Source of the DNA: Cloacibacterium rupense
Lineage (GTDB): Bacteria > Bacteroidota > Bacteroidia > Flavobacteriales > Weeksellaceae
Length of the DNA: 64,000 nucleotides
NCBI RefSeq assembly: GCF_014645495.1
Contig: NZ_BMLV01000002.1
Span: forward strand, 1-64,000
Reading direction: 5' to 3'
Shown: positions 1 to 64,000 of the stretch, piece after piece
How positions within the stretch are numbered: position 1 is the first letter of the stretch
Layout: every line of letters begins with the position of its first letter
The notes under the pieces: model-generated
Database searches by the model: none
What the model saw: only the letters and a program-made list of their open reading frames with translations
Told to the model about the DNA's origin: nothing
Program-made: the position numbers and the translations under genes

Positions 1-581
1 CCTTTTTACCTTTCAATCCAAATCTTTTGAAAGATTTTTTGTGTTTTATCTCTTTATTTATCTTAATGCTCTGGTTTTTAGAGAGAAAAATTTCGTATTT
101 TTTTGCCTTTATTTTTGAACATTTTTCAAAAATACCACCTGAAAAATCTTTTATATTGTCATATTAATAAAATTAGGGGTTGGGGTTTTCTTTTTTTTTG
201 TTGAAGCACATTATAAATCCAAGCGTTTTTATGGGAGTTTTTGGAAATTTCTTTGGAATGGAAATAAAAAAAACTTTAGTTAAGATGTTTTCTTATGTAA
301 AGCTTATGTCTTTTTGTGATGAAAATTAAATTTGAGCGGGTAGTTGCAGCCCGACCTGAGTGGAGCTCTCCCAAAATGGCGCTGGTTTTTGCTCGGGATT
401 TGGGAAGCGGGAACGGAGGGCGGATGAGCTGCCCTAATAAAAATAAGATTTAGATATGATTTGTGGTAGAAAATTCCCAACAGACTTTTCTAATCAGGTG
501 GGATTTTGTAAATGATTGAATCAGCTATATTAATAAAATAGTGAAAATATATTTTTTGAACTTGAAAAAATGAAATGGCTA
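1..581. other. Non-coding left edge, AT-rich with a GC-rich island
   Basis: No credible gene is visible in this stretch. It is very AT-rich except for the GC-rich island at about 336-424, listed separately. A weak hairpin (20-37) followed by a T-run could be a plus-strand terminator for a gene left of the window. A TAnnTTTG-like -7 box on the minus strand at 127-134 has no matching -33 element and could drive leftward transcription out of the window. Confidence 0.5.
336..424. repeat. GC-rich interspersed repeat-like island
   Basis: An island far richer in G+C than its surroundings. It contains short inverted repeats (CCCAAA/TTTGGG around the centre, AGGGC/GCCCT near the right end) and repeated GCGGG words. 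It has no reading frame of note. Its composition and arrangement resemble the second island at 9919-10006. From memory, similar GC-rich units are frequent between genes in Flavobacterium and Chryseobacterium relatives; this was not checked. Confidence 0.45.
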
Positions 582-938
582 TTATAATAGTCTTTTTATT
601 TTCTTGAAAACATAATACCCTACAAGTACCCCTATGGTGTCTGCTAAGATGTCTAGATTTTCCATACTTCTGCCGAGATGCATTTCGTCTTGTAGAATTT
701 CTGTAAGGAATGCATAGATTAGCATTATATATATATATATGGAAAGATTGGTTTTTGGAAATGCTGATTTATAAGAAAAACCTAAGAATGCAAAAATGGA
801 AAGATGCAATATTTTATCAATTCCGGAAAACATAAACCAGTACTCTTGGTTTTCCACGCCTGGTTTAAGGAGCATATATGTAAGAATTGCCCAATAAATG
901 GGCAATACTATTTTGAATATTTTTGAGATTTTAGCCAA
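582..938 (-). CDS. VanZ family membrane protein
   Basis: A 118-residue protein with three to four hydrophobic segments and the VanZ-like pattern [13 protein letters not shown] and [16 protein letters not shown]. Such small VanZ-like proteins are common in Bacteroidota and their role is unknown; VanZ itself confers low-level teicoplanin resistance in enterococci, but resistance should not be inferred here. The apparent start is a TTG (936-938) overlapping the end of gcvH by 8 bases, so translation is probably coupled. A run of TA dinucleotides (726-740) lies inside the gene and encodes an Ile/Tyr stretch. Position after gcvH matches what I recall of related genomes. Confidence 0.8.
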
Positions 939-1308
939 TGAGTTCTTGGTATTGTTCAGCTGTAAGTAGCTCTGATTGATCTGCGTCTGCTGAAATTTCT
1001 AGTTTTATAATCCAGCCTTTTCCGTAAGGGTCTGTATTTACTAGTTCTGGTTCATCTTCTAGAGCTTCGTTAAATTCTATTACTTTACCAGTAACTGGTA
1101 AATAAAGGTCAGATACAGTTTTTACTGCTTCTACACTTCCGAAAACGTCTCCTGCACTTAATTCATCATCTAGAGAATCTACATCTACAAAAACGATATC
1201 TCCTAACTCTCCTTGTGCGAAGTCTGTGATACCAATAGTAGCTACATTATTTTCGATTTTAATCCATTCGTGATCTTTGGTGTACTTAAGTTCTGCTGGT
1301 GTGTTCAT
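931..1308 (-). CDS. gcvH: Glycine cleavage system H protein
   Basis: The 125-residue lipoyl carrier protein of the glycine cleavage complex, which shuttles the aminomethyl group between the P, T and L proteins in the cytoplasm. The length is typical. The lipoylated lysine is Lys63 in [19 protein letters not shown], and the family pattern KYTKDHEW is at the N-terminus. It is transcribed from its own promoter (1328-1358), 13-20 bases upstream of the ATG, and is the first gene of a two-gene unit with vanZ. The other glycine cleavage genes are not in this window. Confidence 0.97.
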
Positions 1309-1327
1309 TTTAAATTTTATTATTTTC

Positions 1328-1358
1328 CAAAATTACGGAATTTTGATAAAGTTGCAAA
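1328..1358 (-). promoter_or_regulatory. Bacteroidota-type promoter of gcvH-vanZ
   Basis: On the minus strand a TTTG -33 element (complement of 1355-1358) is followed after 19 bases by TAATTTTG (complement of 1328-1335), matching the TAnnTTTG -7 consensus. The expected transcription start is near 1321, leaving a leader of roughly 13 bases before the gcvH ATG. Confidence 0.75.
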
Positions 1359-1379
1359 ATAAAGATTTATTAATAAAAA

Positions 1380-1402
1380 AGAACCGACAGAGTGCCGGTT
1401 CT
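1380..1402 (-). terminator. Terminator after sprA
   Basis: A 7-bp GC-containing stem (1380-1386 with 1396-1402, AGAACCG/CGGTTCT) lies just after the sprA stop codon. On the minus strand it is followed by a T-rich run. It separates sprA from the independently promoted gcvH. Confidence 0.75.
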
Positions 1403-1425
1403 ATACTATATATATAGTGTAATTT

Positions 1426-4400
1426 TTAAAAACCTTGACCACCTCCGAAGTTGAATGTAGCAGTAAGCCCCGCTCTGATGGTTGAAAGTGGAAATGCTGT
1501 AGAGATTTTGTACTTGGTCATCATCTGGTCATAGAAAAACCTTAGATTAAAATTTTGCGAAATATTATAATCTGCAGTTAGCTTAAGACTGAATAATTTT
1601 TGACCTCCTGTGATTTGTGAATCATCTAAAAGGAAATTGCTAATTCTGGTCTGATTATCTCTAAGAGAGAAGTCAGCTCTTATATTAAGGTCACTTTTTA
1701 GATTTTTCTCTTTTCCTTTGAATCTTACTTTTAGTTTTAAATCTTTAAGAATGTAACCAAAACCGACTACATATTCTGAACCTAGATCTTCGGTAAGTGT
1801 AGTATTTACTAAACCTAGGGTGTATAATCTGCTTCTGTTATAGGCAAATTTGAATTGCATATTGTTTCTCATGGTAACATCTGCACCTACAAGTGGTGAA
1901 AACTCTTCTACATAACCTATAGTTGTAAATGTATATGGATTGTAAAAATCTCCGTTTGCATCTTTCCCTGTCAAAGATGGGTCACTAATAGAATTGGTCT
2001 GGTAATTATAATAGTCTACACTTCTCTGAATACCTGTAGCTGTATAAGTAGAGGTATAAGCGTGCAAAACATCAAACTTAGAAAACTTGCTATTGATAAA
2101 AGGAATATTTTTAAGCCCAGAATAGACTACTTTCCAGTTTGGCATTGGGAATTTAGATTTGGTAGGATCATTTTTAGTAGCTGTTTTACCTTCTATTGCT
2201 GCTTGGAAAGCTGGCACCAAAACATAAGCATTCGACTTACTATAACCTTCGGCATAACCATCTGGTCCAATTACACCACCAAATGACTGTGAAATAACTT
2301 TGGTATTCTCTATAATTGTGTTATAAATATCTGCACCATTAGTAAAACTGGTTCCAAAGATAATATTAGAATTGGTAAAAGTTATCAGTTCGCTAGCAAA
2401 AGAGAAATCATTATTAGAGTTCACAAATTTATTAAAGTTATTGTGAATTAAATTTCTAGCATAATTTCTAGTAAAACTTACATCTATTCTAAAATCATTA
2501 ATTGGTTGAATTTGAATGTTTCCATTAAAAGTTTGGTTGGTAAGTTGAGAATAAGCGTCGGTCATTAAATCTGAGCTAGAAATCCAACTGTTCTCTATAG
2601 CATATCGTCTGATATCTGATTGTGAACCTAGTAAAAATCCTATAGTAGGACCACCTATTCCTTGCCCATATCCATAAAAATTAGGAGATGATAAAATGCC
2701 TGGAAGAACAGTACCATTGTTTTCGGTGTAATTAAAATCTACTTGTTTGATTGAAGTAAGTGCGTAGGCAAATGCTTGCAATGGTTTCAATCTATTTTTA
2801 AATGTATAACTTTTGAAATTCTTTTTGTTACCTTTTTTAGCATAAAGTTGTGTATAGGCATTATTAAGAGAATCTATTTCTGCTCTTCTTTTTGACATTA
2901 CTTCGTTTACTTTTTTGAAATAATTAAATTTATTAAAGAAAGAAGTAAAATCTGCACTACCTGTAGCATTGATATTATTGGTATTCTGCGCCATATTCCC
3001 AAGATTATCTGACGGATTAGCTGTAAGAACTGTAGACCGTGCACTCCAATTGTACTGCGTGCCATAACCTACCTCAGCAGTTAAGAAATCTAAATATGGT
3101 AAGTATTCAAATGGAAATTTATAATTCAATTGAATTTTATGATTGTACAATACTGGCCTACCTGCTCTGAAAGGATTTTCGAAAATGGAAGATCTGGAAA
3201 AAGAATTAACATTAAGATTATCATTAAGCGTTCTGGTAGCAGAAGAAATGTCTAATTTCAGAGATTTGGTAAGTGCAAACTGTAAATTATATTGCCAACC
3301 GAAGAAGAAATTTCTATTTCTAATCACATCAAAATCTTGACTAGAATTTCCGTTTAATAATGCATCAATATTTCTAAATTCTAACTCGTTGTAGTTTCTA
3401 TCTAATTCTGTACGGAAAGAAATTCTAGTTGGAATGAGATTGAAATTTACTTCCTTCGCCCATCTTAGATATTTGTAAGATTTGGCAGTGTCACTTACCA
3501 TTTTATTAAATGGTCTCAACACCCAAGGTTTAAAGTTAAAATTATAATCTATATTACCTCTCAGATATTGTCTGAAATTGGTTTTGGTATATATATCTCT
3601 GTAAAAATCATCATTATACACCGCTGTGATAGAGATGTTTTCTACATCATAGAATTTTGGCTTTTTATTAGGGTTGGTTCTTTCTTTTCTCATATTCAGA
3701 ACCCCTAAACTTCTTTGTTGAGTAAAAGTTCTGGCAACTTTTTTCAATTCATCTTTCTTAGGATCTTTACTGAATTCTACATCATCGTTCAGAGGATTGT
3801 ATTTAGGGTCTTCAGTAGTTTGTGAATATGAATAGTTGACTGGAATTTTAAGACCTATTTTCTCTGGAAGAAACTTATCTACATTGACCGTAGTGGTAAT
3901 TCCGAAAGCAGAATTGGTGGTCTGCGCTCTTTCTGATGGTTTTTGATTGATATTCCCGAAACCAATAGTAGAGTAAGCCCCAGAAGCATTCACAACAGCA
4001 AAATCTCCTAAATTAAAATTCAAACTAGCAGTACCTGCATAACCTCCTTTATTTTCTATACCAGAAAGTCTAATTTCGTTTACCCAAAGCACTACATCTT
4101 TAGAAGATGCTGAATTATTTCTCACCCCAATCATTATGGTAGAAACGTTTCCTAGACTTGGTCTACCTTTTACATATATTTTTTTATCTGCATCACCATA
4201 AACTGTATCTTCATAACGAGTATCAATAGGTACTCCAGATTCATCTTTTCTCAGTTTAGCATCTACAAAATTCTGAACGGCAAGATTAACTGTATTTTCA
4301 GTTGGCCAAATATCTAATGGTGAAGTAGAAGTAGCATTGGTATACTTCAAAGAAGATTCGTATTCGTAGTAATTATCTGTAGCATCACTACCAAAACGGA

Positions 4401-7400
4401 TGAAGAATTTAGCGTCTTTGTCTACTACAGAAGACATATTGTTTTTCATATCTTCAGCGTGTACAAACAATTCTAGGTTTTGGAATCTTCTCATGTCCAA
4501 AGCCACATTTTTGAAAACTCCTCTGGCCTCGTTTTTGAAATCTTTAGCTCTTAAATAGAGAGAAGCTTCATTTTGTCTTTGTGCTCCTGCATTACCACTC
4601 AGTACTTGTCTATCAATTCCCGGAGGCAAAACATAAGGTGGTTTTCCTAATGCGTTTTCTTCTATATTTACGCTTCCCACTTCAAAATCTGCATTATCTA
4701 CAGTACCTACTCCTTCAGAAGTACCAGGAACTGAATTAGAAAATACTTGTTTGGTGTATTTTCTCCAATCACTTCTTACCAAATCAAAAGTCCCGAAACG
4801 AATGGTAGAAGTATTGTCAAAGCCTGCAAGCATTAATCTAGAAAAACGCACATTATTAAGAATCTGTGCTGCGTCTGTTGCGTTGGTTTCAGTAGAATAA
4901 TCATAATTAGCTACAGGAATTCTGAATAAGTACCATTTGTTTTTAGAAGTTTGTCCGTTTTGGAATTTGACGGTGACTTCCTTCATATCAACGATATTAT
5001 TTCTACCAACTGCTAAATCTGACTGTAATAAACTAATATTATACTGATTATAGTTTTCTGTTTGGTCTAAATTCAAATCTTTATTTACATCTTCTGCATC
5101 TGGAGTTTGTGATGCCACCTCCAGAGAATTTGATTTAGAGTTACCATCTGGATTTCTGAAATATCGATATCTTTCTTGCAATGAAGAAGCCAAAGCACCT
5201 TGGAACTGGTCTGAAAGATAAAACATGAAATTATCCGAAGCTGGGTCTGGTGCATTGGTCACTGGATTGATAAAATTAGTCCCGAATTTGGTAACCTCAG
5301 CATCGTCATCTAAACCATCAAAACCTACATCTTGTGCAGTTCTTTCTTCGTTTTCTGTAGAGAAAGCATACAAAACCGGAAATTGCTCAGGTTGCACCCC
5401 TAGGTTGGTGGTAGAAGTTTTGGCAGGTATATTAGGTATAGGTAGACCATTTTCGTATTGTAATTTACCATCTTTTAAGATATCTTCAGAAACGTTTCCT
5501 AATTGCAATAATAGTCTTGGATTAGTACCAATAGGTTTTCCATCTGCATAGGGGTCCATCATCCAAAATTCTACATATTCTATATTTGAGTTGACAAAAT
5601 TAGAAACAGAAATAGCTCTCATAAGTCCCGCCCATCTTTGATTGGCAGCTTCATTTAATTGATTAAAATTGTATGGCCCTCTTTCTTTAGGGTAATAAGT
5701 AATATCAAAAGTATTAGAAAAAAGTTGTTCACCCGCTACAAAATCTCTGTTATTGAATAGTTCAGACATTTGCACTCTTCTAGAGGCGTGATTAGAGAGG
5801 GCATCTGCATTAATTCCATTCGGTGCTTTACCTCCTACACCGTAGAATCTTGGGTCTATGGTATACCAAGAAAGTAAACCTCTTCCGTTACCATTATTAA
5901 TATCATTTGGATTGCTATTTCCAAAAATTGGGTCATTACTATTTTCTGGTTTAGAAGCAAGAGACCACATTGCAGGCTCTTTTAGGGAAATTTTAGATGC
6001 ACTTTGTTCGAAATCATCTATGTAAGACTGGTCATTTATCCCTTTATTTTGCCCTGGAATGAGATAAGCTCCTTCCATTTTAAAATTAATATTTGAAGGC
6101 GCTTCTGTATTTACAAAAGGAATTTTATCTGTTATTCTGGTTAAAAACTGCGACTGATTGTTGTACATTAAATTGAAACCAGCCATTGTATTGTTAACAG
6201 ATTCTTGTCCCATTTGCACTTTTTGAGTAAGAGGTCTTTCAGAGTAATTAATTACAGAGATTCCTGCAGTTAAGTTATCGCTGAATTTTCTCTCTAAATT
6301 CAGTCCCATAAAAGTTTTACGCTGGGTATTGAAGGTCAATTGGTTTTCTAAGCTTACATTAATGGCTTGCCCAGATTGTTTTACCATTTCGTTAATAATG
6401 GTTACTTGCCCTAGCATATAATCTACGGTATAGTCTACACCTTCTGTAAGCAAAACGCCATTAGCGGTTACTTTTACAGAACCTTTGGGAACATTGATGG
6501 CACCTAGAGAAATACCCGTTCCCTGTGCACCTTTGTATCGACCTTCTAAACTATATCTTAAAGCCAAATTATTTTGAGAGGCCACTTGTTTCTGCTGAGT
6601 GTATAAATCTTCAAAAACAAATTGAGGATTGTTACTTCCCAAAACACTTTGTAAATAACTACCAAAAGGTTGTGCTTTGGTAAAAATCACCCTTCCGTTT
6701 TGTGCATCAGCAGTAATACCAGGCACAAAATCAAATAATCCATCGCCAGTAGTTCCGTTTCCGTTTTGTTGGCTGTCATTATTCACATTTAACCTATCCC
6801 AATTCAGTAATTTCAATAAATTAATATCCGAAACTGATGTTCCTGGCAAGTAATTTACTTTTCCATTCTGAGGGTCTTTGTATAAAACATTCAGTAAAAA
6901 ATTTTGAGGATCTATTTGATTGGCATTGAGAGAATACACGTTTTTCATCATCAAGTTCCACATAGGAGATGATGTTTTTACTAAAACGTTTGGTTTTAAA
7001 AGTTTGGTAATTATTACAGGACTTTCTTCAGAAAACTCTCCCACTTTATATACTTTACTATCTCCCGAAAGGGTGTAAGAAAATGAAACGGCCAACAATT
7101 GCTCATCATTTAGCCTTTGATTAAGGGAAATGTAACCCAACTGAGGATTAAAATTATATTCAGATGCATTTAATCTTTTTGCTCTGCTATGAAACACAAA
7201 ATGCTCACCAGCTTGGTAAGGAGTATTGCCACTTACGGTTGGCAAACTATTTCCGTTTACGGCATTGTATGGATCTACCCTCACATTCGGGAGTGATGAA
7301 ATTGCAGAATACACTCCACTTTGAGAGTTGTCTGGTGTACCAGATGAGCCTTCACCTAAATCTCTAATTCCTAATATATTTTTTTGTTCTTGAAGATTAC

Positions 7401-8463
7401 CAGCACCTTGATTCAATACCCAAACTTCTAATCTCATGATTGATATTCTAGAATTAATAAGAGGATAATTGAGTAAAGCCCCATCATAATTGTTTAAGAA
7501 ATATTGACCTAAAAAATAATGCTGGTTGTCTTCATAATCTATAGCATTTACTTTAAAAGTTTGCATTACGCCACCACCTTGTACTACTACATTTCTGGCT
7601 TCGCCTTGTTGCTGAGAAAAAACTACGGTACCATACGTTTTCCCCAATTGAAACTCGGTTTTAAGACCAAAAAGAGACTCAGAACCTCTGATTAAATTAG
7701 TAGAAAGCGGCATGTTGACATTACCAAATTCTACTCTTTTTATGATTTTGTCTTCGCCACCTTTATTGAAATCTTTAACTTCGCCTAGTGCTTTATTTTG
7801 TAGATCTTTCCAAGTGCCTTTGGCTTGCCAAACGAGATTCATTCTATTCTCAAAAGCGAAACCACTTTGGGTATCATAATTGGCTTTTAGCTGAAGATTT
7901 TCCCCTACTTTTCCAGTTAATCCTAACTGTATTCTTTGCTGAATATTAATGGCAAAATTGGTTCTATTCTGAGGTAAGATTAATGGATTATCAATTTTTT
8001 GATACAAACCTCCCAAATCAAAACTGGCAAAACCGTTCGGGATAATTTCGATTTTATTGCTACCAAAAATAGTTTCGAAAATTTTATTTCTTACCATAAT
8101 TGCAGGAATCAAGCCTTTCTTTTCGGCTTCCTTCTTATCTTCTTTGTAGAGGTTGGTTCCAGCTAATTTTTTTTGGTAATAATTGGTAAGTTGTTTATTA
8201 AGAAAATAGTCTGAATATTCTTTGGGTGATAAAACAATTGGCGCTCCTACTACCGTATTCCCTATTTTTGGATAGAGATAATACATTCCTGTTTTAATGT
8301 CATAAAATGGTTCGTATTTGGTAGGATTAGGTAGAGAATAATCTTTCCTAATGGATATATTGGCGGTATCAGCAGGCTTTTGTTGTGCAAAAACCATTGC
8401 CGAAAAACACATAAAAAAGAATATGAAATAGTTATGATTGAATAGTGGAAAATTGTTCTTCAC
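1426..8463 (-). CDS. sprA: T9SS outer-membrane translocon protein SprA (Sov)
   Basis: A 2345-residue protein, close to the size of known SprA/Sov proteins (about 2400). SprA forms the very large beta-barrel through which type IX secretion substrates cross the outer membrane. An N-terminal signal sequence is followed by AQQKPAD. The body is rich in alternating aromatic/polar strands and contains gliding-motility SprA patterns such as DYMLGQVTIINE and SYIDDFEQSASKI. It ends in a beta-strand with GGGQGF. The start is GTG at 8463; an internal ATG at 8412 would cut most of the signal peptide. It lies 15 bases after ruvA, so the two are cotranscribed, and a terminator follows. A T9SS client is present at 34910-36916. 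Confidence 0.97.
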   Translation of the reverse strand: MKNNFPLFNHNYFIFFFMCFSAMVFAQQKPADTANISIRKDYSLPNPTKYEPFYDIKTGMYYLYPKIGNTVVGAPIVLSPKEYSDYFLNKQLTNYYQKKLAGTNLYKEDKKEAEKKGLIPAIMVRNKIFETIFGSNKIEIIPNGFASFDLGGLYQKIDNPLILPQNRTNFAINIQQRIQLGLTGKVGENLQLKANYDTQSGFAFENRMNLVWQAKGTWKDLQNKALGEVKDFNKGGEDKIIKRVEFGNVNMPLSTNLIRGSESLFGLKTEFQLGKTYGTVVFSQQQGEARNVVVQGGGVMQTFKVNAIDYEDNQHYFLGQYFLNNYDGALLNYPLINSRISIMRLEVWVLNQGAGNLQEQKNILGIRDLGEGSSGTPDNSQSGVYSAISSLPNVRVDPYNAVNGNSLPTVSGNTPYQAGEHFVFHSRAKRLNASEYNFNPQLGYISLNQRLNDEQLLAVSFSYTLSGDSKVYKVGEFSEESPVIITKLLKPNVLVKTSSPMWNLMMKNVYSLNANQIDPQNFLLNVLYKDPQNGKVNYLPGTSVSDINLLKLLNWDRLNVNNDSQQNGNGTTGDGLFDFVPGITADAQNGRVIFTKAQPFGSYLQSVLGSNNPQFVFEDLYTQQKQVASQNNLALRYSLEGRYKGAQGTGISLGAINVPKGSVKVTANGVLLTEGVDYTVDYMLGQVTIINEMVKQSGQAINVSLENQLTFNTQRKTFMGLNLERKFSDNLTAGISVINYSERPLTQKVQMGQESVNNTMAGFNLMYNNQSQFLTRITDKIPFVNTEAPSNINFKMEGAYLIPGQNKGINDQSYIDDFEQSASKISLKEPAMWSLASKPENSNDPIFGNSNPNDINNGNGRGLLSWYTIDPRFYGVGGKAPNGINADALSNHASRRVQMSELFNNRDFVAGEQLFSNTFDITYYPKERGPYNFNQLNEAANQRWAGLMRAISVSNFVNSNIEYVEFWMMDPYADGKPIGTNPRLLLQLGNVSEDILKDGKLQYENGLPIPNIPAKTSTTNLGVQPEQFPVLYAFSTENEERTAQDVGFDGLDDDAEVTKFGTNFINPVTNAPDPASDNFMFYLSDQFQGALASSLQERYRYFRNPDGNSKSNSLEVASQTPDAEDVNKDLNLDQTENYNQYNISLLQSDLAVGRNNIVDMKEVTVKFQNGQTSKNKWYLFRIPVANYDYSTETNATDAAQILNNVRFSRLMLAGFDNTSTIRFGTFDLVRSDWRKYTKQVFSNSVPGTSEGVGTVDNADFEVGSVNIEENALGKPPYVLPPGIDRQVLSGNAGAQRQNEASLYLRAKDFKNEARGVFKNVALDMRRFQNLELFVHAEDMKNNMSSVVDKDAKFFIRFGSDATDNYYEYESSLKYTNATSTSPLDIWPTENTVNLAVQNFVDAKLRKDESGVPIDTRYEDTVYGDADKKIYVKGRPSLGNVSTIMIGVRNNSASSKDVVLWVNEIRLSGIENKGGYAGTASLNFNLGDFAVVNASGAYSTIGFGNINQKPSERAQTTNSAFGITTTVNVDKFLPEKIGLKIPVNYSYSQTTEDPKYNPLNDDVEFSKDPKKDELKKVARTFTQQRSLGVLNMRKERTNPNKKPKFYDVENISITAVYNDDFYRDIYTKTNFRQYLRGNIDYNFNFKPWVLRPFNKMVSDTAKSYKYLRWAKEVNFNLIPTRISFRTELDRNYNELEFRNIDALLNGNSSQDFDVIRNRNFFFGWQYNLQFALTKSLKLDISSATRTLNDNLNVNSFSRSSIFENPFRAGRPVLYNHKIQLNYKFPFEYLPYLDFLTAEVGYGTQYNWSARSTVLTANPSDNLGNMAQNTNNINATGSADFTSFFNKFNYFKKVNEVMSKRRAEIDSLNNAYTQLYAKKGNKKNFKSYTFKNRLKPLQAFAYALTSIKQVDFNYTENNGTVLPGILSSPNFYGYGQGIGGPTIGFLLGSQSDIRRYAIENSWISSSDLMTDAYSQLTNQTFNGNIQIQPINDFRIDVSFTRNYARNLIHNNFNKFVNSNNDFSFASELITFTNSNIIFGTSFTNGADIYNTIIENTKVISQSFGGVIGPDGYAEGYSKSNAYVLVPAFQAAIEGKTATKNDPTKSKFPMPNWKVVYSGLKNIPFINSKFSKFDVLHAYTSTYTATGIQRSVDYYNYQTNSISDPSLTGKDANGDFYNPYTFTTIGYVEEFSPLVGADVTMRNNMQFKFAYNRSRLYTLGLVNTTLTEDLGSEYVVGFGYILKDLKLKVRFKGKEKNLKSDLNIRADFSLRDNQTRISNFLLDDSQITGGQKLFSLKLTADYNISQNFNLRFFYDQMMTKYKISTAFPLSTIRAGLTATFNFGGGQGF

Positions 8464-8478
8464 TTGTGTTTTTTATAG

Positions 8479-9063
8479 TTATAAATTTTTTAAAATCTGT
8501 TTCACCAAATCTTCGGTTTGGATGTCTGGATTTTGTTTTAGAATTCTATCGGCAATTTTCTCACACATTTTTCTCGAAATGCCCAAAACTTCTAAAGCAG
8601 ATAACGATTCTTCTCTCACTTTATTATCTACAAACGCAGAAATATTTTCATCAGAAGTCCCGAATTTCAATACTTTATCTTTTAAATCTACAATAATTCT
8701 CTCGGCAGTTTTAGCCCCCACCCCTTTTACTTTTTGTAATAAAGCACTGTTTTTATTGAGGATAGCGTGGGCAATGTCTTTTAAATCTAATGAAGAGAGC
8801 AGAATAAGCGCCGAAACAGCTCCTACGCCATTTACAGAAATGAGCAGATTAAACATTTCTTTTTCTTCTTTGGTATGAAACCCGAAAAGCAGATGTGCAT
8901 CTTCTCTGATAATTTGTTGAGTAAAAATGAACGTTTCTTTACCCAAAGTTAATTTATTAGAAGTTTGAAGGCTAATCCCAACATAATATCCTACACCGTT
9001 TACATCTAATATCGCATAAGTAGGGGTAAGCTCTTGAACAATTCCTTTTAAGAAAAAAATCAT
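8479..9063 (-). CDS. ruvA: Holliday junction branch migration protein RuvA
   Basis: A 194-residue DNA-binding subunit of the RuvAB branch-migration complex. Visible are the N-terminal OB-fold region (ILDVNGVGYYVGIS), the two helix-hairpin-helix segments (LLISVNGVGAVSAL and KVKGVGAKTAERIIVDLKDK) and the C-terminal three-helix domain that contacts RuvB (SALEVLGISR). The ATG at 9063 follows a TAATTTTG promoter box by a short leader. sprA follows 15 bases later, the conserved flavobacterial pairing. Confidence 0.97.
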   Translation of the reverse strand: MIFFLKGIVQELTPTYAILDVNGVGYYVGISLQTSNKLTLGKETFIFTQQIIREDAHLLFGFHTKEEKEMFNLLISVNGVGAVSALILLSSLDLKDIAHAILNKNSALLQKVKGVGAKTAERIIVDLKDKVLKFGTSDENISAFVDNKVREESLSALEVLGISRKMCEKIADRILKQNPDIQTEDLVKQILKNL

Positions 9064-9085
9064 TTATTAAAATTTTGTTAAAAAG

Positions 9086-9093
9086 CAAAATTA
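9086..9093 (-). promoter_or_regulatory. -7 box of the ruvA-sprA promoter
   Basis: The complement reads TAATTTTG, an exact TAnnTTTG match, placing the transcription start near 9079 and a leader of about 16 bases. The nearest TTG-like -33 word (complement of 9119-9121) is 25 bases away, slightly long, and lies inside the preceding terminator stem. Confidence 0.55.
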
Positions 9094-9115
9094 CTCATTT
9101 ATCTATTAATAAGAA

Positions 9116-9151
9116 AATCAAAACCTTCCGAATGTTCAGAAGGTTTTGATT
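9116..9151 (-). terminator. Terminator at the end of the glycan-utilisation locus
   Basis: A perfect 13-bp stem (9116-9128 with 9139-9151, AATCAAAACCTTC/GAAGGTTTTGATT) with a 10-base loop. On the minus strand it runs into TTTTCTTATT. It lies just after the esterase gene and insulates ruvA from the locus. Confidence 0.85.
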
Positions 9152-9174
9152 TTCTATTTTTTCTATGATATTTT

Positions 9175-9858
9175 CTATTTTTTAAGCGAAAGCATCCACT
9201 CATAAAAAGCAGGATTAGAATAAGTAGAATCCCAAGAATTGTGATTATCATTCGGGAAGATAATTAATTCTGCTTTGGGATTAATGGGGTGAACTTGCAT
9301 CCAAAAATTAAATGCATTTTCTGGCAAAACCACATCATCCATTCCGCCGTGGTAGATTTTGAGGTTCATCTCTTTATAATTGTGAATATTGGCCAACATT
9401 ACTCTATCAGTAGGTGCGCAAACAGATGCTACAGCAGCAAACATTTCGGGATGCTCACCTGCTAGTTTAAGAGTGCCCCAACCTCCCATAGATAAACCTG
9501 TAAGGTAAATTCTAGATGCGTCTATTTTGTATTTCTGTACAATTTCTTGAATCAAAAAATAAATGGCTTGCGTATCCCACCAAGTATTTTCTGGGCATTG
9601 AGGCGCAAGAATAGCCACTGGTTCTTTGATTAAATTTTTATACGTAAATGGGCTGTGTGCTTTTACCATTTCTAGATTGTTTCCTCTCTCGCCAGAGCCA
9701 TGAAGAAATACAATGAGCGGAACTTTGCCTTTTACATTCTGAGGATAATCTAAAACGTAAGAGATGTTTTTCTCTACTTTTATTTCTTTTTTGAATTCAG
9801 CTTTTACTTCTTGTGCATTGTATAGGAATGGAAGAAGTAGTAAAAATAAATATTTCAT
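9175..9858 (-). CDS. Secreted alpha/beta-hydrolase (esterase/dienelactone-hydrolase type)
   Basis: A 227-residue protein with a signal peptide ending near LLPFLYNAQ, so periplasmic or exported. The alpha/beta-hydrolase triad is recognisable: FLHGSGERG forms the oxyanion region, Ser123 is in GLSMGGWG, Asp174 or Asp175 is in YHGGMDDVV, and His206 is in NDNHNSWD. Such proteins are annotated as prolyl-oligopeptidase-like or carbohydrate-esterase-like enzymes in Bacteroidota glycan loci. As the last gene of the locus it may remove acyl substituents from the glycan, for example succinyl groups. That is inference; the sequence does not fix the substrate. Confidence 0.8.
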   Translation of the reverse strand: MKYLFLLLLPFLYNAQEVKAEFKKEIKVEKNISYVLDYPQNVKGKVPLIVFLHGSGERGNNLEMVKAHSPFTYKNLIKEPVAILAPQCPENTWWDTQAIYFLIQEIVQKYKIDASRIYLTGLSMGGWGTLKLAGEHPEMFAAVASVCAPTDRVMLANIHNYKEMNLKIYHGGMDDVVLPENAFNFWMQVHPINPKAELIIFPNDNHNSWDSTYSNPAFYEWMLSLKK

Positions 9859-9918
9859 TTTATTAAATTTTCTTGAATTAAACTTGGCTTGAATCTCAAT
9901 TTAGCAATAATCGTTTCA

Positions 9919-10006
9919 TAGCCCCGATTGCAGCGGTTACCCCGCAACAAGCCTTGGGCTGAGCCTTGGCGTGAGGAGTATGAGCGGAAAGCGGGAAATA
10001 GCTCCT
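9919..10006. repeat. GC-rich interspersed repeat-like island
   Basis: The GC-rich stretch occupies most of the gap between the esterase and the first GH144 gene. It carries direct repeats GCCTTGG (twice) and AGCGG (twice), starts with TAGCCCCGATTGCAGCGG and ends AAATAGCTCCTAA. I recall similarly bounded units between genes in many flavobacteria. It could form a strong RNA secondary structure that stabilises or terminates upstream mRNA. Function unproven. Confidence 0.5.
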
Positions 10007-10010
10007 AAAA

Positions 10011-11390
10011 CTATTTGATGTTGTATTTTTCTGATTTGAAATCCAATTTTTTAAGACCAGCTTTAATTTCTGGTGCGTTCATAAACAGTTTCCACAAAAA
10101 TCCTGTTCTGTAATTTTCTATCATTGGTGCAATGGTGCCTTGGTCTATGGCCAAATATCGAGGCGTAAACCAATTGTTATAATGAATTGAAGTAGCATCA
10201 AAAGGGCCTGCACTGCCTATAAACTGTGGTTTTTGAGTGTAAATAAATCTCAAAAAATCCATAGATTCTTTTGGGGAATACGGAAAACTACTCAACGCAG
10301 CAGTGGGCGTAATCACACCTCTATCTTCTGTTGGTTGATGTGCGGTGTAGCCTACACTGCCATCATCATTTCTGGTATAGCTGGCGGTAAGTCCCCAATA
10401 ATTTTCTCCGTAACCGTTCCATTTTTTAGGATTTTCTACGCAATATTTGTAATCAATAAGCACTTGATTTTTATTCAAATCAAAATAATTTTTGATGAGT
10501 TTATCGCTCAAACCTCTAGGGTCTAAGCCAATGTAAGAATAATGCGCCCAGAATAATGGCCCGCCATATTCTTCGGAATAATTGTGTTTTACGTAAAGTG
10601 GAAGTCCGTATTTGGTTTTATCAGTAAGATACGTTCCGTTTCTGGTCCAGCCTTTGTAAAAAGTTTCTGCGTCTATAGAATGTGTAGGCGAAGAAGCTGC
10701 CAAAATGTAAGTAATTAGACATTCATTATAACCTTCGAGCGGAAAATTCATTTCCCAACCGTAATTAGGAGACCAATGCCAATAGAGAACTTTTTGTCCG
10801 TCTTTGGTGTACCAATTCCATTCTATGCCTTTCCAAAGTTCGTCGCATTTTTTGGCAAGGGCTTTTTCTTCGGCATTTCCGTCTTTGAAATATTCGCGAA
10901 CCATTAAAATTCCTGAAGTAAGAAATGCGCTTTCTACTAAATCTCCGCCATTGTCTTTTTTGCCAAATGGAACTACTTTGCCTGTTTCGCCATTAATCCA
11001 ATGACTCCAAGCTCCGTGAAAGCGGTCTGCTTTTTCTAAGAAATTCATCATGGTGGTTAGTCTTTTCACCGCTTCTTTTCTAGGAATAAAACCACGTTCT
11101 ACGCCTACTAAGATAGTTGCTAATCCAAAACCAGAACCTCCCGTTGTTACTACATGCTTATCATTGTCTGGATAAATATTGTCTTCGTGGTAGCGCTCTC
11201 TTCCAAGAAGAGAATTAGGCTCAGCATATTCCCAAAAATATTTAAGCGCATCACTCTGAACTTTATCCATCAATTGATTGTCTGACCATTGAGAGATAGG
11301 AGTGATGGTCTTAGTTTCTTTTTGCACTTTATTGGATTGGCAAGAAGCCAAAACAAAACTTAACAATGCAAATATTACTGTTTTTTTCAT
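10011..11390 (-). CDS. GH144-type glucoamylase-family lipoprotein (copy 1)
   Basis: A 459-residue lipoprotein (lipobox LASC, Cys17) of the family labelled glucoamylase-like in databases and classified as GH144, whose founding member is an endo-beta-1,2-glucanase. Blocks shared with the neighbouring copy are DALKYFWEYA, VTTGGSGFGL, RFHGAW, KDNGGDLVESAFL, VLYWHWSPNY, GLDPRGL, NYWGLTASY and YLAIDQGTIAPMIEN. The acidic residues in KDNGGDLVE and in IDQGTIAPMIEN are plausible active-site candidates. Acids are absent just after the lipid-bearing Cys, so its final location (periplasm or surface) is uncertain. It lies 16 bases after the ORF of copy 2 in the same operon. The exact linkage attacked is inferred from the family. 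Confidence 0.88.
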   Translation of the reverse strand: MKKTVIFALLSFVLASCQSNKVQKETKTITPISQWSDNQLMDKVQSDALKYFWEYAEPNSLLGRERYHEDNIYPDNDKHVVTTGGSGFGLATILVGVERGFIPRKEAVKRLTTMMNFLEKADRFHGAWSHWINGETGKVVPFGKKDNGGDLVESAFLTSGILMVREYFKDGNAEEKALAKKCDELWKGIEWNWYTKDGQKVLYWHWSPNYGWEMNFPLEGYNECLITYILAASSPTHSIDAETFYKGWTRNGTYLTDKTKYGLPLYVKHNYSEEYGGPLFWAHYSYIGLDPRGLSDKLIKNYFDLNKNQVLIDYKYCVENPKKWNGYGENYWGLTASYTRNDDGSVGYTAHQPTEDRGVITPTAALSSFPYSPKESMDFLRFIYTQKPQFIGSAGPFDATSIHYNNWFTPRYLAIDQGTIAPMIENYRTGFLWKLFMNAPEIKAGLKKLDFKSEKYNIK

Positions 11391-11406
11391 TTTTAAACTT
11401 TATGAT

Positions 11407-12795
11407 TTAAAATCCGTATTGTGTAGAGTGAAAACCTAACTTAATAAGTCCTGCTTTAACATCTGGAGCGTTCATAAATAAATTCCAAAGGAATTGGTTT
11501 TTATGATTTTCGATCATAGGAGCAATAGTTCCTTGGTCAATTGCCAAATATCTAGGAATTACCCAATTATAATGAATAGAATATGCATCATAAGGACCAG
11601 CAACTCCTATATATTTACTGTAGTTTTCGTTGTATAAAAATCTTAAAAAATTCATACTTTCTGTAGGAGTGTAAGGCATGTCTGAAATGGCAGCTGTAGG
11701 AGAAATAATACCTAAATCATTATTGGGCTGATGGGCAGCATAGCCACTAGTTCCGTCTGAGTTTCTACTATAACTAGCAGTAAGTCCCCAGCTTTTAGAA
11801 TTATAACCTTGCCATCCTTTTGGATTTGTCAAACAATATTGGTACATTATTTTAGAGTGATTTACTACTGCATCACCATAATTTACATAATCATCTGTAA
11901 GCCCTCTAGGATCTAAACCTAAGAATGAATAGTGTGACCAAAACATAGGCCCAACCGTTCCGCTAGCTCCGTTATGATTAACCACCAAAGGAATTCCGTA
12001 TTGAGTGCCTGTAGATTTTATTGCGCCACTTCTAGCCCAACCTTGGGTATAAACAGCTTTATCAATAGAATAATTAGGTGAAGCTGCTGCTAAAACATAA
12101 GTGATTAATGTTTCATCAAAACCTCTCAACTGCATATTCATTTGAAAATCATAATTAGGAGACCAATGCCAATACAAAACGTTTTGACCTTGGGTGTACC
12201 AATTCCACTCGATTCCTTTCCAAAGGTCGTCTGCTTTTTTAGATAAAGCCAATTCTGTAGCGTCAGTAGAATTTTTAAAATATTCTCTTACACAAATTAA
12301 ACCTTGTGCTAAAAATGCCGTTTCTACCAAATCACCGCCATTATCTTTGGTACTAAAAGGAATTACCGCACCAGAATTTCCGTCTATCCAATGTGGCCAA
12401 GCCCCGTGGAATCTGTTGGCATTTTGTAAAAAATTAAGAGCGGTTGTAAGTCTAGAAACAGCATCTGCTTTAGCTACATAACCATTTTTAATTCCCACTA
12501 AAATAGTCATCAGTCCGAAACCAGAACCACCTGTGGTGACTACATTTGCATCTTGACTTGTATTATCAGTATGGTATCTTTCTCTGGCCAATTTAGAATT
12601 AGATTGTGCATAATCCCAAAAATATTTCAGAGCATCTTTCTGAGTCATTTCAATAATTTCAGCGTCTGTGTATGTTTTGGGTGGGTCAACTGGAGTAGGA
12701 TTGGGATAAGTCCAATCTCCACTAGAGCGCGAGCAACCTGATAAGATTGAAATTATCGCTAACAGCAATAGTACTTTTAACTTATTATTTATCAT
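11407..12795 (-). CDS. GH144-type glucoamylase-family lipoprotein (copy 2)
   Basis: About 462 residues, starting at ATG 12795 because this gives a clean lipoprotein signal ending LSGC (Cys21); the longer frame begins at a GTG inside a terminator hairpin. It shares every conserved block with copy 1 (DALKYFWDYA, RFHGAW, KDNGGDLVETAFL, YLAIDQGTIAPMIEN), so the pair looks like a tandem duplication that has diverged mainly in the signal region and linkers. GH144 enzymes are inverting glycosidases acting on beta-1,2-glucan. The two copies might divide endo- and exo-type cleavage; that is inference. Confidence 0.88.
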   Translation of the reverse strand: MINNKLKVLLLLAIISILSGCSRSSGDWTYPNPTPVDPPKTYTDAEIIEMTQKDALKYFWDYAQSNSKLARERYHTDNTSQDANVVTTGGSGFGLMTILVGIKNGYVAKADAVSRLTTALNFLQNANRFHGAWPHWIDGNSGAVIPFSTKDNGGDLVETAFLAQGLICVREYFKNSTDATELALSKKADDLWKGIEWNWYTQGQNVLYWHWSPNYDFQMNMQLRGFDETLITYVLAAASPNYSIDKAVYTQGWARSGAIKSTGTQYGIPLVVNHNGASGTVGPMFWSHYSFLGLDPRGLTDDYVNYGDAVVNHSKIMYQYCLTNPKGWQGYNSKSWGLTASYSRNSDGTSGYAAHQPNNDLGIISPTAAISDMPYTPTESMNFLRFLYNENYSKYIGVAGPYDAYSIHYNWVIPRYLAIDQGTIAPMIENHKNQFLWNLFMNAPDVKAGLIKLGFHSTQYGF

Positions 12796-12812
12796 AATAT
12801 TTGTTTTTATAA

Positions 12813-12848
12813 AAAACACTTTATGGCAAATGAACCATAAAGTGTTTT
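12813..12848 (-). terminator. Hairpin between the LamG and GH144 genes
   Basis: A perfect 14-bp stem (12813-12826 with 12835-12848, AAAACACTTTATGG/CCATAAAGTGTTTT) with an 8-base loop. On the minus strand a T-rich run follows. Inside the operon it would lower expression of the GH144 and esterase genes relative to susCD. Confidence 0.8.
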
Positions 12849-12888
12849 ATTAGATTATATAATCACATAACTTATAAGAATTACATAA

Positions 12889-13950
12889 TTATTTCATAGT
12901 ATTCTGAACTTCGGTTTCCGTTAAAGCTTTATCATAAATTCTAAGTTCATCTATTAAACTTAAATCAGATTTATGATCCCAATAAGTGAATGAAGGAGCA
13001 CCAGAACCAATGGTAATTGTAGAACTTGTAGAAAAATCAAATGAAGTAAATGTTGCTGTTCTTTGTAAAACTCCATTAAAATAGATTTTAGAATCTGTAG
13101 GAGAAACGGTAACTGCTACGTGTACCCATTTTCCATCAACCGCAATATTACCGCCGTCATTCCAAGATTCCCCAGCACCTGTACCTACATTAAGTTTCAC
13201 TGTTTGTGAAGTTGCACCTCCTTCTCTAAACAATCTTAGTCCTTTAGTTCTGTTATCATTAGTATTGTCATTGTCATCATTAATAACTATTATACCTGAA
13301 CGATTAGGTGTAGCATTTACTTTATACCAAAAAGTAAAGCTGATTCCATTAGCGCTATATAATCCTGAAAGTGGTAGAGTAATATATGAGTCTGTAGCTC
13401 CTTGATAGGTAGCTCCTGTGTAACCAGTAGCAACTGTTGTAGGTGTTCCAACAACTGTAGGAACCTTTCCAGCAACTATGTCTGTAAAAGTATTACCTCC
13501 AAAGAACGGAATGTAAACTTTTTCTCCAAATAGAGGGGTATACTTATTATCTATATTGAATGTAACAGATTTTGTACTAGATTTTCCTGCTAAATCTTTT
13601 GCATTTACAGTAAATGTATGGTCACCTAATCCTAGGTTATTATATGCATAGCTATCAATAAATACTCTATAATCTTTAAAAGTGCTGTAAGTACCTAGCT
13701 TTACACCATCTAAAAGAATTTCTATGGAACCCAACTCAATATCATCTGATACCTTGTATTCAAATTTGATATTAGTTTTTGTATCTGTGAAAGGAATTGT
13801 TAAGTTCCCAGATGGACTTGTTATCTGTATTTGAGGAGCTGAAGCATCAGTTCCTTGCGGCACCGGAGTTATATCATCTATATAACCATCTGAGCAAGAT
13901 GCTAAAGTTATAAGCATGCCGGCTAATATACTATTTAAAATATTTTTCAT
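12889..13950 (-). CDS. LamG-domain surface glycan-binding lipoprotein
   Basis: A 353-residue lipoprotein (lipobox LASC, Cys19) with acidic residues soon after the lipidated Cys (CSDGYIDD), a pattern linked to surface export in Bacteroidota. Residues about 35-140 resemble a bacterial Ig-like repeat (VSDDIELGSIEILLDG, LGDHTFTVNAKDLAG). Residues about 145-353 form a concanavalin-A-like LamG/laminin-G-3 domain (ISFTFWYKV, GKWVHVAVTV, IYFNGVLQ, IDELRIYDKALTETEV). It lies directly downstream of susD, the place usually taken by SusE/SusF-type glycan-binding proteins, so it probably tethers the glycan at the cell surface. Confidence 0.85.
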   Translation of the reverse strand: MKNILNSILAGMLITLASCSDGYIDDITPVPQGTDASAPQIQITSPSGNLTIPFTDTKTNIKFEYKVSDDIELGSIEILLDGVKLGTYSTFKDYRVFIDSYAYNNLGLGDHTFTVNAKDLAGKSSTKSVTFNIDNKYTPLFGEKVYIPFFGGNTFTDIVAGKVPTVVGTPTTVATGYTGATYQGATDSYITLPLSGLYSANGISFTFWYKVNATPNRSGIIVINDDNDNTNDNRTKGLRLFREGGATSQTVKLNVGTGAGESWNDGGNIAVDGKWVHVAVTVSPTDSKIYFNGVLQRTATFTSFDFSTSSTITIGSGAPSFTYWDHKSDLSLIDELRIYDKALTETEVQNTMK

Positions 13951-13976
13951 TGTAATTAAAATTTAAATAATTAACA

Positions 13977-15488
13977 CTATTTACTTAATGCATTAATTTT
14001 ATCTACTTGAGCTAATGGATAAGGTAAGAATTGTTTTTCCATAGTAAAAGTTCTACCATCATAACTTAGTGCTGCAGTATTACCTAATCTCACCATATCA
14101 TAATAACGAATTCCCCATTCCATACCTAATTCAGCATATTTTTCGTCCATTACTTGGTCTGCAGTTACAGAACTCAATGCTGATAAACCAGCTCTTTGTC
14201 TTACCAAATTCACTGCTGCTACTGCTGTACCTGCTGTAGGACTAGCTCCTCTAGTTACTGCTTCTGCATACATTAATAAAATTTCTGCATATCTGGTAAC
14301 TATGTAGTTTTTGTTTGTACCGTAATCTAATCTACCAGGAGTTAATTGTTTAGACGGTAAATAGTGTTTTCCACTTACAAACATAGCACGTGCATAATCT
14401 TTTATTTTGTCTCCATCTTTGGTAGTACTAGAAACCCAAGAAGGTAAAGTAGCAAAATTAGGATCTTTTTTAATTTCTGTGATTCCTCTGTCTGTGAATA
14501 ACACACTAGTTTCTAATCTGGTTTTTTCTCCTCTAGCCAGCATAAATTTGATGTATTTTAAACTTGGTTCATAGAATCCCCAACCACCGTTTGCACCAGT
14601 GACTGCAGGAGTCCAATCTGTAGGACCATAGAAAGCCCATAAGTGACTAATATTAGTACCAGAACCTGTACCAAAATCTGAATATTGAATTTCTAACAAG
14701 TTTTCGTCAGCAAGTTTACCTGGAATTTTAAATAATTGATAGAAATCTGAATACAGCGTAAATTTATTAGAGTTGATAATAGCTCCTGTAGCATCTGCAA
14801 CACCTTGATAATTTTTAAGCTCTAAGTTTGCCATTGCTTTAATTGCTAGTGCTGTATACTTAGTAACGCCTCCTTTTAAATCAGTTCTTTGATTAGGTCT
14901 CATATCTGGAAGGTTAGGAATAGCGCTATCCATTTGAGACGAGATCCACTGCATTATTTCATCTTTTGATTGTAATTTCAGCTGGGTTTGATCAAGAGTT
15001 TCCATTAAAATAACTTTACCCCAAACTTTAGAAATTTGTAGCAAATAAAAAGCTCTAAGGGTTTTACACTCTGCTTGATATTGATCAATTAATTTAGAAT
15101 CTACGCCTGCAGCTCTAAATTTTTCTAATTCTTCCATTTGAGCAGTAACTTGTACTATGGTTTGATACCAGTTTTCCCAAACAGAGTTATACATCCAATA
15201 GTTGCTATCGTAAACAAATTTATCAGTATCTGCGAACGGTTGTTGATCTCCTAAACCTCCTGAGTTCACATCATCTCCTCTTACTGCGATTAGTGGAATT
15301 TGCTCCCAACCGATATCTTGAAATTTTGCATATGCACCTACTAAAGTACCTTTTGCTCCTTCAGCACTTGTATAATCTACACTACCTCCGGTGGTTAGCT
15401 CTAAATCTTCGTCTAGTTTATCAGTACAACTGAAGAGCGAAATGGCTAAACCTAATAATAAAAACTTTATATTTATTAAACGTTTCAT
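13977..15488 (-). CDS. SusD/RagB family glycan-binding lipoprotein
   Basis: A 503-residue lipoprotein (LFSC, Cys21, followed by TDKLDED, a likely surface-export signal). SusD proteins cap the SusC barrel and capture glycan. Family features are the N-terminal helical TPR-like region (AECKTLRAFYLLQISKVWG) and the C-terminal pattern NYIVTRYAEILLMYAEA, AVNLVRQRAGL and DEKYAELGMEWGIRYYDMVRLG. It lies between its SusC partner (25 bases upstream) and the LamG lipoprotein. Confidence 0.96.
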   Translation of the reverse strand: MKRLINIKFLLLGLAISLFSCTDKLDEDLELTTGGSVDYTSAEGAKGTLVGAYAKFQDIGWEQIPLIAVRGDDVNSGGLGDQQPFADTDKFVYDSNYWMYNSVWENWYQTIVQVTAQMEELEKFRAAGVDSKLIDQYQAECKTLRAFYLLQISKVWGKVILMETLDQTQLKLQSKDEIMQWISSQMDSAIPNLPDMRPNQRTDLKGGVTKYTALAIKAMANLELKNYQGVADATGAIINSNKFTLYSDFYQLFKIPGKLADENLLEIQYSDFGTGSGTNISHLWAFYGPTDWTPAVTGANGGWGFYEPSLKYIKFMLARGEKTRLETSVLFTDRGITEIKKDPNFATLPSWVSSTTKDGDKIKDYARAMFVSGKHYLPSKQLTPGRLDYGTNKNYIVTRYAEILLMYAEAVTRGASPTAGTAVAAVNLVRQRAGLSALSSVTADQVMDEKYAELGMEWGIRYYDMVRLGNTAALSYDGRTFTMEKQFLPYPLAQVDKINALSK

Positions 15489-15513
15489 TTTTTCTTGATT
15501 TAATTATTAACTT

Positions 15514-18360
15514 TTAAAACTTAATACTATACCCAAAAGTGAATACTGATGGTGTTGGATAAACTTCATAGTCTACTCCATCAGATCCTACCTCAGGATT
15601 CATTAGCACATTACTTCTGCTCCAAAGATATGGTCTATCCGCAGTTATAGTAAATCTCATTTCTGGTAGAGATGATGATTTTAATGTATAACCTAACTGT
15701 ACGTTTTGTACTCTAAAGAAATCTCCTTTTTCTAGGAAAAATCTAGAGTTTCTTTGGTTCCAACCATTTCTATAACCTTCAGATGATGTGAACTCATTGC
15801 TAGTTCCCTCACCATGCCAACGATTAATTGCTAATTCTGCATCTACATTTCTACCTGTGGTTCTAAATACTTCAGCTCTGTTTCTATTAAGGACAAGATT
15901 TCCTCCTTGACCATAGAACGCAACTGATAAGTCCCAATTTTTATAATTCATTCCTAATGAACCACCATAGTAGTAAGTAGGAACTGGTGAACCTAAGTAA
16001 ACTCTATCATTAGCATCTAAAATACCATCACCATTTACATCTCTATATTTAAAGTAACCTGGCTTAACTGTTCCAGCAGACTGTGCGTTTGCATACTGTG
16101 CCATAGCATCTGCATTTACTTCAGCTTGTGTTTGATAAACTCCTACAATGTCCCAACCATAGAATACATCCATTGGTTGACCTACTACAAGACGTTGTCT
16201 AAATTCAGCCATACCTCTGTCTAGAAATGGTTGTCCATTTAGGCTGGTAACTTCATTGTCAATCTGGCTAAAGTTACCATTGATGAAATATCCCCAATCT
16301 TCATTAAGTTTAGATTTCCAACCTACACTAATTTCATAACCTTTATTTCTTACACTACCTACATTTGCAAGACTAGATTCTGTTCCTACAAGCGGAAGCA
16401 CTGTAATTGCAAGATTTTTAGTATCTTTAATAAAATAATCAGCTTCTAAGGTTAATCTTCTATTGAAAAATTCTCCAGACAAACCTAGGTTGGTTTCTTC
16501 AGTAAATTCCCATCCTAAATCATCTTTGTAAGTTGAAAATCTTGAACCTGATACTAAGTTATCATCAAAAACAGTATTGGCAGCTAAAGCAGTACTTGGT
16601 CTATTGATAGGTATAGCATCATTGGCTAATCTACCCCAACCTGCTCTGAATTTTAATAAATTAAGCCAACTTGCATCTTTTAAGAATGATTCTTCAGAAG
16701 CTACCCAGCTTACCCCAAATGCAGGAAGGTTTACATATTTTTCTGCATATTTATTAGAGCCTTCATTTCTAAAAGTAGCATACGCTATGTATCTATTTTT
16801 AAATTTATAAGAAAGTCTTCCGAAATAAGAAGTACCATAATAGCGAGTACCAAAATCATCAGATATCCTTCCATCTACAGCAGTATTTCTAATGTACCAT
16901 GTCTGTTCTCTATCTCTAGAAAATGGACTTCCGTCGTAGAAAAATCCTTGTACACTATTCATACTATAATAATCATCTCTGTAAGACGCCCCCGCCATTA
17001 ATGTTAAGTCATGGTCACCAAATTTTTTATTATAAGTTAATGTATTATCCCAAATATAGTTTTCATTGGTATAATTTCCTCTTGTGATAGAAGATTGGTC
17101 TAATGTTCTTTGGAAACCATAATCACTGTTAGAGAAATATGGCAATGACATTAGACGCTCATTATCTTGTCTATTGTTATAAGATAGCATAGATTTAAAG
17201 GTTAATTCCTTAGGAATTAAACTTACATCTGCATATACATTCATAACCATTCTTGTTCTAATTCCTAATCTATCAGAATTATCCATGGTTGCAAATGGAT
17301 TTTGATGGTCTCTGTAACCAATAGCCATAGCATCTGCATAAGGATGAGGATAGGCACCCGTATAAGAATTATCATAAACAGGCAAAATAGGAACAGCGTA
17401 ATAGATCTGTCTCCATGCAGAAACCTCGTCATCATATTTTTGACTTCTACTGAATATCATGGAGCTTCCTACTGTTAACCAATCTTTGGCTTTTACATCT
17501 ATTTTACCTCTTACATTAAATCTCTCAAAACTATTTTTCATTTTAAGGATACCATCTTGTTTAAAGAAGTCTCCTCCTAAAGCATAAGCTATTTTTTCTG
17601 AACCTCCTTCTACAGACAAACTATGATTTTGAATTGCTGCCAAGCGAAGAGTCTCTTTGTACCAATCCGTATTTACATCTGGAATATTAGGATTTACTCT
17701 ACTTCTACCAAAACGTTGTATTGCTTTTTCGATACTTGCTATTTCAGAAGCAGAACCAGACTCTAAAGCAAAATTAGTAAACTGCTCTGCATTAGCCATT
17801 TTAGTTACATTATAAGCGCTTTGTACCCCAAAATAGGTATCATAACTTACCTTAGCTTTTCTGTTGTAACTACCTCCTTTTGTAGTAATAACTACTACAC
17901 CATTAGCAGCTTTCACCCCGTAAATTGCAGAAGCAGAAGCATCTTTTAATACTGTAAAATCCTGAATGTCATTAGAATTCAAGAAATCTATATTATCTAC
18001 AAAAATACCGTCTACTACAAACAAAGGTTGATTATCTCCATACAAAGATTTAATCCCTCTGATGTTAATTTTAGGAGCTTCACCTGGTGAGCCAAAAGAA
18101 CTAATCTGTACCCCAGCTACCTTACCTTGTAAAGATTGAGCAGCTTGCCCCGCTGGTGTTTTTACAATTTCTGTAGATTTAATTGTTGCAACTGAACTGG
18201 TAAGGTCAACTTTTTTGGCTGTACCATAACCAATCATTACCACTTCTTCAATCTGCTTCTCCTTGATAGAGTCATTTTTTGCTTGCGCGCTTAATTCTTG
18301 ATACCCCGTAAACAAATAGATTACGGCTATCATGCTTGTCGCTTTTAGTGTGTTTTTCAT
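15514..18360 (-). CDS. SusC/RagA family TonB-dependent receptor
   Basis: About 948 residues, starting at ATG 18360 (MKNTLK...), preferred over an upstream TTG because it begins a normal signal peptide ending ELSAQA. The TonB-box region EEVVMIGYG is followed by the plug (NIRGIKSL, PLFVVDGIFVDNIDFLNSND, AIYGVKAANGVVVITTKGG) and a long C-terminal barrel ending FTFGYSIKF. The carboxypeptidase-regulatory-like N-terminal domain common in Bacteroides SusC is absent, as I recall is usual in Chryseobacterium relatives. It forms the outer-membrane importer with the SusD downstream and depends on TonB-ExbBD. Confidence 0.96.
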   Translation of the reverse strand: MKNTLKATSMIAVIYLFTGYQELSAQAKNDSIKEKQIEEVVMIGYGTAKKVDLTSSVATIKSTEIVKTPAGQAAQSLQGKVAGVQISSFGSPGEAPKINIRGIKSLYGDNQPLFVVDGIFVDNIDFLNSNDIQDFTVLKDASASAIYGVKAANGVVVITTKGGSYNRKAKVSYDTYFGVQSAYNVTKMANAEQFTNFALESGSASEIASIEKAIQRFGRSRVNPNIPDVNTDWYKETLRLAAIQNHSLSVEGGSEKIAYALGGDFFKQDGILKMKNSFERFNVRGKIDVKAKDWLTVGSSMIFSRSQKYDDEVSAWRQIYYAVPILPVYDNSYTGAYPHPYADAMAIGYRDHQNPFATMDNSDRLGIRTRMVMNVYADVSLIPKELTFKSMLSYNNRQDNERLMSLPYFSNSDYGFQRTLDQSSITRGNYTNENYIWDNTLTYNKKFGDHDLTLMAGASYRDDYYSMNSVQGFFYDGSPFSRDREQTWYIRNTAVDGRISDDFGTRYYGTSYFGRLSYKFKNRYIAYATFRNEGSNKYAEKYVNLPAFGVSWVASEESFLKDASWLNLLKFRAGWGRLANDAIPINRPSTALAANTVFDDNLVSGSRFSTYKDDLGWEFTEETNLGLSGEFFNRRLTLEADYFIKDTKNLAITVLPLVGTESSLANVGSVRNKGYEISVGWKSKLNEDWGYFINGNFSQIDNEVTSLNGQPFLDRGMAEFRQRLVVGQPMDVFYGWDIVGVYQTQAEVNADAMAQYANAQSAGTVKPGYFKYRDVNGDGILDANDRVYLGSPVPTYYYGGSLGMNYKNWDLSVAFYGQGGNLVLNRNRAEVFRTTGRNVDAELAINRWHGEGTSNEFTSSEGYRNGWNQRNSRFFLEKGDFFRVQNVQLGYTLKSSSLPEMRFTITADRPYLWSRSNVLMNPEVGSDGVDYEVYPTPSVFTFGYSIKF

Positions 18361-18423
18361 GTTTTTTTTGAATTTAATTAAACTCAACTATGTTAAATGA
18401 ATTGTTTGCATTTTTTATTGTCT

Positions 18424-18431
18424 CAAAAATA
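18424..18431 (-). promoter_or_regulatory. Possible -7 box for susC
   Basis: The complement reads TATTTTTG, an exact TAnnTTTG match, in the 190-base gap before susC. No convincing TTG is found 17-23 bases further upstream. If used, the leader is about 57 bases. The gap suggests susCD can be expressed separately from the upstream GH3 and GH43 genes. Confidence 0.35.
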
Positions 18432-18554
18432 CAATTTAATTTTGATAATGTTAATAAATTATTAATTTTATTTTAATTAACTGTTAAAATTTATTAAAAG
18501 AATTAAAATTTAGGATTATTGTTCTCCTATTTAAGACTTCAATAAAATTTTATT

Positions 18555-20363
18555 CTAATCTATTTTCATTATATCTGTTTTCTCTGATACCCCATTATTA
18601 TTAAAGGCTTCTATCTGAAAATAATAAGCATCTGTAGCATCCATCCCCGTAAAATAGTAGTCATTCTTACCATAAACCATAATACTTCCGTATAATTTAT
18701 CTGGAGATTTACCAAAATAAATCACATATCCATCTGCTAAATCATTTTGTTTCCACTTCATCCAAGAGCTTCTTCTTTCGCCAACTTTATCTTTGCTAGA
18801 CCTTAAAACCACAAAATTTTCTACCTTTTTGGGGTTCTCACCATTACCATTTCCGAAAACTCTGAATCCACTGATTGCAAATTTGCCAGTTGGCATCTTT
18901 AAATTTTGAATTTTTAGATACCTCGCAGTGAAAGGTTTTTCAACTTCTATATAATCGTGAGGTACATCTTTAGTGTTTTTAGATTTATCAACTACCACTT
19001 TCCAATTTTTCTCATCATCAGAAGCGTAGATCATATATTGATGTGATTTGCCTAAAGTCTTGCCCAAAAACTCCGCATCTTGATCCGCAAAATTGATTTG
19101 AATGGCTTTCACCAAAGATTTTTCGCCTAAATCTGTTTGTAAATATTCATTTTTATCGCCCGTTTTTGCACTCCAATACGTTTTAATATCTTCATCTACC
19201 GCAAAATTCGGTTGGAAACTTCCCAAAGTCGAAGAAACTTTCACAGGTTTATTATAATTCAACAACATCCAACCTGTAAATAAACCTTTGATGTGGTCTG
19301 CATTTTTATTCGGAAGATAGGTAGGATAGTCACCATATGCTGTATTGCAATACATCACATCATCTTGATCAAAACCAGCTGGCCAAATTCCAATTCTTCT
19401 TTCAAAATTATTTTTTTGGCTCAAAACCACGGTAGAAACGTGCCAATATTGTCCGAAATTATCTTCGAAAGTAGCACCGTGCCCCGCTCCTCTTGCAAAA
19501 CCACCCGGTTTATACGAAAACGGATTGTGTCGCTGATAAGAAAAAGCATCCAAAGGATTTTCGCTTACATAAACTCCATCTGCATAACCAGAAAACTCGG
19601 TTCCAGGAGCGCCATATTGTAGGTAATATTTATTGTTGTGCTTCGTCATCCAAGCGCCTTCTATAAATGGAGGCAAAAAGGTATTGTCATTATACTCCCC
19701 AAATCTTTCCCAACCGTGAACTTCAGGATGCAAGCCTAACAAAGGCTTCACATAACCTTCAGATTGTAAAGTCTTGGTATTAATTTCCGTTCCTAAAAGA
19801 GGAAATTCATTACTAGAACCCCAATACAAGAATAATTTTTTCAAATCTTTATCATACAAAAAAGCGGGGTCCCAAGCTCCTACTTTGAAATGCTCTACCG
19901 CAATTTGCCAATCATCTTTTTCAGGGTTTTTAGATTTCCAAATAGAAAAACCTGGACCGTGAGTAGAACCAATCACATACAACTCACCTTCCATTTCGAA
20001 AACTGCAGGTGCGCAGAGTTCATCATAAATTTTAATACTTGGGTCTGGCATTTGATTTGGCATTCTGAAAGCTCCCGGAGGAAATTGAGGAAACTCATCA
20101 GTCGGTTTTAAGAATTTTCTGGAAATAAAATTCCAGTTAGACATATCATCACTCCACCAATACCCCCATTGATTGGTGCTAAAAAGGTAATATTTCCCTT
20201 TGAAATTCACAATTACAGGGTCTGCTGTAGCTCTGTGTTTTCCCTGAGTTGCAAAATTAGGAATTGGGGTATAGCCGTAATCTACATTGATAGGATTACA
20301 GTAAGTCTTCTGTTGCGCCGAAAAAAACGCAACAGAAAACAATGCGATTAAAAAAGTTCTCAT
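18555..20363 (-). CDS. GH43-like glycosidase with C-terminal discoidin domain
   Basis: About 602 residues from ATG 20363. The longer frame (to 20420) overlaps GH3 and lacks a signal at its start, while MRTFLIALFSVAFFSAQQ is a clean signal peptide. Residues about 40-370 look like a five-bladed GH43-type propeller with the expected acids: Asp in ATADPVIV, Asp in GAWDPAFL and Glu in PPFIEGAWMTKH. Residues about 390-510 form an F5/8-type C (discoidin/CBM32-like) domain (AKTGDKNEYLQTDLG, ARYLKIQNL, ISGFRVFGNG), followed by a fibronectin-III-like tail. The substrate cannot be read from the sequence. Confidence 0.85.
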   Translation of the reverse strand: MRTFLIALFSVAFFSAQQKTYCNPINVDYGYTPIPNFATQGKHRATADPVIVNFKGKYYLFSTNQWGYWWSDDMSNWNFISRKFLKPTDEFPQFPPGAFRMPNQMPDPSIKIYDELCAPAVFEMEGELYVIGSTHGPGFSIWKSKNPEKDDWQIAVEHFKVGAWDPAFLYDKDLKKLFLYWGSSNEFPLLGTEINTKTLQSEGYVKPLLGLHPEVHGWERFGEYNDNTFLPPFIEGAWMTKHNNKYYLQYGAPGTEFSGYADGVYVSENPLDAFSYQRHNPFSYKPGGFARGAGHGATFEDNFGQYWHVSTVVLSQKNNFERRIGIWPAGFDQDDVMYCNTAYGDYPTYLPNKNADHIKGLFTGWMLLNYNKPVKVSSTLGSFQPNFAVDEDIKTYWSAKTGDKNEYLQTDLGEKSLVKAIQINFADQDAEFLGKTLGKSHQYMIYASDDEKNWKVVVDKSKNTKDVPHDYIEVEKPFTARYLKIQNLKMPTGKFAISGFRVFGNGNGENPKKVENFVVLRSSKDKVGERRSSWMKWKQNDLADGYVIYFGKSPDKLYGSIMVYGKNDYYFTGMDATDAYYFQIEAFNNNGVSEKTDIMKID

Positions 20364-20373
20364 TTTTTGAGAG

Positions 20374-22710
20374 TTATTTATTCCATGTAATTTTTTGAGA
20401 AACAGTCTTTTGCGAATCACCGCCTACAAAAAATTCAAATTCGCCAGATTCCCAATCGTATTTAAGATTGTTGTCGTAGAATTTAAGATCTTCTGGAGTG
20501 ATGTTAAAAGTAACCTTTTTGGTTTCACCAGCTTTTAAGAATACTTTTTGGAAACCTTTCAGTTCTTTTACAGGTCTGGTATTGCTACCTACGATATCTC
20601 TAATGTACAATTGTACGATTTCAGCACCATCGTATTTGCCGGTATTTTTTAGGTCAACGGAAACTTTCAAAGTTTGATTTCCTTTTAAATTCTTAGAACT
20701 TAAACTTAAATTATTGTAAGCAAATTGCGTGTAGCTTAATCCATAACCAAACGGATAAAGCGGTGTATTACATTCATCTAAATAATTAGAACGAAATTTT
20801 TGGAACTCACATTTTTCTGTTTTAGCTTCATCTAATGGTCTTCCTGTATTTTTATGATTATAGAAAATAGGAACTTGACCTACGCTTCTAGGGAAAGTCA
20901 TCGGCAATTTAGCAGACGGATTTACTTTACCAAAAAGTACATCAGAAATGGCAAATCCAGCTTCAGAACCAGGGAACCAAACGTTAAGAATAGCATCTGC
21001 CAATTCGCTTTCTTCTTTAATTTCCATAGCTCTACCTGCAAATAACACCAAAACAATTGGTTTACCCGTTTTTTTCAATTCTATCAATAAATCTTTTTGA
21101 GATTGAGGAATAGAGATATTAGTTCTAGAACTTGCTTCACCACTCATTTCAGCAGTTTCGCCTATTGCCAGAAGAATTACATCTGCTTTATTGGCAACGT
21201 TTACCGCTTCTTTTAGCATTTCTTCTTTGCTTCTAGAATCTCTATAAGTGTTTTTTCCAAACATTGCAGCGTTTTGTTCAAAAACAGGATCATAATCTAC
21301 ATTAGCACCTTTGGCATAAGTAAAATTTACAGAATTACCAAAAGTTTGTTTAAGACCTGACAAAAGAGAAACCGCATCTTTATGCTTAGCGGCTACACTC
21401 CATGTACCTGGCATATTTTCGGCATTGTCTGCTAACGGACCAATAACTGCGATATTTTTTTGAGATTTTAAAGGAAGAATTTCGTTGGCATTTTTCATTA
21501 AAACCATAGATTGCGCTGAAATACTTCTTGCAATATCTCTGTTTGCTTGACTGAAAACTTCGGTTTTTGCTCTATTTACATCACAATACTTATAAGGATC
21601 ATCAAAAAGGCCTAAATCATACTTCGCTTCTAAGATTCTTTTTACTGCTAAATCTATCTGTTTAATGTCTACTTTTTTCTCTTGTACAGATTTTTTAAGT
21701 GTGGTAAGGAAACCTTCTCCTACCATATCCATATCTACACCTGCATTCATAGCCAAGGCAGAAACTTGTTGTAAGTCTCCCATTCCGTGATCTATCATCT
21801 CGTTGATACCAGTGTAATCTGTTACAACAAATCCTTTGAATTTCCATTGATTTCTAAGAACTTCTGTCATCAGCCATTTATTTCCAGTAGCAGGAATTCC
21901 GTCTACTTCGTTGAAAGAAGCCATCACAGAACCTACACCTGCTTCTACTGCTGCTTTGTAAGGAGGGAAGTATTCATTATACATTCTTACGTGGCTCATA
22001 TCTACGGTATTGTAATCTCTACCAGCTTCTGGCGCTCCGTAAAGTGCAAAATGTTTTACACAAGCCAAGATGGTGTTTTTAAGTGATAAATCTTTTCCTT
22101 GATAACCAAAAACCATTGCTTTAGCCATTTCAGAACCTAAATATGGGTCTTCGCCAGCACCTTCTGCTACCCTTCCCCATCTAGGGTCTCTAGAAATATC
22201 TACCATTGGTGAGAAAGTCCAGTTGATACCATCTGCACTAGCTTCACTAGCCGCAATTTTTGCAGATTGCTGCACTAAATTAGTATCAAAAGAAGATGCT
22301 AAACCTAATGGAATTGGGAAATTGGTTTCGTAACCATGTATAACATCCATTCCAAAGATTAAAGGAATTTTGAGACGGCTTTTTTCTACCGCTACTTTTT
22401 GTACTTCTCTGATTTTTTCAACGCCTTTTATGTTGAAAAGACCTCCTACTTTTCCTTCTTCAATTTTTTTACCGATATCAGAACTTTGGGCTTGACCAGT
22501 GGTAATATCACCAGCTCCGGGAAGATTAAGTTGTCCTAATTTTTCGTCAAGTGTCATTTTAGACAATAGAGAATTTACGAAAACTGTTTTTTTGGATTGG
22601 TACTCTTTAGTCTGATAACTTTGAACAGGCTGTCTTACAATTTCTTGGGAAAATCCTACAACAGAAATCAACAGAGTACAAAACACCATTTTAGGATTAA
22701 AGGTTAACAT
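20374..22710 (-). CDS. bglX: Glycoside hydrolase family 3 beta-glucosidase (BglX-like)
   Basis: A 778-residue periplasmic or exported enzyme with an N-terminal signal (VFCTLLISVVGFSQE). It has the three GH3 parts: the TIM-barrel with KHFALYGAPEAGRDYN and the nucleophile Asp298 in FVVTDYTGI, the alpha/beta sandwich with likely acid/base Glu525 in EMSGEASSR, and the C-terminal fibronectin-III-like domain (LKNTGKYDGAEIVQLYI). GH3 beta-glucosidases of this type release glucose from oligosaccharides; a B. thetaiotaomicron relative acts on beta-1,2-glucooligosaccharides (from memory), which fits the GH144 genes downstream. First gene of the locus, divergent from the acyl-CoA synthetase. Confidence 0.93.
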   Translation of the reverse strand: MLTFNPKMVFCTLLISVVGFSQEIVRQPVQSYQTKEYQSKKTVFVNSLLSKMTLDEKLGQLNLPGAGDITTGQAQSSDIGKKIEEGKVGGLFNIKGVEKIREVQKVAVEKSRLKIPLIFGMDVIHGYETNFPIPLGLASSFDTNLVQQSAKIAASEASADGINWTFSPMVDISRDPRWGRVAEGAGEDPYLGSEMAKAMVFGYQGKDLSLKNTILACVKHFALYGAPEAGRDYNTVDMSHVRMYNEYFPPYKAAVEAGVGSVMASFNEVDGIPATGNKWLMTEVLRNQWKFKGFVVTDYTGINEMIDHGMGDLQQVSALAMNAGVDMDMVGEGFLTTLKKSVQEKKVDIKQIDLAVKRILEAKYDLGLFDDPYKYCDVNRAKTEVFSQANRDIARSISAQSMVLMKNANEILPLKSQKNIAVIGPLADNAENMPGTWSVAAKHKDAVSLLSGLKQTFGNSVNFTYAKGANVDYDPVFEQNAAMFGKNTYRDSRSKEEMLKEAVNVANKADVILLAIGETAEMSGEASSRTNISIPQSQKDLLIELKKTGKPIVLVLFAGRAMEIKEESELADAILNVWFPGSEAGFAISDVLFGKVNPSAKLPMTFPRSVGQVPIFYNHKNTGRPLDEAKTEKCEFQKFRSNYLDECNTPLYPFGYGLSYTQFAYNNLSLSSKNLKGNQTLKVSVDLKNTGKYDGAEIVQLYIRDIVGSNTRPVKELKGFQKVFLKAGETKKVTFNITPEDLKFYDNNLKYDWESGEFEFFVGGDSQKTVSQKITWNK

Positions 22711-22822
22711 ATGTATTTTTATTTAGGATTAATTTAGGATAAAATTATAAATCTTTTATGATATACATACTATAAAATCTATATTTTAACACTTTGAGAC
22801 AATAATAAAAAAAGAAAAAAAA

Positions 22823-22854
22823 TTGCCTTTAGAATGATAAATTAATTAAATTTG
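22823..22854 (+). promoter_or_regulatory. Promoter of the acyl-CoA synthetase gene
   Basis: TTG (22823-22825), a 21-base spacer, then TAAATTTG (22847-22854), an exact TAnnTTTG match. The expected start near 22860 excludes the TTG frame start at 22852 and supports the ATG at 22888. Confidence 0.75.
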
Positions 22855-22887
22855 GAAAATTGTAATTATAAAAAATTTATCATAAAA

Positions 22888-24657
22888 ATGAAATTAATAC
22901 AACTGCTACAAAAAAATGCGCAGATTCTTCCAAATAAAAATGCTATAAGCTATAAAGATGGTGAAAATCTTATTGTTTTGACATGGAAAGAATTTTGGGA
23001 AAAGGTCTGCCAAACAGCTAACGGTCTTCACACTTTAGATGTAAAAAAGGGAGATTGCGTAGGCGTTTTCTCTCAAAATTCTAAAGATTGGGTGATTTTT
23101 GATGTAGCAGTGCAAATGTTAGGTGCCATTACTATCCCTATTTATGCCACTAACAATTATGCACAGACAGAATACATCATCAAACAAACCGAAATGCAAC
23201 ACATTTTGGTGGGTGATACCCCTCAATTAGAAATTCTGAAAAGTGCCGAAACTCACCTCAACAGAAAACTTCATATTTTCACTTCTCACACCATAAAAGA
23301 TGAAGCAGAAAATATTACCTATTTCCCTGATTTTATCAAAAATTTCTCTACCGAAAGAAAAATGGCAGAAATTTCTGATGATGATTTAGCAACCATTCTT
23401 TACACTTCTGGAACTACAGGTACGCCAAAAGGTGTAATGTTATCACACGGTTGTTTCAAAGATGTAATAAGTGCGCACAATCAATTTTTTGGTTTTGAAA
23501 ACTTGCATACCATGAAATCATTGGCTTTCTTGCCTTTGAGCCACATTTTCGAAAGAGCTTGGACTTTATACGTACTCTCTCAAGGTGGTGAAGTTGCCAT
23601 TTTAGAAGACCCAAAAAATATTCTCAGCACCTTAAAACAAGTACAACCCAATGCGATGTGTGCAGTACCTAGATTCTATGAAAAAGTGTATCAAACTTTG
23701 GTTAAAAAAATAGATGCAGCATCGCCAACCAAACAAAAACTGTTCAAAAAAGCTTTAGAAGTAGGTGCTAAAGTTGCCGATAAAAAAAGAGTAGGTGCTT
23801 CAATTCCTTTTGGATTGAACCTTCAGCATAAATTTTTTAATGCTTTGGTTTTCAAAAAAATTAAAAATGAATTGGGCGGAAATCTAGAATTCTTGCCTTG
23901 TGGCGGCGCCATGCTTAAAAAAGAAATTTCAGAATTCTTTGCTGCCATTGGTTTACCTGTAATTGTAGGATACGGATTAACCGAAACTACGGCTACTGTA
24001 ACTGCTCTACCTACCAAAAATTATGTATATGGCAGTGTAGGAATCCCGTTACCAGGAGTAGAAATAAAAATAGGTGCTGAAGACGAAATCTTGGTAAAAT
24101 ATGGTGGTGTAATGAAAGGTTACTATAAAAATGAAGAAGAAACTGCCAAAGTTTTTACAGAAGATGGCTATTTCAGAACAGGTGATGCCGGCAGAATAGA
24201 CGAAAATGGTAATTTATACATTACCGACAGAATTAAAGATTTAATGAAAACCTCTAATGGTAAATACATAGCACCACAGAGCATTGAAATCCCTTTACAA
24301 TCTCATCCCGAAATCCTCCAAGCCATGGTAATTGCGGAAGGAAAGCCTTATGTTTCTGCGGTGATTGTACCGGATTTTGAAACTTTGATTGAAAAATATC
24401 AGGAGTTTAAAAATTATGTTTCATTAACTATAGAAGAAAAGAAAAAACTTCTAGAGTCTCCATTTATCAAAGAAAAATTCGAGAAAATAGTATCAGAAAT
24501 TCAAAAGGAATTTGCGTCTTACGAAAAGATTAAAAAATTCAAACTTCTGCCAGAAGAATTTACGATAGAAAAAGGCGAAATAACCCCTACCCTCAAAATT
24601 AAAAGAAGAGTGGTTTTAGAAAAACTAAATGCTCTGATTGAAGGAATGTATGCTTAA
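22888..24657 (+). CDS. Long-chain acyl-CoA synthetase (AMP-forming)
   Basis: About 589 residues, beginning MKLIQLLQKNAQ at ATG 22888, because the promoter at 22823-22854 overlaps the longer frame. A FadD-type adenylate-forming enzyme that activates fatty acids to acyl-CoA at the inner membrane. The AMP-binding P-loop is LYTSGTTGTPKGVMLSHG, followed by FLPLSHIFERAW, the YGLTETTA motif, GYYKNEEETAKVF, the hinge region DGYFRTGDAGR and DRIKDLMKTSNGKYIAPQSIE. It is transcribed away from the glycan locus and converges with maeB. It may have arrived with the locus or be an older resident. Confidence 0.93.
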   Translation: MKLIQLLQKNAQILPNKNAISYKDGENLIVLTWKEFWEKVCQTANGLHTLDVKKGDCVGVFSQNSKDWVIFDVAVQMLGAITIPIYATNNYAQTEYIIKQTEMQHILVGDTPQLEILKSAETHLNRKLHIFTSHTIKDEAENITYFPDFIKNFSTERKMAEISDDDLATILYTSGTTGTPKGVMLSHGCFKDVISAHNQFFGFENLHTMKSLAFLPLSHIFERAWTLYVLSQGGEVAILEDPKNILSTLKQVQPNAMCAVPRFYEKVYQTLVKKIDAASPTKQKLFKKALEVGAKVADKKRVGASIPFGLNLQHKFFNALVFKKIKNELGGNLEFLPCGGAMLKKEISEFFAAIGLPVIVGYGLTETTATVTALPTKNYVYGSVGIPLPGVEIKIGAEDEILVKYGGVMKGYYKNEEETAKVFTEDGYFRTGDAGRIDENGNLYITDRIKDLMKTSNGKYIAPQSIEIPLQSHPEILQAMVIAEGKPYVSAVIVPDFETLIEKYQEFKNYVSLTIEEKKKLLESPFIKEKFEKIVSEIQKEFASYEKIKKFKLLPEEFTIEKGEITPTLKIKRRVVLEKLNALIEGMYA

Positions 24658-24664
24658 TAAAAAT

Positions 24665-24691
24665 ATCCCCTTAGACTAATTCCAAGGGGAT
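24665..24691. terminator. Bidirectional terminator between fadD-type gene and maeB
   Basis: An 8-bp stem (24665-24672 with 24684-24691, ATCCCCTT/AAGGGGAT) flanked by A-rich and T-rich runs on both sides (TTTTT on the plus strand). It lies between two convergent genes. Confidence 0.8.
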
Positions 24692-24700
24692 TTTTATTGA

Positions 24701-26986
24701 TTATTTAGATTCTCTCATTTGCGCATCCAAAACAGCAATAGTAGCGAGATTTACTATTTCATCTACACTGGCTCTCATTTGCAATACATGAACTGGCTGG
24801 CTAAGTCCCATCAAAATAGGACCAACCACTTGTGCAACCTTCATTCCTCTGATGATTTTATAAGAAAGATTGGCACTTTCTAGATTCGGGAAGATAAAAG
24901 TATTGGCAGGTGTATCTCCTAATTTTGAGAAAGGATAATCCTGAAGATGGTCTGCACTCATCGCGAAATCTGGTTGTATCTCTCCATCTACAATCATGTT
25001 AGGATACTTCTGATGAAGAATTTCTACCGCTTTGGCTACTTTTTTAGAAATTTCTGCATTAGAAGAGAAATTTTCGTAAGAAAGCATGGCAATTCTAGGT
25101 TCTATAGCAAAAGATTTGATGGTTACTTCTGCCATTTTTGCAATATTTGCCATTTCCTCAGCTGTCGGATTTTGATTGATAGAAGTATCAGCAAAAAAAT
25201 AGGGTTTTTTATCAGACAGAATCATCATCATAGCCGCTACTCTGTCAACGCCTTTATCTTTTTCTATCAACTCAAGCACAGGTTTTAGTACAGTTCTATA
25301 ATTTTTAGAATACCCTACAATCAGTGCATCAGTATCACCATGCTTCAGCATTAGTGGCCCGAAATAATCTCTTTGTCTTACCAATCTTTTGGCAATATAT
25401 TCATTAATACCTTTTCTGTTTCTAAGTTCCCAAAGTGTATTTCTATATTTTCTACGATTTTCTTCTTGGTCGTCATCCGAAGGATCTACAATAGGAACAT
25501 CTAAATAAATATCAAATTTTTCCATTTGTTCCAAAATGTATTTTTTCTCTCCCAATAATATAGGATGTGCTATACCTTCTTCGTATAGAATCTGTGCAGC
25601 TTTTAGCACGTTATATTCTTCGGCATTTCCTAGTACTACTCTTTTCGGGTTAGAACGGGCGCGATTTTGCATCATTCTGATGAGTTTTTCGTCTCTTCCC
25701 ATTCTATCTAACAACTGTGTTTCGTATGCTTCGAAATCCGTAATCGGTTTACCTGCAATTCCACTTTCTATGGCCGCTTTTGCCACTGCAATAGAAACTT
25801 TGGTTAAGAGTCTATTATCAAAAGGTTTTGGGATAAAATAATCTCTTCCGAATCCTAAATTTTTAACATTATAAGCCAGTTTCACCATTTCTGGAACGGG
25901 TTCTTTGGCTAAATCTGCGATAGCACGAACTGCCGCTAATTTCATTTCTTCGTTAATTCCCGAAGCTTGTACATCTAATGCACCGCGGAAAATGTATGGG
26001 AAACCAAGTACATTATTCACCTGATTAGGAAAATCACTTCTACCCGTAGCCATAATTACATCTTTTCTCACAGAAACTGCCAGATTATAATCAATTTCTG
26101 GAGTAGGATTTGCCAGCGCAAAAACCAAAGGATTATCTGCCATAGATTGCAGCATATCGGCAGTCATTACGTTTCCTTTAGAAAGACCTACAAAAACATC
26201 AGCTCCCTTCAAAGCATCTTCTAGCGTTTCGATTTCGGTATGAGCAATAAAATCAATTTTTTCTGGAGTTAGGTTTTCTCTTTTATGATTAATCACGCCT
26301 TTAGAATCGCACATTAGCACATTATCTTTATTGAGGCCAAGTGCAATGTATAATTTGGTACAAGCTATAGCTGCAGCTCCTGCACCATTCACTACCATTT
26401 TTACATTTTCTATTTTTTTACCTGCCAATTCTAAAGCATTGATAAGTGCTGCAGCCGATATAATTGCCGTACCATGTTGGTCATCATGCATTAAGGGAAT
26501 ATCAAGCTCTTCTTTTAATCTTTGTTCTATGTAAAAAGCTTCTGGAGCTTTGATGTCTTCTAGGTTAATCCCCCCAAAAGTAGGAGCAATTCCTTTTACG
26601 ATTTCTATAAATTTATCTGGGTCTTTTTCATTGATTTCAATATCAAAAACATTGATATCCGCAAAGATTTTAAACAATAGACCTTTACCTTCCATTACAG
26701 GTTTAGAAGCCTCAGCACCTATATCACCCAATCCTAGAACTGCCGTTCCGTTTGAAATTACGGCTACTAAATTACCTTTAGATGTATATTCATAGACTGT
26801 TTTTGGATTTTTTTCGATTTCTAAACAAGGTTCAGCAACTCCTGGTGAATATGCCAAAGATAAATCTCTCTGAGATGAATGTGGTTTAGAAGGAATAACC
26901 TCTATTTTGCCTTTTGGTTCTGATTTATGATAATCAAGAGCTGCTTGTCTGAACTGCTCTTGATCTCTATGTGTTTTGTTAGACAT
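24701..26986 (-). CDS. maeB: NADP-dependent malic enzyme with phosphotransacetylase-like domain
   Basis: A 761-residue cytoplasmic enzyme that oxidatively decarboxylates malate to pyruvate and yields NADPH. The malic domain covers residues about 1-430 ([70 protein letters not shown]). The C-terminal half (about 440-761) is the phosphate acetyltransferase-like regulatory domain typical of MaeB ([15 protein letters not shown]). The length fits. It lies 27 bases after the BadF-type kinase gene. In relatives I recall maeB close to ruvA-sprA; here 15 kb of other genes separates them. Confidence 0.96.
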
Positions 26987-27013
26987 AATGTTTTAAAAAA
27001 TAATTGGCTAATT

Positions 27014-27874
27014 TTATAATTGGTTGAAAATATATTTTTTGTGATATTCTACCAGGCTTTCTATTGGTTTTTGAACAATATGACCTACGGTTAGATTCAG
27101 TTCTGCTGCTGCAGCACGCAGTACATCTTCATAATAATAGGCAATAGAACCTATGAAATTAATCTCAGCTTCTCTAGCTTCTTCGTATGGCAAAACTTGG
27201 TACTCAAAGAAATTCTTCATTTCATCAAAAACCATATTTTGAAAGTATGGATGCTGCTTTCTTTGAATCACAAATTTATTAAACTCTGCTAAGTAAGCAT
27301 TAGCACGAGGATTGTGATACATATTCTTGATAGCATCTTCTATGGTCAAATGATATGTTTCAACAAATTCTTGATGAAGGTCTTGAGGTAATTTTTTCAT
27401 AAAAAATCTTCTAAGCAAGTGCTTCCCGAGTGCACTGCCACTGCCTTCGTCACCAATTAAAAACCCAAGTGATGGCAGGTCTCTTCTGATGGAATTTCCA
27501 TCAAAATAACAAGAATTAGAACCAGTTCCTAGTATACAAACAATCGCTGGTTTACCATTGTATGCTGCATATGCTGCAGCGGTAAGATCTTCTTTAACGG
27601 TAACTTTGGCATATGGGAAAACTTTCTGCAATTGTGTCTCTACAAGCAAAGCATTTTCTGCAGTTCCGCAACCAGAACCGTAAAAATAAATGTACTCTAA
27701 TTGGTTTTTGATAAGGAATAAATGCGGATTTTTTTCGATTTCCTGAGGAATAAGGTCTGCATTTATGATATTAGGATTAAAACCGATGCTTTCGGTTTTT
27801 TGAGAAACTTTTCCTGAATTTTCTAGAATTACCCAGTCACATTTTGTAGAACCACCATCAACAATTGCAATCAT
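27014..27874 (-). CDS. BadF/BadG-type ATPase, N-acetylglucosamine kinase-like
   Basis: A 286-residue member of the ASKHA kinase fold. The N-terminal phosphate motif is AIVDGGSTKCDWVI, the second phosphate motif CILGTGSNSCYFDG, and the adenosine region FLIGDEGSGSALGKHLL. Such proteins are annotated as BadF/BadG/BcrA/BcrD ATPases; the best characterised relatives of this size phosphorylate N-acetylglucosamine. No iron-sulphur cysteine set of the benzoyl-CoA or hydroxyglutaryl activators is seen, so sugar phosphorylation is the more likely role. It shares a transcript with maeB. Confidence 0.85.
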   Translation of the reverse strand: MIAIVDGGSTKCDWVILENSGKVSQKTESIGFNPNIINADLIPQEIEKNPHLFLIKNQLEYIYFYGSGCGTAENALLVETQLQKVFPYAKVTVKEDLTAAAYAAYNGKPAIVCILGTGSNSCYFDGNSIRRDLPSLGFLIGDEGSGSALGKHLLRRFFMKKLPQDLHQEFVETYHLTIEDAIKNMYHNPRANAYLAEFNKFVIQRKQHPYFQNMVFDEMKNFFEYQVLPYEEAREAEINFIGSIAYYYEDVLRAAAAELNLTVGHIVQKPIESLVEYHKKYIFNQL

Positions 27875-27919
27875 ACTAATAGAATGTTTATCCTGCGAAA
27901 TTAGGAATTTTCGGTCAAA

Positions 27920-28177
27920 TTACTCTACGTTTTCTTCATCTTTTAAACTGAGCCAGTTGTCTATTTCATCTTCTAGAATATTGGTTTGCAACTGAAGCGC
28001 CAACATGAAATCATCTGTTACAGAATCTTTGTCGCCAGTTTCTATATCCCATATCTCGTCTGAGAGATTTTCAAACTCAGTATAAATTCTCTTAAAGCGA
28101 GGACTTTTTTCCTCTAGGTTTTTAATCTTATCTTGTTGGAATTGAAATTTCCTGTAAGATCTTGGTGTTTTCATCAT
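27920..28177 (-). CDS. Conserved hypothetical acidic protein
   Basis: About 85 residues starting at one of two consecutive ATG codons (28177/28174); the longer frame starts with TTG and adds a low-complexity basic tail. No domain recognised. It is soluble, with a basic N-terminus (KTPRSYRKFQFQQDKIK) and a highly acidic, helical C-terminus (NILEDEIDNWLSLKDEENVE). It has no cysteines or signal peptide. It lies upstream of the BadF-type kinase with a 45-base gap and may be cotranscribed. Function unknown. Confidence 0.6.
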   Translation of the reverse strand: MMKTPRSYRKFQFQQDKIKNLEEKSPRFKRIYTEFENLSDEIWDIETGDKDSVTDDFMLALQLQTNILEDEIDNWLSLKDEENVE

Positions 28178-28370
28178 TAATTGTTTTGTGTTTTTAGAAA
28201 TAAAATGAGATAATCTGCGGTGTCTCAAGATAAAAAAACACTTTCATATCTCTATGAAAATGAGTTTTTTACTTTGTCTTTCTATTAATATTTTATGTTA
28301 ACTAAATTATACAAATTTTTGAAACAAAAAAATTTTTTAATTGTTTTTATCAAACTTTAACATTTAAGTT

Positions 28371-28378
28371 TAAATTTG
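28371..28378 (+). promoter_or_regulatory. -7 box of the gtrA promoter
   Basis: TAAATTTG matches the TAnnTTTG consensus exactly. The nearest TTG upstream (28341-28343) is 27 bases away, longer than usual. The implied start near 28385 supports ATG 28394 over the upstream GTG. Confidence 0.5.
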
Positions 28379-28393
28379 TGGGTTAGAAATTTT

Positions 28394-28852
28394 ATGAAAC
28401 AACTTTTATTAAAACAAAAACAAGTTCTGTTTTTTATTATAGCAGGTGGTTTAAGCGCAATTGTAGAAATTGGCAGCTTCAAATTATTCAGCGTATATAT
28501 CCCTAATTTATTTACATTGGAGAAAGATTTCTACGGAATTCATTTCCCTCTGAGCAACATTTTTTCAACCTTTTGTGGAATTATCTTCAATTATTTCCTA
28601 AGCATTTGGTTCGTTTTTGAAAGAGGCAAACATTCTAAAAGAAAGGAGTTTGCCTATTTTATGTTTATTTCTTTTTTATCAACCCTACTAAGCTTGCTGT
28701 TTTTCCAAATTTTCTTTCGATATGTATTTAAAGATAATATAGATTTAATTATTTATACTTTAAGTCCTGAAATAATTAGTAAAATCTCTGCGATTATATT
28801 GGTTTCTATTCTCAATTATTCTGTAAAGAAAAATGTAATTTTTAATGGATAA
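28394..28852 (+). CDS. GtrA family membrane protein
   Basis: A 152-residue protein with four predicted transmembrane helices (FFIIAGGLSAIVEIG, IFSTFCGIIFNYFLSIWFVF, FMFISFLSTLLSLLFFQIF, IILVSILNYSVKKNVIF). GtrA proteins are thought to flip undecaprenyl-phosphate-linked sugars or otherwise assist surface polysaccharide modification. The typical N-terminal glycine and the C-terminal NYSVKKNVIF pattern are present. It lies three bases ahead of the PlsC gene. The substrate is unknown. Confidence 0.85.
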   Translation: MKQLLLKQKQVLFFIIAGGLSAIVEIGSFKLFSVYIPNLFTLEKDFYGIHFPLSNIFSTFCGIIFNYFLSIWFVFERGKHSKRKEFAYFMFISFLSTLLSLLFFQIFFRYVFKDNIDLIIYTLSPEIISKISAIILVSILNYSVKKNVIFNG

Positions 28853-28855
28853 AAA

Positions 28856-29578
28856 ATGACAAAGTTCTTTAACTATTTATGGCGAGGATGGATGATCATA
28901 ATAGCAGGTATTCTGCTGATTCTATTTTTTATCCCCGTATATCTACTATCGATAAGAAAAGAGCATTACAAGTATGCTTATTTTTTTGTGAGAATCTGGT
29001 GCATTGGCATTTTCTATGGAATGGGTTTTAGATATGAATTAAAAAAACTCACAGAAAAAAAAATAGACAAAGACCAGCAGTATGTAATTATTGCCAATCA
29101 TACCTCAATAATGGATATCATGCTACCTGTGATATTATTCCCTGACCATCCTATTTGTTTTGTAGGGAAGAAAGAATTGGTGAAAATCCCAATTTTTGGA
29201 ACCATATATAAAAGAATATGTGTATTAGTAGATAGAAAATCAGCTAAAAGTCGTGCAGAAGTTTACAAGAGGTGTGCAGAGAGAATGAATGAAGGTGATA
29301 GTATAGTCATCTTCCCAGAAGGTGGTGTACCAGATGACACTTCTATTATTCTAGACCAATTCAAAGATGGTGCTTTTATTCTTTCTAGGGACCATCAATC
29401 TCCTATTGTAGTCTTTACATTTATGGGACTAAAAGAGATGTTTCCTTTTGACAATAGCAAAGGACACCCTGGAAAAGTTAAAATTTATATGAACGACATC
29501 ATAGAACCAACAAAAAACATACAAGAATTAAAAGAAGTTTCATATAATCTTATTAAATTTACGCTTCAAAATAATTAA
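28856..29578 (+). CDS. 1-acyl-sn-glycerol-3-phosphate acyltransferase (PlsC family)
   Basis: A 240-residue membrane-associated acyltransferase. It has an N-terminal hydrophobic helix (about 12-34), the catalytic NHTSIMD (HX4D) motif near residue 80, the FVGKKELVKIPIFG block and the FPEGGVPDD block that binds the glycerol-phosphate. PlsC makes phosphatidic acid from lysophosphatidic acid; some paralogues acylate other lipids, so the precise acceptor is not certain. It follows gtrA almost without gap. Confidence 0.9.
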   Translation: MTKFFNYLWRGWMIIIAGILLILFFIPVYLLSIRKEHYKYAYFFVRIWCIGIFYGMGFRYELKKLTEKKIDKDQQYVIIANHTSIMDIMLPVILFPDHPICFVGKKELVKIPIFGTIYKRICVLVDRKSAKSRAEVYKRCAERMNEGDSIVIFPEGGVPDDTSIILDQFKDGAFILSRDHQSPIVVFTFMGLKEMFPFDNSKGHPGKVKIYMNDIIEPTKNIQELKEVSYNLIKFTLQNN

Positions 29579-29586
29579 CCCAACTA

Positions 29587-29618
29587 TTGTATCAATTTGA
29601 GAAAATAATATATATTTG
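29587..29618 (+). promoter_or_regulatory. Promoter of the transporter-ROK kinase operon
   Basis: TTG (29587-29589), a 21-base spacer, then TATATTTG (29611-29618), an exact -7 match. The transcript would start near 29624, about 36 bases before the transporter ATG. Confidence 0.7.
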
Positions 29619-29659
29619 TGTTAAGTATAAATTGAAAACAAATTAAAAAACAAATAAAT

Positions 29660-30934
29660 ATGAGCACTACAGAGAAAACGCAGAGCTATGCTTTGCCGAT
29701 TGCAATGATGTTTGCACTCTTTTTTATGATTGCCTTCGTAACAGGTTTGCCAAGCCCAATGGGCGTAATTGTTGCCAACCAATTCGGAGCATCAAATTTC
29801 GAATCACAATTAGGATTCTTAGGTAATTTTATCGCCTATGCATTTATGGGAATTCCTGCAGGAATTATGCTGAAGAAATTAGGTTATAAAGTAACCGCAT
29901 TAATTGCCATAGCCGTAGGTTTTGTTGGCGTAGGGGTACAGTTCTTATCTGGGCAAGTAGGTCTTTTTGCTGTCTATTTAATTGGTGCTTTCATCTCTGG
30001 TTTCTCTATGTGTATGCTAAATACTGTAGTAAACCCAATGCTAAACACTCTAGGAGGTGGTGGTAATTCTGGAAACAAATTACTACAATTTGGTGGTTCT
30101 TTAAATTCTATTGGCGCTACTATTACCCCAATGTTAGTAGGTTATTTAATGGGCGCTGAGGCTGGTAGAACTATAGAAAAAGCTAATCCTGCACTATTTT
30201 TAGCTATGGGTATTTTTGCCGTAGCTTTTGTGGTATTATCTTTTGTTAAAATTCCTGAACCGCATAAAGAAACAGCTGAAGAGCGTAGTGTAAAACACTC
30301 TCATAGCCCATTATCTTTCCGTCATTTTATTTTTGGTGCTATTGCAATTTTCATCTATGTAGGTACTGAAATTGGTATTCCAAGTACTGCTAACCTTTTC
30401 ATGACAGCTAAAACAACTGCGGAGAACCCTGGATTAGGAATAGATGCTACTATCGCTGGAAGTATTGTTGGAGTTTATTGGTTATTAATGCTAGTAGGTC
30501 GATTAGCTGGTGGTATTCTAGGCTCTACAATTTCAAGTAAAAAAATGTTGATTTCTGTTTCAGTATTAGGATTAGTTTTAATTCTTCTTGCCATTTTCAC
30601 TCCTGTTAGCACTACGGTAACCCTTCCATTTAATGGTGCACAAGTCCCTCTAAGTATTGTATTTTTAGTACTTTGTGGTTTATGTACATCTATCATGTGG
30701 GGAGGTATTTTTAACTTAGCTGTTGAAGGTTTAGGAAAATATACTGCTGCTGCATCTGGTATTTTTATGGTGATGGTTTGTGGTGGAGGTATAGTACCTC
30801 TAATCCAAGGATGGGTATCAGATAATTTTGGTTATATGAACAGTTATTGGGTAATGTTTGCATGTCTTGCTTATATGCTTTGGTATGCATTAATAGGTTG
30901 CAAAAATGTAAATACAGACATTAAAGTAGATTAA
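29660..30934 (+). CDS. MFS sugar transporter (FucP/GluP-like)
   Basis: A 424-residue inner-membrane transporter with about 12 hydrophobic segments (for example IAMMFALFFMIAFVTGLP, AVYLIGAFISGFSMCMLN). The MFS signature region between helices 2 and 3 is present (AGIMLKKLGYK), as is the paired NTVVNPMLNTLGGGG region seen in FucP/GluP-type sugar:proton symporters. It lies three bases ahead of a ROK sugar kinase, which suggests uptake of glucose or a related hexose followed by phosphorylation. This pair is the only obvious inner-membrane route in the window for sugar released by the glycan locus. Confidence 0.88.
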   Translation: MSTTEKTQSYALPIAMMFALFFMIAFVTGLPSPMGVIVANQFGASNFESQLGFLGNFIAYAFMGIPAGIMLKKLGYKVTALIAIAVGFVGVGVQFLSGQVGLFAVYLIGAFISGFSMCMLNTVVNPMLNTLGGGGNSGNKLLQFGGSLNSIGATITPMLVGYLMGAEAGRTIEKANPALFLAMGIFAVAFVVLSFVKIPEPHKETAEERSVKHSHSPLSFRHFIFGAIAIFIYVGTEIGIPSTANLFMTAKTTAENPGLGIDATIAGSIVGVYWLLMLVGRLAGGILGSTISSKKMLISVSVLGLVLILLAIFTPVSTTVTLPFNGAQVPLSIVFLVLCGLCTSIMWGGIFNLAVEGLGKYTAAASGIFMVMVCGGGIVPLIQGWVSDNFGYMNSYWVMFACLAYMLWYALIGCKNVNTDIKVD

Positions 30935-30936
30935 TT

Positions 30937-31890
30937 ATGAAAGCAAAATATGCAATTGGTATCGATGTAGGTGGTACTAATACTAAATTCGGTGTAGTAA
31001 ATAGAAACGGAGAGATTTTAATTCAAGATAGAATTAAAACTAATGAAAAAGAAAATGTAGAAGGCTTTATAGAAGTTTTAGCAGAAAAACTTCAACCCAT
31101 GATTGATCAATTTGGCGGGCCTGAAGCATTTGTAGGAATTGGAATGGGTGCTCCTAATGCTAACTATTACCAAGGAACTATAGAATATGCTGCCAACTTA
31201 AAATGGAAAGGGATAATTCCTATGGCAGACATTATGGAAGAAAAATTTAAAATTCCCACAAAACTTACCAATGATGCTAACGCTGCCGCAGTAGGAGAAA
31301 TGCAATATGGAGTTGCTAAAGGCATGAAAAACTTTATCACTATCACCTTAGGAACTGGTGTTGGCAGTGGAATTATCATTGATGGAAATATTGTACTAGG
31401 ATTCAATGGTTTCGCGGGTGAACTCGGCCATGTCATTGTACGAAATGGAGGTAGACTTCACAAAGGAACCGGTTTAAAAGGAGCCCTAGAATCATACGCT
31501 TCTGCAACAGGAGTTAGAGATACTGCTATTGAACTTTTACAATCTAACCCTGACATTCCAAGTTTATTAAGAAGTTTTACGATCGATGAGTTAACTAGCG
31601 AAACAGTTTTTAAATGTGCAGAACAAGGTGATAAATTAGCTAATGAAGTATTCGAATTTACAGGTAAAATTCTTGGTGAAGCCTTAGCGACTTTCGTATT
31701 GTTTTCAGCACCTGAAGCTATAGTTCTTTTCGGAGGCCTAACCAAAGCTGGAGACTTGATCATGAAACCTACAAGACAAGCGATGGAAGAAAACTTGCTA
31801 CAAGTGTTTAAAAATCAAGTTAAAATATTATACAGTACTTTAAATGAGGCAGATGCCGCTATTTTAGGCGCAAGTGCTTTAGTCTGGTAA
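30937..31890 (+). CDS. ROK family sugar kinase (glucokinase-like) lacking the zinc motif
   Basis: A 317-residue ROK kinase. The ATP-binding motif is AIGIDVGGTNTKFGVV, with catalytic-region LTNDANAAAVGE, phosphate motif TLGTGVGSGIIIDG and the ELGHVIV histidine. The usual zinc-binding CxCGxxGCxE segment is replaced by RLHKGTGLKGALES, so all the cysteines are missing while the glutamate is kept. Linked to an MFS transporter, it probably phosphorylates the imported hexose. Glucose specificity is inferred from the family. Confidence 0.88.
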   Translation: MKAKYAIGIDVGGTNTKFGVVNRNGEILIQDRIKTNEKENVEGFIEVLAEKLQPMIDQFGGPEAFVGIGMGAPNANYYQGTIEYAANLKWKGIIPMADIMEEKFKIPTKLTNDANAAAVGEMQYGVAKGMKNFITITLGTGVGSGIIIDGNIVLGFNGFAGELGHVIVRNGGRLHKGTGLKGALESYASATGVRDTAIELLQSNPDIPSLLRSFTIDELTSETVFKCAEQGDKLANEVFEFTGKILGEALATFVLFSAPEAIVLFGGLTKAGDLIMKPTRQAMEENLLQVFKNQVKILYSTLNEADAAILGASALVW

Positions 31891-31896
31891 ACTAAC

Positions 31897-32949
31897 ATGA
31901 CTATTTTCAAGAACTATAATCGCAAAATTATATATTGGGTGAGCATTTTGTTTGCCCAATTTTTTTTATTTTACATATTATCAATAACCACTTTGGGAAT
32001 AAGATTAGCCAATACTATTTTTGAACTAAAGAAAAAAAGTCATCAGACAATATTCTCTATCACTAATTTTTCTATAGGAGACATAATTTACAGCTTTATA
32101 TTTTTTTTCCTTCTAATCATAATCTATAAAATCTTTAGAAAAAAATCACGTCATGCATACTTAGTAAAACTTCTAAAAACTATAAACATCCTATATTTTA
32201 TCTATCAAATTTTCTGGGGACTTCTATATTTTCAACCGCCAATAATTGAAAAACTTCCCACAAAAAAAATTTCAGAAGAAACTCTAAGTAAATTAACCCT
32301 AAAATATATACACAAAACCAATATCAGTAGAAATTATGTGCTACAAGACAAAAATGGAGTTTTCTGTATTAAGAATATAGAAGAGACAAAACATAAAATA
32401 CTTGAAAATCAAAAAAAAATTCCAAGAAAATTCTCTGAAAAACAATACACCTTGATTGATAATTTTAAACCCACTCTTTTGGGTAAATATTTCAGTTATA
32501 CAGGTATACTCGGGTATTACAACCCTTTTACATCAGAGGCACAGTATAATCCTCAATTACCCGCAACTTATATCCCATTTACCTTAGCACATGAAAGCGC
32601 ACACCAATTAGGTTTTGCTAGAGAACAAGAAGCTAATTTTATAGCCTACCTTATATGCAAAAATTCAAAAAACCCTGACCTTGAATATAGCGCAAATCTC
32701 TATGTCTTAAAAAGTCTATTAAATGCACAGTTAGAAAAAAATCCCGAATTTGTGGGGCAAGCAAAATTATTTTTATCAGATGCTGTAAAAAGAGATTTAG
32801 AAAACAATAAAATGTTTTATGAAAATCATCAAGGTTGGATCAACAACCTATTTCATGCAACGAATGATTTGTTCTTAAAATCTAACAGACAAGAAGGCAG
32901 TATCACCTATAGTTACTTTATAGAACTGCTTATTAGATATGAAAATTAG
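31897..32949 (+). CDS. DUF3810 family membrane metalloprotease-like protein
   Basis: A 350-residue protein with three N-terminal transmembrane helices (about 12-32, 59-78, 90-112) and a soluble C-terminal part with the zinc-protease motif HESAHQ (PFTLAHESAHQLGFAREQEANFI). A downstream Glu in EQEANF could be the third zinc ligand. DUF3810 proteins are widespread in Bacteroidota without known substrates. It lies six bases after the ROK kinase and is probably in the same transcript. Its reading frame is notably rich in Lys/Asn/Ile. Confidence 0.85.
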   Translation: MTIFKNYNRKIIYWVSILFAQFFLFYILSITTLGIRLANTIFELKKKSHQTIFSITNFSIGDIIYSFIFFFLLIIIYKIFRKKSRHAYLVKLLKTINILYFIYQIFWGLLYFQPPIIEKLPTKKISEETLSKLTLKYIHKTNISRNYVLQDKNGVFCIKNIEETKHKILENQKKIPRKFSEKQYTLIDNFKPTLLGKYFSYTGILGYYNPFTSEAQYNPQLPATYIPFTLAHESAHQLGFAREQEANFIAYLICKNSKNPDLEYSANLYVLKSLLNAQLEKNPEFVGQAKLFLSDAVKRDLENNKMFYENHQGWINNLFHATNDLFLKSNRQEGSITYSYFIELLIRYEN

Positions 32950-32960
32950 CTGTTTTAAAC

Positions 32961-33051
32961 AAAAAAAAGAATCACATCTTTCGATGTGATTCTAAAAACA
33001 CAAATGATGAAAAAAAATTTATTGCCTTAAGAGCAGAACGCTCATTCAAAG
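32961..33051 (-). ncRNA. Candidate small RNA with own promoter and terminator
   Basis: On the minus strand there is a TTTTG -33 box (complement of 33084-33088), a 19-base spacer and a near-consensus -7 box TACTTTTA (33057-33064), then CACCGC, a discriminator like that of the tRNA-Met promoter nearby (CACCACG). The transcript would be about 90 nucleotides. It contains a small GAGC/GCTC hairpin and ends in a strong terminator, an 11-bp stem (32968-32978 with 32983-32993) with a TTTC loop (CTTTCG on the plus strand) and eight T's. An eight-codon frame (ATG at 33045) could encode MSVLLLRQ. No known RNA family recognised. Confidence 0.5.
32968..32993 (-). terminator. Strong minus-strand terminator
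   Basis: An 11-bp perfect stem AGAATCACATC/GATGTGATTCT with a 4-base loop. The T-run of eight is on the minus strand, whereas the plus strand has only A-rich flanks, so it fits the small RNA candidate better than the DUF3810 gene. Confidence 0.75.
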
Positions 33052-33056
33052 CGGTG

Positions 33057-33088
33057 TAAAAGTACATCAATATTATCAATTTACAAAA
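33057..33088 (-). promoter_or_regulatory. Promoter of the candidate small RNA
   Basis: TTTTG, 19 bases, TACTTTTA (one mismatch to TAnnTTTG), read on the minus strand. No protein gene follows within the next 100 bases in that direction. Confidence 0.5.
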
Positions 33089-33212
33089 TATTTTTGCGTT
33101 TTTTTTATCAATATTTTACCAATAAATATCATATAATTAGTTATTCTATTAACAATTAACATATTATATTATAAATAACAATAAAAAATGGGCTAAAATC
33201 ATGCAAATAAAA

Positions 33213-33239
33213 AAAAGACAACAATAATTGTTGTCTTTT
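33213..33239 (-). terminator. Terminator of tRNA-Met
   Basis: A nearly perfect palindrome (33213-33224 with 33228-33239 in register) placed one base after the tRNA 3' end, followed on the minus strand by a run of nine T's. Confidence 0.8.
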
Positions 33240-33240
33240 G

Positions 33241-33314
33241 TAGCGAAGACGGGATTTGAACCCGTGACCTTTGGGTTATGAATCCAACGCTCTAACCACC
33301 TGAGCTACCTCGCC
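33241..33314 (-). tRNA. tRNA-Met (CAT anticodon)
   Basis: A 74-base cloverleaf on the minus strand with D-arm GCTC/GAGC, anticodon loop containing CAT, and T-loop TTCAAAT. No CCA is encoded. The first pair is G-U and the anticodon stem lacks the three G-C pairs of initiators, so it is elongator Met or a lysidine-modified Ile(CAT) tRNA; sequence alone does not separate these fully. Confidence 0.92.
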
Positions 33315-33327
33315 GTTTTTCGTGGTG

Positions 33328-33358
33328 CAAATATATGAATATTTTTATTCTCTGCAAA
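33328..33358 (-). promoter_or_regulatory. Promoter of tRNA-Met
   Basis: TTTG (complement of 33355-33358), a 19-base spacer, then TATATTTG (complement of 33328-33335), followed by CACCACG. A canonical Bacteroidota promoter just ahead of the tRNA. Confidence 0.8.
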
Positions 33359-34645
33359 TTATTTTAAACCAAGAAAATTTAAAACTTCAACAAAATTATC
33401 GGGATTAGAAATAATTTTATTGGAAACATCTACTATATAAAAAGTTGGAGTTGCATGTATATTATATGTATCTACATAAGAACTATACCATCCTTTTAAT
33501 TCAGAGTCATTTATCCAAGGTAACAGTTTTACTTTTTCTGTATATGAATGCTTATCAGAATCTAGTGATAATCCGACAACCTCAATGTTTTTAGATTTAA
33601 GCTCATTATATTTGGTAAGCATTTCACCAATTTCTTTTTCGCAATGAGAACAAGTAGAAGCCCAAAAAATAATAACTTTTTTATCCGCTTTTATATCGTA
33701 TATTGATTTTGTTTTTGTATTAGAAGGAGCAATAAATTTATAGTTTGGAAACACAGAACCTATTGCCGTATTTTCATTAGATTTAATCGTTCCTGACAAT
33801 CTATCATTAATCGTGCATTTTAGCGCCTTAGCTTCTGCAAGATATTTATCCTTTAGATCCTTAATACTGTATACATTAAATATTTCGATTAATTCAGAAA
33901 GAATAGTTTGTCCTCTAGGCGTCTCTAGATTTACTGTCTTTAATAATTTATCTGTCTCCTCTGCTAAGGATGCCTTGTTAGAATTACTTAAAAAACTTAT
34001 AAGTATTGGCCTAAGCAAAGATGATGTTTCTAAATAATTGTTTGTAGAATTAAGAAAATTGATGATTTCACTATTCCCTGGGGCTTTTACACCTGCTGTT
34101 TCGGAAAGATATTTTTTGTAGTTACTTGTATAATAATCTATGAAAGGATGTTTTTCTGCATTATACGAAATGTTTGTACTTAGATTACCAATTTCGTCAT
34201 TTAAAGCTTTTCCAAATGCTGAATCATCTCTGTAGAATGTTACTATCTGATAAAGTGCAGGAAGAATTTGCTCCTTCTTTTTTTGTTGATCTTGTAAGCC
34301 ATAAAAAATTTTATTGGCTTCATCTAGATAATCAATTTTCGCCACTTTACCATTTTTAGTAGTAAAATTTAATAAGACATTACTATTCTCTGAAATAAAA
34401 GTAACAGATGAATTAGTTTCTGGAAAGTAGACTTTCATCATCCCTTCATACTTTTCTTTTACATTAAAATCCCAAGTATTGTTTTTTTTAAAGGCTTTAT
34501 CTATGATTAGATCTTTAGAACCATTCAATTTATACAAATAAGCCTCTGATGCATTAAAATCAATAGGTGCTTTTATGCTAATTGCAAACTGAGCTTTATA
34601 AAAAGTAGCAATAAATAATGATGTAAGTAATATAATATTTTTCAT
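33359..34645 (-). CDS. TlpA-like thioredoxin-fold protein
   Basis: A 428-residue exported protein with a signal peptide (MKNIILLTSLFIATFYKAQ). Residues 20-290 are an N-terminal region like the DUF4369-type domains fused to TlpA proteins. Residues 295-428 are a TlpA/AhpC-type thioredoxin domain with the redox pair Cys332/Cys335 in FWASTCSHCEKE and the cis-proline region HATPTFYIVD. It probably reduces or exchanges disulphides in periplasmic proteins. It stands alone between a terminator and tRNA-Met; the DsbD-like reductant donor at 57697-59736 may serve it. Confidence 0.88.
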   Translation of the reverse strand: MKNIILLTSLFIATFYKAQFAISIKAPIDFNASEAYLYKLNGSKDLIIDKAFKKNNTWDFNVKEKYEGMMKVYFPETNSSVTFISENSNVLLNFTTKNGKVAKIDYLDEANKIFYGLQDQQKKKEQILPALYQIVTFYRDDSAFGKALNDEIGNLSTNISYNAEKHPFIDYYTSNYKKYLSETAGVKAPGNSEIINFLNSTNNYLETSSLLRPILISFLSNSNKASLAEETDKLLKTVNLETPRGQTILSELIEIFNVYSIKDLKDKYLAEAKALKCTINDRLSGTIKSNENTAIGSVFPNYKFIAPSNTKTKSIYDIKADKKVIIFWASTCSHCEKEIGEMLTKYNELKSKNIEVVGLSLDSDKHSYTEKVKLLPWINDSELKGWYSSYVDTYNIHATPTFYIVDVSNKIISNPDNFVEVLNFLGLK

Positions 34646-34659
34646 AGGATAAAGATAAA

Positions 34660-34685
34660 AAAACTCACAATTTCTTGTGAGTTTT
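34660..34685 (-). terminator. Terminator after the PID-CTERM-like gene
   Basis: An 11-bp stem (34660-34670 with 34675-34685) with a four-base loop, and a T-rich run on the minus strand. It separates the T9SS-client operon from the TlpA-like gene. Confidence 0.75.
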
Positions 34686-34690
34686 TATGA

Positions 34691-34903
34691 TTAATTTTTT
34701 ACTAATCTATTTGATTTTTTATACGTAAAGTATATTACAAATATTGCTACAATTGCCAAATATATTATGTAATCATCAATTGGAGATGCTGGAGCTCCAG
34801 GTGTTACACCACCTCCACCACCTGGAGGAGTTGGTGGTTGTGCATTTACTATATTATAAAATAAAATGGCAAAGAAAAATAATAATTTATATAGATGTTT
34901 CAT
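34691..34903 (-). CDS. Small PID-CTERM-like sorting-signal protein
   Basis: A 70-residue protein made of an N-terminal signal peptide (to about NIVNAQ), a Pro/Gly-rich linker (PPTPPGGGGGVTPGAPAS), then PIDDY, a single transmembrane helix (IIYLAIVAIFVIYFTY) and a basic tail (KKSNRLVKN). The order motif-helix-basic tail is that of exosortase-type sorting signals, and PID-CTERM is, from memory, the name used for this Bacteroidota variant. Apart from the linker there is no mature domain. It lies seven bases after a T9SS-sorted protein and is almost certainly cotranscribed. Function unknown. Confidence 0.75.
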   Translation of the reverse strand: MKHLYKLLFFFAILFYNIVNAQPPTPPGGGGGVTPGAPASPIDDYIIYLAIVAIFVIYFTYKKSNRLVKN

Positions 34904-34909
34904 GGCTTC

Positions 34910-36916
34910 TTATTTTATAATTTTAGAGGTTACTTTTTCACCAAGTTCTGAAATAACATTAACAATGTACGCATTGTTTACGTTATCATCAAGTTTGATT
35001 AAATAATCAGAACTAGCGCTTACGTTTTTATCACTAAAAATAAGTCTGCCACTCATATCGTGTACATATATATCTGCTTTTTTCCAATTTGGATCAAATT
35101 TTACGATATATTTCTTCGCGTCTTCTATATATAATATCTTAGTTCTAGAAGGAGTTTTTCCTTCATTAGTCCCCAATGTTCCGTCTGTTTGTGGTTTGCC
35201 ATAATACAAATCATATTCTGTAGAAGTTACAGGAATTGTATTCATCTGTTTAACATCTATCAAGCTACCATTGTTTTTGGCATCTTTGATATAGAATCCT
35301 TCTCCTGAAGATAGCAAATGAGTTCCATCGTTTACCAATTGAGCATTTTCTCGAATTTCAAATTTATATGATTTGATTTTATCACTATAGTTAACTAGTT
35401 TTATATTTTTTCCTTTAAAGTCGTTCTCATTGGCTTCATTGATGTACAACCAATATTTACTAGTTTGGTTATAGTCATATCCTCCGTTCAATGCTTCTTC
35501 ATAAGTTCCTACAATATTATTACTGAAAGCGGTAACTTGTGTATTTGCTTTTGTAGAGTTACCTGTAGTAGCATCAGGATACACAACATAATAAGTTCTA
35601 CCTATTTCATTTCCATCAGCATCTAATGCTATTACACCTAATTGTTTAGTAACAGTTGACGCTTTTTTAGATGAGACTCTTGCAGCAGTTACGCTATAAT
35701 TATTGACTTGCCTTGGATAATATTGAAATCTTCTTAAAGTTTTAAAATCTAAAGTCCTTTGAGCTACTGGAGCGGTTTTGGTGTTATCTTTCATTTTTAT
35801 AACAAAAGTCCCCATTGGCCTAACCATCATATAATCAATATCCCCAGTCGGATTTCCTGCTGTATCAAAAGTTACATACTTATATGAAGTAGAACCTCCA
35901 CCTACATTACTAGTGTATTGAACTCCCGAAACCTCTAACCTAATACCATATATATTAGACAAAAAATTACCGTCGCCAGAAGCTCCTTCGTTAATCGCTA
36001 TTCTAGTTAAATCAAGATTAGTTAAAAAAGGATTCCCGAATTGATATAAATTTTTCCCAAAACCCTTACCATTAGCATCCGCAGAATCCCATGCTACTCC
36101 TCCACTTGCTATATGAAAACCATCTTGTAAATATGAATTATATCTTTCGTTGTATTGATTACGATTATTACCTCCTGTCCCAAAATTAATTGCAGCTCCT
36201 GCATTTTCTAAAATAACATTTGGCACATTCAAATCAGAATAAGGGATACCTTTAACCGTGAAAACTTTAGAACTTGTATCTAAATTTTTAGAACCCAGTA
36301 TATAATAATCTGTACCTGTTGCTGTTTTGTCTGTTACTGGAGTGAAATCAAAAACAACATTGTTGTTATTCCATTTTAGAATTTCGTTCTCTGACCATCT
36401 TGTATTGGTAAATCCTTTACCTAATTCTGCAGAAGAACTTAAAGTAGATAAAGTCTTAAAGAAAAAAGGCATTGCAATCTGTTGGTATGAGCCATGCTTT
36501 ACTGCTCTATACTCTTGGTCTACAAACCCATCAACGTTCAATTGAGTTAAACCACTTATATAAAGTTGGCCATAAGTATAAACGGGGGCATTAGCAGGGT
36601 TTGCAGAATTAATTGATCCATAGTTATTAGGCTCATTAATTTTATTAATAAAATTACCTCCTGCTTCTGATTCAAGTTTAGGATTCCCATTTGCCTTTAG
36701 AGTTCTAAAAACATCACTTGCTCCTCCTACAATCATTACATTTCCACCATTAATAACCTGAGCATTGTCTTTTAGCACTAAACTGCCAGTATTGTACACT
36801 AACGCACCTTTACTTACTGACATCTTTGCATTGACATCCATAAATGTGCCATTAGTCTGGGCTTTTACAAGTATAAGCCCTCCAATTAATGTTAGAGTTA
36901 ATAAATTTTTTTTCAT
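34910..36916 (-). CDS. T9SS type A sorting-domain surface protein
   Basis: A 668-residue secreted protein with signal peptide (LIGGLILVKAQ). The body is a repetitive beta-rich surface protein without a recognised catalytic domain (an N-terminal stretch VSKGALVYNTGSLVLKDNAQ resembles a beta-helix). The last 70 residues are a type A T9SS C-terminal signal, with ADIYVHDMSGRLIFSDKNV and YIVNVISELGEKVTSKIIK. It should be secreted through SprA and anchored or released after signal removal. It has its own promoter (36959-36989). Adhesin-like role possible, unproven. Confidence 0.88.
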   Translation of the reverse strand: MKKNLLTLTLIGGLILVKAQTNGTFMDVNAKMSVSKGALVYNTGSLVLKDNAQVINGGNVMIVGGASDVFRTLKANGNPKLESEAGGNFINKINEPNNYGSINSANPANAPVYTYGQLYISGLTQLNVDGFVDQEYRAVKHGSYQQIAMPFFFKTLSTLSSSAELGKGFTNTRWSENEILKWNNNNVVFDFTPVTDKTATGTDYYILGSKNLDTSSKVFTVKGIPYSDLNVPNVILENAGAAINFGTGGNNRNQYNERYNSYLQDGFHIASGGVAWDSADANGKGFGKNLYQFGNPFLTNLDLTRIAINEGASGDGNFLSNIYGIRLEVSGVQYTSNVGGGSTSYKYVTFDTAGNPTGDIDYMMVRPMGTFVIKMKDNTKTAPVAQRTLDFKTLRRFQYYPRQVNNYSVTAARVSSKKASTVTKQLGVIALDADGNEIGRTYYVVYPDATTGNSTKANTQVTAFSNNIVGTYEEALNGGYDYNQTSKYWLYINEANENDFKGKNIKLVNYSDKIKSYKFEIRENAQLVNDGTHLLSSGEGFYIKDAKNNGSLIDVKQMNTIPVTSTEYDLYYGKPQTDGTLGTNEGKTPSRTKILYIEDAKKYIVKFDPNWKKADIYVHDMSGRLIFSDKNVSASSDYLIKLDDNVNNAYIVNVISELGEKVTSKIIK

Positions 36917-36958
36917 TTCGTTTGTGTTTTGAAAGAAGATAGACTTCTTCTGAACTTA

Positions 36959-36989
36959 CAAAATTATAAAAATTTATTGGATATCCAAA
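36959..36989 (-). promoter_or_regulatory. Promoter of the T9SS client operon
   Basis: TTTG (complement of 36986-36989), a 19-base spacer, then TAATTTTG (complement of 36959-36966). The roughly 35-base leader contains a small hairpin (AAGAAG/CTTCTT). Confidence 0.7.
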
Positions 36990-36999
36990 TTTTTAACGC

Positions 37000-38190
37000 T
37001 TAAATAATGGATTTAACATCATCTTCATCAATAATTAATGATGAATTAAGGGTATCAATATCAAACATATAGTTTTCTAAGACCTTTTCTGTCGTTCCCC
37101 TAAGCCCTCTAGCACCAAGACCTTTGTCTATTGTATACTCTACTATTTTTTCTAAAGCCCTGTCTTTAAATCCTATATCAATTCCGTCTAATCTAAATAG
37201 CTCTGTGTATTGATTAATAATAGAATTTTTAGGTTCTTTCAAAATTCTTAGTAAGGTTTCCTTGGTAAGTTTATCTAAGTAAGTCACAATAGGAAATCTT
37301 CCCAAAAGTTCTGGTATAAGTCCAAAACTTTTAAGGTCAGATGAATTCAATTTTTCTAAGATGTAATCATCACCCTCAGTTTTATTGATTTTTTCTGAAC
37401 TAAAACCAATAGCTTGTTTGTTTAATCTTCTTTCGATAATTTCTTTTATACCATCAAAAGCACCACCAGCAATAAACAAAATATTTTGTGTATTTACTTG
37501 GATATATTTTTGGTCAGGGTGCTTTCTGCCACCTTGCGGTGGTACATTTACAATACTTCCTTCCAAAAGCTTTAACAAACCCTGCTGTACACCCTCACCA
37601 GAAACATCTCTTGTAATACTTGGATTATCTGATTTTCTGGCAATTTTATCTATTTCATCAATAAAAACAATTCCTTTTTCCGCCTTTTCCACATCATAAT
37701 CAGCGACCATTAAAAGTCTAGAAAGAATACTTTCAACATCTTCACCTACGTAACCAGCTTCTGTAAGAATCGTAGCGTCTACAATACAAAACGGAACATT
37801 TAATTGTTTAGCTATGGTTTTAGCAAGCAATGTCTTACCAGTTCCTGTTTCACCCACCATAATGATGTTTGACTTTTCTATTTCTACAGATTTATTTTCG
37901 TCTTCGTTATGTAAAAGTCTTTTGTAATGATTATACACAGCTATAGATAGTTGTTTTTTAGCTTTATCCTGTCCTATGACATATTCATCTAAAAACGCTT
38001 TTATTTCTCTCGGCTTTTTGAGTTCTTCTATAGATTGAGCTGGCGCAAAAGAATCTGCCCCTACGCTTTCTTTTACAATAGCATGGGCTTGCTCTACACA
38101 GTTTTCGCAGATATAACCATCTTTACCAGAAATTAAAATTTCTACTTCACTTTTTTTTCTGCCACAAAATGAACATTGATTTGGATTCAT
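37000..38190 (-). CDS. clpX: ATP-dependent Clp protease ATP-binding subunit ClpX
   Basis: A 396-residue AAA+ unfoldase. The N-terminal C4 zinc finger has Cys6, Cys9, Cys28 and Cys31. The Walker A motif is GETGTGKTLLAKT, Walker B GIVFIDEIDKIARK, the pore loop GYVGEDVE and sensor 2 GLGARGLRG. It feeds substrates to ClpP, which is not in the window. The IGF-type ClpP-docking loop appears as KQAIGFSSE. Length is slightly short of the usual 410-425 but complete. Confidence 0.97.
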   Translation of the reverse strand: MNPNQCSFCGRKKSEVEILISGKDGYICENCVEQAHAIVKESVGADSFAPAQSIEELKKPREIKAFLDEYVIGQDKAKKQLSIAVYNHYKRLLHNEDENKSVEIEKSNIIMVGETGTGKTLLAKTIAKQLNVPFCIVDATILTEAGYVGEDVESILSRLLMVADYDVEKAEKGIVFIDEIDKIARKSDNPSITRDVSGEGVQQGLLKLLEGSIVNVPPQGGRKHPDQKYIQVNTQNILFIAGGAFDGIKEIIERRLNKQAIGFSSEKINKTEGDDYILEKLNSSDLKSFGLIPELLGRFPIVTYLDKLTKETLLRILKEPKNSIINQYTELFRLDGIDIGFKDRALEKIVEYTIDKGLGARGLRGTTEKVLENYMFDIDTLNSSLIIDEDDVKSII

Positions 38191-38206
38191 TATATATAAA
38201 TTTTAA

Positions 38207-38238
38207 AAAACTCAAATTCCTGAAAGAATTTGAGTTTT
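38207..38238 (-). terminator. Terminator after the HIT gene
   Basis: A perfect 13-bp stem (38207-38219 with 38226-38238, AAAACTCAAATTC/GAATTTGAGTTTT) and a six-base loop, downstream of the HIT gene and upstream of clpX. Confidence 0.75.
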
Positions 38239-38244
38239 AGATTT

Positions 38245-38634
38245 TTATTGATTTACAATTTTATCTTGTATTTCTCTATATTGTTCAGGGCTTAGTTTTA
38301 ATCTTTCATTACCAAAATTAAGGTCTTGCATACTATTGAGTGGCACCAAATGTATATGAGCATGTGGCACTTCAATACCAACTACAGCAACACCTACTCT
38401 TATGCACGGTATTGCTTTTCCTACTTTTTTGGCTACATCTTGAGCAAACGCCCAAAGATTTTTAAATTCTTCAGATTCTAGATCAAAAATTAAATCTACT
38501 TCTTTTTTAGGAATAACCAATGTATGACCTTCCACCAATGGCATAGCATCTAAAATAGCGATATGATTTTCATCTTCGGCTATTTTATAACAAGGGATTT
38601 CTCCGTTTATTATTTTTGTGAAAATAGTACTCAT
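38245..38634 (-). CDS. HIT family nucleotide-binding protein
   Basis: A 129-residue histidine-triad protein with HAHIHLVPL as the HIT motif and the N-terminal pattern TIFTKIINGEIPCYKIAED. These proteins hydrolyse adenosine phosphoramidates and AMP-lysine-type compounds in the cytoplasm. It lies 24 bases downstream of greA and probably shares its transcript. Confidence 0.94.
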   Translation of the reverse strand: MSTIFTKIINGEIPCYKIAEDENHIAILDAMPLVEGHTLVIPKKEVDLIFDLESEEFKNLWAFAQDVAKKVGKAIPCIRVGVAVVGIEVPHAHIHLVPLNSMQDLNFGNERLKLSPEQYREIQDKIVNQ

Positions 38635-38658
38635 GATAATAAGATAAACCTAAGAAAC

Positions 38659-39138
38659 TTATAATGAAATATCTAAAACTTCAAATGAAAGTTTATTTCC
38701 GTTTGGCAATACTATTTCTGCAGTTTCGCCTATAACTTTACCAAGCAAACCTTTAGCAATAGGAGTATTAACAGAAATCTTTCCTGTTTTTATATCAGAT
38801 TCATTATCAGGTACTAAAGTAAACTTTTGTTCCTGCTTTGTCGCATTATTTTTAAGACGAACTGTACAAAGAATAGAAACTTTAGAAGTATCTAACTGGC
38901 TGCCATCTATCACTTTAGAATTCGCAATAGTATCTTTTAATTTAGAAATTTTCATTTCTAGCATACCTTGAGCCTCTTTAGCTGCATCATATTCAGCATT
39001 TTCAGAAAGATCACCTTTGTCTCTAGCTTCTGCAATTTGTTGAGTGATTTTTGGCCTTTCTATACTCTCTAGCTGCTCCAATTCAGCTTTCATTTTTTCT
39101 AAGCCTTCTTTGGTTACATAATTTATAACTTTGCTCAT
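38659..39138 (-). CDS. greA: Transcription elongation factor GreA
   Basis: 159 residues from ATG 39138 (MSKVINYVTKEGLEK), the start that matches the family. A longer in-frame ATG at 39198 would add 20 residues and put the leader hairpin inside the coding region. The N-terminal coiled coil (RPKITQQIAEARDKGDLSENAEYDAAKE) carries the acidic tip residues that stimulate RNA cleavage in backtracked polymerase. The C-terminal FKBP-like domain ends GNKLSFEVLDISL. Confidence 0.96.
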   Translation of the reverse strand: MSKVINYVTKEGLEKMKAELEQLESIERPKITQQIAEARDKGDLSENAEYDAAKEAQGMLEMKISKLKDTIANSKVIDGSQLDTSKVSILCTVRLKNNATKQEQKFTLVPDNESDIKTGKISVNTPIAKGLLGKVIGETAEIVLPNGNKLSFEVLDISL

Positions 39139-39172
39139 ATCTCGTTTATTTAGCGTTAGTATAAAAAAATAA

Positions 39173-39188
39173 TCCGACCTTTGTCGGA
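39173..39188 (-). promoter_or_regulatory. Attenuator-like hairpin in the greA leader
   Basis: A GC-rich hairpin TCCGAC/GTCGGA (39173-39178 with 39183-39188) lies between the promoter and the greA ATG. On the minus strand it is followed by TTATTTTTTTAT. This is a terminator-like structure inside the roughly 68-base leader. Confidence 0.6.
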
Positions 39189-39213
39189 CAATATTCATTA
39201 ATTTTTCGAGTTA

Positions 39214-39247
39214 CAAAGATAACACTTATTTTTATATGAAAACAAAA
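39214..39247 (-). promoter_or_regulatory. Promoter of greA
   Basis: TTTTG (complement of 39243-39247), about 21 bases, then TATCTTTG (complement of 39214-39221), an exact -7 match. The transcript would start near 39207. Confidence 0.7.
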
Positions 39248-39688
39248 TTTATCAAGATACTAGCCTCAATAATATTGGTTATCAGTTTATTAAAAATATT
39301 CTATTCTTGTGGAAATAGAGAAGAAACCACCCAATGCTTCCCTAATCAACTCATTTCTGTTCAAATTAACATTAATCTCCCTGCATACTATCAGTTACAA
39401 AACATTGGGGGATGGATTTATCTTTCAGAACAACAATCTGGCACTAGAGGACTAATTATCACCCGTACACCATCTGGCTTCAAAATATATGATCGAAACG
39501 CTCCTCATATTTGTCCAGATACAAATACAACTTTAGAAGTAGAAGGTGGCACGCTAGTAATTTGTAAAAAAGATAATGCAAAATGGTTTCTAAACAGTGG
39601 CGCTCCAGCAGAAATTAGTCCGTATCCTCTTAAGCAATATTTCTATAGTTTTAATGCCTCCACCAATGTTTTGAACATTTATAATTAA
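39236..39688 (+). CDS. Rieske-fold-like lipoprotein with altered metal ligands
   Basis: A 150-residue exported, possibly lipid-anchored protein (N-terminal hydrophobic helix to Cys25; FYSC is a poor lipobox). The part from residue about 55 resembles the Rieske fold, ending SPYPLKQYFYSFNASTNVLNI as Rieske domains do. Where Rieske proteins have Cys-x-His and Cys-x-x-His, this one has Cys93-Pro-Asp95 and Cys110-Lys-Lys-Asp113. It is therefore unlikely to hold a normal 2Fe-2S cluster. It lies four bases before dtd. Function unknown; the fold call is by pattern only. Confidence 0.6.
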   Translation: MKTKFIKILASIILVISLLKIFYSCGNREETTQCFPNQLISVQININLPAYYQLQNIGGWIYLSEQQSGTRGLIITRTPSGFKIYDRNAPHICPDTNTTLEVEGGTLVICKKDNAKWFLNSGAPAEISPYPLKQYFYSFNASTNVLNIYN

Positions 39689-39692
39689 TGAA

Positions 39693-40142
39693 ATGAAAAT
39701 AGTAGTACAAAGAGTAAAAAATGCTAATGTAAAAGTAGATGGAAAGATTGTAGGTGAAATTTCTGAGGGACTAATGTTACTAATTGGAGTATGTGAAGAT
39801 GATGAAAAAAGTGATGCAGATTGGCTAGTAAAGAAAATTTTAGACTTAAGAATCTTTTCTGATAATGACGGCAAAATGAATCTTTCTGTGAAGGATATTT
39901 CGGGAGAAATCTTATGTATTAGTCAATTTACATTAATCTCTGATTACAAAAAAGGCAATAGACCATCATACATCAGAGCTGCAAAACCAGAAAAAGCAAT
40001 TCCGCTGTTTGATTATGTAAAAGATGAGTTAAAGAAATCTGACTTAAAAATAGAAAGTGGGATTTTCGGAGCAGACATGAAAGTCTCTTTATTAAATGAC
40101 GGCCCAGCAACTCTGGTTTTAGACAGTAAAACAAAGGCATAA
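39693..40142 (+). CDS. dtd: D-aminoacyl-tRNA deacylase
   Basis: A 149-residue homodimeric proofreading enzyme that removes D-amino acids (and glycine from tRNA-Ala) in the cytoplasm. Family blocks are VVQRVKNANVKVDGKIVGEI, the catalytic SQFTL with KGNRPSY, and the cross-subunit Gly-Pro motif in LLNDGPATLVLDS. Length is standard. A bidirectional terminator follows, with tRNA-His converging from the other side. Confidence 0.96.
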   Translation: MKIVVQRVKNANVKVDGKIVGEISEGLMLLIGVCEDDEKSDADWLVKKILDLRIFSDNDGKMNLSVKDISGEILCISQFTLISDYKKGNRPSYIRAAKPEKAIPLFDYVKDELKKSDLKIESGIFGADMKVSLLNDGPATLVLDSKTKA

Positions 40143-40144
40143 AA

Positions 40145-40169
40145 AAAGCATCCATATTTAGGATGCTTT
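40145..40169. terminator. Bidirectional terminator between dtd and tRNA-His
   Basis: A 9-bp stem (40145-40153 with 40161-40169, AAAGCATCC/GGATGCTTT), followed by TTTTTT on the plus strand and preceded by A's that give a T-run on the minus strand. Confidence 0.85.
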
Positions 40170-40176
40170 ATTTTTT

Positions 40177-40252
<76 letters not shown>

Positions 40253-40266
40253 ATTTTTTGCGTGTG

Positions 40267-40299
40267 CAAATATATAATTTTTTTTGAACAATTAACAAA
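40267..40299 (-). promoter_or_regulatory. Promoter of tRNA-His
   Basis: TTTG (complement of 40296-40299), a 21-base spacer, then TATATTTG (complement of 40267-40274), followed by CACACGC. The -33 element lies inside the 3' end of bshB1. Confidence 0.75.
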
Positions 40300-41011
40300 T
40301 AATTCCGTCAAAATTTTTCAAAGCAATTAATTTTTCAGCAGTAAAGCCTTCTGCATAATCTACACCAGACAATCTTCCTAAATCCTGAGCTCTATAAGTA
40401 AGGCTTTCTAAAAAGTCTTTAGTGGCAATAGGAGTCATTGGCTCTGTAGAGTTTGGGTCATAAAATTGAGTTGCATAAGCCAAGCATGCTTCTATCTTTT
40501 TTTCTAAAAATCCTGTAATATCAATCACAAAATCTGGTTTTATATTTTTCCATTGTATGTAATGAAAAACTTGCTTTGGTCGCCAATTTTCTTGTTTTTC
40601 ACCATTTACTTCCGTTTCTATTTTAATCAAACCTGAAAGGAAACACGCATCAGAAGCTAATTTAGCAGCCTTTGCATGATCAGGATGCCTGTCATCTATG
40701 GCATTACAAAATACTATTTCTGGTCGATACTTTCTAACTGCTTTAATAATTCTTAGTTGATAGTCTTCCGAATTTACAATAAATCCATCTTTCATATTAA
40801 GATTTTCTCTGGCCGAAATTCCTAAAATTTCAGCAGCATTTTTTGCCTCTAAAGCTCTGGTTTCATGAGTACCTCTAGTCCCTAATTCCCCTTGGGTAAG
40901 GTCTATTATGGCTACTTTTTTTCCTTCGGAAATGAGTTTGGCAATGGTACCTCCGCAACCTAATTCTACATCATCAGGATGAGCACCTATGGCTAATACA
41001 TCTACTTTCAT
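40292..41011 (-). CDS. bshB1: Bacillithiol biosynthesis deacetylase BshB1
   Basis: A 239-residue PIG-L family zinc deacetylase that removes acetate from N-acetylglucosaminyl-malate in bacillithiol synthesis. The metal-binding motif is AIGAHPDDVELGCGGT and the second metal motif DRHPDH. TQGELGTRGTHETR is typical of BshB1. The other bacillithiol genes (bshA, bshC) are not here. A TAATTTTG box (complement of 41035-41042) just upstream suggests independent transcription. Confidence 0.94.
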   Translation of the reverse strand: MKVDVLAIGAHPDDVELGCGGTIAKLISEGKKVAIIDLTQGELGTRGTHETRALEAKNAAEILGISARENLNMKDGFIVNSEDYQLRIIKAVRKYRPEIVFCNAIDDRHPDHAKAAKLASDACFLSGLIKIETEVNGEKQENWRPKQVFHYIQWKNIKPDFVIDITGFLEKKIEACLAYATQFYDPNSTEPMTPIATKDFLESLTYRAQDLGRLSGVDYAEGFTAEKLIALKNFDGIIC

Positions 41012-41044
41012 AACTAAATTTGAAATTTGATGAACAAAATTAAA

Positions 41045-41071
41045 AAAACTCCTTAATTCTTAAGGAGTTTT
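41045..41071 (-). terminator. Terminator of the exb/tonB-pstS-TPR cluster
   Basis: A perfect 12-bp stem (41045-41056 with 41060-41071) and a three-base loop, followed by a T-run on the minus strand, directly after the TPR gene. Confidence 0.8.
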
Positions 41072-41075
41072 GATA

Positions 41076-42740
41076 TTATTTATTTAAAAGTTTTTGAAGA
41101 CTTAGCGCACTTTGATCAGTAGGTTTTATCGCAAGTGCTTTGTTTATGTTCTCTACTGCTTTAGCTTTATCTGCATCTTTCAATAAAAGTGCTACATTAT
41201 AATATGCTCCGTACAAATTATCTTGAAGCGGCTGTTGTTCTGCAACTGGTTTAGCCATTACCACATCTATATACTTCATGTATGCTAGAGCTGCTGGCTG
41301 ATTATAACCGCCTTTTTGAAGAGCGTAACCTTTACTATAATATGCTGGTTCCCATGTTGGCAACAATTCATTAATTTTTTGCCAAGTTAGAGCAGAACCT
41401 TCCCAGTTAGAAGCTGTCTCATAAGCTTGTGCTAAATTGAACAATACCGTAGTATCTTCTTTATTTACAGCTGCTTGCTTTTTCAATCCTTCTATGGTTT
41501 CATTAGTAGGACCTGCATCTGCTTTAGCTCTTAACTCACTAGCTCCACTTATTACTTTTGCGTATTCTGTATCCCAATTTAGAGTATCATCTTTAGCTGC
41601 TTTTACAACTGCCATTTTTTCTGCAGACTTCTGCATAAGAGTAGCTTTAGCTGTAGCATCTGCTTCTTTGGTTGCAAGCCCAGCATAGATTAGCGCTTCT
41701 AAACCTGAATCACTTGGTATAATTCTAGATTTTTCTATATTTTGCAGATAAGTTTCTAAATTGGTTTTAGCTCCTGCAAAATCATTATCTTCATATTGAA
41801 GGTAAGCTTTTAATTTGTACTTAATAGGATCTGAAACCTTATCAAAAACTTTATCTAAAGTAGCTTTAGACTCTGCGAAATCATTATTAATAAAATATAA
41901 TTTTGCTATTTCTAATGTAGTGCTAGGATCTTCATCAGCATATTTAGTATAATTGATTAGAGCTTTAGTAGTTTCTTCTGGTCTTTGAAAAACTCTATTA
42001 TACTCTGCTTGTGCTTTGTATGCTGGCGCATATGTAGGGTCTGTGCTTATCGCTTTATTTATATTTTCTTCAGCTTTTTTATATTGTTTAGCAGCCATCC
42101 AAAGTGTGGCCATTCTATAAAAAACTGAAGCCTTGTTCTTAGCTATAGAAGATGCATTTTCATATGCAGACATTGCACTACCTGGGTTCTTAATCATTCT
42201 ATATGCATCACCTAAAGTGTAATAATAATGAGCAGGTACACCATCTTTATCTGCTGCTTTTTGAATTGCTTTATCAAGATAAGTGATTGCTAAATTAGGA
42301 TCATTGCTATTCTCATACATAGATAAGGCTTCACCAATTCTATACAAAACCTCTGGGTCTTTTTCTCTAGAATCTTTTGCAATTTGGGTTAAATCTGTGA
42401 TAGCAGAAGCTTTCTGACCTTTACCAATTTTAATTGCTGCCAAACCAATTTTGTTTAAATAACTTTTAGAGTCTAGCGCTAGTCCTTTATCAAAATTTTC
42501 TTTTGCTTTATCAAAATTTGGTTCAAATTGAACTAAATATGCATTTCCTAGATAGAAATAATTTTCAGCAGAAGGTGATTTTGCTATCAATTGATTGAAA
42601 ACTTCTTTTGCCTTAGCATATTTATGACTATCTAAATAATTAATACCTTCCGCTACTGTTTGTGCGCTGGCAAAACTTAAAACAAAAGTTGCTGCCACAC
42701 TCATTACTACCTTTTTTGGTATATTAATACTATATTTCAT
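41076..42740 (-). CDS. Exported tetratricopeptide-repeat protein
   Basis: A 554-residue protein with a signal peptide (SVAATFVLSFASAQT) and about ten TPR units, e.g. AENYFYLGNAYLVQFEPNFDKAKENFDKGLALD, broken here only by short loops, and PAYYSKGYALQKGG. It is probably periplasmic or outer-membrane associated and acts as a scaffold. It is the last gene after exbB-exbD-exbD-tonB and a PstS-like protein, an arrangement I recall from related genomes. A TATTTTTG -7 box (complement of 42796-42803) may give it extra transcription. Confidence 0.85.
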   Translation of the reverse strand: MKYSINIPKKVVMSVAATFVLSFASAQTVAEGINYLDSHKYAKAKEVFNQLIAKSPSAENYFYLGNAYLVQFEPNFDKAKENFDKGLALDSKSYLNKIGLAAIKIGKGQKASAITDLTQIAKDSREKDPEVLYRIGEALSMYENSNDPNLAITYLDKAIQKAADKDGVPAHYYYTLGDAYRMIKNPGSAMSAYENASSIAKNKASVFYRMATLWMAAKQYKKAEENINKAISTDPTYAPAYKAQAEYNRVFQRPEETTKALINYTKYADEDPSTTLEIAKLYFINNDFAESKATLDKVFDKVSDPIKYKLKAYLQYEDNDFAGAKTNLETYLQNIEKSRIIPSDSGLEALIYAGLATKEADATAKATLMQKSAEKMAVVKAAKDDTLNWDTEYAKVISGASELRAKADAGPTNETIEGLKKQAAVNKEDTTVLFNLAQAYETASNWEGSALTWQKINELLPTWEPAYYSKGYALQKGGYNQPAALAYMKYIDVVMAKPVAEQQPLQDNLYGAYYNVALLLKDADKAKAVENINKALAIKPTDQSALSLQKLLNK

Positions 42741-42831
42741 ATCTAAATTTTTTCTTTAAAATTAATTCTTTATTCAGAATACACAATTTTCGCGCCAAAA
42801 ATAACTTAATTATGCCAAAATAAAAAATTTT

Positions 42832-43695
42832 TTATCTCATTTGTACTTCTCTTTTAAATATATTATAGGGTTGTAAGCCTTCTTTACTTACTACTATCTG
42901 CCCAATTTGAGTACACGAGAACCTAATAAAACCATTTCCTAGACCAAAATACCCCTCATTGGTCAAAAAATATAAAATTCTTGTAAATGGATATTTCATA
43001 TACCTAATATTTTCTTGATTAGGTAAATATGAATTTCCTTTTTCATCTACAACAGGTAAGATTTTAACTTTATTTCTTAAATTTTCTGCTTCTTTAGTGT
43101 ATGGATTCGAAAATGTGTTAAAACTAATAACCCCAATACTTTCCGGATATTTATCTATCTGAGAAATGATATTTTCATTTCCTTTAATTACAGAAAATTT
43201 CATTTCTGTGGGTTCTAATTTCAATTTTTGAGATATAAAATTGAAATTTCCAGTTCTGGCACCATCAAAAACAACTTTTCTGTCTTCGGATAAAAGTTCC
43301 TTTTTAAGCTCTTCTATCGTAATTGAATTTCTTGGTGAGTTTTTAGCTGTTACAAAAACTGTTGCATCACCTGCAAACTTTGCTGGTTCAAATGGTAGAT
43401 CAACCATTTCTTTGTAGAGATTTTTTTCCTTCTCTGTGAGCTCTCTAGACATCACAATTACTCTTACATTTTGCTTGAGTAAATCCATCAGTGCATAATC
43501 TTCTTTTTGGAAACGAACATTGATTTTCGTATCTGGATAAAATGCCATATATCTTTCAGCCAATGCAGTGGTTACATTCTTGAAAGACTCATCAGCTACT
43601 ACTACAATTTCTCCTTTATTAGGCGCGTTACCACTATCCTTAGAACAAGAAATTGTGATGAGTAACAAAGACAAAAAAATCAAAAACTTATTCAT
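42832..43695 (-). CDS. PstS-like solute-binding lipoprotein
   Basis: A 287-residue lipoprotein (ISC, Cys17) of the PstS phosphate-binding family: GEIVVVADESFKNVTTALAERY at the N-terminus, VIVMSRELTEKEK, the DGARTGNFNFISQ stretch and KYPFTRILYFLTNE near the C-terminus. No pstCAB transporter genes are adjacent. Instead it overlaps a small membrane protein and follows tonB, so it may serve a TonB-linked or sensing role rather than classic phosphate import. Confidence 0.82.
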   Translation of the reverse strand: MNKFLIFLSLLLITISCSKDSGNAPNKGEIVVVADESFKNVTTALAERYMAFYPDTKINVRFQKEDYALMDLLKQNVRVIVMSRELTEKEKNLYKEMVDLPFEPAKFAGDATVFVTAKNSPRNSITIEELKKELLSEDRKVVFDGARTGNFNFISQKLKLEPTEMKFSVIKGNENIISQIDKYPESIGVISFNTFSNPYTKEAENLRNKVKILPVVDEKGNSYLPNQENIRYMKYPFTRILYFLTNEGYFGLGNGFIRFSCTQIGQIVVSKEGLQPYNIFKREVQMR

Positions 43696-43876
43696 CTTTT
43701 TTTCTTAGAAAATTTAAAGCTCTAATAATTCTAAAAAATCCATATATAATGAGTACACCTCCTAATAAATATGGAATAATACCATCTAGGGTCACAACAA
43801 AGAACTTTTTAACGATTACAAAAATACCCAATGCAATGTAAAAAAAGCCTATTAATAAAGATAAAATATTAAACAT
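43688..43876 (-). CDS. Small two-helix membrane protein
   Basis: A 62-residue protein with two hydrophobic helices (about 5-26 and 33-52) and a basic C-terminal tail (FLRKKDE). Its end overlaps the start of the PstS-like gene by 8 bases, so translation is probably coupled. No family recognised. Its steady place between tonB and the PstS-like gene suggests a link with that lipoprotein. Confidence 0.65.
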   Translation of the reverse strand: MFNILSLLIGFFYIALGIFVIVKKFFVVTLDGIIPYLLGGVLIIYGFFRIIRALNFLRKKDE

Positions 43877-43891
43877 ATTGATTGATATAAA

Positions 43892-43915
43892 AATGAGAAG
43901 CTTTCGCTTCTCATT
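43892..43915 (-). terminator. Terminator after tonB
   Basis: A perfect 10-bp stem (43892-43901 with 43906-43915, AATGAGAAGC/GCTTCTCATT) with a TTTC loop. The downstream small gene begins about 15 bases later, so it may cut expression of the pstS part. Confidence 0.75.
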
Positions 43916-43942
43916 AAGATTTATTAGAAAAATTTCAAGATC

Positions 43943-44779
43943 TTATTCAAAATTCATCGTAATAGGCATCTTATATCTTTGTCTTACCGGCTGATCATTA
44001 ATCTTAGCTGGTTTCCACTTAGTTCTGACGCTTTTTACTGTTCTGATGGCTTCTTGATTAAAATCAGAATTTCCACCTTGAACTTTGATATCCGTAATAG
44101 AACCATCTCTTTCTACAATAAAAGTAACTGTAGCTTTAATAGTTCCTTCTCCTCCTTCCATTGCACTTGTATCAAAATTTTCAGAAAATTTGGTTCTGAA
44201 TGCTGACAAACCTCCTCCTGGGAATTCCGCATCTTGATCCACAGATTCATAAACTTCTGTAGTACTTGGCGCTTTAGATTCTACTGCAGCAGCTTTTGGC
44301 GGTGCCTGTACTGGCGGCGGTGCATAAGTTGTTTGCTTTACCCCTTCTTGATTGACAAGACCTGTTGTAGTTTCTAACTGCTTAGAAATTGGTGGTGGTG
44401 GAGTTTCCACTTTAGGTGCCTTCACTGGCTCAGGAACAACGTTTTGAATAATTTCAATTTTTTCTTCCTGTTTTGGTGGTGGTGGTGGTGGAGTTTCTTC
44501 TTTTTCAATTACTTCATCCTTTGGTTTTTCTTCTTCTGGAAGAATTTCCATTAGATTAGCATTTACTTCTTGTTTATCAGGTGCAGTTAATTGCTTAATC
44601 TTCATTATTACAAATGGTGTAATAGCAGCTAAACAAAACAATACCGTACCAATAATTACAGATTTTGTAAGGATTCTTCTGTAATTAGTTCTTAAATCAT
44701 AAGCACCATATTCCTTATTTCTATGCTCAAATACAATTTCATCTAATGATGGATTGTAATTTAAATTATCATTTTCCAT
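43943..44779 (-). CDS. tonB: Energy transducer TonB
   Basis: 278 residues from ATG 44779; the frame's earlier start is TTG. The N-terminal cytoplasmic stretch LDEIVFEHRNKEYGAYDLR is typical of Bacteroidota TonB. One transmembrane helix (about 38-58) follows, then a long Pro/Glu/Lys-rich periplasmic span (TPPPPPPKQEEK) and the C-terminal TonB domain (TFIVERDGSITDIKVQGG, RTKWKPAKINDQPVRQRYKMPITMNFE). It couples the proton gradient to receptors such as the two SusC proteins in this window. Confidence 0.95.
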   Translation of the reverse strand: MENDNLNYNPSLDEIVFEHRNKEYGAYDLRTNYRRILTKSVIIGTVLFCLAAITPFVIMKIKQLTAPDKQEVNANLMEILPEEEKPKDEVIEKEETPPPPPPKQEEKIEIIQNVVPEPVKAPKVETPPPPISKQLETTTGLVNQEGVKQTTYAPPPVQAPPKAAAVESKAPSTTEVYESVDQDAEFPGGGLSAFRTKFSENFDTSAMEGGEGTIKATVTFIVERDGSITDIKVQGGNSDFNQEAIRTVKSVRTKWKPAKINDQPVRQRYKMPITMNFE

Positions 44780-44803
44780 AATATTCAAAATGTTTTGAAA
44801 TTA

Positions 44804-45367
44804 TTATTTCGCTGGTGCTGGTGTAGAACCTCCAACTTTTTTATCGTAAATCACTTTTTCCCACGGCTTAATGTCTGTTACACCATACTGTTCAGATTTA
44901 GTAACTGCCATTTCATCTAAAATATCTACGAAATTCTTATATACAGCATCATCTGTAGGCTTAATAATTACAGTAAATTTAGTAACATCTTTAGCTCTAC
45001 GCTTTGCTTGCTCGATTACTTTTGTAATCCCTTCTCTATCAAAAGTAGTTTCCATCAATGTCTGCTCATTAAGACCAGCTTGATCTAACTGATGATAAAA
45101 AATTCTGTTATCTTTACCTATGATAAGAGAAATTGAGTTTGATAAATCAATCTCAGTCTGTTGAGGCTTGGGTTGATCTTTTTTTGGTTTAGCTGGTAAC
45201 CCAAGATCCATTACATTCGGTTTACTAAAAGTAGTAGTAAACATAAAGAATGTTATCAAAAGAAAACCTAAGTCTACCATAGGAGTCATATCGACTCTAG
45301 TACTCTGCTTTTTGGAGCGGACCTTGCCCCCCTTTTCGCTTTTATCTTGTACTTGTACTTCTGCCAT
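44804..45367 (-). CDS. exbD: Biopolymer transport protein ExbD (second copy)
   Basis: A 187-residue inner-membrane stator subunit. The single transmembrane helix holds the proton-carrying Asp in VDMTPMVDLGFLLITFFMF. A periplasmic domain follows and a basic N-terminus (KSEKGGKVRSKKQSTR) precedes it. It lies between the other ExbD and TonB in one operon. Two ExbD paralogues next to one ExbB are usual in Bacteroidota. Confidence 0.93.
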   Translation of the reverse strand: MAEVQVQDKSEKGGKVRSKKQSTRVDMTPMVDLGFLLITFFMFTTTFSKPNVMDLGLPAKPKKDQPKPQQTEIDLSNSISLIIGKDNRIFYHQLDQAGLNEQTLMETTFDREGITKVIEQAKRRAKDVTKFTVIIKPTDDAVYKNFVDILDEMAVTKSEQYGVTDIKPWEKVIYDKKVGGSTPAPAK

Positions 45368-45379
45368 TTCTTTTGTTAT

Positions 45380-45973
45380 TTATTTTTCTTGAGTTGTTAT
45401 CAACCAAAACTTATAATACTCTATATCTCTAAGTCCCTCAAAAAGGTTTTTCACTTTTGGGTAATTCGTACTTGCATCTCCTTTAATTGCCAATTTATAC
45501 TCTGGATTAATTTCCAAACTAGCGCTTACCCAATCAATCATTTGATGATTTACACTATCTTGAGGAATCCCAGAAATTTTAGCAAATTTTCTTTTATCTT
45601 CAGGCATTTGTAAGAAACCTTTCAATTGATTCATTGGAACACCAATAGCCTGAGTTTTGAAGAAAGCAACCTTATCTTCGTTAGAAAAAGTCATTCCATA
45701 TTTTTTACCCATTATATCTAATAATTGTGATCTTTCATTAAAATTATTAACAGGTGCAAAATAAAATTTACCTTGAGACGTAATATTAATTGTCATTAAA
45801 TCTTTATCATCAAGTAACTTTTCCGAGATAGAAGATGGCGGTTTGATTTGCTCTACATCTGGCTTCTTAAACTGAGTAGTCAAGATAAAGAATGTAAGCA
45901 AAAGGAAAGCAACGTCAGTCATAGCAGTCATATCGACTACAACACCGTGTCTTTTAGGTTTGACTCTCGCCAT
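45380..45973 (-). CDS. exbD: Biopolymer transport protein ExbD (first copy)
   Basis: A 197-residue paralogue of the next ExbD, with the transmembrane Asp in VDMTAMTDVAFLLLTFFIL and a basic N-terminus (MARVKPKRHG). The periplasmic part differs clearly from the second copy, so the two probably form a mixed dimer inside the ExbB ring rather than being redundant. Confidence 0.93.
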   Translation of the reverse strand: MARVKPKRHGVVVDMTAMTDVAFLLLTFFILTTQFKKPDVEQIKPPSSISEKLLDDKDLMTINITSQGKFYFAPVNNFNERSQLLDIMGKKYGMTFSNEDKVAFFKTQAIGVPMNQLKGFLQMPEDKRKFAKISGIPQDSVNHQMIDWVSASLEINPEYKLAIKGDASTNYPKVKNLFEGLRDIEYYKFWLITTQEK

Positions 45974-46061
45974 TTTATTATTTTTATTAAATTAAACTTC
46001 TAATTTTTTACAATTTTCTACTGAAAGAAAATGCAATTATTTTGCCAAAACTAGCTATTAA

Positions 46062-46925
46062 TTAGTTAAATTCAGCAAAAGATTGTTGGATAGACATACC
46101 GATTTCGTCAATCTTGTATGTAAGACCATCAATTTTAGAAGTAAAGAAATTATAAAGGATAATAGCGATAGCAGAAGTACCAATACCTAAAGCTGTATTA
46201 ATCAATGCTTCAGAGATACCGATTGATAACGCTGCAGCATCTGGAGTACCACCACCAGAACCTAAAGCGAAGAACGCTTTAATCATCCCGATTACAGTTC
46301 CTAATAACGCTACTAATGTAGCAACAGTACCTAAAGTAGAAAGAATCATCATATTCTTTTCTAGCATTGGCATTTCTAATGTAGTAGCTTCTTCTATTGA
46401 TTTAGTAAGTGCTACTAATTTTTGCTCTTTGTTTAGAGTATTATCGTTAGTTAATGCTTTGTAAGTTGTAAGACCTTCTTTTACTACATTACCTACAGAA
46501 CCTTGCTGAGCATCACATTCTTCGATAGCTTCATCAATTTTGTTTTTGTTTAGTAAACCTCTAACTTTCACTACATAGTTGTCTAGATTACCTTTACCAG
46601 CTGCTCTTCTTAAAACGAAGAAACGCTCAAAAGAGAAAACGATTACTGTAATCATAAAAGTAATCAAAATTGGTACGATAGGACCTCCCATGTAGATAAT
46701 TCCCATGAAAGACTCTGGGTGTACTTCTTTTAATGGAATATCAGACATTGCAACTGATGCTCCTGTAAGTCTAGGGTCTTCCTTGAAATTACCAGGATTT
46801 CCTAATACAAATAAATAAATACAGATACCTATAACAAATAAAATAGGTAAAACGATTGCAGGATTAAGACCACCTGCTTTTTTAGCAACTACTTGCTCCT
46901 CTTGTGTTGAAACATTCATTTCCAT
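46062..46925 (-). CDS. exbB: MotA/TolQ/ExbB proton channel family protein
   Basis: A 287-residue protein with an N-terminal extra membrane helix (IVLPILFVIGICIYLFVLG), then a periplasmic loop and the ExbB core: helix 1 PILITFMITVIVFSFERFFVL, a cytoplasmic part rich in charged residues (NKIDEAIEECDAQQ) and the last two helices (MMILSTLGTVATLVALLGTVIGMIKAF here in one stretch of related repeats; and SEALINTALGIGTSAIAIILYNFF). First gene of the exb-tonB unit. A second ATG two codons downstream is an equally likely start. Confidence 0.94.
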   Translation of the reverse strand: MEMNVSTQEEQVVAKKAGGLNPAIVLPILFVIGICIYLFVLGNPGNFKEDPRLTGASVAMSDIPLKEVHPESFMGIIYMGGPIVPILITFMITVIVFSFERFFVLRRAAGKGNLDNYVVKVRGLLNKNKIDEAIEECDAQQGSVGNVVKEGLTTYKALTNDNTLNKEQKLVALTKSIEEATTLEMPMLEKNMMILSTLGTVATLVALLGTVIGMIKAFFALGSGGGTPDAAALSIGISEALINTALGIGTSAIAIILYNFFTSKIDGLTYKIDEIGMSIQQSFAEFN

Positions 46926-47191
46926 ATTAAACTAAATTATAATTGTTAATTTTTTTGAGGGTGTAAAATAAAGCCAAATTATTGTAAAATGCAAGTAAAA
47001 AATCCAAACTATGACAAATTTCTGGTTTTCAAAAAAACTTCGTAAGTTATCAAATAATCAAAATTTTAACGGATTTTTATAAATTATAAACCCATCTTTT
47101 TAAAACAATATGAATTAATAAATTTTAACTATATTTTTTTTACAAATGCACAATAAAACAATGAGTTGATTTTATATTTTTTAACAAAAAT
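46926..47191. other. Intergenic gap between leuS and exbB
   Basis: 266 very AT-rich bases. The exbB promoter must lie here (minus strand), but no exact TAnnTTTG with a spaced TTG is visible; several near matches (for example around 46974) are one base short. No hairpin or reading frame of interest was seen. Confidence 0.4.
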
Positions 47192-50002
47192 TTAAAATAC
47201 AATGTTGATAATTTTCTTTGGTACAATAATTACTTTTTTAGGGGTTGCTCCCGCTAAAATCTCCTGAACTTTTTCATTTGCCATTGCTATTTCTTCAATT
47301 TGTTTAGCGTCTAAATCCGCTGCTAAAGCCATGGTAAACTTCATTTTACCATTGAAACTTACAGGATAGTTTATCTCATCTTCTACCAAATACGCTTCAT
47401 TTAATTCTGGCAATTTTTCAAATTCTATAGAAGTATTTTTGCCTAGTTTTTCCCATAATTCTTCACAAATGTGTGGTGCAAAAGGCGAAATAATTACTGC
47501 CAAAGGCTCTAAAATTGCTCTCTTATTACATTTTAATTTCTGTAATTCGTTTACAGCAATCATAAACTGCGAAACAGATGTATTGAAAGAGAAATTCTGA
47601 ATATCAAACGTAAATTTCTTAATCAAAGTATGCAGCACTTTCAGTTCTGCTTTGGTTGGTTCTTCGTCTGAAACAGAGAAAGTATCTCCATCAAAATAAA
47701 GATTATAGAATTTTTTCAAAAATCCGTAAACTCCGCTTAAACCTTGGGTATTCCATGGTTTTGATTGTTCTAATGGACCCAAAAACATTTCGTACAAACG
47801 CAAACAATCTGCACCATATTCTTCTGCAATATCATCTGGATTTACGACGTTGTGTGTTCTTTTTGACATCTTGTCAACTTCTCTTTCAACAATATACTTT
47901 CCGTTTTCTAGAATAAATTCAGCATCTTTAAATTCAGGACGCCAATTTCTCAACGCTTCTGTGTCTAATTCATCATTTCCTTTAATCATAGAAATATCAA
48001 CCGGAATTCTTTGAGTTTCGTAATCTTTGGCTAAATTTTTAGAAACAATTTTATTCGTTCCGTCAATTCTAAAAATTAATGCACTATAACCCAAAATCAT
48101 TCCTTGATTGATTAATTTTTGGAAAGGCTCATCTTGGTTGATGTACCCTCTGTCTTTTAAGAACATATTCCAAAAACGGGAATACAATAAGTGTCCGGTT
48201 GCGTGTTCGCTTCCACCAATGTATAAATCTACTTGTCCCCAATAATCTGATAAATCTTTTGCACAAAATTCTCCATCATTTTTTGGGTCCATATATCTCA
48301 AAAAATACCAAGAACTTCCCGCCCAACCTGGCATTGTAGAAAGTTCAATCGGGAAAACGGTTTTTTCATCAATTAAATCTACAGAAACTACTTTTAGATT
48401 CGTTTCGTCCCACGCGAAATTTTTAGCATTTCCTAATGGCGGATCGCCGTCTTCGGTTGGCAAATATTTCTCTACTTCTGGCAATTCTAAAGGCAATGCA
48501 GAAACAGGCAAAGTATAAGGCATTCCTTCTTTATAATATACAGGAACTGGCTCTCCCCAATATCTTTGACGAGAGAAAATCGCATCACGCTGTCTATAAT
48601 TGGTAGTTCCGTGACCGATGCCCATTTTCTCAATTTCTGAAATAATTTTTGCTTTCGCATCATTATAATTCAGTCCGTTCAAAAATTCAGAATTTACACA
48701 AACCGAATCTTTAGAATCATAAGACTCTTCTTGAATATCTTTATCATTTTCGATAACATTGATAATCTCTAAACCGAATTTTTTCGCAAAACGGTGGTCA
48801 CGCTCATCATGCGCAGGAACCGCCATTACCGCACCCGTTCCGTAACCCATCAAAACGTAATCTGAAATATAAATTGGGATATTTTTCCCTGTGAAAGGAT
48901 TTATAGCGTAACTTCCTGTGAACGCTCCAGAAACGTTTTTCACGTCTGCCATTCTATCGCGTTCAGTTTTTTTGGAAGTTTCTTCAATATAATTTTCAAC
49001 TTCAGATTTTTGTTCTGGAGTCGTTAATTTTTCTACCAAAGGATTTTCTGGCGCCAAAACCATAAAAGCTGCCCCAAAAATAGTATCAGGACGAGTGGTG
49101 AAAACTTCAATCTGTTCTTCAATTCCAGAAACATTAAATTTCACAGCTGCTCCTTGAGATTTTCCAATCCAATATTCTTGAGAGTCCTTCAATGGTTGTG
49201 GCCAATCTAGCTTTTGTAAACCTTGCAACAATCTTTCAGAATATGCCGTAATTCTCATGCTCCACTGCATCATTTTTTTCTGAAACACAGGATAACCGCC
49301 ACGTTCCGATTTTCCATCTTTTACCTCATCATTTGCAAGAACAGTTCCTAAAGCTGGACACCAATTTACGGTAGTTTCGGCTCTGTAAGCTAATCTGTAA
49401 TTGAGTAAAATGTCTTGTTTTTCGTTTTCATCGGCAGCATTCCATTCTTCTGCAGTAAAATTTAATTCATCATTCTGAACTGCATCTAAATTTTCAGTTC
49501 CAAATTTTTCAAAATGTTCTACCAAAGTATGGATAGATTCTGCTTTATCTGAAGTTTTATTGTACCAAGAATGGAATAATTCTATAAAAATCCATTGTGT
49601 CCATTTATAATAAGAAGCATCCGAAGTTCTTACCTCTCTACTCCAATCGAAAGAGAAGCCAATTTTACGCAATTGCTCTTCGTATCTTGTAATATTTTGC
49701 TCTGTAGTAATCGCAGGATGCTGCCCAGTTTGTATGGCGTATTGTTCTGCTGGCAAACCAAAAGAATCATAACCAATTGGATGAAGCACGTTAAAACCTT
49801 GATGTCTTTTGAACCTTGCATAAATATCTGAAGCGATATAACCAAGAGGATGCCCTACGTGCAAACCTGCTCCAGAAGGATACGGAAACATGTCTAAAAC
49901 GTAGAATTTAGGTTTTGTAGAATTATTTTCAGTTTTATAAGTTTGGTTTTCTTCCCAAAACTTTTGCCATTTTTGCTCTATCTGCTTGTGATCGTAAAAC
50001 AC
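47192..50002 (-). CDS. leuS: Leucyl-tRNA synthetase
   Basis: A 936-residue class I synthetase. The HIGH motif appears as PYPSGAGLHVGHPLGY. The editing domain is present (VFTTRPDTIFGAAFMVLAPENP, VMAVPAHDERDHRFAKKFGL). The catalytic KMSKS loop reads KMSKR in DKMSKRTHNVVNPDD, a variant I recall in other Bacteroidota. An acidic insertion (about residues 165-190) is also typical of the phylum. A TAAATTTG -7 box (complement of 50049-50056) gives a leader of about 40 bases. Confidence 0.97.
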   Translation of the reverse strand: MFYDHKQIEQKWQKFWEENQTYKTENNSTKPKFYVLDMFPYPSGAGLHVGHPLGYIASDIYARFKRHQGFNVLHPIGYDSFGLPAEQYAIQTGQHPAITTEQNITRYEEQLRKIGFSFDWSREVRTSDASYYKWTQWIFIELFHSWYNKTSDKAESIHTLVEHFEKFGTENLDAVQNDELNFTAEEWNAADENEKQDILLNYRLAYRAETTVNWCPALGTVLANDEVKDGKSERGGYPVFQKKMMQWSMRITAYSERLLQGLQKLDWPQPLKDSQEYWIGKSQGAAVKFNVSGIEEQIEVFTTRPDTIFGAAFMVLAPENPLVEKLTTPEQKSEVENYIEETSKKTERDRMADVKNVSGAFTGSYAINPFTGKNIPIYISDYVLMGYGTGAVMAVPAHDERDHRFAKKFGLEIINVIENDKDIQEESYDSKDSVCVNSEFLNGLNYNDAKAKIISEIEKMGIGHGTTNYRQRDAIFSRQRYWGEPVPVYYKEGMPYTLPVSALPLELPEVEKYLPTEDGDPPLGNAKNFAWDETNLKVVSVDLIDEKTVFPIELSTMPGWAGSSWYFLRYMDPKNDGEFCAKDLSDYWGQVDLYIGGSEHATGHLLYSRFWNMFLKDRGYINQDEPFQKLINQGMILGYSALIFRIDGTNKIVSKNLAKDYETQRIPVDISMIKGNDELDTEALRNWRPEFKDAEFILENGKYIVEREVDKMSKRTHNVVNPDDIAEEYGADCLRLYEMFLGPLEQSKPWNTQGLSGVYGFLKKFYNLYFDGDTFSVSDEEPTKAELKVLHTLIKKFTFDIQNFSFNTSVSQFMIAVNELQKLKCNKRAILEPLAVIISPFAPHICEELWEKLGKNTSIEFEKLPELNEAYLVEDEINYPVSFNGKMKFTMALAADLDAKQIEEIAMANEKVQEILAGATPKKVIIVPKKIINIVF

Positions 50003-50073
50003 GCTGTTATATTTTATAGTATTATTAAACTTGATTTCTAAGAATTTACAAATTTAAGATTTTTAAAAGAAAA

Positions 50074-50100
50074 AATCCTCATCAATTTTTGACAAGGATT
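50074..50100 (-). terminator. Terminator after the lipocalin-like gene
   Basis: An interrupted stem (AATCCT/AGGATT at the base, TCAA/TTGA on top) followed on the minus strand by TTTTTCTTTT. It lies upstream of leuS. Confidence 0.6.
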
Positions 50101-50122
50101 AAATATAAAATTTTTGATTAAT

Positions 50123-50599
50123 TTACTTTCTCTTCATTACGGTTGTAATCTTGCCAGAGAACATAGCTCCTTCTACTTGAAAATTAGTAACATTTTCTTC
50201 ACCCACCATTTCACTGCTGGTTAATTTTGTAAGGCTGGTAACGTCTGTTTCACTTACCATTTTAATGGTCAACACCTTAGAAGAAGTATCATAAGTATAG
50301 GTAAAATTCTCATCTTGAATTTTAGTACAAGTTCCAGAAGTATCTTCCCAAGAGGTTGCATTACCCGTGCCATCTTGATTAAAAGTTACGGTAGATTTTT
50401 GCATACAGCTATTCAAGGGCTGAGTTATATTAATTGGTGTAGAAATGCCATTTTGACTTACTGTTCCGTTAAGACCAACACTGTAAATATACCAACTGCC
50501 TAATACAGATCCAGAAAAATCTGAAGAATCATCATCTCTGCTACATGATAAATTGAGAAGTAAAAACGCACCAAAGAAAAATAGAATTAGTTTTTTCAT
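50123..50599 (-). CDS. Lipocalin-like lipoprotein
   Basis: 158 residues from ATG 50599, which begins a clean lipoprotein signal (LILFFFGAFLLLNLSC) followed by Arg-Asp-Asp-Asp. The longer frame has an implausible start. The mature part resembles the small lipocalin-like proteins of flavobacteria: VLGSWYIYSVGLNG at the start, a central STVTFNQDGTGN and a closing strand SKVLTIKMVSETDV. The ligand is unknown. It is a single-gene unit. Confidence 0.75.
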   Translation of the reverse strand: MKKLILFFFGAFLLLNLSCSRDDDSSDFSGSVLGSWYIYSVGLNGTVSQNGISTPINITQPLNSCMQKSTVTFNQDGTGNATSWEDTSGTCTKIQDENFTYTYDTSSKVLTIKMVSETDVTSLTKLTSSEMVGEENVTNFQVEGAMFSGKITTVMKRK

Positions 50600-50658
50600 T
50601 TTAAAAAATTTATTGGTTATTGATAGGTAAAGATACAAATGTTTTTCTAGACATTGGT

Positions 50659-50666
50659 TATATTTG
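50659..50666 (+). promoter_or_regulatory. -7 box of the GT2 promoter
   Basis: TATATTTG, an exact match, ends only seven bases before the ATG at 50674. The mRNA would be leaderless or nearly so. No well-spaced TTG upstream was found. Confidence 0.5.
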
Positions 50667-50673
50667 CAAAACT

Positions 50674-51426
50674 ATGGCGCAAGTTTCCATTATTACTCCT
50701 TGTTATAACTCTTCTAAATTCTTAGAAGACACCATAAAATCTGTTCTGTCACAAACTTTTCAGGATTGGGAATGGATCATTACTGATGACCAATCTGCTG
50801 ATAATTCTGTGGAAATTATAAAAAGACATCAAGATTCTAGAATTATTCTGATAGAAGCAGAAAAAAATGGAGGAGCTGGTCACGCTAGAAATCTATCTTT
50901 AGAAAAAGCAACGGGAAAATACATTACTTTTCTAGACGCTGATGATTTTTGGGAACCCAATTTTCTACAAGAAATGATTTCTTTTATGAAATCTGAAAAT
51001 GCAGAACTCGCCTATTGCACCTATGCAAGATGTGATGAAAATTTACAACCAAAAATCGCAAATTTCGAAGCAGATATAGAGGTAACTTTTGATAATTTAT
51101 TAAAAACTTGTAGACTTTCACTTCTTGCCTCAATGTATGATTCTGAACGAGTTGGCAAAGAGTTTTTCCCAGAAGGAAGCAAGCGAGAAGACCACGTAAT
51201 GTGGCTGAATTTACTAAAGAAAATCCCAAAAGGAAAACCACTGAAAAAGACACTAGCCAAATACAGAATGCACGCAACTAGTGTTTCTAGAAAAAAAACC
51301 AATATCATGAAAGACCAATATTTGGTATACAAAGATTATATGAATTTTTCTACCCTAAAATCTCTGTATTATACCGCCAATTGGGCTTTCAATGGGTTTA
51401 TGAAATATTCTAAACTATTTAATTAA
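50674..51426 (+). CDS. Family 2 glycosyltransferase
   Basis: About 250 residues from ATG 50674 (MAQVSIITPCYNSS); the longer frame upstream runs through the promoter. The GT-A nucleotide-binding start VSIITPCYNSSKFLEDTIKSVLSQTFQDWEWIITDDQS and the DxD-type LDADDFWEP are present. GT2 enzymes of this size add single sugars to cell-surface glycans. The last 8 bases overlap the end of the convergent carbonic anhydrase gene. Confidence 0.92.
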   Translation: MAQVSIITPCYNSSKFLEDTIKSVLSQTFQDWEWIITDDQSADNSVEIIKRHQDSRIILIEAEKNGGAGHARNLSLEKATGKYITFLDADDFWEPNFLQEMISFMKSENAELAYCTYARCDENLQPKIANFEADIEVTFDNLLKTCRLSLLASMYDSERVGKEFFPEGSKREDHVMWLNLLKKIPKGKPLKKTLAKYRMHATSVSRKKTNIMKDQYLVYKDYMNFSTLKSLYYTANWAFNGFMKYSKLFN

Positions 51427-52108
51427 GAATATCTACTTTACCATCATTAAGATGATAATAGCCTCCTACCACTTTCAGTTCACCTTTTTCTATCAACTCT
51501 TTTAATTCTGAATTTTGAAGAATTTTCTGAATTTGATGGTCTACATTATAATGAATGGCTTCATCTAATTTTTCGGTTTTCCCTACAAAAGGGGCTACTC
51601 CATTTCTAAGCGTTTCTATCAGGTTAGAAATTTCTTTGAGCTCTTTCTCATCAGTGTGATTAGAAATGGCAGCAGTAATTCCTCCACATTTTTCGTGCCC
51701 AACTACTATTATTAATTTGGTATGTAAATGCTCTACTGCATATTCTAAACTTCCCATCGTCATATCATCATCTAGAGAATTTCCTGCAGTTCTTATCACA
51801 AATAAATCACCAATTCCTCTATCAAAAACCAATTCTATAGGCACTCTAGAATCTGAACAACTTACGATGGTTGCAATAGGATGTTGCCCAGAAATTTCTT
51901 CCATCATTCTAGCTTTATCCAAATGCGGGAATGCATTTTTATGATGCACAAAATGGTCATTTCCGGCTTTTAAAACTTCTAAAATTTGATTGGGACCAAG
52001 ATTTTCTTGTACAGAAACTTCTTTTTGAGAAACTTGATTAGAACTACATCCTGAAAAGCTCAACATTGCGCCTAATAACATCAAAACGCCTACATTTACT
52101 TTCTTCAT
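51419..52108 (-). CDS. Exported beta-carbonic anhydrase (lipoprotein)
   Basis: About 229 residues from ATG 52108. A lipoprotein signal ending FSGC precedes a complete beta-class carbonic anhydrase: zinc ligands in VSCSDSRVP and VGHEKCGGI, with the ASP-Arg pair intact and DRGIGDLFVIRTAGN present. It interconverts CO2 and bicarbonate, here outside the cytoplasm. A TAATTTTG box (complement of 52121-52128) lies close upstream. Confidence 0.93.
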   Translation of the reverse strand: MKKVNVGVLMLLGAMLSFSGCSSNQVSQKEVSVQENLGPNQILEVLKAGNDHFVHHKNAFPHLDKARMMEEISGQHPIATIVSCSDSRVPIELVFDRGIGDLFVIRTAGNSLDDDMTMGSLEYAVEHLHTKLIIVVGHEKCGGITAAISNHTDEKELKEISNLIETLRNGVAPFVGKTEKLDEAIHYNVDHQIQKILQNSELKELIEKGELKVVGGYYHLNDGKVDILN

Positions 52109-52181
52109 ATTATTTTTTTGCAAAATTATGAAGATTATGAATGGATTCTAGATGATTGTTATCAGTAATTGAAAAAGAATC

Positions 52182-53447
52182 TTACTCTAAAATTTTCTTC
52201 AAAATAAGTTCTGAAGAATTCGGTTGAGTATGCACAAATTTTTCTGCATTTTGACTCATTTCATTCAACAAAATTGAATTTTTAGTTAATTCTAAAACAA
52301 AATCTGCAGCTGATTCTTCTTTAGTAAATGATTTACCTCCATTTTGGGCAATCAAACCATCTGCTTCAGGATTTTTTTTGTATTGATTTCCAAATAGTAC
52401 TGGGATGCCAAAGGTTGCAGCTTCTAAAATATTATGCAATCCTTTATCGTGAAAACCACCTCCAACAATTGCTATATCTGCGTAAGAATAGAGTTTTGAG
52501 AGTAAGCCAATAGAATCTATAATGAGTATTTGTGTAGTCGTAAAATCGTTAAGTTGTAAAATGGCTTCATTTTCAGTTTTACGATTTTGCGATTTTGCGA
52601 TTTCGCTGTAGAGAATTGCGCTTGAAAAGATTTGTTTGAGATTTTGCACTCTTTTCAAATCGTGCGGAGCAATAATCATCTTGAAATTTTCTAATTTTTC
52701 TGAAAGAATTCTTGCTATTTTTTCTTCTGCTTCCCAAGAACTTCCGAAAACCAACAGTTTTTTATCGGCTTTAAATTCATCAATAAATTCCACTGAATTA
52801 TTCCGATTTTTAATCTGTTTTACCCTATCAAATCTTGTATCTCCCGAAACTGAACCTTTGGTTAAACCAATTCTTTGGGCCAAAGAAAAAGATTTTTCGG
52901 TTTGATGAAAAATCCAATCAACATTCTTTTTCAGTTCATTTACAAACCATTTTCCTTGTGGCTTGAAATACACTTGTTTATCATAAAACAATGCGGAAAC
53001 CACGAAAACTTTTGCCCCGTTTTTCTTTAATTCATCTAAAAGGTGATACCAAAAATCGTATTTTACAGTAAAGAAAATTTCGGGTTTTACGGCTTTCACA
53101 AACTCAGAAATCGTGTTTTTTTTATCAAATGGAAGATAACACAGAATGTCTTCTTTATTTTTTTTCACCACGTTTTCATAACCAGAAGGCGAAAAAAAAG
53201 TGACCAAAACTTTATGATTAGGATATTTTTCTTTCAATTTTTCTAAAACGGGCAATCCTTGTTCATATTCCCCCAAACTTGCAGCGTGCATCCAAATGAC
53301 ATTGTCGTCTTTAGAAATTTTAGATTCTATAATTTCTAAAGAATGTTTTCTACCTTCTAAACCGCGTTTAATCTTGTCATTGAACCATGACAAAACTTTG
53401 AACGCTAATTCAAGATGGAAGATGGATATGTTGTAGAGATGCTTCAT
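52182..53447 (-). CDS. waaA: 3-deoxy-D-manno-octulosonic acid (Kdo) transferase
   Basis: A 421-residue GT30 enzyme that adds Kdo to lipid A at the inner membrane. N-terminal motif WMHAASLGEYEQGLPVLEKL, then VTFFSPSGYE, the central GDTRFDRV and the C-terminal nucleotide-binding region with GGGFHDKGLHNILEAATFGIPVLFG. Start follows directly on the stop of the DUF1648 gene (one-base junction), so the pair is cotranscribed. Confidence 0.95.
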   Translation of the reverse strand: MKHLYNISIFHLELAFKVLSWFNDKIKRGLEGRKHSLEIIESKISKDDNVIWMHAASLGEYEQGLPVLEKLKEKYPNHKVLVTFFSPSGYENVVKKNKEDILCYLPFDKKNTISEFVKAVKPEIFFTVKYDFWYHLLDELKKNGAKVFVVSALFYDKQVYFKPQGKWFVNELKKNVDWIFHQTEKSFSLAQRIGLTKGSVSGDTRFDRVKQIKNRNNSVEFIDEFKADKKLLVFGSSWEAEEKIARILSEKLENFKMIIAPHDLKRVQNLKQIFSSAILYSEIAKSQNRKTENEAILQLNDFTTTQILIIDSIGLLSKLYSYADIAIVGGGFHDKGLHNILEAATFGIPVLFGNQYKKNPEADGLIAQNGGKSFTKEESAADFVLELTKNSILLNEMSQNAEKFVHTQPNSSELILKKILE

Positions 53448-53903
53448 TTATTTATAAATATTTGCAACAATCAAGAAAAAACCAATAATGAAAAATAAGC
53501 CCAAAATATGTTTTACCATTGGAATTGATTTTTCTGTTTTTTTGAGAGAAATGTTTTTGATATGTTTTTGAAACGTAAAAAATATAAAAAGAACATATGC
53601 AATAATTGTTTTTACAGCCAAAATAGCAATAACTAACTGCACATCTTTGTTTTCTTTGGTAATTTCTACTGGATAATTATTTATTTCTTTCACATTATAT
53701 CCTAGAAAAAAATATAATAACAAAGCTAGAATAGGCAAAAGAAAAATAAAATATTTTGAGCCGAAATTATCTGGCTTACCATCAAACCCAAAATGAATAG
53801 GGATTATCTTTGGCAATTTATTGAAATTCATCAACGTATAACTCCACAATATCAATAATATAGAAATTGAAAATCCATCTAGAAAACTAATAATACCACT
53901 CAT
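53448..53903 (-). CDS. DUF1648 family membrane protein
   Basis: A 151-residue protein with four predicted transmembrane helices. The DUF1648 signature is LPKIIPIHFGFDGKPDNFGSK. Proteins with this domain include SdpI-like immunity factors, but small ones in flavobacteria have no known role. It abuts waaA. Confidence 0.8.
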   Translation of the reverse strand: MSGIISFLDGFSISILLILWSYTLMNFNKLPKIIPIHFGFDGKPDNFGSKYFIFLLPILALLLYFFLGYNVKEINNYPVEITKENKDVQLVIAILAVKTIIAYVLFIFFTFQKHIKNISLKKTEKSIPMVKHILGLFFIIGFFLIVANIYK

Positions 53904-53972
53904 TTTTTATGGCTATAAATTACTTTGTAAGCACAAATATGAAACTAATTATATTTAAAACTTTATCTAATT

Positions 53973-54677
53973 CTAAATAACTGTTTTCACCATTCTCAGT
54001 TTGTGCGTATGCTTGTTTTTTTCGGCGTTGTAAATTCCAGAAAAATCTAGAGAATCTATGCGCACTTTTCCGCTGGCATGTATCAATTCGAACGGAGAAA
54101 GCACCAAACCAACGTGCGAAATAAAACCTGTCTCGTCTTCGAAGAACGCCAAATCGCCTGGTTCACTTTCCTCTACAAAATCTCTGGCTTCGCCTAGTTC
54201 TGCTTGTTTATCCGCATCTCTAGGCAATGCAACGCCATGAATTTTATACACCAATTGAACCAAAGCACTACAATCTATCCCAAAATAACTTCTTCCGCCC
54301 CATAAATAAGGAACATTTATGAATTTTTTGGCAGTTTCTACCAAACTTTCTCTGATGTTATTTTTATCTATTAAATTTTCAGTTTCAAAAGCAACTTCGC
54401 TGCCTAAAGAAAGCAAATTTCTACCTTCCGGCAAATCAAAAACACCATAAATTTGGGTCACTAAATTTTTAGAAATTTCTGAATTTTCCTTTTTTAAAAC
54501 CGAAGAATTTACCCAACCTTCATAACCATCAAAATCCATTTTGATTTTGCTGTACAACCCTTCCGTTTCGATGATTTCGCAGGTTTCTCCGTACAAAATT
54601 TGAGAAGTCATTTCAGATTTCTCAGAAATATCTGCTCTAATTGGCGAAACTGATACGCTGCAGTAGTATTTTTCCAT
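53973..54677 (-). CDS. NlpC/P60 (C40) peptidase with SH3 domain
   Basis: A 234-residue protein with an N-terminal bacterial SH3 domain (ETCEIIETEGLYSKIKMDFDGYEGWV) and a C-terminal NlpC/P60 domain. The catalytic triad is Cys136 in FGIDCSALVQ, His188 in FISHVGLV and His200 in LIHASG. Such enzymes cut the gamma-D-Glu-diamino-acid bond of murein peptides. No signal peptide is visible, so it may act on imported muropeptides, like YkfC-type recycling enzymes. Its downstream neighbour is waaA/DUF1648. Confidence 0.92.
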   Translation of the reverse strand: MEKYYCSVSVSPIRADISEKSEMTSQILYGETCEIIETEGLYSKIKMDFDGYEGWVNSSVLKKENSEISKNLVTQIYGVFDLPEGRNLLSLGSEVAFETENLIDKNNIRESLVETAKKFINVPYLWGGRSYFGIDCSALVQLVYKIHGVALPRDADKQAELGEARDFVEESEPGDLAFFEDETGFISHVGLVLSPFELIHASGKVRIDSLDFSGIYNAEKNKHTHKLRMVKTVI

Positions 54678-54760
54678 AATCTATTTGAGATTAAAGAAAA
54701 AAGAGCATAGATTAAAGACATTCATCTTTTCTCTTTATTCTTTTCTCTTTGTTCTTAACT

Positions 54761-55405
54761 TTAAATTTTACGAGCTAAATGAATTCCGTCTCGCAAAGGT
54801 AAAATTACATTTTCAAAATCTGCGTCTTCGGCAATTAATTTATTAACCCATTTAATTTGTTCTGTCTGTTTGTTTCCTTTTTCATCAAGAACTTTTCCGT
54901 ACCAAAGCACATTATCTACCATCAAAACACTTCCTGATTTCATTCTTGGCTTTACCAATTTTAGATATTCTGCATAATTTTCTTTATCAGCATCAATAAA
55001 AATCAAGTCAAAAATATCGTCAGAATCTTTCAAAAATTTTTTAGCATCTTGAAGCTTAAAATCGATTTGAGCAGCAAATTCACTTTCGATAAAATATTTT
55101 TTTGGCAAATAAGCCAAATCTTCATTAACATCTAATGTGGTCAATTTTCCATCTTTTTGCATACCTTCTGCCAAACAAAGCGCAGCATAACCTGTAAAAG
55201 TACCAATTTCTAATATGTTTTTTGGATTTATCATTTTTGAGATTAAAGAAAGTAACCTGCCCTGCAAATAACCTGAAATCATATGTGGCTGCGTGGTTTT
55301 TTGGTAGGTTTCTTTTCTAAGGCGTTTTAGAATTTCTGGTTCTTTAGAAGCCGTATCTTCTAAATATCTGTCCATTTCAGGGTGCAATTCTTCGAAATAA
55401 CTCAT
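54761..55405 (-). CDS. SAM-dependent O-methyltransferase
   Basis: A 214-residue class I methyltransferase of the catechol/caffeoyl-CoA O-methyltransferase type (Methyltransf_3). SAM site ILEIGTFTGYAALCLAEGM, acid LTTLDVNED, metal-site DLIFIDADKENYAEYL and VDNVLWYGKVLD. The substrate is unknown. A TAATTTTG -7 box (complement of 55446-55453) lies about 40 bases upstream. Confidence 0.92.
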   Translation of the reverse strand: MSYFEELHPEMDRYLEDTASKEPEILKRLRKETYQKTTQPHMISGYLQGRLLSLISKMINPKNILEIGTFTGYAALCLAEGMQKDGKLTTLDVNEDLAYLPKKYFIESEFAAQIDFKLQDAKKFLKDSDDIFDLIFIDADKENYAEYLKLVKPRMKSGSVLMVDNVLWYGKVLDEKGNKQTEQIKWVNKLIAEDADFENVILPLRDGIHLARKI

Positions 55406-55438
55406 TTTTTTGTAGTGCGATGATTGGTTGATGTGGTG

Positions 55439-55705
55439 ATGTTTACAAAATTACAGATTTATTTACTTTTCTTTTTAACTTTGGACAAAATATTCAATTT
55501 GAAAACCATCTTCTACCATCCCATCTTCATTTTTTTCATTTGGCCAATATTATTTTTTCCTCTTATTATAATAACAGGTTATGAAATTTTCTACAACAAT
55601 CACTTTAATAAAAATACAAGGAGAAATTTATTTTTAATGTCTTTTGGAACATTATTTTATCTAACTATTGTAGTCTATCTATTTTACATTGTGTCAAAAA
55701 AATAA
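55439..55705 (+). CDS. Small membrane protein of unknown function
   Basis: An 88-residue hydrophobic protein with two or three transmembrane helices. The start is uncertain. A TAACTTTG -7 box at 55476-55483 lies inside this frame, which favours a TTG start at 55499 giving a 68-residue protein beginning MKTIFYHPIFIF. It converges with the OmpA gene and shares its terminator. No family recognised. Confidence 0.5.
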   Translation: MFTKLQIYLLFFLTLDKIFNLKTIFYHPIFIFFIWPILFFPLIIITGYEIFYNNHFNKNTRRNLFLMSFGTLFYLTIVVYLFYIVSKK

Positions 55706-55707
55706 AA

Positions 55708-55728
55708 AATCCCGAAAAAATCGGGATT
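55708..55728. terminator. Bidirectional terminator
   Basis: An 8-bp GC-containing stem (55708-55715 with 55721-55728, AATCCCGA/TCGGGATT) with five A's as loop, flanked by A-rich and T-rich sequence. It lies between a convergent small gene and the OmpA gene. Confidence 0.8.
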
Positions 55729-55752
55729 CTTATTCTGTTAAATTACTTGAAA

Positions 55753-56589
55753 TTATTTTTTCACTGGAGCAATGTCCATCAATTTCATAAATTCATCTAG
55801 CTTAGGCATAATGATGATTTCTGTTCTACGGTTTTCTGCGCGCCCAGAAACCGAAGCATTGGTAGTTTTAGGATTGTATTCACTTCTACCACCAGCAGTA
55901 ATTCTATTCGGATTTACCCCAAATTGAGTCTGTAAAACTTTAGCAACTGAAGTAGCTCTAAGAGCAGACAAATCCCAGTTGTCTTTTGGCAAGTTAGCAC
56001 TTGCCAAAGGTACATTATCTGTATTTCCTTCAATCAAAACGCTGTAAGTATCATAATCATTGATTACTTTCGCTACTTTTCCTAGCACATCTTGAGCTGC
56101 TGGTAAAATATTATAATCGCCTGACTTATAAAGCATTTTATCTGACAATGAAATCATTACCACACCTTTTAATACTTTAACGTCTACATCTGCATCTGCA
56201 ACATTGTCTAAACTTCTTTTCAACTTGTTAGATAAAGCCAAATTTAAACTATCATTTTTAGAATTAGTAGAAATTAGACGTTTGATGTAAGAATTAGATG
56301 CATTTATTTCCCCGATTAGTTTATCGATATTGGCAGAACCTTTTCCTGCATTTGAAAGACAAGCATCTAAAGAAGTTTTCAATGCGCCGTTTTGATCTCT
56401 AAGTAAAGCATTTTCACTTGTTAATCCAGCATTAGCAGATTTCAAGTCTTGTATTTCACGTTGTCTTTCTGCTGCACCTTCTATGCATTGTTTGTAATTA
56501 AGATTTAATGCTTCATACTGTTTCTTGCTTACACATGAGGTAAGAGAAACACCCATAACTGCGATGGTTAAGATTTTAAAAATTCTCAT
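55753..56589 (-). CDS. OmpA family lipoprotein
   Basis: 278 residues from ATG 56589 (MRIFKILTIAVMGVSLTSC), the start of a lipoprotein signal; the much longer frame to 56835 runs antisense through tilS and is spurious. A coiled-coil region (QREIQDLKSANAGLTSENALL) is followed by a C-terminal OmpA domain (SVLIEGNTDNVPLASANL, NWDLSALRATSVAKVLQ, ENRRTEIIIMPK) that binds peptidoglycan. It probably anchors the outer membrane to the wall. Confidence 0.92.
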   Translation of the reverse strand: MRIFKILTIAVMGVSLTSCVSKKQYEALNLNYKQCIEGAAERQREIQDLKSANAGLTSENALLRDQNGALKTSLDACLSNAGKGSANIDKLIGEINASNSYIKRLISTNSKNDSLNLALSNKLKRSLDNVADADVDVKVLKGVVMISLSDKMLYKSGDYNILPAAQDVLGKVAKVINDYDTYSVLIEGNTDNVPLASANLPKDNWDLSALRATSVAKVLQTQFGVNPNRITAGGRSEYNPKTTNASVSGRAENRRTEIIIMPKLDEFMKLMDIAPVKK

Positions 56590-56651
56590 AAATATCATAT
56601 TTAGATTTAAAATTGATTTCAAATTTACAAAAAGGATTTGTTTATATGGTT

Positions 56652-56659
56652 TATATTTG
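56652..56659 (+). promoter_or_regulatory. -7 box of the tilS promoter
   Basis: TATATTTG, exact match. The implied start near 56665 excludes the long frame beginning at 56525 and leaves TTG 56678 or ATG 56711 as the start. Confidence 0.55.
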
Positions 56660-56677
56660 CAAAAAACATACCGTACA

Positions 56678-57604
56678 TTGTTAGACTTTAACAATTTTAA
56701 GAAAATTTTAATGGAATTGGGAGGTGACATCTCTTCCAAAAAATTTCTCTTGGCGGTAAGTGGCGGTGCAGATTCTATGGTGCTGGCTTCGCTTTTTAAA
56801 ATTGGTGATTTGAAATTTGAAATTGCGCACATCAATTATCATTTCAGAGATGAAGATTCAAATCTAGACAAAAAAATAGTAGAAGATTTTTGTAAAAAAA
56901 ATGATATTAAATTTCATTTAAAAGACATTTCGGAGGAAGAAAAATCTAAAATGAAATCTTTACAAAATTGGGCAAGAGAAGTACGTTACGATTTCTTTTT
57001 TAACCTTTTAGTGAAAGAAAACCTAGACTTTATTGTAACTGCACATCATTTGAATGACGAGCTAGAAACCTTTATTATCAATCTTTCTAGAGGCTCTGGA
57101 ATTAAAGGATTGAGCGGAATTCCTAAAAATGAAAACCGAATTTTGCGCCCGCTTTTGAGTTTTTCAAAATCTGAGATTTATGCATTTGCTGAAGAAAACA
57201 AAATCGATTTCAGAGAAGATAAAAGCAACCAAAAAGACGATTATCTGAGAAACAAAATCCGAAATCAAATTGTTCCGAAAATGGAAGAAGTCTTCCCTAA
57301 TTTTTTGGAGAAATTTGGCGAAAGTCTTGGTTATTTAGATACTGTAAATCGTTTTTTTCAAGAAGAAATCCAAAAAACCTTCGATGAAATTTTTGTAGAG
57401 GGCAATGAATCTGAATTCACCTTGAACAAAACCATTTTATTAAAAAAACACAAAACCATTATCATAGAAATCATCAGAAAATTAGGTTTCACAGGAATTG
57501 AAATCGAAAAAATAATGTCTGCCGAAAACGGAAAGTTCTTCCGAAGCAGTACGCATGAAATCACCATAAAAAGAAAAGAAATTTTCTGTAAAAAAAGAAA
57601 TTGA
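56678..57604 (+). CDS. tilS: tRNA(Ile)-lysidine synthase, short form
   Basis: About 308 residues from TTG 56678 (LDFNNFKKILMELGG); ATG 56711 is the alternative. It modifies C34 of tRNA-Ile(CAT) to lysidine. The PP-loop ATPase motif is LLAVSGGADSM, with HINYHFR, WAREVRYDFF, TAHHLNDELETF, RGSGIKGLSGI and DKSNQKDDYLRNKIR. The protein stops about 30 residues into the C-terminal region (GKFFRSSTHEITIKRKE) while family members I recall in Bacteroidota are near 430, so the final domain is missing. No remnant is visible before dsbD. Confidence 0.92.
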   Translation: MLDFNNFKKILMELGGDISSKKFLLAVSGGADSMVLASLFKIGDLKFEIAHINYHFRDEDSNLDKKIVEDFCKKNDIKFHLKDISEEEKSKMKSLQNWAREVRYDFFFNLLVKENLDFIVTAHHLNDELETFIINLSRGSGIKGLSGIPKNENRILRPLLSFSKSEIYAFAEENKIDFREDKSNQKDDYLRNKIRNQIVPKMEEVFPNFLEKFGESLGYLDTVNRFFQEEIQKTFDEIFVEGNESEFTLNKTILLKKHKTIIIEIIRKLGFTGIEIEKIMSAENGKFFRSSTHEITIKRKEIFCKKRN

Positions 57605-57669
57605 TTTTGTAATTGATAAAGATTTAAAACCTTAAGAAGTCTTTAACATTTTTAATCCGTCGTTTTTTT

Positions 57670-57677
57670 TACTTTTG
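57670..57677 (+). promoter_or_regulatory. -7 box of the dsbD promoter
   Basis: TACTTTTG matches TAnnTTTG and is about 20 bases ahead of the dsbD ATG. No clear TTG -33 element. Confidence 0.5.
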
Positions 57678-57696
57678 TAACTTTAAAAATTTAAAA

Positions 57697-59736
57697 ATGA
57701 AGAAATTTTTGCTCTTGTTTTTCGCGGTTGTCTCTCAACTCTTTTTTTCACAAATAGAAAAACACGTAAAGCTGAATTATGATATAAAATCTATTGGTGA
57801 AAACCAGTATGAAGCCATTATTACCGCCAAAATAGACAACGGTTGGCATATTTATTCCAAAGACATAGACCCTGAAGTTGGCGCTATTCCTACGGAAATA
57901 AAAATCACTTCTAAAGACATAGAATTGATAGGAAAAGCTACCGAAACTGGCAAAAAAGAAACCTCTTTTTCCGAAGCTTTTGGTGCTGATCTTACCACAC
58001 TATCTGGAAATGTAATTTTTAAGCAAAAATTTAAACTCAAAAATCCTGAAAAAGGAAGTTCTGTAGCCGCAGAATTTACCTATCAAACTTGTAATGATAA
58101 GGTTTGTCTAGCGCCAGAAACTTTAGAATTTGAGAAAAAAATAGAAGGTACAGTTGCCACAACTACAGAAACAAGCACCGAAGAAACCCTTACAAAAGAC
58201 AGCACCAAAACTACAGAAAATGTAAGTCTTGCAACTACATTAAAGGAAGAACAACACGACGGAATTAAGGTAAATAGTTTGGATTTCAAAAATCCATTAA
58301 CAGACTGCGGAACCAAAACTACAGAAAATAGAGAAAGTAATCTTTGGATTTTTATTTTAGGCTTTATCGGTGGATTGATAGCATTACTTACACCGTGTGT
58401 TTTCCCAATGATTCCTTTAACGGTTTCGTTCTTCACCAAAGGACAAAAAGACAAAGCAAAAGGCAAAAGAGATGCCCTACTTTATGGATTTTTCATCCTT
58501 TTAATTTTTGTTTTATTAAGCGTTCCTTTTCATATCATTGATGGAATTTCAGGGAACATTTTTAATCAAATTTCCACCAATATTTGGTTAAATTTATTCT
58601 TTTTTGCTATTTTCTTATTCTTTGCATTAAGCTTTTTTGGGTACTATGATATCACATTACCAAGTTGGGTAGCCAATAAATCTGCAAAAGCCGAAGAAGC
58701 TGGCGGTTTGATTGGGATTTTCTTTATGGCACTAACTTTAGTAATTGTTTCATTTTCTTGTACCGGACCTATTTTAGGAAGTTTATTAGGTGGCGTAGCT
58801 TCTAGTTCACAAAATGTTCCATTATTGTTAACCTTTGCATTAGCAGGATTCGGTTTGAGTTGGGCTATTGTTTTTGGCTTGTTGGCATTATTTCCTCAAG
58901 CTTTACAAAGTTTGCCAAAATCTGGCGGTTGGATGAATACGGTAAAAGTAGTTCTAGGTTTCATAGAATTAGCTTTAGCACTCAAATTCTTATCAAAAGC
59001 AGATTTGGTGTCTAAAACATTCTTATTAAAAAGAGAACTTTTCATAGGAATATGGATTGTAATTGCCATAGCTTTAGCCTTGTATTTATTCGGGAAGATT
59101 AAGTTTCCTCACGATGATAAAAACGAAAAAATTTCTACGACTAGAAAAATTTTAGGAATTCTAAGTTTTGGATTTGTAGTGTACTTAGTTCAAGGATTAA
59201 TACCTGCGGAAAGACCAAAATTACAATTGCTTTCTGGGATTTTGCCTCCAATTAATGTAAGTTATTTCCACGACGAAAAAGATGGAATCTTGGGAATGCA
59301 TCCTGAACACGATTTCTACAAAGCGATAGAACTTGCAAAAAAAGAAAACAAACCTGTTTTGATAGATTTCACTGGTTACGGTTGTGAAAACTGTAGAAAA
59401 ATGGAAGAATTTGTTTGGAGTGAACCAGATGTGCTGCCAACTCTGCAAAACGAAGTGGTTTTAGCATCACTATATGTAGATGATAAAGAAGAATTGCCAG
59501 AAACCCAGCAAACCAAAATTGATATGGGCAACGGACAAATGAAAAAGGTAAAAACCATTGGTGATAAATGGAGTATGTTTCAACAAGTGAATTTTAATAA
59601 TAATTCTCAGCCGCATTATGTTTTGGTAACACCAGAAGGAAAAGTGATTAACACGCCTGTTTCTGGTTATATGCCAAAAGAAGATTTCAAAAAATTCTTA
59701 GATTGCGGAATTCAGTTTTATAAAAATCAGAAATAA
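57697..59736 (+). CDS. dsbD: Thiol:disulphide interchange protein DsbD
   Basis: A 679-residue protein that carries electrons from cytoplasmic thioredoxin to the periplasm. Signal peptide, then the N-terminal DsbD-alpha domain with a Cys pair in YQTCNDKVCLAPE. Eight or so membrane helices follow, with Cys in LTPCVFPMIPLT and SFSCTGPILG. The C-terminal thioredoxin-like domain has GYGCENCRKMEEFVW. All six expected cysteines are present. Possible partner of the TlpA-like protein at 33359-34645. Confidence 0.95.
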   Translation: MKKFLLLFFAVVSQLFFSQIEKHVKLNYDIKSIGENQYEAIITAKIDNGWHIYSKDIDPEVGAIPTEIKITSKDIELIGKATETGKKETSFSEAFGADLTTLSGNVIFKQKFKLKNPEKGSSVAAEFTYQTCNDKVCLAPETLEFEKKIEGTVATTTETSTEETLTKDSTKTTENVSLATTLKEEQHDGIKVNSLDFKNPLTDCGTKTTENRESNLWIFILGFIGGLIALLTPCVFPMIPLTVSFFTKGQKDKAKGKRDALLYGFFILLIFVLLSVPFHIIDGISGNIFNQISTNIWLNLFFFAIFLFFALSFFGYYDITLPSWVANKSAKAEEAGGLIGIFFMALTLVIVSFSCTGPILGSLLGGVASSSQNVPLLLTFALAGFGLSWAIVFGLLALFPQALQSLPKSGGWMNTVKVVLGFIELALALKFLSKADLVSKTFLLKRELFIGIWIVIAIALALYLFGKIKFPHDDKNEKISTTRKILGILSFGFVVYLVQGLIPAERPKLQLLSGILPPINVSYFHDEKDGILGMHPEHDFYKAIELAKKENKPVLIDFTGYGCENCRKMEEFVWSEPDVLPTLQNEVVLASLYVDDKEELPETQQTKIDMGNGQMKKVKTIGDKWSMFQQVNFNNNSQPHYVLVTPEGKVINTPVSGYMPKEDFKKFLDCGIQFYKNQK

Positions 59737-59756
59737 AAACCTCCAAAAAAAACATA

Positions 59757-59791
59757 AACAAACCCTTGCAGAAATTTTGCAAGGGTTTGTT
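59757..59791. terminator. Bidirectional terminator after dsbD
   Basis: A perfect 14-bp stem (59757-59770 with 59778-59791, AACAAACCCTTGCA/TGCAAGGGTTTGTT) with a seven-base loop, between two convergent genes. The stop codon of the response regulator lies inside its right arm. Confidence 0.85.
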
Positions 59792-60485
59792 ATTCTAATA
59801 TTTTGGCTTTCACTTCTTTGGTAAATTTTCTTCCGATTGGGATTTTATAACCCGAAATATTCAGTAAATTTCCTTCGATAGAATTAATTTTATTGAGCGA
59901 AACAGTAAAAGATTTGTGAACTCTAGAGAACAAATTTTCTGGCAATTCTTCTGAAATAGACGTCAAAGTTCTGTGAGTAATATATGTTTTTTCTGCGGTG
60001 ATGACCTTTACATATTCTTTCATTCCTTCCACAAAAATGATTTCGTCTAGTCCTAGTTTCACCATTTTTTTATCTACTTTTATGATGATATAATCATTTT
60101 TTTGAGGCGTTACTATTCCTTTTTTAAGTTCATTTTCTATTTTAGAAATTGATTTTATGAAACGTGACATCGGAATAGGTTTTACCAAATAATCTAATAC
60201 ATCTAGGTCATAACTTTCTGCGGCAAACTCTCTGTAAGCTGTAGTGATAATGATTTTGGTATTGTTTTTATTGCTATAAAGCTTTATCAGCTCAAAACCT
60301 GACATTAAAGGCATATTGATATCAATAAAAAGAACATCTACCACATTTTTATTGAGAAAATCTAAAGCTTGGACAGAATTATTAAAAACACCTAAGACTT
60401 CAAAGTTTGAATAATTTTTAAAATAATTAACAAGAACTTCGATAGCCAAAGGTTCATCATCTACAATTATGCATTTAATTTTCAT
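59790..60485 (-). CDS. LytTR-family response regulator
   Basis: A 231-residue two-component regulator. The receiver domain has the acidic pair Asp9/Asp10 and phospho-acceptor Asp55 in VLFIDINMPLMSG. The LytTR DNA-binding domain is C-terminal (KMVKLGLDEIIFVEGMKEYVKV, FSRVHKSFTVSLNKIN, IPIGRKF). It overlaps the kinase gene by 11 bases. Targets unknown; the divergent SusC-type receptor is the nearest candidate. Confidence 0.94.
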   Translation of the reverse strand: MKIKCIIVDDEPLAIEVLVNYFKNYSNFEVLGVFNNSVQALDFLNKNVVDVLFIDINMPLMSGFELIKLYSNKNNTKIIITTAYREFAAESYDLDVLDYLVKPIPMSRFIKSISKIENELKKGIVTPQKNDYIIIKVDKKMVKLGLDEIIFVEGMKEYVKVITAEKTYITHRTLTSISEELPENLFSRVHKSFTVSLNKINSIEGNLLNISGYKIPIGRKFTKEVKAKILE

Positions 60486-61521
60486 ATTTTATTGGCATTT
60501 TAAGTTCTATAATATAATAGTTAAACTTGCTTCTCTGTTTAAAACTAAAGTCATTTTGGTATAAAAGATTCAATCTATTGACCACGTTTTCTATTCCTAT
60601 TCCGCTGGTAATTTTGTGATGCGGTGAATTTACAAAATTATTAATAACTTCAAAAATCAAGTATTTTTTATCTTCAACAGTACAATTTATTTTAATTCTT
60701 AACTCATCATTATATCCTCCGTGTTTCAGAGAATTTTCAATAAAATTGATGAAAATCATGGGCGGAACCATTACTTTATCAATATTTGCATTGATATTGG
60801 TAGTTACTTCTATATTTTTAAACCTTAGCTTTTCTATATCTATATAATTCTGGATATAATCAAATTCTTTTATTAGTGGAACGGACTCATTATCCTTAAT
60901 ATCATACAAAACATACTTCATTAATTTAGAAAGTTTGATAATGGTATTAGGCACTAAATTAGACTTAGACAATGACAAGGAATAGAGATTATTAAGTGTA
61001 TTAAAAAAGAAATGTGGCTGAATTTGAATTTCAAGATTTTTGACTTTCATTTTCAGTTGTTCTTCGTTTAAGGCTCTGTTGCGTTCTCTTTCTCTCAACC
61101 ATTTTAAGGTAAGATAGACAGAAGATGCCATCGCCAAAACGTATAATTCTCCTATAACAACCGCTACAATATGGTTAACATCAAAAGGATGGTACTCTCT
61201 ATTGGCTTCTGGCCAAATGTACTTGGTAATCAAAACGTAAGTTAAACCTGTTTTTAGTAAATAGATAACTGCTAAACAACCTAGCAATGCCAAAACATAA
61301 GTTTTATATTTTGATTTTAAAAGAAATTTTGGGATTAAAATAAAGAGATTAACATAAACAAATGGAATATGAAGTGAAAACTCTAACAAATTTGACTTAA
61401 AAGAATACACATAGTCATTAAAATAAGCACCCCATCTCAAAAAATTTAGAAAAAAATAAGCTAACCAAAAGAAAACGTGATGTTTTGGCCTGATATCGAA
61501 CTTGAGTAATCCGGTGTCCAT
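60475..61521 (-). CDS. LytS-type sensor histidine kinase
   Basis: A 348-residue kinase with four N-terminal transmembrane helices (about 15-32, 46-64, 74-98, 116-140), the His_kinase motif with phospho-His170 in QIQPHFFFNTLNNLYSL, and an ATPase domain with IFINFIENSLKHGG (N-box) and SGIGIENVVNRL. No periplasmic sensor domain, as usual in this family, so the signal may come from the membrane. It has its own promoter (61561-61594). Confidence 0.93.
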   Translation of the reverse strand: MDTGLLKFDIRPKHHVFFWLAYFFLNFLRWGAYFNDYVYSFKSNLLEFSLHIPFVYVNLFILIPKFLLKSKYKTYVLALLGCLAVIYLLKTGLTYVLITKYIWPEANREYHPFDVNHIVAVVIGELYVLAMASSVYLTLKWLRERERNRALNEEQLKMKVKNLEIQIQPHFFFNTLNNLYSLSLSKSNLVPNTIIKLSKLMKYVLYDIKDNESVPLIKEFDYIQNYIDIEKLRFKNIEVTTNINANIDKVMVPPMIFINFIENSLKHGGYNDELRIKINCTVEDKKYLIFEVINNFVNSPHHKITSGIGIENVVNRLNLLYQNDFSFKQRSKFNYYIIELKMPIKYEN

Positions 61522-61831
61522 TGTTGAATTTTTTTACAACATTACTTAAAATTTGGTTAACAAACATAATTTCTTGTTAATGTTAAATTCAAAACAAGTC
61601 ATTTTAAGACGATAAAAAGCTATTTATTGAAAGAAAATTAGGCAGTTGATTTAACATAAATTGTCGTTGGTTGAAAAAACAACACTTTTTGTATAATAAA
61701 TTTTTTTAAGATTTTTTTAACAAATACATTTAGACAACAAGAAAAAGATATTTCGGTTTGATAGAATTTTGTCAATTTAATAATTGCTTTTTTTTTAAAC
61801 TGAATAGGAACTAATAAATAATCTAATTTAT
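61522..61831. other. Divergent intergenic region before the right-end SusC gene
   Basis: 310 very AT-rich bases. The minus-strand kinase promoter is listed separately. For the plus strand no exact TAnnTTTG is seen; a near match GAATTTTG lies around 61765. A TTGAAA-15-TATAAT pair near 61671 resembles a proteobacterial sigma-70 promoter but is probably chance in such AT-rich DNA. Confidence 0.4.
61561..61594 (-). promoter_or_regulatory. Promoter of the LytS/LytTR operon
   Basis: TTTTG (complement of 61590-61594), a 21-base spacer, then TATGTTTG (complement of 61561-61568). The start near 61555 gives a leader of about 34 bases. Confidence 0.7.
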
Positions 61832-64000
61832 ATGAAAAAACTAACAAATGCTGTCTTGATTGTAGTTTTATCTTCATCCTTTGCGCTAGTAAAAGCACAA
61901 GAAGAGAAAAGAGATAGTCTTAAGACCAAAGAAATTCAAGGTGTGGTAGTAACTGCATTAGGAATTAAGAAAGAAAAAAGAGCACTTACTTATTCAACAC
62001 AAGAAATTGGCGGTGATGCATTAGTAAAAGTAAAAGATGCTAACCCAATGAACAGTCTATCTGGTAGAGTAGCGGGTGTAAACATTAGTAGAAGTTCTTC
62101 TGGTATTGGTGGTTCTGTGAAAGTAACCCTTAGAGGACAATCTTCTTCTAGAAATAACCAACCACTGTATGTAATAGATGGAGTTCCAATCACCAATTCT
62201 ACTCCTTCTCAACCTGGTTCTATTTTTGGTGACGAAGGAGGAAGCAGAGATGGTGGTGATGTTCTTTCATTAATCAATCCTGACGACATTGAAAATATTA
62301 ACGTATTAAGAGGTGCCGCTTCTGCTGCATTATATGGTAGCCAAGGTGCTAATGGCGTTATCTTAATCACAACTAAAAAAGGTAAATCTGGAAAAGTAAG
62401 TTTAAATTTCAACTCTAATATTACTGCAGAAAGTGCAGCTTACTATCCAAAACTACAATACGAATACCTAGCAACCAATCCTGGCCAAGGAGGAACAAGC
62501 TGGGGAGCAAAAGGAAGCACAGAAGATTATGCTAAAAAATTCTTCAAAACTGGTCTTACAAGCATCAATTCAGTTTCATTGAGTGCTAGTAACAATATTT
62601 TTTCAAGCTATTTATCTTATGCTAATACTTCTTCTAATGGTGTAATCCCAACTAGTAGAATGAATCAAAATAACTTTACCTTCAGAGAAACAGTAAACTT
62701 ATTTGGTGACAAATTAAAAGTAGATGCATCTGTAAATGTATCTGAACAGAGATTTCACAACAGACCAGGGAATGGTTTATATCTAAGTCCTCTAGTAGGA
62801 TTATACGCTTTCCCAAGAGGTGAAAACTATGATGATTACACCACTAATTTTGAGCGTTTAAATACACAAAATTATATCAAAGAACAGAATATTTTCAATA
62901 ATGCTGCTTTTACAAGTGACATAGAGCAAAACCCATATTGGTTACTTAATAGAGCTGCAACAGACGAAAACAATAAAAGAGCATACATGAAAGGCTCTAT
63001 CTCTTATGTTGCCACAGATTGGCTTACCTTCCAAGCTAGAGCTTCTTATGATTATGTAAACAGAAATTACAAAAGAAGATTATACGCTGGAACCACTCCT
63101 GTTTTGGCTCATAAATTCGGTAGATATATCAGCGAAAATAGCGTAGATACACAGTGGTACACCGATATCATTGCCACAGCCAATAAGTCTTTCGGCAAGT
63201 TTGATGTGAGTGCTGTTTTAGGAGCAAGTAGAAATGATTTTAAACTTGGAGATTTAACTTTTGCAGATTCTGGCTTTGACAAACCAGGGCAAGGTCTTAA
63301 AATTCCTAATTATTTCGTTCTTGGCAACTTCGTAGGAACAGAAGGAATAGGTAATTCTATTGGAACTGACAAAGAAACTAAGTCTGTATTTGGAAGTGCA
63401 CAATTTGGTTTTGATAAAGCTATTTATTTAGATGTTTCAGCAAGAAATGACTGGTCTAGTGCCCTTTCCGAAAGTTTCTTTTATCCTTCTGTAGGTTTAT
63501 CTACTATTCTTAATAAGTACATAGACTTCGGAGATACTGTAAAATTTTTAAAATTGAGAGGTGCTTATGCACAAGTTGGTAATGACATTCCTTCTTTTAT
63601 TCAAGGAAATTTATCTAGTACTTATGGTAAATTAACTGGAGGAGTTATTCAGGAACCAGCTGTTTCTAGTTACCCAGGAATTGCTCTAAAACCTGAACTT
63701 AAAAAATCTTGGGAAGCAGGTCTTGAAGCTAGATTATTTAATAACAGAGTTAATTTTGATTTTACTTATTATCTATCAAACACCACCAATCAATATTTTG
63801 AAATCAATGCAGGAAGTAACATCTACGGGGTACAAAGATGGGCTGTAAATGGTGGAGATATAGAATCTAAAGGTATAGAGGCATCTCTTAACGTAATTCC
63901 TTTCAAAGATGACAATTTCGAATGGAGTTCTACCATTAACTTTGGAACCAATAAGAGTTATGTGAAATCACTTTCAGACTTCTTAAGACAAGCAGATGGT
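61832..64000 (+). CDS. SusC/RagA family TonB-dependent receptor (partial, 3' end off window)
   Basis: 723 codons are open to the last base of the window. ATG 61832 starts a signal peptide (AVLIVVLSSSFALVKAQ). The TonB-box region IQGVVVTALGIKKEKRA is followed by a plug domain (NSLSGRVAGVNIS, VTLRGQSSSRNNQPLYVIDG, LRGAASAALYGSQGANGVILI) and barrel strands. No N-terminal carboxypeptidase-regulatory-like domain, as in the other SusC here. Low similarity by eye to that receptor outside the plug, so a different substrate is likely. A SusD partner is expected to the right. Confidence 0.94.
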   Translation, partial: MKKLTNAVLIVVLSSSFALVKAQEEKRDSLKTKEIQGVVVTALGIKKEKRALTYSTQEIGGDALVKVKDANPMNSLSGRVAGVNISRSSSGIGGSVKVTLRGQSSSRNNQPLYVIDGVPITNSTPSQPGSIFGDEGGSRDGGDVLSLINPDDIENINVLRGAASAALYGSQGANGVILITTKKGKSGKVSLNFNSNITAESAAYYPKLQYEYLATNPGQGGTSWGAKGSTEDYAKKFFKTGLTSINSVSLSASNNIFSSYLSYANTSSNGVIPTSRMNQNNFTFRETVNLFGDKLKVDASVNVSEQRFHNRPGNGLYLSPLVGLYAFPRGENYDDYTTNFERLNTQNYIKEQNIFNNAAFTSDIEQNPYWLLNRAATDENNKRAYMKGSISYVATDWLTFQARASYDYVNRNYKRRLYAGTTPVLAHKFGRYISENSVDTQWYTDIIATANKSFGKFDVSAVLGASRNDFKLGDLTFADSGFDKPGQGLKIPNYFVLGNFVGTEGIGNSIGTDKETKSVFGSAQFGFDKAIYLDVSARNDWSSALSESFFYPSVGLSTILNKYIDFGDTVKFLKLRGAYAQVGNDIPSFIQGNLSSTYGKLTGGVIQEPAVSSYPGIALKPELKKSWEAGLEARLFNNRVNFDFTYYLSNTTNQYFEINAGSNIYGVQRWAVNGGDIESKGIEASLNVIPFKDDNFEWSSTINFGTNKSYVKSLSDFLRQADG

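Follow-up and report, generated by a model that had tools for sequence, protein, structure and literature searches.

Two described systems come closest to the small RNA reported here. In the FopS/RbpB system of Bacteroides thetaiotaomicron, as set out in the parts of PMC11697453 drawn on here, a multicopy RNA family with one common seed is made from a vegetative promoter in a genome that lacks Hfq and has an RRM-1 protein; base-pairing of the seed is predicted at the start codons of surface-protein mRNAs, and there is a phage-borne copy. Each of these features has its likeness in the RNAs that we call class A, in which a shared core is followed directly by a terminator, the phage-borne copy being represented here by one viral contig. 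Paralogs sharing one seed within a genome, the FopS criterion, were found in Chryseobacterium-type genomes, in genome G012, and in Cloacibacterium relatives. The two systems also differ. The FopS seed is in the 5' part of the RNA, whereas the core of the gene linked to DUF3810 is internal, after a 5' hairpin and about 38 nt from the inferred start; some class A paralogs (L041, L044) may start near the core. FopS is concerned with SusC-like mRNAs; the targets predicted here, from start-codon complementarity, are the VGINT genes (described below) and those of other exported proteins. Finally, class A was found in Weeksellaceae, and it is accompanied by mirror RNAs that carry the complement of the core (class B), of which the parts of PMC11697453 consulted for FopS make no mention. 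Class A may work like FopS, compared by description and without sequence alignment; because the seed position differs and the comparison is one of description only, we do not claim membership in that family. Rfp18 of Flavobacterium psychrophilum, in the portions of PMC9723704 used here, is likewise a conserved flavobacterial small RNA with predicted action on several secreted-protein mRNAs; by description, its predicted pairing region is the third stem-loop, whereas the RNA described here has two hairpins with the core between them.

The minus-strand gene in the window

The window, a stretch of 64,000 nucleotides from Cloacibacterium rupense, carries a compact unit on its minus strand. The promoter reported in the first-pass annotation is present: the −33 element TTTTG (33084–33088), read from the sequence, lies 19 nt ahead of the −7 element TACTTTTA (33057–33064), which is followed by CACCGC, and we take the two elements together to be the Bacteroidota promoter type. 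With its 5' end inferred from this promoter and its 3' end from the terminator, the predicted small RNA is about 90 nt long (32962–33055, minus strand). It begins with a 5' hairpin, GCUUU...AAGGC in the MFE fold (33024–33052, minus strand), continues with the core or seed TTTTTTTTCATCATTTGTGTTTTT (32994–33017, minus strand), which contains the invariant TTTTTTTCATCATTTGTG, and ends in an intrinsic terminator (32961–32993, minus strand) consisting of the previously described 11-bp stem (32993–32968), a 4-base GAAA loop, and a T run to 32961; a terminator scan also found it. The terminator hairpin suits the minus strand only, because on the plus strand it is followed by TAAAAAC. Between CACCGC and this hairpin there are about 60 nt that include a hairpin. 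The fold of the predicted RNA had a z of −3.9, none of 200 shuffles being as low, and covariance model R1 (below) matched 32952–33064 with 111.4 bits, a score to which this copy, itself part of R1, contributed.

The DUF3810 gene lies on the plus strand at 31897–32949 (Pfam PF12725, E 1.7e-78), and a tRNA-Met gene lies on the minus strand at 33314–33240. As stated earlier, the tRNA-Met promoter, TATATTTG followed by CACCACG, is about 270 bases from that of the small RNA. The discriminator that the two were said to have in common is seen in the window, as CACCGC and CACCACG, but the relatives have roughly CAnCG, so that CACCGC is not fixed. A terminator-like hairpin belonging to tRNA-Met is found at 33213–33239 on the minus strand; with a hairpin of this kind ending the tRNA, the small RNA need not be a product of tRNA readthrough.

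Conservation and covariation

A DNA search with 32950–33120 gave matches in 32 of 59 genomes, among them all 7 genomes of the genus and 27 of 36 of the family; the match in G034 and the five in other families were not to the core but lay outside it or at the gene start. Four loci (L027–L030) whose DNA-search matches lacked the core were left out. Alignment A1 and covariance model R1 were made from 24 copies at 23 loci; L015 was omitted for a run of N, and L024 and L026 because they had no −7 element by the pattern used. R1 matched 27 of the 59 genomes, 26 of the 36 Weeksellaceae genomes and 1 of the 23 others, the last marginally (E 0.006); only 3 of the 26 family matches are new finds, since 23 supplied the model, and the R1 search gave no match in 10 of the 36 family genomes. 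The motif of the DUF3810 protein end was found just downstream in 24 of 26 loci by a motif test. Named genomes contained an exact 29-base word of the window copy in at least 120 places, and the 80 matches listed were from Chryseobacterium, Kaistella, Epilithonimonas, Cloacibacterium, Soonwooa, Cruoricaptor, and metagenome bins labelled Weeksellaceae or Flavobacteriia. Among 296 genomes of the phylum, the 21-base core at 0–1 mismatch was present in 7 of 7 family genomes (counting the window's own) and, outside the family, in 1 of 289, at a single site. A distant blastn search for plasmid relatives gave no match.

The promoter and the terminator were retained in these close relatives (24 aligned copies). 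TTG or TTTG stood 19–20 nt ahead of the −7 element in 22 of the 24, and T1, A2, T5, T6, and T7 of the −7 element were invariant in 24 of 24, an invariance that is partly by construction because the copies were picked by the pattern TAnnTTTN. The covariation that the first-pass annotation had proposed looking for was observed in both hairpins. In the outer five pairs of the 5' hairpin, which differs in sequence and length among copies, 81.7% of cells were paired and 3 of 5 pairs had changes on both sides; for the terminator, the values were 98.9% and 9 of 11 pairs. For both helices together, 12 of 16 pairs had changes on both sides, the covariation score was reached by none of 500 shuffles, and pairing fell from 93.5% to 36–55% in slid controls. 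RNAalifold by itself gave the terminator only, and the 5' helix is our reading of single folds. Covariation in the terminator by itself is what any conserved terminator should show; the case for a gene is made by the unit in its entirety. The promoter, the 5' hairpin and the terminator, both of which covary, and the invariant core between them were kept together, in line with the stable stand-alone RNA gene proposed earlier. The sequence evidence supports a stand-alone small RNA gene as the best reading of the interval.

No known RNA family had been recognised in the interval, and this held: at gathering score, Rfam found only the two tRNAs of the window. When E was raised to 10 for 32900–33240 there were sub-threshold matches only, the best being on the tRNA terminator, and in Rfam 15 the matches on the candidate itself fell far short of the gathering scores.

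The core occurs in a multicopy family

The 18-base core TTTTTTTCATCATTTGTG, flanked by T's on both sides, was identical in 24 of 24 aligned copies while the stems changed. The same core was found in intergenic positions before terminators of unrelated sequence. By a rule that required a terminator directly after the core and allowed at most 3 mismatches in 19 bases of core, there were 59 distinct class A copies, 27 from L001–L026 and 32 outside these first 26 loci. Five Chryseobacterium-type genomes had 5–7 exact 21-base cores each; of the 32 sites examined in them, 22 were class A by rule (G150 4/6, G025 1/4, G320 5/6, G265 7/10, G332 5/6) and several others by eye. G012 had six copies within 1 kb (L031), and the Cloacibacterium relatives (L033–L037) had two or three copies in which CATCG replaced CATCA. 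In the window's genome R1 found one copy; a second, at C2:68510 (L088), was recognised by eye and is a CATATG variant with a bulged hairpin. These comparisons go beyond the first-pass annotation and support the view that the RNA belongs to a multicopy family whose core is complementary to start-codon contexts.

Some arrangements of the core are worth recording separately. It occurred twice, 170–280 bases apart, at L171, L178, and L217 (Kaistella) and at L020 (G016). At L031 and L033–L037 the cores are just 3' of small exported peptide genes, several of which have PPR, PPRD, or PPQD ends, and these could possibly be small RNAs derived from 3' UTRs. A viral contig from IMG/VR (IMGVR_UViG_2645727825) has one class A-like core at 11919–11939, followed by a terminator-like hairpin (L272).

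In partition-function folds, which took in about 20 nt beyond the terminator, the mean unpaired probability of the core was 0.62 and the minimum 0.35, with values above 0.7 in 9 of 24 copies; the core is thus predicted to be only moderately free.

Complements of the core at gene starts

The complement of TTTTTTTCATCATTTGTG is AAAAACACAAATGATGAAAAA, an A-rich start-codon context. When 18 family genomes were searched for AACACAAATGATGAAAAA at 0–1 mismatch, 106 distinct sites were found. A rule assigned 46 of them to class A and 15 to class B, placed 14 at gene starts, and left 31 as other; 9 of the 31 other sites and 1 of the 14 gene starts are in fact class A copies of the AAACGATG type, because the rule did not recognise their long hairpins. 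With the pattern reversed, no site was found in any of the family genomes searched. Long complements in mRNAs were few, with two gene starts in the window's genome at 0–1 mismatch of 18. Seventeen gene starts were found at 0–2 mismatches, and 13 of them look exported by eye, a proportion to be read with the knowledge that the pattern ATGATGAAA itself favours signal peptides. In a 464-kb sample of the window's genome, ACACAA occupied positions −6 to −1 in 1 of 352 predicted genes and therefore is not a generic start context; each of the 15 orders of AAAACC was seen 0–2 times in that sample.

A group of exported proteins with VGINT near the end of the signal peptide recurred. The VGINT set came from 39 motif hits in seven genomes, of which 35 were fetched and 4 left out; after 10 rows without an in-frame start and two that were not the protein family (L314, L330) had been dropped, 23 genes in 17 groups were usable. 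ACACAA or AACACA was present between −26 and +13 in 8 of the 17 groups (10 of 23 genes), whereas in the background 7 of 127 exported-type genes and 10 of the 220 others had one of these words (VGINT versus exported-type, p 2.7e-5). The words, like the VGINT class, were picked after the hits had been seen; when the two genes from which the idea arose were removed, the count was 6 of 15 (p 5.5e-4). Exported-type genes overall were not enriched for the motif relative to the other genes (p 0.43). An AACACA test in the 464-kb sample (3 of 5 VGINT versus 6 of 347) was set aside, as the sample was partly chosen by hits (at least 1 of its 20 stretches, G000:C6:160001–180000) and one of the five was a false match.

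In a seed control in which the two G's of the seed were moved, the real placement separated VGINT from exported-type starts best of 66. At each of the 66 placements, however, pairing was stronger for VGINT starts than for those of exported-type genes (p at most 0.01); because every placement separates to some degree, VGINT starts are A-rich anyway, and only the ranking among the 66 speaks for the real seed. Within the window, a possible target site is the 31-base place at 36900–36930 (minus strand, 90% match to the query), where pairing is predicted at the start of a gene for a T9SS-sorted protein (34910–36916, minus strand; TIGR04183 sorting domain at 23.6 bits, where the cut-off is 23). Cofold energies of the window RNA with class B RNAs and with five candidate mRNAs ranged from −13 to −23 kcal/mol, compared to −7 for the DUF3810 start. 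As a simple duplex with an arbitrary control start also reached −21 kcal/mol, interaction energies alone prove little. Judged from sequence, antisense action of class A at start codons is likely.

Stand-alone RNAs carrying the complement

Class B consists of stand-alone RNAs with the complement of the core just before their own terminator. By rule it accounted for 15 of the 106 sites, in 11 of the 18 genomes, and at least seven more were recognised by eye among the other sites (L080, L102, L104, L105, L119, L126, L127); a looser rule gave 17 sites at which the complement is at once followed by a terminator on the same strand. As a control, of 240 ATGA-N(1-2)-AAAA sites in the sample, a terminator followed four, one being class B itself. 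A TAnnTTTG promoter was found by pattern for 5 of 16 class B sites, and by eye for five more (L102, L104, L105, L119, L127). All 11 class B sites with surroundings listed were outside ORFs of 70 aa or more. The frames of the sites found by rule have 3 to 24 codons, run towards or into the terminator, and have little in common after the first codons.

At one locus, followed in four species, AAACACAAATGATGAA did not change although the leader before it had diverged and the terminator loop after it varied; this locus lies between a gene ending in ..NNL or ..NNM and a convergent gene. Loci B2 and B3 say little, because their flanks are conserved too. The window's genome has two class B sites (C1:349391 and C6:176988), and class B was not clear in the five Chryseobacterium-type genomes. 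At L083, L116, L053, and L073, in four species, a conserved word, GAGTAGGTRATGAGTA, stands ahead of the class B leader.

Small RNA sponges and decoys exist in other bacteria. Like them, class B offers a target-like sequence to a regulator RNA; it differs from them in comprising many short genes with a near-identical complement before the terminator, a few of them with about three sites. From their sequence, it is plausible that the class B RNAs are decoys of class A, and this candidate decoy set is the most interesting part of the system.

Proposed mechanism and alternative explanations

We propose, with a probability of about 0.6, that class A RNAs of about 90 nt pair at the start codons of exported-protein mRNAs and block ribosome entry, and that class B RNAs mop them up. 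The small RNA would be made from its housekeeping-type promoter and ended by its own terminator; its core UUUUUUUUCAUCAUUUGUGUUUUU would pair with AAAAACACAAAUGAUGAAAAAAA-like sequence around the start codons of mRNAs, the main targets being some exported-protein mRNAs (VGINT and, singly, T9SS-type and lipoprotein genes). Pairing would mask the start codon, ribosome entry would be blocked, and less exported protein would be made, while class B RNAs would titrate class A. The window's genome gave no match for Hfq and has one RRM-1 protein (G000:C1:705217–705423), which might assist. The sequences show that the gene's anatomy is conserved and its core invariant, that paralogs and class B exist, and that complementary words are in excess near VGINT gene starts; that the RNAs are transcribed, pair inside the cell and repress, that class B acts as a decoy, and that RRM-1 helps are inferences. 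According to the parts of PMC6847099 used here, members of the phylum have no Shine-Dalgarno sequences and use Kozak-like contexts, and for this reason a seed covering the start context would be apt. More tentatively, and here we lean towards doubt, a lock-and-decoy arrangement might extend throughout the Weeksellaceae. Many small RNA paralogs with one seed, the reverse complement of a start codon and its context, would be titrated by mirror RNAs that bear the start-codon sequence itself, in some cases at about three sites, and the two sets would together determine how much exported surface protein is made, without Hfq and without reliance on Shine-Dalgarno pairing.

The hierarchy could be the reverse: the active regulators, or very short mRNAs, would then be the class B RNAs, and class A would silence them as decoys or antidotes. 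Pairing between the two classes is symmetrical, and class B RNAs have a full start context with a frame of 3 to 24 codons that leads towards or into the terminator, so that some may be translated. On the other hand, class A is more widespread (26 of 36 family genomes, compared to 11 of 18 for class B by rule), it is multicopy in genomes in which class B is not clear, and the class B frames share little past their first codons; we consider this reversal improbable. We give about the same small chance to the idea that the core is a binding site for a protein, for example the RRM-1 protein or an RNase, which the RNA would titrate or scaffold, with no antisense seed. The length of the invariant stretch (all 18 bases, in each of the 24 copies) and a genome with one RRM-1 protein but without Hfq would suit such a site, but the occurrence of its reverse complement in separate RNAs and at gene starts would be left unexplained.

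The conserved core might instead be a terminator context only, with no function in trans. Several paralogs follow small ORFs directly and lack an evident promoter, and class A as counted always abuts a terminator, as its rule demands. At the locus described here, however, a conserved promoter precedes the core by about 40 nt and the interval contains no conserved ORF; a terminator needs no invariant 18-base flank, and this flank has a mirror set. We consider this explanation quite unlikely. We attach hardly any weight to a gene for a micro-protein, either MSVLLLRQ on the minus strand or MMKKNLLP on the plus strand. Both frames are open in the window, but the eight-codon MSVLLLRQ, the conservation of which the first-pass annotation had left to be checked, was present in only 1 of 24 aligned copies (10 of the 24 had an ATG near the same place with different peptides, and 11 had none in the part scanned), and the plus-strand frame varied from 6 to 46 codons among the L001–L026 copies.

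The multicopy family was not found in Rfam or in published text, searched mostly by title and with few subscription journals, and a description elsewhere is possible. Under the same coverage, none of the Chryseobacterium and Elizabethkingia papers listed was, by its title, about small RNAs of these bacteria, and among the papers listed by a text search with two words of the core and its complement nothing relevant stood out by title, a Streptococcus mutans small RNA paper being among the results. If the proposed antisense mechanism is right, environmental and clinical bacteria of one family have in common an antisense RNA family directed against start codons, together with a set of decoys that matches it, and small RNAs that share a seed and act at start codons would be a recurring plan in Bacteroidota. 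As class A and class B can both be found by a short word, the regulon would be directly testable.

Loci with several sites

Three loci, L051 (G016:C1:71784), L070 (G008:C1:1474454–1474521), and L135 (G017:C35), had about three sites each, in the form of degenerate AACACAAATGATGAAAA copies before the terminator, some of them in possible hairpin loops. L135 lies just upstream of a VGINT-type gene. At L276 (G000:C3:9693) and L059 (G001:C1:8183), a common word near CGACGAGTTTTGGCG precedes promoter-like blocks; these loci have AACACAAATGATGAA and no clear terminator.
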